Below are positions 1 through 36,505 of a stretch of 36,505 nucleotides of DNA, piece by piece. The first letter of the stretch is position 1; each line of letters starts with the position of its first letter. The notes under the pieces were generated by a model. It saw only the letters and a list, made by a program, of their open reading frames with translations. It searched no databases and was not told the origin of the DNA. Origin of the DNA: an uncultured Acidimicrobiales bacterium. Its GTDB lineage: Bacteria > Actinomycetota > Acidimicrobiia > Acidimicrobiales > SZUA-35. The DNA lies in assembly GCA_937981915.1 (NCBI GenBank), contig CALJMD010000474.1, positions 1-36,505 on the forward strand, given 5' to 3'. Made by a program: the position numbers and the translations under genes.

Positions 1-45
1 CTTTCGTCCCGCAGTGGTGCAGGGCGCAACAGGAAGGTTAAACGT

Positions 46-885
46 ATGCTTCAGGGTTCCTTGGAGAACTTTGCGCTCGATGAAGTTCTCGGACTGCTTT
101 CGAGCACGGCCAAGACGGGACAGTTGGATATCAAAGGCGACAGGGGCAATGGCTCCCTGGCGTTTCGGCAGGGTCGTCTTGTTGACGGTCAGGCCAGCTA
201 TGAGGCCAACGGAAACGGCATTGGCGATGTGATGTTCGAGCTGCTCCGCTACAGCGAGGGCAACTTCACATTCACAGCCATGGACATTGAGCCAACCGAG
301 TTCGACGATGACGTGTCGTCGGTGTTGAGCGATGCCGAGAATCGACTGCTGGACTGGCGCTCGATTGAGGCAGTCGTTCCGACGCTGAATCACACTGTCA
401 CGCCGGTGTCCGATCTGCCGACAGAAGAGGTCATGATTACCCGAGCCGAATGGTCGGCGCTTACCATCATTGCCGCCGGTTGCCCGGCTCTCGTTGTTTG
501 CGAGCGTCTGAACCTCGGCGAGGTCGAGGGAAGCCGCCAGATCAAGAACTTGGCTGAGCGTCAGTTGGTAATCATCAGTGAGCCCGCTGGTTCCAGGGCT
601 GCCTCCCCGGTACCTCCGACACCTCCGACCTCGATGGCCAGCGGAGGCTATACGCCGGCGTCGCAGAACTACCCGACACCGGGCTACAGCACGGCGGCTC
701 CGGCCGCTGATGCCTCGGCCTCGTACAGCTCGGCTACTCCGGCCGTCGCTACCACCGCCCCTCCGTCCCCGGCTGAGATCACCGAATTCGGTGAAGAGGT
801 CAACGACGCTTCGGAGCTCTTCGAAGAGCCAAGCGACGACCTCAACGGTGGCTTGCTGATGGAGTACCTGAAGCAGGACGGCTAA
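46..885 (+). CDS. DUF4388 (PatA N-terminal-like) domain protein with Pro/Ala/Ser-rich C-terminal region
   Basis: N-terminus MLQGSLENFALDEVLGLLSSTAKTGQLDIKGDRGNGSLAFRQGRLVDGQ has the DUF4388 pattern; low-complexity tail. Confidence 0.8.
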   Translation: MLQGSLENFALDEVLGLLSSTAKTGQLDIKGDRGNGSLAFRQGRLVDGQASYEANGNGIGDVMFELLRYSEGNFTFTAMDIEPTEFDDDVSSVLSDAENRLLDWRSIEAVVPTLNHTVTPVSDLPTEEVMITRAEWSALTIIAAGCPALVVCERLNLGEVEGSRQIKNLAERQLVIISEPAGSRAASPVPPTPPTSMASGGYTPASQNYPTPGYSTAAPAADASASYSSATPAVATTAPPSPAEITEFGEEVNDASELFEEPSDDLNGGLLMEYLKQDG

Positions 886-962
886 TAGAGCGCTAGCCGA
901 CCAATGTTCTCCGGTTGATAGCGGCCGGTGGCCAGGTCGACGAGACCACAGGAGAAGACACG

Positions 963-1709
963 ATGCGTTTACTGGCTCTGATTGTCATAGCGCTGGTTGT
1001 TGGACCTCTCCTTGGGATCGTCGTTGACCGGGCCGCCGGCCGCCTTCGCGTACTCCCGGAGCACCGGTGTGTTTCCTGCCACGAAGGCCAGGGGCGTCGA
1101 AGTCTCGTGCCAGTGGTCAACTGGTTTCAGCGTTGCCAACACTGTGAACGTCACAAGGGCATGCGGTACGCCGCTGTCGACGTGCTTTTGGCAGGTTCGT
1201 TCGGGTTGCTGGGTTGGAGATTCGATGATCTGCGGATCCTCGTTCCCTATCTGATGCTGAGCGCTGTGCTTGTTGCCTTGTCCGTCATCGACTTCGAGAC
1301 CCACTTGCTTCCCAACAATGTTGTTTGGCCTTCGATCTTGACCGGGCTGTTCCTGGTACTGGTCGTTTCAGGAGAGCTCGGCTACGAACAGGGAATCTAT
1401 TCGGCGTTGTTCGGTGCAGGATTACTTGGCGGAACACTCGGCCTCCTCCACGTCGTCTACGAACCCGGTATGGGTCGTGGTGACGTCAAGTTAGCCCTTC
1501 TCCTGGGGCTCTTCGTTGGCTGGATAGAGCCGGGCTTAATCGGAACTGTTCAGCGAATTCTCTACGTCATGCTTGTGGCCTTTGGGAGCGCCGGACTTGT
1601 CGGGTTGGCGTACAACGCCATCCGACGTCGCAGGGGTGAGATTCCGTTTGGCCCGGCGTTGGCCGGAGCGACGATGTTGGTCGTGCTGGTGTCACCGGGA
1701 CTGACCTAA
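963..1709 (+). CDS. Prepilin peptidase, A24 family (type IV leader peptidase)
   Basis: CxxC...CxxC cytoplasmic loop (CVSC/CQHC), VIDFETHLLPNN and GMGRGDVKLALLLG aspartate motifs, hydrophobic helices; ATG 963 preceded by GGAGAAG. Confidence 0.87.
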   Translation: MRLLALIVIALVVGPLLGIVVDRAAGRLRVLPEHRCVSCHEGQGRRSLVPVVNWFQRCQHCERHKGMRYAAVDVLLAGSFGLLGWRFDDLRILVPYLMLSAVLVALSVIDFETHLLPNNVVWPSILTGLFLVLVVSGELGYEQGIYSALFGAGLLGGTLGLLHVVYEPGMGRGDVKLALLLGLFVGWIEPGLIGTVQRILYVMLVAFGSAGLVGLAYNAIRRRRGEIPFGPALAGATMLVVLVSPGLT

Positions 1710-1788
1710 AGGCTCGTTAACCTGACAAGGCGGCCCTCGCTCAACCGGCGAGGTGATCGCTAGGCCACAACAGCTGTCGGGGAGAGTC

Positions 1789-3174
1789 GTGTCAACAGAT
1801 CCTGCCGGTACACCCGGACCGCCGCTTGTCATTGTTTCCACAGAGTCGGGCCTCGCTCGCTCAGTGGCAGAGCAGGTCTCAAAGCGCCTGGACAACCGGG
1901 CCGAGCAGCCTGTCGACGTGGTCGTCTCGTCACCGGCCGAACTCACTGACGTCGAGGTTCGCCGTCGAACTCGCCGCAACAGCCGCGTTGTCTGGATCCG
2001 GCCCGACGATCATGGCGCCCAGCAGGAACACGCCGCCGACCTGGCTGTGCTGTCAACGGCGGCCAACGCCATCGTTGAGTTCGACCGCAGTGGCCCAAAT
2101 GGCGTCGAATCTGCAGCCGACGACATCGCCGCGATGCTCGGCGACAACGGTGACTTGTCGACGCCAGCCTATGTTGAACGACAGATGGTCTTCGGCGACG
2201 GTCGCCACACCGACATTGTGGTTGGCCACGGAGCGGCGCAGCGACTTAAGGACTTCATCCCGGACCGCTGTCGGCGGGTGGCGGTGGTGAGCCAGTCAGG
2301 CATCGATGTCGAGCTTGACTGTGGGGTCGAACAACGCACATTTGAGGTGCCCCAAGGTGAAACGGCAAAGCGTTTGGATGTCGTTGGAGACTTGACATCG
2401 CAGTTCGCCCAATGGGGTATGACCCGGGCGGACATTGTGGTCGCAGTCGGTGGAGGAGTGGTCACCGATCTCGGAGGCTTCGTGGCCGCCACCTACCATC
2501 GCGGTATTCCCGTGATCCACGTCGCCACCACGCTTCTCGGCCAAATTGACGCCGCCATCGGTGGCAAATGCGGGGTCAACCTCCCCGAAGGCAAGAACCT
2601 GGTTGGCGCCTTCTGGCAGCCGCTAGCCGTTCTCTGCGAAATCGATGCGTTGGACACGCTGCCCACCCGCGAGTTCACCTCGGGCATGGGCGAGCTTGCC
2701 AAATACCACTTTCTTGGAGGCGGTCACCTCGATCGTTTGCCGTTGACCCCGAGAGTGGCTCGCTCCGCCGCTATCAAGGCCGATGTGGTTACCGGCGACG
2801 AACGTGAAGGCGGTCGCCGAGCGGTGTTGAACTACGGCCACACCCTGGCGCACGCGCTTGAAACTGCGGGCGACTACGAGCTCCGCCATGGCGAAGCAGT
2901 TGGGATCGGCCTGATCTACGCCGCCGAATTGGCTCAACGACTTGGACGCATCGATGCCGAGCGGGTGGCCGAACATCGCCGCGTTGTAAGGGGCTATGGT
3001 CTTTCGACTGAAATCCCCGATGGCTACGATCTCGACCTACTGGTTGAGCTGTTCGCCCGCGACAAGAAGGCGCTCGACGGGATCACCTTTGTTCTTGATG
3101 GTCCGAATGGCGTCGAAGTAGTTGCCGTGGATGATCGATCCCTATTGAGAGAGACGCTGGATGCCGTCGTCTGA
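1789..3174 (+). CDS. aroB: 3-dehydroquinate synthase with about 110 aa N-terminal extension
   Basis: AroB motifs VAVGGGVVTDLGGFVAATYHRGIPVIHVATTLLGQIDAAIGGKCGVNLPEGKNLVGAFWQP and NYGHTLAHALE; GTG 1789 follows GGGGAGAG (ORF track start is 1753). Confidence 0.92.
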   Translation: MSTDPAGTPGPPLVIVSTESGLARSVAEQVSKRLDNRAEQPVDVVVSSPAELTDVEVRRRTRRNSRVVWIRPDDHGAQQEHAADLAVLSTAANAIVEFDRSGPNGVESAADDIAAMLGDNGDLSTPAYVERQMVFGDGRHTDIVVGHGAAQRLKDFIPDRCRRVAVVSQSGIDVELDCGVEQRTFEVPQGETAKRLDVVGDLTSQFAQWGMTRADIVVAVGGGVVTDLGGFVAATYHRGIPVIHVATTLLGQIDAAIGGKCGVNLPEGKNLVGAFWQPLAVLCEIDALDTLPTREFTSGMGELAKYHFLGGGHLDRLPLTPRVARSAAIKADVVTGDEREGGRRAVLNYGHTLAHALETAGDYELRHGEAVGIGLIYAAELAQRLGRIDAERVAEHRRVVRGYGLSTEIPDGYDLDLLVELFARDKKALDGITFVLDGPNGVEVVAVDDRSLLRETLDAVV

Positions 3175-4324
3175 AACATCTGGCCCGCCACAATGGCTCC
3201 ACGATTCCGATCGACTTCGCGATGCCGTCGCCGCACTGGAACCGATGTCGACGACCGGTCGTTTGGCAGCGCTGCGTTCAAGCCTGGCCGACGTGTGTGA
3301 TGTCGCCGTCATCAACAAACCGGCCAATATCAGGTGGCTGACCGGCTTCACCGGTTCAAACGGTTTGGTGGTCGTCAGCCCCGAACGGCTGATTCTGGCC
3401 ACCGACGAACGCTACGGCGACCAGGCGGCGAGCCAGCTGGCGTCAGCTGGCATCGAAGCCGAAGTACGAATAAGCCGAGGCTTGTATGCCGTAGTCAGCG
3501 AGCATCTGATCTCAACAAAGGTCGGCCTCGAGGGCCATCACATCACCTGGGATGATCAACGAACCGTACAAGCCATGGTCGAAGGTGGTTCGGTCGTTCC
3601 TATTGGCCAGGTGGTGGAAGGGCTGCGGCGCCACAAAGACCCCGGAGAGCTGGCTCGACTCGAACTGGCCTGTCGCATCGCTGATGCATCGTTGGCCGAG
3701 GTGCTGTCTGAATTCGTCGATGGGCGGCACCGTACCGAACGCGACGTGGCCGTCGCACTCGAACGAGCAATGGCTGAGCGCGGAGCTGAGGATCGGTCGT
3801 TTCCGACCATCGTGGCCAGTGGTCCCAACAGCGCCCGTCCTCATGCCCAACCGTCGAATCGAACCATGAGTAGCGGCGACCTGTTGGTCATTGACATGGG
3901 AGCGAAGGTGGACGGCTACGGCAGCGATATGACCAGATCGTTCGCTGTTGGCGGCTTCACCGCCGAAACCGAACGGATGTATCGGGCGGTCGAGGAGTCC
4001 CAGGCCGGCGGCGTTCAGTTGGTGGCCTCAGGGGTCGGCGCTGATGCCGTTCACCGGGCGACGAGATCGGTTCTCGACGAGCACGGGCTTGTCGAGTATT
4101 TCATTCATGGAACGGGTCACGGCATCGGCCTTGAGATTCACGAGGGACCGTTCCTGTCGAGCACGACCGACGATACGCTGCGCACGGGGTACGTAGTCAC
4201 AGTTGAACCGGGCGTCTACATTCCCGAAGTCGGCGGTGTACGGATTGAGGATTCGGTGTTGGTCACCGAAGACGGAAACCGGCGCTTGACCAATCACCCC
4301 AAAGATCCGGTTTTGGCCGTCTAA
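3161..4324 (+). CDS. M24 family Xaa-Pro aminopeptidase/dipeptidase
   Basis: VIDMGAKVDGYGSDMTRSFAVG, HGTGHGIGLEIHEGP, VVTVEPGVYIPEVGGVRIEDSVLVTEDG metal-ligand motifs; overlaps aroB. Confidence 0.9.
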   Translation: MPSSETSGPPQWLHDSDRLRDAVAALEPMSTTGRLAALRSSLADVCDVAVINKPANIRWLTGFTGSNGLVVVSPERLILATDERYGDQAASQLASAGIEAEVRISRGLYAVVSEHLISTKVGLEGHHITWDDQRTVQAMVEGGSVVPIGQVVEGLRRHKDPGELARLELACRIADASLAEVLSEFVDGRHRTERDVAVALERAMAERGAEDRSFPTIVASGPNSARPHAQPSNRTMSSGDLLVIDMGAKVDGYGSDMTRSFAVGGFTAETERMYRAVEESQAGGVQLVASGVGADAVHRATRSVLDEHGLVEYFIHGTGHGIGLEIHEGPFLSSTTDDTLRTGYVVTVEPGVYIPEVGGVRIEDSVLVTEDGNRRLTNHPKDPVLAV

Positions 4325-4373
4325 CGGCACAGATCCGATGAGTCGCAGAACGAGATGAGAGCAGACGACGTCG

Positions 4374-4937
4374 ATGGCCACCATCAGCACTAATGATTTC
4401 AAGAACGGAATGACGATCGAGCTGTCGGACGGCCTGTTCCAAATTCAGGACTTCCAGCATGTGAAACCAGGGAAGGGAGGGGCGTTTGTTCGTTCCACCC
4501 TTCGCAACGTTCGCACCGGTTCGGTGGTCGACCGGACCTTCCGTGCCGGCGAGAAGATGGAGAACGCATTCATCGAGAAGCGCGATAAGCAGTACCTGTA
4601 CCGCGACGGCGAGGACTATGCGGTCATGGATTCCGAGACGTTCGAGCAAAACTCCGTCAGCGTTTCCGCCATGGGCGAGGCGGCCAACTACGTGACCGAA
4701 GGCCAAAGCGTCGTGTTTCTGATGTACGGCGATGAGATCATCGGGACGGATCTTCCTGCCTCCGTTGAGCTTGATGTGTCCGACACCGAGCCCGGCCTCC
4801 AAGGCGACCGAGTATCAGGCGCCCGAAAGCCGGCGACTTTGGAGACCGGTTTAGTCGTCCAGGTACCCCTTTTTGTGAATGTGGGTGACCGAATCAAGGT
4901 CGACACTCGCACCGGCGAATACCAGACCCGAGCGTGA
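4374..4937 (+). CDS. efp: Translation elongation factor P
   Basis: MATISTNDFKNGMTIELSDGLFQIQDFQHVKPGKGGAFVRSTLRNVRTG; C-terminal VGDRIKVDTRTGEYQTRA. Confidence 0.97.
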   Translation: MATISTNDFKNGMTIELSDGLFQIQDFQHVKPGKGGAFVRSTLRNVRTGSVVDRTFRAGEKMENAFIEKRDKQYLYRDGEDYAVMDSETFEQNSVSVSAMGEAANYVTEGQSVVFLMYGDEIIGTDLPASVELDVSDTEPGLQGDRVSGARKPATLETGLVVQVPLFVNVGDRIKVDTRTGEYQTRA

Positions 4938-5362
4938 GTAGCGGCGGATCCGGCCTGCAGCGAAGTCGGCGGGAGTCTCGAGAGCGCGTGGTCGAACTTG
5001 GCTACGAAGCCGAGCTGCGAAGCTGGACTGTAGATGAGTTACTGGAGTCGCTGCCCCTGGCCGCCGACCCGTTTGTTGTTGATCTCTTGCGTGATCTCGA
5101 AACACACCAAGTCGAGGTCGATGCCCGGATTGCAAAGATGGCAAGAGGTTGGACGCTGGAGCGAATGCCCGTTCTCGACCGTCTGATCATGCGGTTGGCT
5201 ACTGTCGAGCTGCTTCACCAGGACACGCCGACCGGTGTGGTGCTGGCCGAAGCAGTTGAATTGGCCAGCCGCTACTCGACCGATGAGTCGGGCCGGTTCG
5301 TTAACGGTGTACTGGCAGCTGTGGCCCGCGAGGTGCGCCCGGAGGCTGACTCCACCACCTGA
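4934..5362 (+). CDS. nusB: Transcription antitermination factor NusB
   Basis: ARGWTLERMPVLDRLIMRLATVELL and VVLAEAVELASRYSTDESGRFVNGVLAAVAR; overlaps efp stop by 4 nt; GTG start. Confidence 0.93.
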   Translation: MSSGGSGLQRSRRESRERVVELGYEAELRSWTVDELLESLPLAADPFVVDLLRDLETHQVEVDARIAKMARGWTLERMPVLDRLIMRLATVELLHQDTPTGVVLAEAVELASRYSTDESGRFVNGVLAAVAREVRPEADSTT

Positions 5363-5463
5363 CGACGGGGCGATAATCCCCGGCCTGATTCGCCCGGCCG
5401 ATTGCCGCTAGGCGAACCAGCCGGTCGACTCAACGGGGCGGTGTTGGCCGCCGATAGAGCCAT

Positions 5464-6684
5464 GTGCCCCGTCGTTTCGCCATCGCTCTGCCGACTGTCG
5501 CTCTGGTAGTCGCGTTGTTGGCGGTTATGGTTTCGAGCCAGCCCGATCCGCTCCCGTACTCACCTCCGGGCGGGCCCGCCGCTCGCCCATGGATAGATAC
5601 TCAGGATCGGGGTGCGGTGGAGGACGCCTTCGCCAGCTGGTACCACAGCGGGGAGTCTGAGGTTGCTTGGACTGGCAGCTATGAGGGCTGCGCCTCCGGA
5701 GACAGCTCGGATCTGCTTCGAGAAGCAACCATTGACCGAGTCAACTTTTTTCGGGCCATGGCCGGAGTGCCCGCCACCGTTCAACACGACACTGACTACT
5801 CAGAACTGGCGCAAGCCGGTGCACTGATGATGAGCGCCGAAGGCAAACTCAGCCACTACCCGGATCACACCTACGAATGCTTCACCACTGACGGAGAAAT
5901 GGCCGCGGCTAACAGCAACCTGTATCTCGGCCGAACCGGTCCATGGGCCGTGGATGGTTACATCGAGGATCCCGGTGACAAGAACGTGGACGTCGGCCAC
6001 CGAATAACGATTCTGCACCCCCCGACTACCCGCATGGGAGTAGGACATGTCGCCGGGGATGAGAGTCGGTATCCGGCCAATGTTCTCTGGGTGTTCGATG
6101 AGAACGTCTTTGACAAGACCACGGCGGTTCGAGAGCACAGCGGTTTCGTTGCCTGGCCACCGAGAGGATACGTCCCCGGCGAGTTGGTCTATCCGCGCTG
6201 GTCGTTCTCGCTGAGCGAAGCCGATCTCAGTGACGCCGAGTTGACGATGACGGCCAACGGCGAGCCGGTCGCGTATTCCATTGTCGCCCGTCTCTCGAAG
6301 GAGGGCGAAGTTCCCTCTTCCGTCTTGGTGTGGGAGCCATCTCAGACCGTTATGCAAGCAACCGAAGACGTTACCTACGCCATCTCGGTCGCCGGTGTCG
6401 GAGTTCGCCAGCCGGCCGAGTCGGACCTGCGGACACTGGCAATGGTGTCGGATCGAGAGCCCGCAGATCGTCTCGACCGTTTCCATCAAGGTACGGCCAC
6501 GGAGGCGGCTGGTGATCAACCCGGCGCCTACGAAAAGGTCACGTTCTCCTATGAGGTAACGGTGTTGGCTCCGGCTGATGGAGGCTTGCGATCAACGGTA
6601 ATGGCCGCGCTTGAACCGGCCTCAGACCGCGCCCGTGCAGTAGTCGACTCAAGCCGGCGACGGCTCCAGTCGTTCGGCTTGTGA
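5464..6684 (+). CDS. Secreted CAP (SCP/PR-1-like) domain protein
   Basis: N-terminal signal/TM segment MPRRFAIALPTVALVVALLAVMVSS; RVNFFRAMAGVPATV...AQAGALMMSAEGKLSHYP CAP-type helix/His pattern. Confidence 0.72.
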   Translation: MPRRFAIALPTVALVVALLAVMVSSQPDPLPYSPPGGPAARPWIDTQDRGAVEDAFASWYHSGESEVAWTGSYEGCASGDSSDLLREATIDRVNFFRAMAGVPATVQHDTDYSELAQAGALMMSAEGKLSHYPDHTYECFTTDGEMAAANSNLYLGRTGPWAVDGYIEDPGDKNVDVGHRITILHPPTTRMGVGHVAGDESRYPANVLWVFDENVFDKTTAVREHSGFVAWPPRGYVPGELVYPRWSFSLSEADLSDAELTMTANGEPVAYSIVARLSKEGEVPSSVLVWEPSQTVMQATEDVTYAISVAGVGVRQPAESDLRTLAMVSDREPADRLDRFHQGTATEAAGDQPGAYEKVTFSYEVTVLAPADGGLRSTVMAALEPASDRARAVVDSSRRRLQSFGL

Positions 6685-6763
6685 CGTCCACGCACCGTCC
6701 GACTTTCTGAACGGTCGCGGCGCGCGGCGCCGGAGGACTCGCTACCCTCTCTGAGTGGCAGAT

Positions 6764-6794
6764 CCGTGAAGTGGGTTCCGTGAGACCCGTACGG
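6764..6794 (+). promoter_or_regulatory. Putative PyrR-binding loop in pyrR 5' leader
   Basis: CCGT(6764-6767)/ACGG(6791-6794) lower stem, GAA bulge, GTGGGTT/GACCCGT upper stem with some G-U pairs, hexaloop CCGTGA fitting CNGNGA; abuts SD GGAAGGAG at 6793-6800. Confidence 0.65.
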
Positions 6795-6806
6795 AAGGAG
6801 TTCACT

Positions 6807-7373
6807 ATGGCTGAACGCGAACGACGACGCACGCCCCCGTATGGGGGCGTTTTTGTTGCCCGGTCGGAAATTCTCGACAGCGCAGCGGTTCGCCGGGCAA
6901 TCCGACGCATGGCCCATGAAATCGTCGAAGCGAACGAAGGCTTGTTAGACACAGTGCTCGTCGGCTTGCAGACCGGGGGAGTGCCGTTCGCCGAAGCGAT
7001 CGCCGAGTCCTTGATGGAAATCGAAGGTGTTGAAGTTCCGGTCGGCAAACTCGATGTCGCGTTCTATCGGGACGACATCAACCTGCGGCCCGTGTTGCCG
7101 GAAGCGGTGACCGAGATGAACATCGACATCGCACGCAAGACCGTTGTGCTGGTTGATGACGTGCTCTTCACCGGTCGGACCGTCAGAGCGGCCCTGGATG
7201 CCATCGTCGACCAGGGCAGACCGCGAACTGTTCAATTGGCGGTGATGGTTGATCGTGGCCATCGTGAACTGCCGATCCGACCGGACTATGTGGGCAAGAA
7301 TGTGCCCACGAAACGCACCGAAGCGGTGAACGCCACTGTGCTCGGGGTCGACCTCGGGGAAATCCAGCGATGA
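6807..7373 (+). CDS. pyrR: PyrR bifunctional pyr operon regulator / uracil phosphoribosyltransferase
   Basis: VRRAIRRMAHEIVEAN...VLVGLQTGGVPFAEAIAE...VVLVDDVLFTGRTVRAALDAI...VMVDRGHRELPIRPDYVGKNVPT; ATG 6807 with SD GGAAGGAG. Confidence 0.96.
   Translation: MAERERRRTPPYGGVFVARSEILDSAAVRRAIRRMAHEIVEANEGLLDTVLVGLQTGGVPFAEAIAESLMEIEGVEVPVGKLDVAFYRDDINLRPVLPEAVTEMNIDIARKTVVLVDDVLFTGRTVRAALDAIVDQGRPRTVQLAVMVDRGHRELPIRPDYVGKNVPTKRTEAVNATVLGVDLGEIQR
6831..6857 (+). terminator. Intrinsic-terminator-like hairpin inside pyrR codons 9-17
   Basis: ACGCCCCC-GTAT-GGGGGCGT, 8 bp perfect GC-rich stem followed by TTTTTGTT. Confidence 0.6.
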
Positions 7374-8416
7374 GGCAGCTGATCTCGACCGCCGATCTTT
7401 CCCGGGCGGACATCGATGACCTGATGGTTCTGGCTGACTCGTTCGCCGAGGTCCAGACTCGCGATGTCCCTAAAGTGCCTGCGCTACGTGGCAGGACTGT
7501 CGTACTGGCGTTCTTCGAGGATTCGACTCGCACCAGAACATCGTTTGACCTGGCCGCCCGCCGCTTGTCGGCGGACGTGTTGAACTTTTCGGTGGCGTCA
7601 TCGGCAACCAAGAAGGGGGAGTCGCTGCGGGACACGGTGGAGACGATCAACGCCATGGGCATCGATGCCATCGTGGTGCGCCACCGAAGTTCAGGCACAC
7701 CGATTCAAATCAGCCGCTGGACTGACGCCGCGGTGATTAACGCCGGTGACGGCTGGCACCAGCACCCGACCCAAGCCCTGCTCGACGCGTACACATTGCG
7801 TCAGCGGCTGGGAGACATCGACGGTGCGAAGATCGCCATTTGCGGGGACATCAACCACTCACGGGTGGCTCGGTCGAATGTAGATCTGTTCACCAAAATG
7901 GGAGCCGAGGTGACGTTGGTCGGGCCGCAAACCCTGATGCCGCCCGACATTTCCGGTTGGCCGGTGACGATTAGCCACGACCTCGACAGTCTGCTCAGTG
8001 AGATCGACGTCATGTACATGCTTCGGATTCAGACTGAACGACTTTCGGCCGGACTGTTCCCGACCGTCCGGGAATACCGGAGCCGCTGGGGTCTAACCGT
8101 GCAGCGAGCAGGTGAACTCCGTTCGGATGCCGTCATCATGCACCCCGGGCCGATGAACAGGGGAGTTGAGATTGACCCCGAAGTGGCGAGCGAACCTCGC
8201 TGCGTTGTGTTGGACCAAGTCGCATCCGGGATTCCAGTTCGGATGGCGGTGCTATATCAGGTCTTAGGGCCGGGGCGCTTCGCCAACGAAGAAGCCGCCG
8301 TAGACCGACCGGACGTTGAAGAGTCCAACCACAGCGTGTCACCGACGGATGGGTCCGTTGAGGCGGAACCCGACACCAAACAAGCAATGGCGATGAAGGA
8401 GGCTTCATGTCAGTAG
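7370..8416 (+). CDS. pyrB: Aspartate carbamoyltransferase catalytic subunit
   Basis: FFEDSTRTRTSFDLAARRL, VVRHRSSGTP, NAGDGWHQHPTQALLDAYTL, HPGPMNRGVEI; ATGA overlap with pyrR. Confidence 0.97.
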   Translation: MRQLISTADLSRADIDDLMVLADSFAEVQTRDVPKVPALRGRTVVLAFFEDSTRTRTSFDLAARRLSADVLNFSVASSATKKGESLRDTVETINAMGIDAIVVRHRSSGTPIQISRWTDAAVINAGDGWHQHPTQALLDAYTLRQRLGDIDGAKIAICGDINHSRVARSNVDLFTKMGAEVTLVGPQTLMPPDISGWPVTISHDLDSLLSEIDVMYMLRIQTERLSAGLFPTVREYRSRWGLTVQRAGELRSDAVIMHPGPMNRGVEIDPEVASEPRCVVLDQVASGIPVRMAVLYQVLGPGRFANEEAAVDRPDVEESNHSVSPTDGSVEAEPDTKQAMAMKEASCQ

Positions 8417-9714
8417 TAGTCATCAGCGGTGGTCAGATCCATGAAGCGGGGGGCCAGCGTTCGGCGACACTGATCATCAACACCGAAACCGGCACGGTCG
8501 ACGACATCGTTGCCGACGGTGCAGCGGTTCAAGGCGATCAGACGCTTGACGCCTCCGGGTGTGTCGTTCTGCCAGGATTCGTTGATCTGCACTCACATCT
8601 TCGTCAACCGGGCAACGAGGCGGCGGAGACCATCGAGACCGGTTCTCGGGCCGCTGCATTGGGCGGTTACACCGCCGTAGTGGCGATGCCGAACACGACG
8701 CCATGCATGGACTCGGCCGCCGTCATCGGCGAAGTAGTCAACGCCGGTCGTACCGCTCTGTGTGAAATCAAGCCGTCGGCGGCCATCACAATGGGACGTG
8801 ACGGCGAAACACTAGCGCCAATGGCGGAGCTGGTTGACCTCGGTGTGCGAATGTTCACCGATGACGGCACCGGAGTGCAAGACGACCAGCTGATGCGCCG
8901 TGCACTCGAATACGCCTCCAGCCTGGCCACCGACGACGGCACTCAGATCATCTTGTCGCAGCATTGCGAGGTGGATGCGTTGTCGCACCCCGGCGTCATG
9001 CACGAGGGAGCTTGGTCGGCGAAACTCGGACTGGCCGGGCAACCGGCTGAGGCCGAAGAACTCATGGTGATGCGAGACATTGCGCTGGCTCGCTTGACCG
9101 GAATGAACGTCCATCTTCAACACCTATCAACGGCGGGCAGCGTCGAAATGGTCCGGGCCGCAAAAGCGGCCGGTGTGCCGGTTACCGCTGAGGCGACGCC
9201 TCATCATTTCTGTCTGACCGATGCGGCCTGCGCTTCCTACGATCCGGTATTCAAAGTTCACCCGCCACTTCGTACCGACGCCGACGTCGCAGCGATACGG
9301 GTCGGCTTGGCTGATGGCACGATCGACGCGGTGGCTACCGACCACGCTCCTCACACGCCGGACTCGAAGGAGCAACCCTTCGATCAGGCGCCGCCCGGCA
9401 TGCTGGGTCTGGAGACTGCGTTCGCGCTTGCGCTGACCGAGCTTGATCTGCCGCTGGATCGTCTGGTTGAAATGTTCTCCAGTGCACCGGCTCGTCTCGC
9501 CGGGCTTGGGGCACGTCACGGTGGCCCAATCGAAGTCGGCCGACCGGCCAATCTGACCGTTGTCGATCTCGAGCAGACCTGGACAATCGCCGGTGACCGG
9601 TTGGCCAGTCTGGCTTCCAACACGCCATTTGAAGGACGAACCGTGCGTGGCAAGGTTCGTCATACTCTGTTCAACGGCGAACCCGTCGTTGTCGACGCCA
9701 AGGCGGTGCGGTAA
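8407..9714 (+). CDS. pyrC: Dihydroorotase
   Basis: GFVDLHSHLRQPGNEAAETIETGSRAAALGGYTAVVAMPNTTP; VATDHAPHTPDSKEQPFDQAPPGMLGLETA. Confidence 0.97.
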   Translation: MSVVVISGGQIHEAGGQRSATLIINTETGTVDDIVADGAAVQGDQTLDASGCVVLPGFVDLHSHLRQPGNEAAETIETGSRAAALGGYTAVVAMPNTTPCMDSAAVIGEVVNAGRTALCEIKPSAAITMGRDGETLAPMAELVDLGVRMFTDDGTGVQDDQLMRRALEYASSLATDDGTQIILSQHCEVDALSHPGVMHEGAWSAKLGLAGQPAEAEELMVMRDIALARLTGMNVHLQHLSTAGSVEMVRAAKAAGVPVTAEATPHHFCLTDAACASYDPVFKVHPPLRTDADVAAIRVGLADGTIDAVATDHAPHTPDSKEQPFDQAPPGMLGLETAFALALTELDLPLDRLVEMFSSAPARLAGLGARHGGPIEVGRPANLTVVDLEQTWTIAGDRLASLASNTPFEGRTVRGKVRHTLFNGEPVVVDAKAVR

Positions 9715-10931
9715 TGGTCGACGCTCACAACCAACCAGACGATCAAAACTCGACGGCTAGCCAGGTCACTGGGCCGATTGCCGCCGCCCTGGTCATGGCC
9801 GACGGGTCGACCTTCGAAGGTGAGCACTTCGGTGCCTTTCCAACGGGAGGTGTGGCATCCGGAGAAGTGGTGTTCAACACCGCGTTGACCGGCTACCAGG
9901 AGGTCATCACCGATCCGTCTTACGCCGGCCAGATCATCAACTTCACCTACCCTCACATTGGCAACTACGGCACTACCCCTGATGACAACGAATCCCGGTC
10001 GGTCTTTGCTCGCGGCGTGATCGTCCGAGACTTGGCCCGTCGGCACTCCAACTGGCGTTCCGAAGGGTCGTTGAACCAGTTTCTTTCCGATCACAACCTC
10101 TCCGGCATCGGCGGCGTCGACACTCGTCGTCTCACCAAGTTGATCCGATCAAACGGGGCAATGCCAGGGGCTTTCGGTCCTGTAGAGGGACCAGGTGCAG
10201 TGGACCTGGACGTGTTACGTCGAGCCGCTGTCGATGAGCCGGGCACCGACGGAATCGACCTGGTTGCCCAGGTGACCACACCTGAAAGCTACGAGCGCGC
10301 CCACCAGCCTGCGGGCGAAACGACATCCGGTCCGTTCAACATCGTCGCCCTTGACCTAGGTATCAAAACAACCATCGTTGACCAGTTGGCAGGTTTGGGA
10401 ACAGTGCAGGTCATGCCGGCCTCCACCCCGGCGGCCGACATCTTGGCCGCTCAGCCTGACGGTGTATTCCTTTCCAACGGACCCGGTGACCCCCGCGAAG
10501 TTGGCTACGTAGTGGAGACGGTCACCCAGATTCTCGGCCACGTTCCCGTGTTCGGAATTTGCCTGGGCCACCAAATTCTCGGCCTGGCTATCGGCGGAAA
10601 CATCACCAAGCTTCCCTTTGGCCACCACGGAGCGAACCATCCGGTAATGGATACGACAACCGACGTCGTCGAGATAACAAGCCAGAACCACAACTTCGCG
10701 GTCGAAGCCGAGTCAGTGAGCCACGCGGCCGTCGTCACCCACGTGAACTTGAACGACGGTGTTTGTGAGGGGCTGCAACTTCGTGACGGTTCAGCGTTCA
10801 GTGTGCAGCATCACCCGGAGGCGAGCCCGGGACCACATGACTCCAGATACCTCTTTGAACGGTTCGCCGATTTGATGACCAACGGTTCGTTACCAGCGAC
10901 CGAAGAAAATGGAGGGGCTACCGATGCCTAA
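9714..10931 (+). CDS. carA: Carbamoyl-phosphate synthase small (glutaminase) subunit
   Basis: [37 protein letters not shown]; class I GATase [31 protein letters not shown]. Confidence 0.97.
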
Positions 10932-13900
10932 GCGAACCGACCTCAACTCCATTTTGGTGATCGGCTCCGGGCCGATCGTGATCGGCCAGGCCTGTGAGTT
11001 CGACTACTCGGGAACACAGGCTTGTCGTGTCCTCAAAGAGGAGGGCTATCGGGTAATTCTGGCCAACTCGAATCCGGCCACGATCATGACCGACCCGACG
11101 TTCGCCGACGCCACCTACGTCGAGCCGCTAACCCGCGAAGTACTGGCCAAGATCATCGAAACCGAGCGGCCAGACGCCGTGCTACCCACGTTGGGTGGCC
11201 AGACGGCGCTCAACTTAGCGATGGAGCTTGAAGCCGACGGTGTGTTGGAACGGTTTGATGCTGAGCTGATCGGAGCCAACGCCGAGGCCATCTCTACCGC
11301 GGAGGATCGTCAGAAGTTCAAAGAGGCCATGATCGAAATTGGCCTCGAGGTGCCGCGAAGCGGAATCGCTCATACCCCGGCCGAGGCAGAGGACATGATC
11401 GGCCAAATCGGCTTGCCGGTTGTTATCCGCCCGGCCTACATCCTGGGAGGGCGCGGCACGGGTATCGCCACCACACCCGAAGAGTTCACCAAGATGGCGG
11501 CCGACGGCCTTGCCGCCAGCCCGATCTCCGAGATCCTCATCGAAGAGTCGATCGCCGGTTGGAAAGAGTTTGAGCTGGAGGTCATGCGAGACCGCAACGA
11601 CAACCAGGTCATCGTTTGCTCCATCGAGAATCTCGACCCGATGGGCGTCCACACCGGTGACTCCATCACGGTCGCCCCGATCCAAACACTCTCCGATGTG
11701 GAATACCAGGTGCTGCGCAACGCCGCTTTCGCCTGCCTGCGCCGAGTCGGTGTTGAAACCGGCGGCTCAAACGTTCAGTTTGCCATCGAGCCCGACACCG
11801 GGCGGATGGTGATCATCGAGATGAACCCCCGAGTCAGTCGGTCATCGGCCCTAGCGTCGAAAGCCACTGGTTTCCCAATTGCCAAGATTGCGGCCAAGTT
11901 GGCCGTCGGTTACACCCTCGATGAAATCCCAAACGACATCACCAAGAAGACGCCGTCGTCCTTCGAACCGGTAATCGATTACGTCGTCACGAAGATTCCT
12001 CGCTGGGCCTTCGAGAAGTTCCCTGGATCAACCGGGCTGCTCGGCACGTCCATGCAGTCGGTCGGTGAAGTGATGGCCATTGGTCGTACCTTCCCGGAGT
12101 CGTTGCAGAAGGCCTGCCGGTCGCTTGAGTCCGGTCACGCCGGACTGAATGGATCCGAAGCCGAGCAAACCTTCGACGCTCAGTCGATTGAGGAGCTCTG
12201 CGAGCTGGTTCAACGAGCCACACCGGAACGGATCTTCCAGGTTGAATCGCTGTTGCGTCGTGGCGTCTCGATCGAGCGTCTCTACGAGTTGACGGCAATC
12301 GACCCTTGGTTTCTTGACCAGATGTCGGTGGTCTCCGAGGAACGTTTGGCGCTCGCAGGCCGCAACGCTGACACGCTGACACGAGCCGAGTGGCGGCGGG
12401 CCAAGCAGCTCGGGTTCAGTGACGTTCAGCTCGGCTACCTGTGCGGGAGCGACGAGCATCAGGTCCGAAGCCTGAGGCTGTCGCACGACGTTCGGCCCAC
12501 CTTCAAAACCGTGGACACCTGCGCGGCGGAGTTCGAAGCAAACACGCCCTATCACTACTCGACGTACGAGGACGAGAGTGAGGTCGTATCCAGCGATCGG
12601 CAGAAAATCATGATTCTGGGTTCGGGGCCGAACCGGATCGGGCAAGGTATCGAGTTCGACTACTGCTGTGTTCACGCCAGCTTCTCACTCAGCGAGGCCG
12701 GTTTCGAAACCATCATGGTGAACTGCAACCCCGAAACGGTTTCAACCGACTATGACACCTCCGATCGGCTCTACTTTGAGCCGATCACCTACGAAGACGT
12801 CATGAACATCGTCGACGTGGAGAAGCCGCTCGGCGTCATCGTGTCCCTCGGTGGACAAACACCGTTGAAGCTGGCCAATCAGTTGCCTCCCGAGTTGGTA
12901 CTGGGAACTGCGGCTACGTCGATCGACGAAGCTGAGGACCGCGATCGCTGGTCGGAGCTGTGTAATCGCATTGGGATACCACAACCCAAGGGCGGGACAG
13001 CTGAATCGGCGGAGCAGGCAGGGCAGATCGCCGATGACATTGGCTACCCGGTACTTGTCCGACCCAGTTACGTGCTGGGAGGACGGGCCATGGAATTGGT
13101 CTACAACCGTGAAGACCTGGACCGTGCGATGGCCGCTATGGCCAGCCAGGGGAGCCTGGGACGAGAAGGTGGTCTATCGGCTGAACGCCCGGTACTGATC
13201 GACTCGTTCCTCGAGAATGCCATCGAAGTCGACGTTGACGCAGCGAGGGATCACACCGGAGAGGTGTTGATCGGCGGTGTGATGGAACACGTCGAGGAGG
13301 CCGGGGTGCACTCGGGAGATTCGGCGTGCGTTCTACCGCCCAGAACTCTCGGTCCTGACATCGTTTCGATACTGAGCGACTACGTCGGCCGAATAGCCGA
13401 AGCCCTCGACGTCGTTGGCCTGGTGAATGTTCAATTCGCCGTCAAAGACGGGGGGTGTTACGTGATCGAGGCCAACCCCCGGGCGTCGCGGACCGTGCCA
13501 TTCGTGGCCAAGGCAACCGGCCGACCAATGGCCAAGATCGCTTCCCGTGTCATGGCCGGAGCGACGCTCGCAGAACTTCGGGTTGAAGGTCTCGTAACGG
13601 ACACTGTCGACACCGGCTTTTGGGCGGTCAAAGAAGCCGTATTGCCGTTCGTGCGGTTCCCCGACACCGACGCCTTGCTCGGGCCGGAGATGCGGTCCAC
13701 CGGCGAAGTCATGGGTATCGACCGCGATGTGGGCGTTGCCTTTGTCAAGAGCCAGCTGGCGGCGGGAACAATCTTGCCCGCCCCCGATGGGGCCACGGTC
13801 TTCATGTCGTTGGCCAACCGCGACAAAGAAGCCGGCTTAACTGTCGCTCGACTCTTGGTCGAGTTGGGCTTCTCGCTGGTGGCGACTGCGGGTACGGCCG

Positions 13901-14208
13901 ACTACTTGCGAGACGCCGGCTTGGTAGTCGAAGAAACGGTGAGTCGCCTCAACCAAGAGGGCCTAAACGCCGTGGACCTTATCGAGGACGGCAAGATAGC
14001 AATGGTGATCAACACGCCTCGCGGTCGAGGCCCTCGCGCTGATGGCGCGTACATCCGTCAGGCAGCAGCCCGCAACGGTGTCCCGCTAGTGACGACGACG
14101 GCTGCCGCCTTGGCTGCCGCCCGCGGAATGGTGGATCTGCGCAATGGTGAACTGCAGGTAACCCCGCTCCAAGCCATCCACGGCTCGGCCAGCAGCGCAA
14201 CGGCTTGA
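10924..14208 (+). CDS. carB: Carbamoyl-phosphate synthase large subunit
   Basis: [42 protein letters not shown] and internally duplicated ATP-grasp halves; ATG 10924 with SD GGAGGGG. Confidence 0.98.
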
Positions 14209-14240
14209 TCGATGTTGACTTCTAGTGATCGGGCTCCGAC

Positions 14241-15158
14241 ATGGTTGACCTGACCGCCACGGTGGGTTCGGTCGACCTGGCTAATCCGATCATGACAGCG
14301 GCTGGGACCGCCGGTCACGGTTCCGAACTCGGGGCCTACGTCGACCTGGCCAAGCTCGGAGCGGTCGTGGTGAAATCGCTGGCCCACTTCGAGTGGGATG
14401 GCAATCCACCGCGACGCGTGAACCAAACGCCGTCAGGAATGATCAACTCGGTTGGACTGCAAGGCCCCGGGATAGCCCGCTGGATCGTGGAAGACCTACC
14501 GGCGTTGGAACGCTTAGGTGCCCGCGTTGTGGCCTCGATCTGGGGTCGAACGGTTGACGACTACCGCCGGGCCGCTCAGCTGTTGGCACCGGTCGCTGAT
14601 CGACTGTGTGCCGTTGAAGTGAATATCTCGTGCCCGAACACCGAGTCGGGAAACGATCTGTTCGCCCACTCGCCGGCGATGACCACCGAAGTCATCGAGG
14701 CCACAGCCGATTGTGATGCACCGCGGTGGGCCAAGTTGAGTCCCAACGTGGGTTTCCGACTGCCGGAGATCGCCACAGCCGCCGGTGAGGCTGGCGCCGA
14801 TGCCGTGACGTTGGTGAACACCTACTTCGGACTTGTGCTCGATCCGGTCACCGGAGAACCTGTTTTGGGTGGGGGAGGAGGCGGTGTCTCCGGCCCGGCG
14901 ATACGGCCCCTCGCTGTACGAGCCGTGGCTGATGTTCGCCAGGCTTGCCCCAACTTGCCCATTATCGGTGTTGGCGGAATCCGAACAGCGTCCGACGTTG
15001 TTCAGTTCGCCCGTGCCGGCGCCGACGCCGTGCAGGTTGGAACAGCCACGTTGGCTGATCCCGGCCTGGTCGGCCGTCTCGTGGGCTCGCTTGAGGCCTG
15101 GTGTCAGGACCATCGGGTGGGCAGCTTCAAAGACCTCGTCGGGGCCCGTCGGCATTGA
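14241..15158 (+). CDS. pyrD: Dihydroorotate dehydrogenase, class 1 (PyrD1B-like)
   Basis: NPIMTAAGTAGHGSELG, VEVNISCPNTESG (Cys type), TLVNTYFG, GGGGGGVSGPAIRPLAVRAV, IIGVGGIRTASDVVQFARAGADAVQVGTA. Confidence 0.93.
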   Translation: MVDLTATVGSVDLANPIMTAAGTAGHGSELGAYVDLAKLGAVVVKSLAHFEWDGNPPRRVNQTPSGMINSVGLQGPGIARWIVEDLPALERLGARVVASIWGRTVDDYRRAAQLLAPVADRLCAVEVNISCPNTESGNDLFAHSPAMTTEVIEATADCDAPRWAKLSPNVGFRLPEIATAAGEAGADAVTLVNTYFGLVLDPVTGEPVLGGGGGGVSGPAIRPLAVRAVADVRQACPNLPIIGVGGIRTASDVVQFARAGADAVQVGTATLADPGLVGRLVGSLEAWCQDHRVGSFKDLVGARRH

Positions 15159-15279
15159 TTGACCTATAACCGGCATGGCGTGGGCCATCGGCTACGGTAA
15201 TGAACGGCGTGAGCTGGCGGTGGTCACCGGGCTTGGGCCACAAGTCATCTGGATCTTGAACCCGAAATGAAGGATTTTC

Positions 15280-15996
15280 ATGTCTGCTTCGACGGCAAAG
15301 ACGATTGACGGCTTACCGGCCGAGGTCAGGGCCAAGACGGCGCTCGCTCTCGATGTGGATGACCTGGTCGAAGCGTTGCGCCTGGCGAGGCAGCTGTCCC
15401 CATGGTTCGGAGTGGCCAAGGTCGGTCTCGAGCTCTACACGGCTGCCGGACCCGACGCTGTTGGTGCCCTGATGGACAATGGCTTTGATGTGTTTCTCGA
15501 CTTGAAGTTGCATGACATCCCCACCACGGTTGCACGGGCCGCCCGAGTCGGCGGCGCCCTTGGCGCCACCTACCTGACATTGCATGCTCATGGCGGAGCC
15601 GACATGCTCCGAGCCGGTGTTGACGGCCTTCTAGAGGGAGCATCAAACGCCGACCTGCCGGTACCAATGGCTGTGGCCATCACGGTGTTGACTAGTGACG
15701 CCGACGCTCCGGCTCACATCATGCCTAATAGGCTGCGTCTTGCTGTCGAAGCTGGCTGCGGGGGAATCGTATGCTCCGGCGCCACCTTGCGTGAAGCCCG
15801 CGAGCTTTCACCCAGAACCGTTCGCGTGGTCCCGGGGATCCGTCACGCTGGCGGGGAACAACACGATCAGCCCCACCCGATAACGCCTGCCGCCGCCTTT
15901 GAAGAAGGAGCCGATCTCCTAGTGATCGGTCGAGCGGTGACCCAAGCCGATGATCCGGCGGCCGCTGCGGCGTCGCTGTTCGCCGAGTTGGTCTAA
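15280..15996 (+). CDS. pyrF: Orotidine-5'-phosphate decarboxylase (DLKLHDIP type)
   Basis: VFLDLKLHDIPTTVARAA, LTLHAHGGADML, VVPGIRHAGGEQHDQ, DLLVIGRAVTQADDPA. Confidence 0.95.
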   Translation: MSASTAKTIDGLPAEVRAKTALALDVDDLVEALRLARQLSPWFGVAKVGLELYTAAGPDAVGALMDNGFDVFLDLKLHDIPTTVARAARVGGALGATYLTLHAHGGADMLRAGVDGLLEGASNADLPVPMAVAITVLTSDADAPAHIMPNRLRLAVEAGCGGIVCSGATLREARELSPRTVRVVPGIRHAGGEQHDQPHPITPAAAFEEGADLLVIGRAVTQADDPAAAAASLFAELV

Positions 15997-16098
15997 TACC
16001 TCAGTTCTGGAGCCACGACTTTGTGGTGTCTGTTGACCTCGGCGCACGGGTGAACGGACTAGCCTGTTATGCATAGGTTCCACCGACGTTAGGATCTG

Positions 16099-16416
16099 GT
16101 GATCGTGCCACCCCCTCAGCTAACGGACGAACAACGCAAGGCGGCGCTGGCCAAAGCGGCCGAGGTGCGCCGCCGTCGGGCCGACGTCAAGAATCGTTTG
16201 AAAATAGGTTCGATGACCCTGGACGAAATGCTCCAAGAGGCCGATGAGGACCCTATGGTGGCCAAGATCAAAGTCCTTGCTGTTCTTGAGTCGCTTCCAG
16301 GCATTGGCAAAGTCAACGCCCGTCGCACGCTGGAACGACTTGGAATCGCCGAGTCCCGCCGGGTTTCCGGCCTGGGGCATCAGCAACGTAAAGCGCTACT
16401 CGAGGTGTTCTCATGA
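16099..16416 (+). CDS. mihF: Actinobacterial-type integration host factor
   Basis: PPPQLTDEQRKAALAKAAEVRRRRADVKNRLKIGSMTL...LESLPGIGKVNARRTLERLGIAESRRVSGLGHQQRKALLEVF; start may be GTG 16105. Confidence 0.93.
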   Translation: MIVPPPQLTDEQRKAALAKAAEVRRRRADVKNRLKIGSMTLDEMLQEADEDPMVAKIKVLAVLESLPGIGKVNARRTLERLGIAESRRVSGLGHQQRKALLEVFS

Positions 16417-16982
16417 ACACTGACCCGCTACTGATCGTCGTGTCCGGGCCGGGTGGTGTGGGCAAGAGCACTGTCGTGAAGCTGCTTGTTGAGCGTTATC
16501 CCGAGCTGTTTCTGAGCCGGTCGTGGACCACACGAGATCGCCGCCCAGGGGAATCACGCGATGCGTACGTGTACGTGACCCGCGATGAGTTCGAGGAGCG
16601 AATCGTCGGCGAGGGCTTCTTGGAGCACGCCGAATTCCTTGGCAATTACTACGGAACGCCCACTCTGGATAAGTCGTTCGAACGTGACGTCATTTTGGAG
16701 ATAGACGTTCAAGGCGCTCGACAAGTTTTGGAGAAAGAGTCCGATGCGGTGCTTATCTTCCTCGAAGCCCCCACTCGTGATGACCAGCTACAGCGACTTC
16801 GGCGCCGTGGTGACCCGGAGGATCGAGTCGCACAACGGGTGAACAAAGCCGAGCAAGAGGCATCGGCCGGTCGTGAGCTCGGGGCCCAAACGATCGTAAA
16901 TCACGATATCGACGACACTGTCGAGCAGATGTGGAATGTGATCGAGAAGGCTCGGGCGGCCAAAGGCAGGACTGGGCTCTAG
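16413..16982 (+). CDS. gmk: Guanylate kinase
   Basis: VVSGPGGVGKSTVVKLL P-loop, SRSWTTRDRRPGE, EIDVQGARQV; ATGA overlap with mihF. Confidence 0.96.
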   Translation: MNTDPLLIVVSGPGGVGKSTVVKLLVERYPELFLSRSWTTRDRRPGESRDAYVYVTRDEFEERIVGEGFLEHAEFLGNYYGTPTLDKSFERDVILEIDVQGARQVLEKESDAVLIFLEAPTRDDQLQRLRRRGDPEDRVAQRVNKAEQEASAGRELGAQTIVNHDIDDTVEQMWNVIEKARAAKGRTGL

Positions 16983-17016
16983 AGCCGCCTATACTACGGA
17001 GCGGAGGTTGACGCCA

Positions 17017-17298
17017 ATGGCTGACACGTACGACACAATGATGAGCCCCCAAGTTGAGGATCTCTTCGATAAAACCAACTCCAAGTTCGTGCTTTGCACA
17101 CTTGCGGCACGAAGGGCACGTCAGATCAATGCGTACTTCGGTCAGCTTGGTGAAGGCCTCGGGGCAATGGTTCCCCCGCAGGTGACCTCAGTTTCCCGCA
17201 AGCCACTGTCGATCGCCTTCGAAGAGATCGCAGCCGAGAAGATCGTTCCGGCTGCAGCTCCGGAAGCCGACGACGCCAACTCCGACGACGCCGCCTAA
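17017..17298 (+). CDS. rpoZ: RNA polymerase omega subunit
   Basis: MMSPQVEDLFDKTNSKFVLCTLAARRARQINAYFGQLGEG; located between gmk and coaBC as in other actinobacteria. Confidence 0.92.
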   Translation: MADTYDTMMSPQVEDLFDKTNSKFVLCTLAARRARQINAYFGQLGEGLGAMVPPQVTSVSRKPLSIAFEEIAAEKIVPAAAPEADDANSDDAA

Positions 17299-17314
17299 CT
17301 CAAGAGCGCATCTG

Positions 17315-18550
17315 ATGCTGGAGGGGCGTCGAATTGTTCTTGGCGTGACGGGTGGCATCGCCGCGTACAAGGCAATCGAGCTAAGCCGCAGACTTGTATT
17401 GGCCGGGGCCCACGTCGTCCCGGTAATGACCGAAGCGGCCATGAATATGGTCGGACCGACCACGATGACCGCGCTTGGTTCAGAACCGGTCAAGACCTCC
17501 CTGTGGGCCGATTCTCACCCCATCCCGCACACGCATCTGGGGCAGACCGCTGACCTGATCGTCGTTTGCCCGGCCACCGCCAGGATCTTGTCCGACTACC
17601 GAACCGGACGTTCGGCTGATCTGTTGTCGGCAACCCTCATCGCCACCGAAGCGCCGGTGGTGGTGTGTCCGGCCATGCATACCGAGATGTGGAATCATCC
17701 GGCGGTGCAGGACAACATTGCAGCGCTGCAGCAGCGCGGGGTGATCGTTGTGCCTCCGGAAGAGGGCCCGCTGGCCGGCGGCGACATCGGAGCTGGCCGT
17801 TTAGCCTCGCCCGAGTCGATCTTCGATGTCATCGCCGAGACGCTCGATGGGGAAATGGCCTCGGCGGCGACCAAAGACACCGGAGCGTTGACCGGCCGAA
17901 CGGTTCTCGTAACAGCCGGAGGCACCCGTGAAGCAATCGACCCGGTTCGCTTCATCGGTAACCGCTCATCCGGTAAGCAAGGCCATGCCCTGGCCGATGT
18001 AGCGGCAGCGCGTGGAGCGCAGGTCACGCTTGTCACCACGGTTGCTCGTCCGTCCGGGCCGGGCGTTGAGCAGGTATCGGTGACCACGGCGTCAGAGATG
18101 CTCGATGCCGTGATGAGCCGGGCTGAGGCTAGCGACGTTGTCATCATGGCCGCCGCAGTGGCGGACTTCCGGCCCAAGAACACGGCCGAGCAGAAGCTCA
18201 AGAAGGCCGATGGTGTTCCCTCCATCGAACTCGAGCGGACTGAAGACATTCTGGCCACCCTCGGAGTGCAGCGACGAGCGGGCCAGGTAATCGTTGGATT
18301 TGCCGCCGAAACCAACGACATGTTGACCAACGCCGCATCGAAGTTGGCCAGAAAAGGCGCCGATCTGTTGGTTGCCAACAACGTCGCGCTGCCGCAGGTC
18401 GGCTTTGCTCATGACACGAACGCCGTTACCATTCTCGACGCCGACGGCGGTACGTTTGACGTCTCGTTGACGAGCAAAGTAGCGATAGCCGAAGCCGTCC
18501 TGGATGCAGTCGAGAAGCGCCTACCTCCGATCGAAAGCGGATCCACATGA
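17315..18550 (+). CDS. coaBC: Bifunctional phosphopantothenoylcysteine decarboxylase / phosphopantothenate-cysteine ligase
   Basis: [72 protein letters not shown]. Confidence 0.96.
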
Positions 18551-19743
18551 GCCACACCCACACGTTCACCTCTGAGTCGGTCACCGAAGGTCACCCTGAC
18601 AAGATGGCAGATCAGATTTCTGATGCCATCCTCGACGCGTTGTTGACCGAAGACCCTCAGTCCCGAGTGGCCTGCGAGACCATGGTTACGACCGGACTGG
18701 CGCTGGTGGCGGGGGAGATCACAACGTCGGCCTACGTTGACATTCCGTCCGTTGTGCGCCGCACTATCGCCGACATCGGTTACGACAACGAGCGTTACGG
18801 GTTCGACGGCCAAACATGTGGCGTAATGGTCGCCATCGATGAGCAGTCACCGGACATTGCGCAGGGCGTCGACAAATCCGAAGAAATTCGCACGTCCGGC
18901 TCAAACGACGGGTTTGACGAGCAGGGAGCCGGCGACCAAGGAATGATGTTCGGTTACGCCTGCGACGAGACAGACGTGCTGATGCCGCTTCCCATTCATC
19001 TGGCCCACCGCATGGCCGAGCGCCTAGCCGAGGTCCGCCGAGCGGGGACGATTCCCTACCTGCGCCCGGACGGTAAAACTCAGGTGACGTTTGACTACGA
19101 GGACGGTCGACCAGTCCGCCTTCGGACGGTGCTGATTTCGACCCAGCACGATGACGGCATCGATCGGGACAACATGATCAGGCCCGACCTGATTGAGCAC
19201 GTGATTCGCCCGGTCATCCCTGAGCAATTCGCCGATCAGGACTACGACGTTCTGGTCAACCCGACCGGCCGATTTGTCATCGGTGGGCCGGTGGGAGACG
19301 CCGGATTGACGGGCCGCAAGATCATCGTCGACACCTACGGTGGTGCGGCCCGGCACGGTGGTGGCGCATTCTCCGGCAAAGACCCGTCCAAGGTCGACCG
19401 CTCAGCGGCCTACGCCACTCGCTGGGTAGCCAAGAATTTGGTTGCGGCCGGAGCGGCCCGTCGTTGTGAGGTGCAGGTGGCCTACGCCATCGGTGTCGCC
19501 CACCCGGTTTCGGTAATGGTTGAGACCTTTGGCACCGAACAGGTTGAGATAGCCAAGCTTGAGCAGGCGATCCGGACCGTATTTGATCTCCGTCCAGCTG
19601 CCATTCTGGAAACGCTGGATCTCCGTCGCCCGATCTATTCGCCAACGGCGGCTTACGGCCACTTTGGTCGAGAGCCGGGCGAGTCGTTCACCTGGGAGCG
19701 GACCGACAAGGTCGACGAACTCCGTTCAGCTCTCGGATTGTAG
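18547..19743 (+). CDS. metK: S-adenosylmethionine synthetase
   Basis: [63 protein letters not shown] overlap with coaBC. Confidence 0.98.
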
Positions 19744-19815
19744 ACATCCGGCTGTGCTGACCGACTCGGTGTGACCGCGGAGTCTGTCAGCCTGGCCTGG
19801 TAAGGTGCCCTCGTC

Positions 19816-21657
19816 ATGAGCGTCGGTCATCTCTTCGACCCCGAGGAGTTCTCAGCGGGGTCCCCAGCCAGTGAGCCCGAGGCTGTCTTACCTGACGGTA
19901 GTCGGGTTGTCACCGTATTACCCGACGTCTCCGGGCTGGACAAAACGTTCGACTACTACTGTCCGCCGAAGTGGGCTGACCAGATCAGCCTCGGATCGAT
20001 GGTCCGGGTGGACTTGCACGGACGCCGAGTTCCTGGCTGGGTGATAGCAGTTGATGCGGTCCCACCGGCGGGAGTGACACTGCGACCGATCTCGCGTCTC
20101 AGTTCGGCTGGTCCGCCCGGTGACATTCTTGACCTTGCCCGGTGGGTGGCCCATCGCTGGAACGGCCCGCTGCGGGCGGTAGTGAAGTCGGCGTCGCCCG
20201 TTCGAGCGGTGCGAAGTCTTCCCCAGGAACGATCGACGGGTGCCGCCATTGCCGTCAGTCCCGGTGCTGCCGATTCGCTGACCGACTTTGCCGGCGACTG
20301 CGTCGCTCACCCCGGGGTGTCAGCAGTGCAGACGTCGCCGACCACCGACCCGCTCCCGTTCATTTTGGCGGCCGTCGCCCTTGGACCGACGCTGGTGATC
20401 GCGGCCGAGGCCGCGGTGGCGGACGGAGTTGTCGCTCGACTCCGCAAGCGTCGGGTTCGTGTTGGGCGCCACCCCTATGACTGGTCCGCTGGTTTGGCCG
20501 GATCTGTCGTGGTTGGTCAGCGTTCCGCCGTTTTTGCTCCGCTGCCCGCCAGGCCCGCCACCATCATTGTGCTGGACAGTCACGCTGAGGCCATGCAGGA
20601 GGAGCGGGTGCCAACTTGGCACGCCGCTCGAGTGGCCATTGAGCGAAGTCGTTTGAACGGCGGTAGATGTGTGCTTCTGAGCCCCATGTCGGCGCTGGTC
20701 GGCGTCGACGTGGATCGGGTGTTGTCGGTGTCGCGTTCGGAGAGTCGCTCCGGTTGGCCAGCCGTTGAACTGCTCGATCGTCGAGATGAGGAGCCCCGGC
20801 TCGCGTCTACCTTGTTGCCTCCCGTTTTGGTTGAGCGGATGCGGAACGCCGATAGGTCCCTTCTGATTCTCAATCGAAAAGGCCGGGCTCGGATGTTGGC
20901 CTGTGCTTCCTGTACCGAGTTGGCAAGATCCGAAGATGGCCGTCACCTGATGGTGGAGCGAGACGGTCGACTCGAATCCGTGGCGACGGGCGAGCAACGG
21001 CCGCTGGTATGTGCATCGTGCGGATCCACGCAGCTCAAGCGGTTGCGCCCCGGCGTGAGCCGAATAGCGGAGGAAACCGGGATCTTGCTCGACCGACCGG
21101 CAGTTGAGCTGACCGCTGACAGCGAGTTCAACGGCTTCGACTCCGAGCGCCCGGCGGTAGTCGTCGGAACTGAAGCCGCCCTGCATCGTCTTGACGTTCG
21201 CCCCGACTTGGTCGCCTTCCTAGATATGGACCAAGAGCTCTACGGGCCTCGGTTCCGGGCTGGGGAACAGGCCATGACCCTGTTGGTGCGGGCCGCCCGT
21301 CTGCTGAACGGACGTTCATCAGACAGTCGAATTGTGGTGTCGACTCGGGCTCCCGATCATCCTGTTTTGATGGCGGCGCAGTCGGCTGACATGACTTCCT
21401 TCGTCTCCGCCGAGCTTGAAACCCGACGGATGCTCGGATTGCCACCGTTTACGGCGATGGCGGAGTTGTCCGGCGCCAGCGCCGAAGAAATGGCCGACCG
21501 ACTCATGGGAGTCGAAGATATTTCAGTTGTCGGGCCCCGCCCCGATGGCCGTTTCTTGGCCACGGCCCATGATCACGATGTGCTTAGCGAGGCGTTGACG
21601 GACGCACGAAGGTCGGGCGAGCGGGTTCGCGTTGTCGTCGACCCCGCCAGGGCCTAA
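19816..21657 (+). CDS. priA: PriA-like primosomal protein N', apparently without intact helicase motifs
   Basis: VVTVLPDVSGLDKTFDYYCPPKWADQISLGSMVRVDLHGRRVPGWV N-terminal PriA domain; CASC...CASC; no GxxGxGKT; LDSH where DEEH expected. Confidence 0.8.
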   Translation: MSVGHLFDPEEFSAGSPASEPEAVLPDGSRVVTVLPDVSGLDKTFDYYCPPKWADQISLGSMVRVDLHGRRVPGWVIAVDAVPPAGVTLRPISRLSSAGPPGDILDLARWVAHRWNGPLRAVVKSASPVRAVRSLPQERSTGAAIAVSPGAADSLTDFAGDCVAHPGVSAVQTSPTTDPLPFILAAVALGPTLVIAAEAAVADGVVARLRKRRVRVGRHPYDWSAGLAGSVVVGQRSAVFAPLPARPATIIVLDSHAEAMQEERVPTWHAARVAIERSRLNGGRCVLLSPMSALVGVDVDRVLSVSRSESRSGWPAVELLDRRDEEPRLASTLLPPVLVERMRNADRSLLILNRKGRARMLACASCTELARSEDGRHLMVERDGRLESVATGEQRPLVCASCGSTQLKRLRPGVSRIAEETGILLDRPAVELTADSEFNGFDSERPAVVVGTEAALHRLDVRPDLVAFLDMDQELYGPRFRAGEQAMTLLVRAARLLNGRSSDSRIVVSTRAPDHPVLMAAQSADMTSFVSAELETRRMLGLPPFTAMAELSGASAEEMADRLMGVEDISVVGPRPDGRFLATAHDHDVLSEALTDARRSGERVRVVVDPARA

Positions 21658-21658
21658 G

Positions 21659-21676
21659 ACAGCGGGTCAACGCTGT
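21659..21676. terminator. Short dyad between convergent priA and trmH-like genes
   Basis: ACAGCG-GGTCAA-CGCTGT perfect 6 bp inverted repeat; no T-tract. Confidence 0.25.
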
Positions 21677-22206
21677 TGATCGGCCTGTTGGCGCAGTGTC
21701 TCGTACAGCGCCGCGGTAACGGAATGGGCGACGTTCAGCGATCCGATCTTCCCCAGCTGCGGCAGGTAGGCGATGTGATCGACCGCGGCCAGCGTGTCTC
21801 GATGGACTCCCCGTTCTTCGTGACCGACGACGAGGCACACCCGTGCCGGTAGAGCGACTTCGAACAGGGGAACGGCGGATTCTGTCAGCTCTAACGCCAC
21901 CGTGAGGCGCCCATCAGCCTGTGCGGCACGCACTGCGGATGGGCCGGAGTCGGCCTCCGAGCGGGAGACGAGGCGCTGGCTCCCAAGGGCAGTCTTTGCG
22001 ACCTTCGGATGCTCTGGCTCCACCGAAGGTGGAACGCATACCAGGCTCGTCACTTTGTAGGCAGCGGCGCTTCGATAGATGGCACCGAGATTGTAGGGGT
22101 TCTGTACGCCGTCGAGGATGAGTGAGATATCGACGTCGATCGACCGACGCCAATCCCGATGCAGCCGTTTCAGCTCGGTGGGCGATAGCGGTGAGCTGTC
22201 AGTCAT
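21667..22206 (-). CDS. TrmH/SpoU-family RNA methyltransferase
   Basis: ILDGVQNPYNLGAIYRSAAAY, CLVVGHEERGV, AYLPQLGKIGSLNVAHSVTAALYE SPOUT motifs. Confidence 0.88.
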   Translation of the reverse strand: MTDSSPLSPTELKRLHRDWRRSIDVDISLILDGVQNPYNLGAIYRSAAAYKVTSLVCVPPSVEPEHPKVAKTALGSQRLVSRSEADSGPSAVRAAQADGRLTVALELTESAVPLFEVALPARVCLVVGHEERGVHRDTLAAVDHIAYLPQLGKIGSLNVAHSVTAALYETLRQQADQQR

Positions 22207-22846
22207 CGGTGACCTGCTGAATGCGCGGGTCGACGTCGAACAGTCGATAGGCGGCTCGTGACTGTCGCCGTGCCGTTGCCCATCCTTGATTGATCATCCA
22301 CCGCTGCAAGCTATCGGCCCCCAGATGTTTCTGGACGACCAGGTGGGCCGATCCATGCTCGCTTAGCCGGTCGAGCCACTCGGTGAGTAGACCGTGTAGC
22401 GCGGGCTTGCCGATGCGAATCGGGGGATTGGACCAGATTCGATCCACCCGCTGTCCGTCCGGCCACTCATCGGGGGAGATGACCCGAACGTTGGTAAGGC
22501 CCGCTGTTTCACTGTTGACTCGGCACAGCTCGCGGGCCCGGCTGTTTGGCTCTACCGCCCATACGGTGGCTTGAGGATTTCGGTGGGCCAGTACGACACT
22601 AATTGGACCGTAGCCGGCACCGACGTCGACAAGGTGCTCGTCACAATCGCGGGCTGGCGGCCCTTCGCTCAGCAGCAGTTTGGTTCCCGGGTCGATCCGA
22701 TCACGAGCGAACACGCCGCGGTCGGTGGCGAATCGGCCGCTGAAGTCTTCGAGGTGTAGATCCACCGATCGCCGGTCTGACACCGATGAGGGATCTTCAG
22801 AAAAGTAGTGGCCTGCAGCACCTGCTGGCGGCCGTTCGCCGGTCAT
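22199..22846 (-). CDS. Class I SAM-dependent methyltransferase (RsmC-like)
   Basis: LVDVGAGYGPISVVLAHRNPQATVWAVEPNSRARELCRVN, RIWSNPPIRIGKPALHGLL; start assigned to internal ATG at 22846. Confidence 0.8.
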   Translation of the reverse strand: MTGERPPAGAAGHYFSEDPSSVSDRRSVDLHLEDFSGRFATDRGVFARDRIDPGTKLLLSEGPPARDCDEHLVDVGAGYGPISVVLAHRNPQATVWAVEPNSRARELCRVNSETAGLTNVRVISPDEWPDGQRVDRIWSNPPIRIGKPALHGLLTEWLDRLSEHGSAHLVVQKHLGADSLQRWMINQGWATARRQSRAAYRLFDVDPRIQQVTDD

Positions 22847-22920
22847 GAATCGCAACGGTAGCCGATGCCGGTTGTGTTGCCGTCGTCTTCGGTCGCCTGG
22901 CACCTGGCTAGGCTGAGCGA

Positions 22921-23472
22921 GTGTCGAGCCCGCACCAAGTTCGTGTCTATGGAGATCCCGCTCTCCGCCAGGTCGCCACTGAGGTGGAAGCAATAGACGG
23001 TCGTCTCGCCCAGCTGTCTCAGCGAATGCTGTCGGTGATGTACGCCGAACCGGGAATTGGGTTGGCTGCCACTCAGATTGGGGAATCCGACCGCCTGTTT
23101 GTGTATGACGTCGGCTTGGGTCCTAACGCCATCGTGAACCCTGTGATCGCCGACAGCGGTGGTGACTGGCTGTACTCCGAGGGGTGCCTTTCGCTTCCTG
23201 GTTTGTTTTGGGACGTCGTACGGCCCAAAGAGGTCCTGGTAACTGGCTGGGATCTGAACGAACGCGAAGTTGAGATTGAGGCCGATGAGCTTCTCGCTCG
23301 ACTTTTCCAACACGAAATCGACCATCTCGACGGCGTACTGTTGATCGATCACCTGGAGACCGCTGAGAGGCAGCAAGCCTTGGATCTCTATGAATCGTTG
23401 TCCGCCGGGTTGCCGTCGACCAACCAAGAGGCGACGGATTCAGATCAGCCGGAGCGAGACGCCGATGAGTGA
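22921..23472 (+). CDS. def: Peptide deformylase
   Basis: GIGLAATQIGESDRLFVYD, EGCLSLPG, HEIDHLDGVLLID; GTG start. Confidence 0.95.
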   Translation: MSSPHQVRVYGDPALRQVATEVEAIDGRLAQLSQRMLSVMYAEPGIGLAATQIGESDRLFVYDVGLGPNAIVNPVIADSGGDWLYSEGCLSLPGLFWDVVRPKEVLVTGWDLNEREVEIEADELLARLFQHEIDHLDGVLLIDHLETAERQQALDLYESLSAGLPSTNQEATDSDQPERDADE

Positions 23473-24427
23473 ATCCGACGAGCGTCTCGCCCTACCCCCG
23501 GAAGAGGTGCGACGCATAGCCTTTCTCGGTACGCCCGAGGCGGCGGTGCCGTCACTGCGGGCATTGGTCGACGCCGGCTACGAGGTCGCCCTGGTGGTGT
23601 CCCAACCTGATCGGCGACGAGGCAGAGGTGGTCGTCGTACCCCATCGCCGGTGAAGCAGGCAGCGCTCGATCTCGGTCTCGACGCCACCGACGATCTGAG
23701 CGAGCTCGACCGGGTCGACCCGATCGAGCTGGGCATCGTTGTGGCCTACGGGCGGATCATTCCCTCCGCCGTTCTGCAGCGAATCCCAATGGTCAACGTG
23801 CACTTTTCACTGCTTCCACGTTGGCGGGGAGCGGCCCCGGTGGAACGGGCAATTCTTGCCGGCGATCACGAGACCGGAGTCAGCATCATGGCGCTGGCTG
23901 AAGGCCTTGACACCGGTGACGTCTACGAGACCGAGGCATTGAAGATCGACGATGACGTCAGCTCGGTGGAGCTCACATCGCAGCTGGCCGACGCCGGGGC
24001 TCAGCTGTTGGTCAACACACTGGAGCGAGGCCTGCGTCGCCCCGACGGAACCCTTTGGGCCGAGCCACAGAACGGTGACGTGACGTACGCGGCAAAGCTT
24101 GAGCGGTCGGAAAACAGGTTGAGCTTCGATATGGCGGCGGTAGACGTTCAGCGCAGGGTCCGGATCGGGCGGGCTTGGACGTGGTTTCGTCAAACCCGCC
24201 TCGGTGTCGAGCGGACTGTGGCCCGAACCGCGACAGTTGAGTCAGCGACGCCGGGAACGATCGTTGAGGTGTCGCCGCAGGCGGTCTCGGTAGCGACCTC
24301 CGATGGGATCATCGATCTAACTGAGGTCAAGCCCGAGGGGCGACGTGCTCAGAAGGTAGGGGACTGGGTCAACGGAGCTCGAATCGAGCCCGGCGAACGA
24401 CTTGGCATTGATCCGAGCACCGAATAG
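23465..24427 (+). CDS. fmt: Methionyl-tRNA formyltransferase
   Basis: RIAFLGTPEAAVPSLRALVDAGYEVALVVSQPDRRRGRGG, NVHFSLLPRWRGAAPVERAILAGDHETGVSIM; overlaps def stop. Confidence 0.96.
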   Translation: MSESDERLALPPEEVRRIAFLGTPEAAVPSLRALVDAGYEVALVVSQPDRRRGRGGRRTPSPVKQAALDLGLDATDDLSELDRVDPIELGIVVAYGRIIPSAVLQRIPMVNVHFSLLPRWRGAAPVERAILAGDHETGVSIMALAEGLDTGDVYETEALKIDDDVSSVELTSQLADAGAQLLVNTLERGLRRPDGTLWAEPQNGDVTYAAKLERSENRLSFDMAAVDVQRRVRIGRAWTWFRQTRLGVERTVARTATVESATPGTIVEVSPQAVSVATSDGIIDLTEVKPEGRRAQKVGDWVNGARIEPGERLGIDPSTE

Positions 24428-24454
24428 TCGCTCGGGCACTAGCTTGGGACACCT

Positions 24455-25639
24455 ATGAGTTCATCAAGTCCCAAGGCCGAGTCCGATCGGCCGCCCTCGG
24501 GCGATCGTCTACCGGAGGGCGCTGCCAGTAGGCGGTTGGCGATCGACGCTTTGCATCGAATCGATACGTCAGGGGCCTACGCCAATCTTCTGCTACCGAA
24601 GATGTTGGACTCATGTGACCTGTCCGAAGCCGACCGGCGGTTTGTCACCGAGCTGGTGTACGGCACGACCAGAATGCAACGGGCCTGCGACTACCTTTTC
24701 GAGCGTTACCTGCTGAGCGCGGTGGAACCGGAGGTGCAGGCGGCACTTCGCGTCGGGACGTATCAACTGTGCTATTTGCGAACGCCGCCGCACGCCGCGG
24801 TGTCGGCCACCGTCGACGCCATCGGCGGCAAGGCGCGGTCATTGGTGAATGCGGTACTGCGCAAGGTTGCTGATGGTCCAGTGAGGTTCCCCGACGACGC
24901 CACTCGTTTGAGCTACCCGGATTGGATTGTCGAACACATGGACGACTACCTCGGGCAAGATGTGGCTCGGGCCTCGCTGGAAGCGATGAATCGACCGGCC
25001 TCGGTAACCGTACGCGACGATGGCTACGTCCAAGACGCTGCATCCCAGGCTGTAGTGGCTGCTATGGGTGCTCGCGAAGGTGAGGTCATCGTCGACCTCT
25101 GTGCAGCCCCGGGGGGCAAAGCGACAGCATTGGCGGCGACCGGAGCCCAGGTCATCGCCGCTGATCGTCGCTCCAGTCGTGTGCGCCTCATCGACTCCAA
25201 TGCAACCATGCTGGGCTGTGAGCTGCCCATGATGGTGGCCGACGGTCGCCAACCGGCCCTTCGGCCGGGCTCGATCGACCAGGTCCTCGTTGATGCTCCG
25301 TGTTCAGGGCTGGGGAGTCTTCGCAGAAGAGCGGACGCCCGCTGGCGGATCGAACCCGAGGCACCAGGCCGACTAAAGGAATTGCAAGTTGAACTGGTTC
25401 TCAGTGCCGCTGAGCTTCTGTGCCCTGGCGGGGTGCTGACCTACAGCGTGTGCACCTTGGGCAACGAAGAAGGTACACAGGTCATCGAGGCGGTGCGACA
25501 GCGCCGCTCTGACCTGGAACTTGTTGCCGTTGCTGCAGATGCCTCGTCTCATGATTGGCAAGACGGTGGATTGGTGTCCTACCTGCCTCCGACCGAGACC
25601 GACGGGATGATGATTGCCAGACTGGCACGCTCAACCTGA
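24455..25639 (+). CDS. rsmB: 16S rRNA m5C methyltransferase RsmB (NusB-like domain plus methyltransferase)
   Basis: RFVTELVYGTTRMQRACDYLFE, VIVDLCAAPGGKATALAA, VDAPCSGLGSLRRRADARWR, LTYSVCTLGNEE. Confidence 0.95.
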   Translation: MSSSSPKAESDRPPSGDRLPEGAASRRLAIDALHRIDTSGAYANLLLPKMLDSCDLSEADRRFVTELVYGTTRMQRACDYLFERYLLSAVEPEVQAALRVGTYQLCYLRTPPHAAVSATVDAIGGKARSLVNAVLRKVADGPVRFPDDATRLSYPDWIVEHMDDYLGQDVARASLEAMNRPASVTVRDDGYVQDAASQAVVAAMGAREGEVIVDLCAAPGGKATALAATGAQVIAADRRSSRVRLIDSNATMLGCELPMMVADGRQPALRPGSIDQVLVDAPCSGLGSLRRRADARWRIEPEAPGRLKELQVELVLSAAELLCPGGVLTYSVCTLGNEEGTQVIEAVRQRRSDLELVAVAADASSHDWQDGGLVSYLPPTETDGMMIARLARST

Positions 25640-25673
25640 CCCGCCGACTGCGCCGTCGACCGTAGATCTGTGG

Positions 25674-26963
25674 CTAGATGCGATGCTTGCGGTGCAGGAA
25701 CAGTCCGGATCGGACCTTGGGCACGAAGTAGGTTGACTTCGGAGGCATGACAAGACCATTGTCGGACGCAGCCATAAGTTCGTCCATGGTGACCGGCCGA
25801 GTGACGATGGCTGCTTCTCCCGGCCGAATGAGGTTCCCGGCGTCGGAGTCGGAGCCGTCGACGCTGGATGTTCCGGCCCGGTGGTAGAGCCGGTCGCCAG
25901 GCCTTGTTTCATCAATCTTCAGGACTGGTTCGAAAATCTGCTGTTGCACCCTGACCGGGTCGAGATTGGCCAAGATCGCCGACGGTCCGACGACCGAATC
26001 GTCCAGCGGAAGATCCATGAGGTACCAACACAGCTGACCATCAGCGTCGCGGACCCCGATAGGAACCTCCGACGGTTGTCTGCCGTTGACATCGGTTGCA
26101 GAAACGGCACGGCAGAGAGTCAACAACTCGTCGTGTAACTGTTCGTTTCGATCAAGGGGAAGAATCCGATGGAAGGCCTCGTTTCGAAGTTCCTCGATCG
26201 GAAACACGACGCTGAGCATCCAGTCGATCCCGGGTGACGGTTCCGGATTCGAACCCGGTGTCTCATCGCCGTCCGACAGCCCGCCGTAGTCCAGACGAGA
26301 TGCTCGGTGAACCGATGCGGCTGCCGCCCGGTGATGCCCATCGATGAGATAGAGAGGTTCGTCGTCGAGCGAGATTTCGAGTTGGCGAGCTGCGTCCGGA
26401 TCGTCGATCCTCCAGACCTGCTGGCGTAGCCCGTCCGGCGATACGAAATCAAGCTCCGCCTCGCCCGATGTGAGCTTCTTCAACGCGTCGGCTAGACCGG
26501 TTTGAGGTCGGGCAGCCATCGCGATCGGACTTGACTGTGCCCCCACTACATCGAGGTGGTTGGCCAGGTGGATTGCCCTGTCCTGCTTGGTGCGCTCATG
26601 AATTCGAATCTGGCCGTTGTCGTAGGCTGACACGGCAACTCCGCACACCAGACCGGTTTGGCTGTGATCGCCCAGAGTTAGCCGGTAAACGAAATACCCC
26701 GTTTGATCGGCGAGGTTGAAGACACCGCGATTCAAAAGTGCATCGAGTGAACGGCGACCGGCCGCCAGCAGCTCCGCTGGTGACATCGAGTGGTCGGGCG
26801 ACACATCTTCCGGTGCTCGGGTCACGCCCAAATAGGACAACGGGAACTTCTCAAGGTGCTGCAGGCGATCAGCCGGTGACAGGGCGTCGTGAGGCGGCGA
26901 TGGAACCTCCGACGTCCAAGCGTCACCGATGAGGTCGAGGGAAAGAGGGGAGATCGGTTGCAA
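25674..26963 (-). CDS. DUF1015 family protein
   Basis: VTRAPEDVSPDHS, YFVYRLT, LYLIDGHHRAAAASVHRAS, MLSVVFPIEELRNEAFHRIL, YHRAG; 8 nt downstream of serC. TTG start uncertain. Confidence 0.85.
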   Translation of the reverse strand: MQPISPLSLDLIGDAWTSEVPSPPHDALSPADRLQHLEKFPLSYLGVTRAPEDVSPDHSMSPAELLAAGRRSLDALLNRGVFNLADQTGYFVYRLTLGDHSQTGLVCGVAVSAYDNGQIRIHERTKQDRAIHLANHLDVVGAQSSPIAMAARPQTGLADALKKLTSGEAELDFVSPDGLRQQVWRIDDPDAARQLEISLDDEPLYLIDGHHRAAAASVHRASRLDYGGLSDGDETPGSNPEPSPGIDWMLSVVFPIEELRNEAFHRILPLDRNEQLHDELLTLCRAVSATDVNGRQPSEVPIGVRDADGQLCWYLMDLPLDDSVVGPSAILANLDPVRVQQQIFEPVLKIDETRPGDRLYHRAGTSSVDGSDSDAGNLIRPGEAAIVTRPVTMDELMAASDNGLVMPPKSTYFVPKVRSGLFLHRKHRI

Positions 26964-26971
26964 CGCCGTAC

Positions 26972-28066
26972 CTATCCGTGATTCGAAGCGAAGTCGGCCA
27001 TGAAGCTGGTCAGCGCCTCGACGCTTGCGTCGGGCAGCGCGTTGTAGATGCTGGCTCGAATACCGCCAACCGATCGATGGCCCTTGAGGTTCACCATGTC
27101 ATGGGTGGCTGCCTCGGCGATGAAGGTCGATTCGAGCTCTTCGTTTGGTAGACGGAACACGATGTTCATTCTGGATCGGCTCGCTTCGTCGACCGGACTG
27201 CGATAGAAGCCTCCTGATTGATCGATCGCCTGGTAAAGGGCGTCGGAGCGTCGCTGCGAGCGGCTCTCCATTGCGTCCAGGCCTCCGTTGTCCTTGATCC
27301 ACTTCAGCATTTTGTTGGTGCCCCAAATCGTGAACATGGGAGGAGTGTTGGCCAAGCTGTCACCCTTGTGGTGGGTGGCGTAGCTTAAATAGCCCGGGGT
27401 GTTGTCGGGGATGGCGTCGAACAGCTCGGTTCGGGCGAACACGACCGACATCCCGGCTGGACCGAGATTCTTTTGCGCTCCGCCATACACGACGGCAAAC
27501 CGATCCCAGGGAATCGGACGGCTCAGGTAGTCCGATGACATGTCGGCCAGCATCGGAACGCCGGGGTCAGCGAAATCGGCCATGCGGATACCGCCGATGG
27601 TTTCATTGGATGTCACGTGAAGGAACGAAGCCCCGTGACCCATGTCCAGTTCGTCCAGCGACGGCATTCGGGCATAGCTGTCTGCTCCGCCATCCCATGC
27701 GGAGTAGCCGACTCCAAGCTTTTCTGCGTCGGCGAGCGCCTTCTTGCCCCAGGTGCCGCTCACCACGTAGCCGGCTGTCCGCTGGGCGGACAGCACGTTC
27801 ATGGGAAGCATGGCGAACTGCAGCGAGGCGCCGCCTTGGATGAACATGATGCTGAAGTCATCGGGAACTGCGGTGAGTTCTCGAAGCAGATCCAACGTCT
27901 CGTGGTGGACCTGGTCATAGGACGCTGAGCGGTGACTCATCTCGATGAGCGACATGCCGGACTTGTCGAAATCCGGTAGCTCGTCGGCCAGTTCGGACAG
28001 CACGTCGTCCGGTAGTACGCAAGGCCCTGCGCAGAAGTTGTGGACTCGATTTGAGACTGTGGTCAT
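26972..28066 (-). CDS. serC: Phosphoserine aminotransferase
   Basis: NFCAGPCVLPDDVLSE, SLIEMSHRSASYDQVHHE, GGASLQFAMLPMN, YGGAQKNLGPAGMSVVFAR, HRSVGGIRASIYNALP; ATG 28066 with upstream GGAG. Confidence 0.95.
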   Translation of the reverse strand: MTTVSNRVHNFCAGPCVLPDDVLSELADELPDFDKSGMSLIEMSHRSASYDQVHHETLDLLRELTAVPDDFSIMFIQGGASLQFAMLPMNVLSAQRTAGYVVSGTWGKKALADAEKLGVGYSAWDGGADSYARMPSLDELDMGHGASFLHVTSNETIGGIRMADFADPGVPMLADMSSDYLSRPIPWDRFAVVYGGAQKNLGPAGMSVVFARTELFDAIPDNTPGYLSYATHHKGDSLANTPPMFTIWGTNKMLKWIKDNGGLDAMESRSQRRSDALYQAIDQSGGFYRSPVDEASRSRMNIVFRLPNEELESTFIAEAATHDMVNLKGHRSVGGIRASIYNALPDASVEALTSFMADFASNHG

Positions 28067-28165
28067 TGAAGGTGACTCCAAAGTGATGTGAGGATGGACC
28101 GAAACGGGGGCAACCGAAAGCGATGGACTGATGAACGTCGCCTGTGTGTCGGCTGCCGATTGGTG

Positions 28166-29368
28166 TTAGGCGTCGAGGTTGACGCTCAACACCTCTTCAA
28201 CAGCGCATAGTTCGGCGACCGCTACGTCGGTCACGGGCTGCGAGACGTTGATGTTGGCGACCGCGGCTTGGCCGCCTACGAACACCTGGTTTTCCATTTG
28301 CTGAACGTTCAGGTCGTGACTGCGCAAGATGGCGAAGACTTCGGCCAGTACGCCGACCCGGTCGAGGTGACGAATGGACAGCTGACATCCGCCCTCGGCT
28401 TCGAGGCGCAGGTTGACGCAGTTGACGGGTTGTCCGCCGGCATAGGCCGAGATGACCTCGACCGCTCCCGAGGCGACCGAGCGTTGGGCCTGAGCGGTTG
28501 ATGCTCCGATGTGATGGGTTCCGACAACTGCGGGGTGTTTGGCCAAGATCGAGTCGAACTCGCCCTGGGAGGAGCCTGGTTCATCGGGCCACACATCCAG
28601 TCCTGCTCGAATCTTGCCTGCATCCAGAGCGGCCAACAAAGCTTCGGCGTCGACGATGTCACCTCGAGAGGTGTTCAGCAGTATCGACCCGGTGCGCATC
28701 TTGGCCAGAAAGTCAGCGTCAACCATGCCGATCGTTCCTGCTGCCTTGGGCACGTGTAGCGACACGACGTCTGACGACGCCAAGAGCTCATCGAGGCTGT
28801 CAACGAGGCGAACCCCGACACTACGGATGGCACTGAGAGCCTGGCTTGATCGGTCTGTCTTTCGAACTGCGGCCACAGACAGTCCGAACGCTTTAGCTCG
28901 TTCGGCGGTGGCGAGACCGATGTCGCCCAGTCCGATAATGCCGAGCTGCTTGCCGTGGAGACCGTCGGACTTCGTGTAGGTCTTCTTGTCCCATCGACCG
29001 GCCCGCAGATCCGCTGTGTTGTCCGGAATCCTACGGTCGATGGACAGCAACAGACCCATGGTGAGCTCAGCCACGGCAATGGCGTTACGTCCAGGAACGT
29101 TGCAAACGTAGATGCCCCGCTGGGACGCGGCGGCTAGATCGATGTTGTCGGTTCCGGCTCCGGCCCGGACGATCAGCGACAGCTGATCGGCGGCGTCAAA
29201 CGCCGCTTCGAGCACCTTGGTGCTGCGGACCACTAGAACCTCGGCTCCAGCTATTGCCTCTGGGAGTGTGTCCGCTGTTAGATCAGGACGTGACACACAC
29301 TCGTGGCCGTCGGCCGATAGTGCTTGGATCGCCGACTCGTCGAGGCTGTCGGCAAGGAGAATACGCAT
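28166..29368 (-). CDS. serA: D-3-phosphoglycerate dehydrogenase, short form with C-terminal ACT-like domain
   Basis: VRAGAGTDNIDLAAASQRGIYVCNVPGRNAIAVAELTMGLLL, LGIIGLGDIGLATAERAKAFG, LNTSRGDIVDAEAL, GTHHIGASTAQAQ; about 400 aa. Confidence 0.93.
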   Translation of the reverse strand: MRILLADSLDESAIQALSADGHECVSRPDLTADTLPEAIAGAEVLVVRSTKVLEAAFDAADQLSLIVRAGAGTDNIDLAAASQRGIYVCNVPGRNAIAVAELTMGLLLSIDRRIPDNTADLRAGRWDKKTYTKSDGLHGKQLGIIGLGDIGLATAERAKAFGLSVAAVRKTDRSSQALSAIRSVGVRLVDSLDELLASSDVVSLHVPKAAGTIGMVDADFLAKMRTGSILLNTSRGDIVDAEALLAALDAGKIRAGLDVWPDEPGSSQGEFDSILAKHPAVVGTHHIGASTAQAQRSVASGAVEVISAYAGGQPVNCVNLRLEAEGGCQLSIRHLDRVGVLAEVFAILRSHDLNVQQMENQVFVGGQAAVANINVSQPVTDVAVAELCAVEEVLSVNLDA

Positions 29369-29440
29369 GTTTTGGCTCCGTTGGTAAGCTCGGCGCCGGC
29401 GGGGTGCGGGCGGCGAGGTAGAACGGTGTTGCGGGATCGA

Positions 29441-29469
29441 AGTGTAGGCCGCAGTCTGCCCTCGGTCAA
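29441..29469 (-). promoter_or_regulatory. Sigma70-like promoter for serA
   Basis: On minus strand TTGACC(29469-29464), 17 nt spacer, TACACT(29446-29441), about 72 nt upstream of serA ATG. Confidence 0.6.
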
Positions 29470-29536
29470 TCTTCGACCGTTGGCGGAGGTTGCTGTGCGG
29501 CTCTCGCTGGGACCTGTTGTCCGCTCCTGTGGCTAG

Positions 29537-30730
29537 CTATCTATGTCGGTCGACAACATCGAGAAACTTTACAAGATCGGCCCAAAGGTCTTCGACGTGC
29601 TCACAGCCGACGCTTAGCCTGACCAGCGATTCGGGGATGGCCTCCTGGCCTTCAAGCCGAGCTCGACGCTCGGCCGTGGACTCCACGCCTCCCAAGCTTG
29701 TGGCCGGCACGATGACGTTGAGAGCGGCGAGGCCTCGGTCGGTGTCGGCAGCTGACCCGGTGGTTTCGAACGAGAGAACGGCCCCCGGGCCGTCCAACGT
29801 CCGTTTTGCCAGCTCGAATCCATGGTGGGTGGACAACCCCGGATAGTGAACTGCGGTGACGGCGGCTGAGTCTGCTAGGCGTTCAGCCAGGACCAGGGCC
29901 GACGTCTGTGAACGATCGAGTCGCACCGGCAGAGTGCGTAAACCTCGAAGTACCAGAAAGGCTTCGAGTGAGCCGATGGTGGCCCCCGAGAGCACGCGTC
30001 GGTAGCGCATCCGATCGGCGAGATCGTGGTCGTTTACGATCACCATTCCGGCCAGTAGGTCGGAGTGGCCACCCATGAACTTGGTGGCGCTGTGTATGGC
30101 AAAGGTGGCGCCGTGCTGAAGCGGCCGCTGGAGCAACGGGGTGGCGAAGGTGTTGTCGACGGCTACCAGGACCTGTTGTTGAGCAGCCTCGGTGCAAATT
30201 GCCGGAACGTCGGCGATTGTCAACAGCGGATTCGATGGTGACTCCAACCAGACAAGATCCGGCGCGGCGTCGTTGATGGCCGTCAACCAGGCAGCTGTAT
30301 CGGACGTCGGAAGCCGTCGAACGGTCCAGTCCAAGTGGGTTGCGCCATGATCCAATGCCGCAGCCACGCCTTGATAGCAGTCATCGGGGGCCAACACCGA
30401 TGCGCCGACAGGTAGAAGATCAAGCACCGCTGACACGGCCGCCATGCCGGAGCCGTAGGCCAAACCTACGGCGTCAATGGTGGGCGCTCCGCCGCTCTCC
30501 AGCTGAGCCACGGTCACTTCAAGTGCGTGGGTGCTGTCGGTGCCGTCACCCCGGGCGTAGTCCCGAGAACCAGACGGGCCGCCGTGGCGAAAGTTCGATG
30601 CCAGATGGATGGGGTGATTAAGCGACGCGCCCGCTTCGCTTGGGCGGCCATTGGTCACGGCGACGGTTTCAGGTCGCAGGCCCCGGACGGAGAAAGCGTT
30701 GTGTTGGTTGTTGGACTGGCCCTCGGTCAT
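29537..30730 (-). CDS. metB: Trans-sulfuration PLP enzyme (cystathionine gamma-synthase/lyase family)
   Basis: AYGSGMAAVSAVLDLL, VWLESPSNPLLTIADVPAI, VAVDNTFATPLLQRPLQHGATFAIHSATKFMGGHSDLLAG; exact substrate unresolved. Confidence 0.85.
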   Translation of the reverse strand: MTEGQSNNQHNAFSVRGLRPETVAVTNGRPSEAGASLNHPIHLASNFRHGGPSGSRDYARGDGTDSTHALEVTVAQLESGGAPTIDAVGLAYGSGMAAVSAVLDLLPVGASVLAPDDCYQGVAAALDHGATHLDWTVRRLPTSDTAAWLTAINDAAPDLVWLESPSNPLLTIADVPAICTEAAQQQVLVAVDNTFATPLLQRPLQHGATFAIHSATKFMGGHSDLLAGMVIVNDHDLADRMRYRRVLSGATIGSLEAFLVLRGLRTLPVRLDRSQTSALVLAERLADSAAVTAVHYPGLSTHHGFELAKRTLDGPGAVLSFETTGSAADTDRGLAALNVIVPATSLGGVESTAERRARLEGQEAIPESLVRLSVGCEHVEDLWADLVKFLDVVDRHR

Positions 30731-30815
30731 GAACGGCGATGGTAGCTGTCTGTCGCGTCAGATGGTCATCCCACTGCGGCGCCGCTCAGCTTGGGAGTCC
30801 GGGCAAACTACAGTC

Positions 30816-31349
30816 ATGGAGCACTCAAGTCAGTCCCAGGTCCCGAACTCCGACGCCTCCGAGGCGGCCCCTAAGCCGGCGCCCATGGCGAAGGTTGTGA
30901 CGGTGTCCGACGGTGTGATCGCCGGAACCCGCGAGGACAAGTCGGGTCAGGCGTTGGAAGCTCACTTGCAGGGTGCGGGTTGGGTCGTCGTGGAGCGGCG
31001 GGCGATCGCCGATGGGGTCGAAACGGTGGCGGAAACGTTGACAGAGCTGTGCGTTGAATTCGCCGGGCTGGTCGTGACCACCGGGGGGACCGGCTTCGGT
31101 CCCAGAGATCTGACCCCTGAAGGCACGAAGCTGGTTCTGGAGCGTGAGGCCCCTGGTCTGGCCGAGGCAATGCGTTTGTGTAATCCGAAAGGTCTGGGGC
31201 GATTGTCTCGGGCTTGCGCCGGGACACGTGGCCAGGCGTTGATTTTGAACACGCCAGGGTCCACAAATGGCGCAATCGAGACAGTGGATGCCGTCCTCGA
31301 CGTGTTACCGCATGCGTTGGAGCTTCTGGCCGGGGAGCGGCCGCACTAG
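30816..31349 (+). CDS. MogA/MoaB family molybdopterin biosynthesis protein
   Basis: VVTVSDGVIAGTREDKSGQALEAHL, GLVVTTGGTGFGPRDLTPEGTK, TRGQALILNTPGSTNGAIET. Confidence 0.9.
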   Translation: MEHSSQSQVPNSDASEAAPKPAPMAKVVTVSDGVIAGTREDKSGQALEAHLQGAGWVVVERRAIADGVETVAETLTELCVEFAGLVVTTGGTGFGPRDLTPEGTKLVLEREAPGLAEAMRLCNPKGLGRLSRACAGTRGQALILNTPGSTNGAIETVDAVLDVLPHALELLAGERPH

Positions 31350-32413
31350 TGGCGGGCACAGCCGACGACGGCGACGGCAGGCTCGACGAGCGGATGATGG
31401 GCCGGGCGCTGCGGCGAGCGGCCCATGCTCGGATCGTTTCGCCGCCGAACCCATGGGTTGGTGCAGTAATCGCGGCCGCGTCTGGCATTGCCTTCGAGGG
31501 TTCGACTCAACGCCCCGGCGGGCCTCATGCGGAGATTGTTGCCTTGGAACGGGCTGGTGCAGCTGCTCAGGGGTCGACGATGTGGGTGACGCTGGAGCCG
31601 TGTAATCATCATGGTCGAACCGGCCCTTGCACCGAAGCCATCATTTCCGCAGGCGTTCGCCGGGTTGTGGTGGCGGTGGTCGATCCCGATGTTCGGGTTG
31701 GAGGCAGCGGTATCAGTCGCTTGCGAGAGGCCGGTGTCGAGGTGCAGGTTGGTGTTGGTGGAGCCGCCGGCGAGACCCTCTTGAGTCCTTATCTTCATCA
31801 CCGGCGGACAGGTCGGCCCTATGTGGTTCTCAAGCTCGCAGCCACTTCGGACGCTGCCACGGCTGCTTCGGACGGCACCAGCCAGTGGATTACCGGGCCG
31901 GCGGCCCGACACGACGCTCACCTGCTTCGAGCTGAGTCGGGGGCCATCGTGGTCGGTGCCGGTACGGTCCGAGCGGACAACCCGGCGCTCACCGCACGCT
32001 CGGTGAACGCACCTGACGGTGGCGATGTCGTTCAGCCGCTGCGGGTAGTGCTCGGTGAGGCGCCGCCGGACGCCGCAGTGCAACCGTGCGAGACCTGGTC
32101 AGGCGATCTTGACGCGCTCCTCAATCATCTTGGTGAGCGAGACGTACTTCAGGTCATGGTCGAAGGCGGGGCGACTGTGGCTCATGGATTCCACTGGCAA
32201 GGCCTTGTGGACCGATACGTTCTTTACTTGGCGCCGGCGCTTATGGGTGGTTCAGGCGGACTTTCCCTTTTCGCCGGTTCAGGGGCGGCCACGATCGAGG
32301 ACCTGTGGCGAGGAGAGTTTGTTGGGATCCGCCCGGTTGGCGAGGACCTTCGATTGGACCTGGTGCCTCCGTCACCGCACTCGAACTCTGACTCTGACTC
32401 TGACTTGACTTAA
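31349..32413 (+). CDS. ribD: Riboflavin biosynthesis deaminase/reductase RibD
   Basis: NPWVGAVIAAASGIAFEGSTQRPGGPHAEIVALE, VTLEPCNHHGRTGPCTEAII, LKLAATSDAATAASDGTSQWITG; GTG 31349 overlaps upstream TAG. Confidence 0.94.
   Translation: MAGTADDGDGRLDERMMGRALRRAAHARIVSPPNPWVGAVIAAASGIAFEGSTQRPGGPHAEIVALERAGAAAQGSTMWVTLEPCNHHGRTGPCTEAIISAGVRRVVVAVVDPDVRVGGSGISRLREAGVEVQVGVGGAAGETLLSPYLHHRRTGRPYVVLKLAATSDAATAASDGTSQWITGPAARHDAHLLRAESGAIVVGAGTVRADNPALTARSVNAPDGGDVVQPLRVVLGEAPPDAAVQPCETWSGDLDALLNHLGERDVLQVMVEGGATVAHGFHWQGLVDRYVLYLAPALMGGSGGLSLFAGSGAATIEDLWRGEFVGIRPVGEDLRLDLVPPSPHSNSDSDSDLT
32386..32403 (+). repeat. Tandem hexamer (CTCTGA)x3 at ribD 3' end
   Basis: CTCTGACTCTGACTCTGA, encoding SDSDSD, followed by degenerate CTTGA-CTTAAA-CTTAA-CTTTAA. 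Confidence 0.85.
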
Positions 32414-32432
32414 ACTTAACTTTAAGTATTAC
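32405..32432 (+). promoter_or_regulatory. Putative ribE-ribBA promoter with operator dyad filling the spacer
   Basis: TTGACT(32405-32410), 16 nt, TATTAC(32427-32432); perfect dyad ACTTAAA-CTTAAC-TTTAAGT at 32408-32427. Confidence 0.5.
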
Positions 32433-32450
32433 TCTTCGTTGGGTAGACGG

Positions 32451-32467
32451 GTCGACTAATTGTCGAC
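32451..32467 (+). promoter_or_regulatory. Second dyad upstream of ribE Shine-Dalgarno
   Basis: GTCGAC-TAATT-GTCGAC, immediately before AAGGAG (32468-32473). Confidence 0.4.
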
Positions 32468-32478
32468 AAGGAGTACTT

Positions 32479-33057
32479 GTGTTCACCGGAATAGTTGAAG
32501 AGCTCGGATCGGTTCGGACCAGAGACGGGTCTCGCCTTGAGATCAGCTGCCAGAATGTTCTCGACGATGTCGAGCTAGGCGCGTCCATTGCCGTAAACGG
32601 CTGCTGCTTGACCGTGGTCGAGTGGGGCGATGACGGCGATTGGTTCGCAGCTGAGGTCAGCGATGAGACCTTTGCCCGAACAGTTGTCGGCGATTTGCAG
32701 ATCGGCGACCCGGTCAACCTGGAGCGACCGGTTCGACTCAGCGATCGGCTGGGCGGACACCTGGTTCAAGGCCACGTCGACGCCGTCGGCACCATCGTGA
32801 CTCCGAGTCCTGACTTGAAAGTCAAAGTGTCAGGCGAGCTCCATCGATACATCGTCGAGAAGGGTTCGATTACCGTTGATGGCGTAAGTCTCACCGTGGT
32901 CGATCCTGCGGCCGACGGGTTCACCGTTGCCGTGATCCCTCACACCTCCGATGTCACCACCCTGGGACACAAGTCCGAAGGCGATCGGGTGAACATCGAG
33001 GTGGACGTCATGGCGAAGTATGCCGAGCAGCTGCTAGCCGGGCATCTCCGCAGTTAG
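32479..33057 (+). CDS. ribE: Riboflavin synthase alpha chain
   Basis: MFTGIVEELGSV, GASIAVNGCCLTVVEW, GGHLVQGHVDAVGTI, KGSITVDGVSLTVVD; internal lumazine-binding duplication. Confidence 0.96.
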   Translation: MFTGIVEELGSVRTRDGSRLEISCQNVLDDVELGASIAVNGCCLTVVEWGDDGDWFAAEVSDETFARTVVGDLQIGDPVNLERPVRLSDRLGGHLVQGHVDAVGTIVTPSPDLKVKVSGELHRYIVEKGSITVDGVSLTVVDPAADGFTVAVIPHTSDVTTLGHKSEGDRVNIEVDVMAKYAEQLLAGHLRS

Positions 33058-33083
33058 CGACCTGAAAGACTGCATTGCTGCGT

Positions 33084-33122
33084 ACCGGGTCTCGCCGGTG
33101 CGGCACGGCGGATCAGCCGTGC
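33084..33122 (+). promoter_or_regulatory. Two consecutive hairpins in ribE-ribBA intergenic region
   Basis: ACCGG-GTCTCG-CCGGT (33084-33099) and GCACGGC-GGATCA-GCCGTGC (33103-33122). Confidence 0.4.
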
Positions 33123-33159
33123 TGGGGCGAATGTATCCTTGTGTCCGAGACGCCCGAGA

Positions 33160-33187
33160 AAGTGCCTGCAAACAAGTGCTTGCAAAC
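33160..33187 (+). repeat. Contiguous 14-nt tandem repeat upstream of ribBA
   Basis: AAGTGCCTGCAAAC followed directly by AAGTGCTTGCAAAC (13/14 identical); partial third unit AAGTGC at 33201. Confidence 0.8.
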
Positions 33188-33224
33188 GATTCGATAGCGA
33201 AAGTGCTGAGGTAAGCGAACCCAA

Positions 33225-34517
<1,293 letters not shown>

Positions 34518-34604
34518 GTACGAGCGGTTTCCTGGCGGAGAATTTGCTCTGAACTGTCTGGCCGCTCTGGCCCGTGACGGGGTACGGCTTGGTACCGTGA
34601 GATA

Positions 34605-35483
34605 ATGCTGAAGTTGGTACTGCCCAAGGGCTCGTTGGAAAAAGCTACGTTGGAGCTGTTCGCCGGGGCGGACCTGGCGGTCAAGCGAAGTTCATCGGTG
34701 CAGTACTCGGCGTCGATCAATGACCCTCGTATCGACGAAGTTCGTATTTTGCGCCCTCAGGAGATCCCGACGTACGTTTCCGAAGGTCTATTCGATCTTG
34801 GCGTTACCGGCAGGGACTGGGTTGAGGAGACCTCCAGCGATGTGGTGTCTCTTGGCGAGCTGAAGTATTCCAAGGCCACGTCGGATCCGGTTCGACTAGT
34901 TGTTGCCGTCCCTCAAGACTCCGATATCTCCTCGGTGGCTGACCTTCCTAGCGGTGTCCGAGTCTCCACCGAATATCCGGCACTGACCGAACGCTTTTTT
35001 GCCGACCGAGGAATTGACGCCGACATTCGACTCTCCTACGGGGCGACCGAAGCGAAAGTCCCGGACATCGTTGATGTCGCCGTCGACCTCACCGAGACGG
35101 GGCGAGCGCTCCGAGCCGCCGGGCTACGAATTATCGACACCATCGTTACGAGCTACACAGAGATCGTGGCCAACCCGGCAGCATTCGCCGACCCGGTTAA
35201 GCAGCACGCGATGAAGCAGATCTTCACCTTGTTGAACGGCACGCTGGAAGCCCGCACCCAAGTTCTGGTCAAGTTAAACGTGGTCGACCGGGTTTCCCTC
35301 GACAAGGTCATCAGTCTTCTACCGGCCATGAAGTCGCCGACGGTCAACGAGCTGCACGACGGTGCGGGCTTCGCAGTCGAGACCGTGGTGCCGAAGACCG
35401 ACATCAATGTCCTCATCCCCGAGCTTCGCGATGGCGGCGCAACCGACATCATCGAGTTGCCGCTGTCAAAGATCGTTCGATAA
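34605..35483 (+). CDS. hisG: ATP phosphoribosyltransferase, long form
   Basis: MLKLVLPKGSLEKATLELFAGADL, LFDLGVTGRDWVEE, VDLTETGRALRAAGLRIIDTIVTS; C-terminal regulatory region. Confidence 0.94.
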   Translation: MLKLVLPKGSLEKATLELFAGADLAVKRSSSVQYSASINDPRIDEVRILRPQEIPTYVSEGLFDLGVTGRDWVEETSSDVVSLGELKYSKATSDPVRLVVAVPQDSDISSVADLPSGVRVSTEYPALTERFFADRGIDADIRLSYGATEAKVPDIVDVAVDLTETGRALRAAGLRIIDTIVTSYTEIVANPAAFADPVKQHAMKQIFTLLNGTLEARTQVLVKLNVVDRVSLDKVISLLPAMKSPTVNELHDGAGFAVETVVPKTDINVLIPELRDGGATDIIELPLSKIVR

Positions 35484-35590
35484 CGAATCAACCTCGCCTT
35501 TGCAGCGTCGTCTCTTGTTGCTGTATCGCAGTCGGGCAAGTTCACCTGTCGCTATCAGCTACGGGCGCCGAATGCCGATGAGTATCTGGT

Positions 35591-36505
35591 ATGTCGTCCG
35601 CCCAAACGCACACCGGTGCCACCTATAACGCTGACCTCAGCACCGGCTTCGAGCTGGAAAGCGAGGACGCGGAGTCCTGGCCCGAACCAGCAGGCTTGGC
35701 TGAGCGGTGCTCGGCATTGCCCCGGTGGGTTGTCGTAGCCAACTGTGTAGCCGTGAGCGTGTTGATCTGGTGGCTCGCCCTCAACCTGAGCGGTGAGACG
35801 TCTAATCGGTTCCCGGTTGGAGGAGTGGCTGACTTCGCACTCGCTTCTTTGCTGTTGGCCGTGACGGTGTTGGCGTCGTTGTTAGCGATTCGGTTGCATT
35901 CGGTCGGCTCATTGACAGCTGACCGAGGTGGCGATCGCAATCGGGTATCCGGCACAGACGCGCACACGCCGGTGGATCCCCGCACGGGTTTAGCGACGAG
36001 GCAACATGTCGAACAGCGAGTCGTAGAGACTCTCGACGCCGCCGACTGGGATACACCACCAGCAGTACTGCTCTGTGAGGTGAGGCGGTTAGGGGCGATT
36101 CGCGATTCCCTCGGATACCTGGCTGGTGATGAGGCGTTGCAGCTTGTGGGACGCCGTGTCGAGAGCGCAGTAGCGGAGAAGGGCTTCATTGGGCGCCTTG
36201 AGGCCTCGGTTCTGGCCGTCGTACTTGAACGGTGTCGCTCAGATCGAGATGCGAAGCTGGTGGCCCAAACACTGCTCGATTGCCTAGCCGAGCCGCTAAC
36301 GCTTTCGAGTGGCCATGTCGTGTCGGTGTCCGGAGTGATCGGCTATGTCAATGGAGCAGAGGGTGAAGACGCAGGTCAGCTGCTGAGCAACGCCCGCAGT
36401 GCGCTCGGGGAGGCCGGACGCAACGCTCGACGATCAATTGCGGCGTTCGACCCTTCGGCCAAGGCCGCCGCGGTAGCGCGAATCGAGTTGGAACAGGACT
36501 TGAGG
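35591..36505 (+). CDS. Membrane-anchored degenerate GGDEF protein, likely continuing into an EAL domain (truncated at window edge)
   Basis: Read from sequence, open to the window end and absent from ORF track: MSSAQTHTGATYNADLSTG...; TM segments; DPRTGLATRQHVEQRV; IRDSLGYLAGDEALQLVGRRV; ends ...ARIELEQDLR. Confidence 0.75.
   Translation, partial: MSSAQTHTGATYNADLSTGFELESEDAESWPEPAGLAERCSALPRWVVVANCVAVSVLIWWLALNLSGETSNRFPVGGVADFALASLLLAVTVLASLLAIRLHSVGSLTADRGGDRNRVSGTDAHTPVDPRTGLATRQHVEQRVVETLDAADWDTPPAVLLCEVRRLGAIRDSLGYLAGDEALQLVGRRVESAVAEKGFIGRLEASVLAVVLERCRSDRDAKLVAQTLLDCLAEPLTLSSGHVVSVSGVIGYVNGAEGEDAGQLLSNARSALGEAGRNARRSIAAFDPSAKAAAVARIELEQDLR

Follow-up and report, generated by a model that had tools for sequence, protein, structure and literature searches.

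For Thermus ZO5, a 1997 study (Van de Casteele et al.) reportedly proposed a PyrR attenuation model in which the translating ribosome replaces the RNA antiterminator and holds the terminator open; the translated open reading frame (ORF) in that model is said to be a leader peptide upstream of pyrR, and we use it as a lead. Similarly, the pyrR coding sequence of Mycobacterium smegmatis reportedly contains no terminator, and comparison with it is likewise a lead. The M. smegmatis pyr operon is described, in the part of PMC13328217 that cites Fields and Switzer (2007), as being under PyrR-dependent translational repression. For Escherichia coli pyrL and Bacillus subtilis bmrB, read-through depends on translation of the terminator-containing ORF (PMC5021804, PMC4191407).

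The window analyzed here is a 36,505-nt stretch of DNA from an uncultured Acidimicrobiales bacterium (assembly GCA_937981915.1, contig CALJMD010000474.1). Its pyr locus resembles that of M. smegmatis: both belong to actinobacteria, and in both the operon's first gene, pyrR, has a PyrR-type hairpin at its ribosome-binding site. It differs from the M. smegmatis arrangement, as the latter is reported, in that the controlled region is not free of terminators, owing to a putative one inside pyrR. Like the Bacillus pyr leaders (RF00515), it combines the loop core UCCNGNGAGG with a terminator downstream; unlike them, it has no apparent antiterminator, a single site, a terminator within coding sequence, and no Rfam match. 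As in pyrL and bmrB, the intrinsic terminator lies inside an ORF, to whose translation we propose read-through is tied. However, pyrL and bmrB are leader peptides on which the ribosome senses UTP or antibiotics, whereas the ORF in the window encodes the regulator, and gating would fall to an RNA-binding protein. The principle would be shared with the Thermus ZO5 model as it is reported, except that the translated ORF is pyrR itself; the leader-peptide loci of other Actinomycetota (see below) come closer to that model than the window does.

RESULTS

A PyrR-type hairpin overlaps the pyrR ribosome-binding site

The operon begins with pyrR (6807-7373, plus strand), which encodes a 188-residue protein matching the NCBIfam PyrR equivalog at 218.7 bits. 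It is followed, in the order pyrR-pyrB-pyrC-carA-carB, by four genes identified with NCBIfam (7370-14208, plus strand), with consecutive start-stop overlaps, which are expected to be under the same control. Two further plus-strand ORFs, probable pyrD (14241-15158) and probable pyrF (15280-15996), were named by reading the sequence rather than by family search, and this segment (14241-15996) is likely the end of the operon. Directly 5' of the operon lie the genes for EF-P and NusB (4374-5362; EF-P at 4374-4937 by NCBIfam), and a functional link is conceivable, since the terminator codons described below include Pro-Pro, an EF-P-sensitive motif. A 406-residue ORF between nusB and pyrR (5464-6684) has no match in NCBIfam.

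The hairpin (6764-6794, plus strand) matches the first-pass annotation base for base: a lower stem of CCGU (6764-6767) with ACGG (6791-6794), the bulge GAA (6768-6770), the hexaloop CCGUGA, and loop-adjacent U-G and U-A pairs in place of C-G and U-G. Its 3' strand runs into the ribosome-binding site, as had been proposed; specifically, ACGG overlaps the Shine-Dalgarno sequence GGAAGGAG (6793-6800, plus strand), which begins with the hairpin's final two bases and ends six bases before the pyrR ATG at 6807. The predicted fold of a 41-nt segment is essentially the hairpin alone, at -13.7 kcal/mol (shuffles, -8.8 ± 2.5; z = -1.9; 9 of 200 as good), and the whole-leader single fold gives z = -1.0. 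Given the z-score of -1.9, the hairpin taken by itself stands out only slightly, and it is therefore comparison with relatives that decides.

Our comparison set consisted of 60 pyrR loci of relatives, from the window's own genus to the same order, picked by whole-protein similarity. A pattern search found the hairpin directly 5' of pyrR in 58 of them; of the two loci that it missed, L117 clearly has the hairpin and L025 carries an altered, partly duplicated version. Among the 51 distinct rows that carry both this hairpin and the in-gene terminator, the hairpin shows no variation at CGU-A, G, C, G, GAG, and ACG, and the upper-stem pairs alternate among GC, CG, AU, UA, and GU in step, i.e., in a compensatory manner. 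With both hairpins pooled, standard pairs make up 95.3% of pair cells, compared with 88.2% in shuffles and 32-47% when the partners are slid, and two-sided changes in these rows number 67 against 13 in shuffles. A comparison of pyrR leaders from related genomes, which the first-pass annotation had named as one way to check its reading, thus finds the hairpin both kept and covarying.

The sequence usual among relatives, GGUCCNGNGAGGCC, departs less from the Bacillus consensus than that of the window does; most relatives have the purine bulge, and the loop core across them is GUCCNGNGAGGC. The loop and its flanks correspond to the consensus UCCNGNGAGG set in a bulged stem, with the window's loop-adjacent U-G and U-A pairs compensated. 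A covariance model built from the relatives (R2) scores the window at 47.4 bits, the window itself being a member of the model's alignment, and weakly detects the PyrR site expected in Bacillus velezensis (17.7 bits, E = 0.015). The Rfam PyrR model, RF00515, gave no match in the window, its own genome, or five pyrR loci at E values up to 1. Because of this, and because RF00515 describes a longer Firmicutes-type leader (115 positions), we do not file the hairpin as a member of that family. Its position is that of a pyr-operon leader in a genome encoding PyrR, directly 5' of the five overlapping genes.

Altogether, the hairpin is conserved, and comparison points to a predicted PyrR-binding element that is probably real. 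Conservation, covariation, and gene context, together with an intact PyrR gene, support the initial reading of a PyrR-binding loop at the ribosome-binding site. The mechanism offered with it, translational repression alone, is incomplete, as it overlooks the conserved intrinsic terminator predicted within the pyrR coding sequence.

In a separate observation, L025, and L037 with the same sequence, show two CNGNGA-type loops in altered surroundings upstream of pyrR, an unusual and perhaps tandem arrangement.

A predicted terminator lies within the first codons of pyrR

The predicted intrinsic terminator occupies pyrR codons 9-17 (6831-6857, plus strand), so that it overlaps a translated ORF, and begins 37 nt 3' of the PyrR hairpin. 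Its sequence is ACGCCCCC-GTAT-GGGGGCGT-TTTTGTT, in which the stem (6831-6850; -16.6 kcal/mol) is followed by TTTTGTT, and it is the top terminator-like site of the window when both strands are considered. A terminator was found in pyrR codons 1-25 in 48 of the 60 relatives, compared with 7.7% of synonymous recodings, which preserve both the protein and its codon usage. The initial locus search had the peptide TPPYGGVF among its seeds, which could bias the choice of loci; therefore, the recoding test was rerun with the 60 loci picked by whole-protein similarity. Across the remainder of pyrR, terminators turn up at 0-3% per 75 nt, where the base rate for in-gene terminators is taken from pyrR itself and the window.

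Codon choice follows the same pattern. GTT is used at codons 15 and 17 in 89% and 74% of cases (background, 11%), TTT at codon 16 in 63% (12%), GGG at codon 13 in 89% (21%), and ACG at codon 9 in 96% (23%). Five of the eight terminator stem pairs show two-sided changes. In the divergent relatives L139 (GTGCCCTCATCAGAGGGCACTTTTGTT) and L136 (CGCCGCCCGCTCGGGGCGGCGTTTTTGTT), the stem and U tract are kept although the peptides differ; of the lower-GC loci, L114 (genome G031; AAGCCCCC/GGGGGCTT) keeps the terminator through an altered base pair, and L116 (genome G015) has a shorter stem. Under strict criteria, 12 of the 60 relatives lack the terminator, and some U tracts are interrupted by C. An origin by chance or by codon usage is ruled out by synonymous recoding, position in the gene, and codon bias.

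Intrinsic terminators are predicted to be few in Actinomycetota (PMC2965389), which counts against the putative terminator here; by the same token, selection would be keeping a terminator-like structure within a protein-coding gene in a phylum of predicted scarcity.

The terminator falls in an N-terminal extension of PyrR, spanning codons 1 to about 18 and absent from PyrR proteins of solved structure. In alignments with the PDB relatives, which include 1ufr ("pyr mRNA-binding attenuation protein") and Bacillus PyrR, the match starts no earlier than residue 19-20. Ahead of the core motif, the window's PyrR carries 28 residues; relatives without an in-gene terminator mostly have 8-21.

These observations bear on the first alternative, namely pure translational repression of the M. 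smegmatis type, in which the G+C-rich pyrR codons would fold without terminating transcription. Such a mode has precedents in arrangement, as a PyrR-type hairpin sits at the ribosome-binding site, unaccompanied by a terminator, in Tsukamurella, Nonomuraea, Microbacterium, and family f7; in the three named genera, none was found near the pyrR start. However, it leaves unexplained both the U tract upheld by rare codons (GTT, 89% versus 11%; TTT, 63% versus 12%) and the leader-peptide terminators found elsewhere, and we regard it as unlikely for the window.

The ribosome on pyrR is the remaining candidate antiterminator

A promoter -10-like TANNNT box, TACCCT (6743-6748, plus strand), lies upstream of the hairpin. 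Boxes of this form are common upstream of the relatives' hairpins: of 58 loci, 52 have one within 30 nt, against a mean of 8 in shuffles. The window's own TACCCT is a weak match, and no -35 element was identified for it. Given this placement of TANNNT boxes, the transcript probably starts just 5' of the hairpin, which makes the leader very short.

A second alternative is attenuation of the Bacillus type, in which the terminator has an RNA antiterminator as its competitor and PyrR stabilizes an anti-antiterminator. The order of elements, a PyrR loop and then a terminator, is the same as in Bacillus. However, when the terminator 3' arm is withheld, the consensus fold contains the PyrR hairpin only, and the pairing of the terminator 5' arm with upstream sequence is 0.55 compared with 0.58 in shuffles, with no conserved competitor. 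No antiterminator mutually exclusive with the terminator was found, and a Shine-Dalgarno sequence and a conserved reading frame occupy the space between hairpin and terminator. We therefore consider this alternative very improbable; since no RNA antiterminator is apparent, the ribosome on pyrR remains as the candidate.

Alternatively, the codon 9-17 element could be a translational pause or frameshift signal made of Pro-Pro, a hairpin, and a U run, with no terminator. Codons 10-11 are indeed Pro-Pro, an EF-P gene lies upstream (4374-4937), and proline runs are able to uncouple translation from transcription (PMC5021804). Yet L059, L074, and L139 keep the hairpin and U tract without Pro-Pro, and the zero frame runs on into PyrR, so we give this reading scant credence. 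It is equally implausible that the in-gene hairpin, although it is the window's strongest terminator-like site, merely ends the upstream gene with no part in pyr control, since from its position 3' of the promoter-like box and the pyrR start it would stop pyrR transcripts too, and its codon position relative to the PyrR hairpin is constant across the order.

Proposed mechanism: translation-coupled attenuation gated by PyrR

The best explanation of the locus, to which we assign a probability of roughly 0.72, appears to be transcription attenuation that is coupled to translation and gated by PyrR. It builds on features read from the sequences, i.e., both predicted hairpins with their conservation and covariation, codons that seem to serve the terminator, the promoter-like box, and the lack of a rival antiterminator. 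Since a conserved terminator lies in the pyrR coding sequence, a block of translation should become termination of operon transcription.

Under this mechanism, the transcript would start almost at the PyrR hairpin. When pyrimidines are plentiful, UMP-bound PyrR would occupy the hairpin and keep the ribosome off the overlapping Shine-Dalgarno sequence, and RNA polymerase would transcribe the first 17 codons of pyrR without a trailing ribosome. The GC-rich hairpin of codons 9-15 would then fold, transcription would end at the U tract, and pyrR together with the downstream pyr genes would be off. When pyrimidines are scarce, PyrR would be released, the ribosome would enter pyrR and mask the 5' arm, and the polymerase would continue, the translating ribosome itself being the antiterminator. 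The N-terminal extension of PyrR may be present largely to carry the terminator. In this scheme, we infer PyrR binding, its UMP dependence, actual termination, and the relief by translation. The distance from the Shine-Dalgarno sequence to the U tract, about 60 nt, counts against the attenuation model: with such spacing the ribosome must load fast, and polymerase pausing would help.

We are mildly inclined to see the locus as an Acidimicrobiia attenuator whose leader peptide is fused in frame to PyrR, such that PyrR gates ribosome entry into its own gene and thereby operon transcription, and part of PyrR is there to encode a terminator. The ribosome as antiterminator is probably not a new principle, because the Thermus model reportedly proposes the same. 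Two things appear to be new: the housing of the terminator in the gene of the regulator itself, for which covariation and codon choice give evidence, and the distribution of this layout among Acidimicrobiia; no description of a terminator so placed was found in the open-access literature searched. Translational repression and transcription attenuation, usually seen as alternative PyrR modes, would be united in one compact element. Such an element escapes standard annotation, as it has no Rfam match and its terminator is concealed in coding sequence.

Three arrangements of the hairpin in Actinomycetota

Within the class, a model of the hairpin plus terminator region (R1) matched in 100 of 198 genomes; within the phylum, the hairpin-only model R2 matched in 50 of 398 genomes under strict filters, with at least one match (L224) probably due to chance. 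Reading the sequences gave three types of arrangement. In type I, which comprises most of family f7 as well as Tsukamurella, Nonomuraea, and Microbacterium, the hairpin directly precedes a terminator-free pyrR whose N-terminus is short. Type II, which includes the window, has the hairpin before an N-terminally extended pyrR, often with the terminator inside. In type III, found in other orders and classes, a short leader ORF follows the hairpin; it often bears a terminator and either stops close to the pyrR start or overlaps it (MRMPTTATRGVAFLLP in L158, MPILATDAAREAAFL in L155, and VKGDLPAPAAGRFFNAR in L222). A strict terminator search of 57 loci outside the set of 60, with carA loci among them, found 22, compared with 0.9% of shuffles, and overlooked several longer-looped candidates visible by eye. 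With three arrangements in one phylum (hairpin alone, plus a leader-peptide terminator, or plus an in-gene terminator), these loci offer a natural series for attenuator evolution.

On a PyrR tree built from the core region only and rooted at the midpoint, type II forms two blocks, one in the window's order and one in the class's other orders, and the type I loci of f7 are nested within the first. This topology fits the loss, in f7, of the extension and the terminator together. Also compatible with it, though not proven by it, is the idea that type II arose when a leader peptide became fused to pyrR; since the tree is midpoint-rooted, the direction of change is one that we infer.

Some relatives (L181, L183, L185, L187, and L188) have a second PyrR-type hairpin, located before carA, and because of it the split pyr operons of these relatives are probably under PyrR control. 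In L185, a terminator-like leader ORF similar to type III also stands before carA. In eight loci (L022, L024, L027, L030, L043, L044, L048, and L128), the hairpin lies 24-55 nt upstream of pyrR and is followed by a very short ORF (MEYLGGSNG in L024), which ends in the TGA of a GGCTGA overlapping the pyrR start; there, PyrR would gate a coupled mini-leader.
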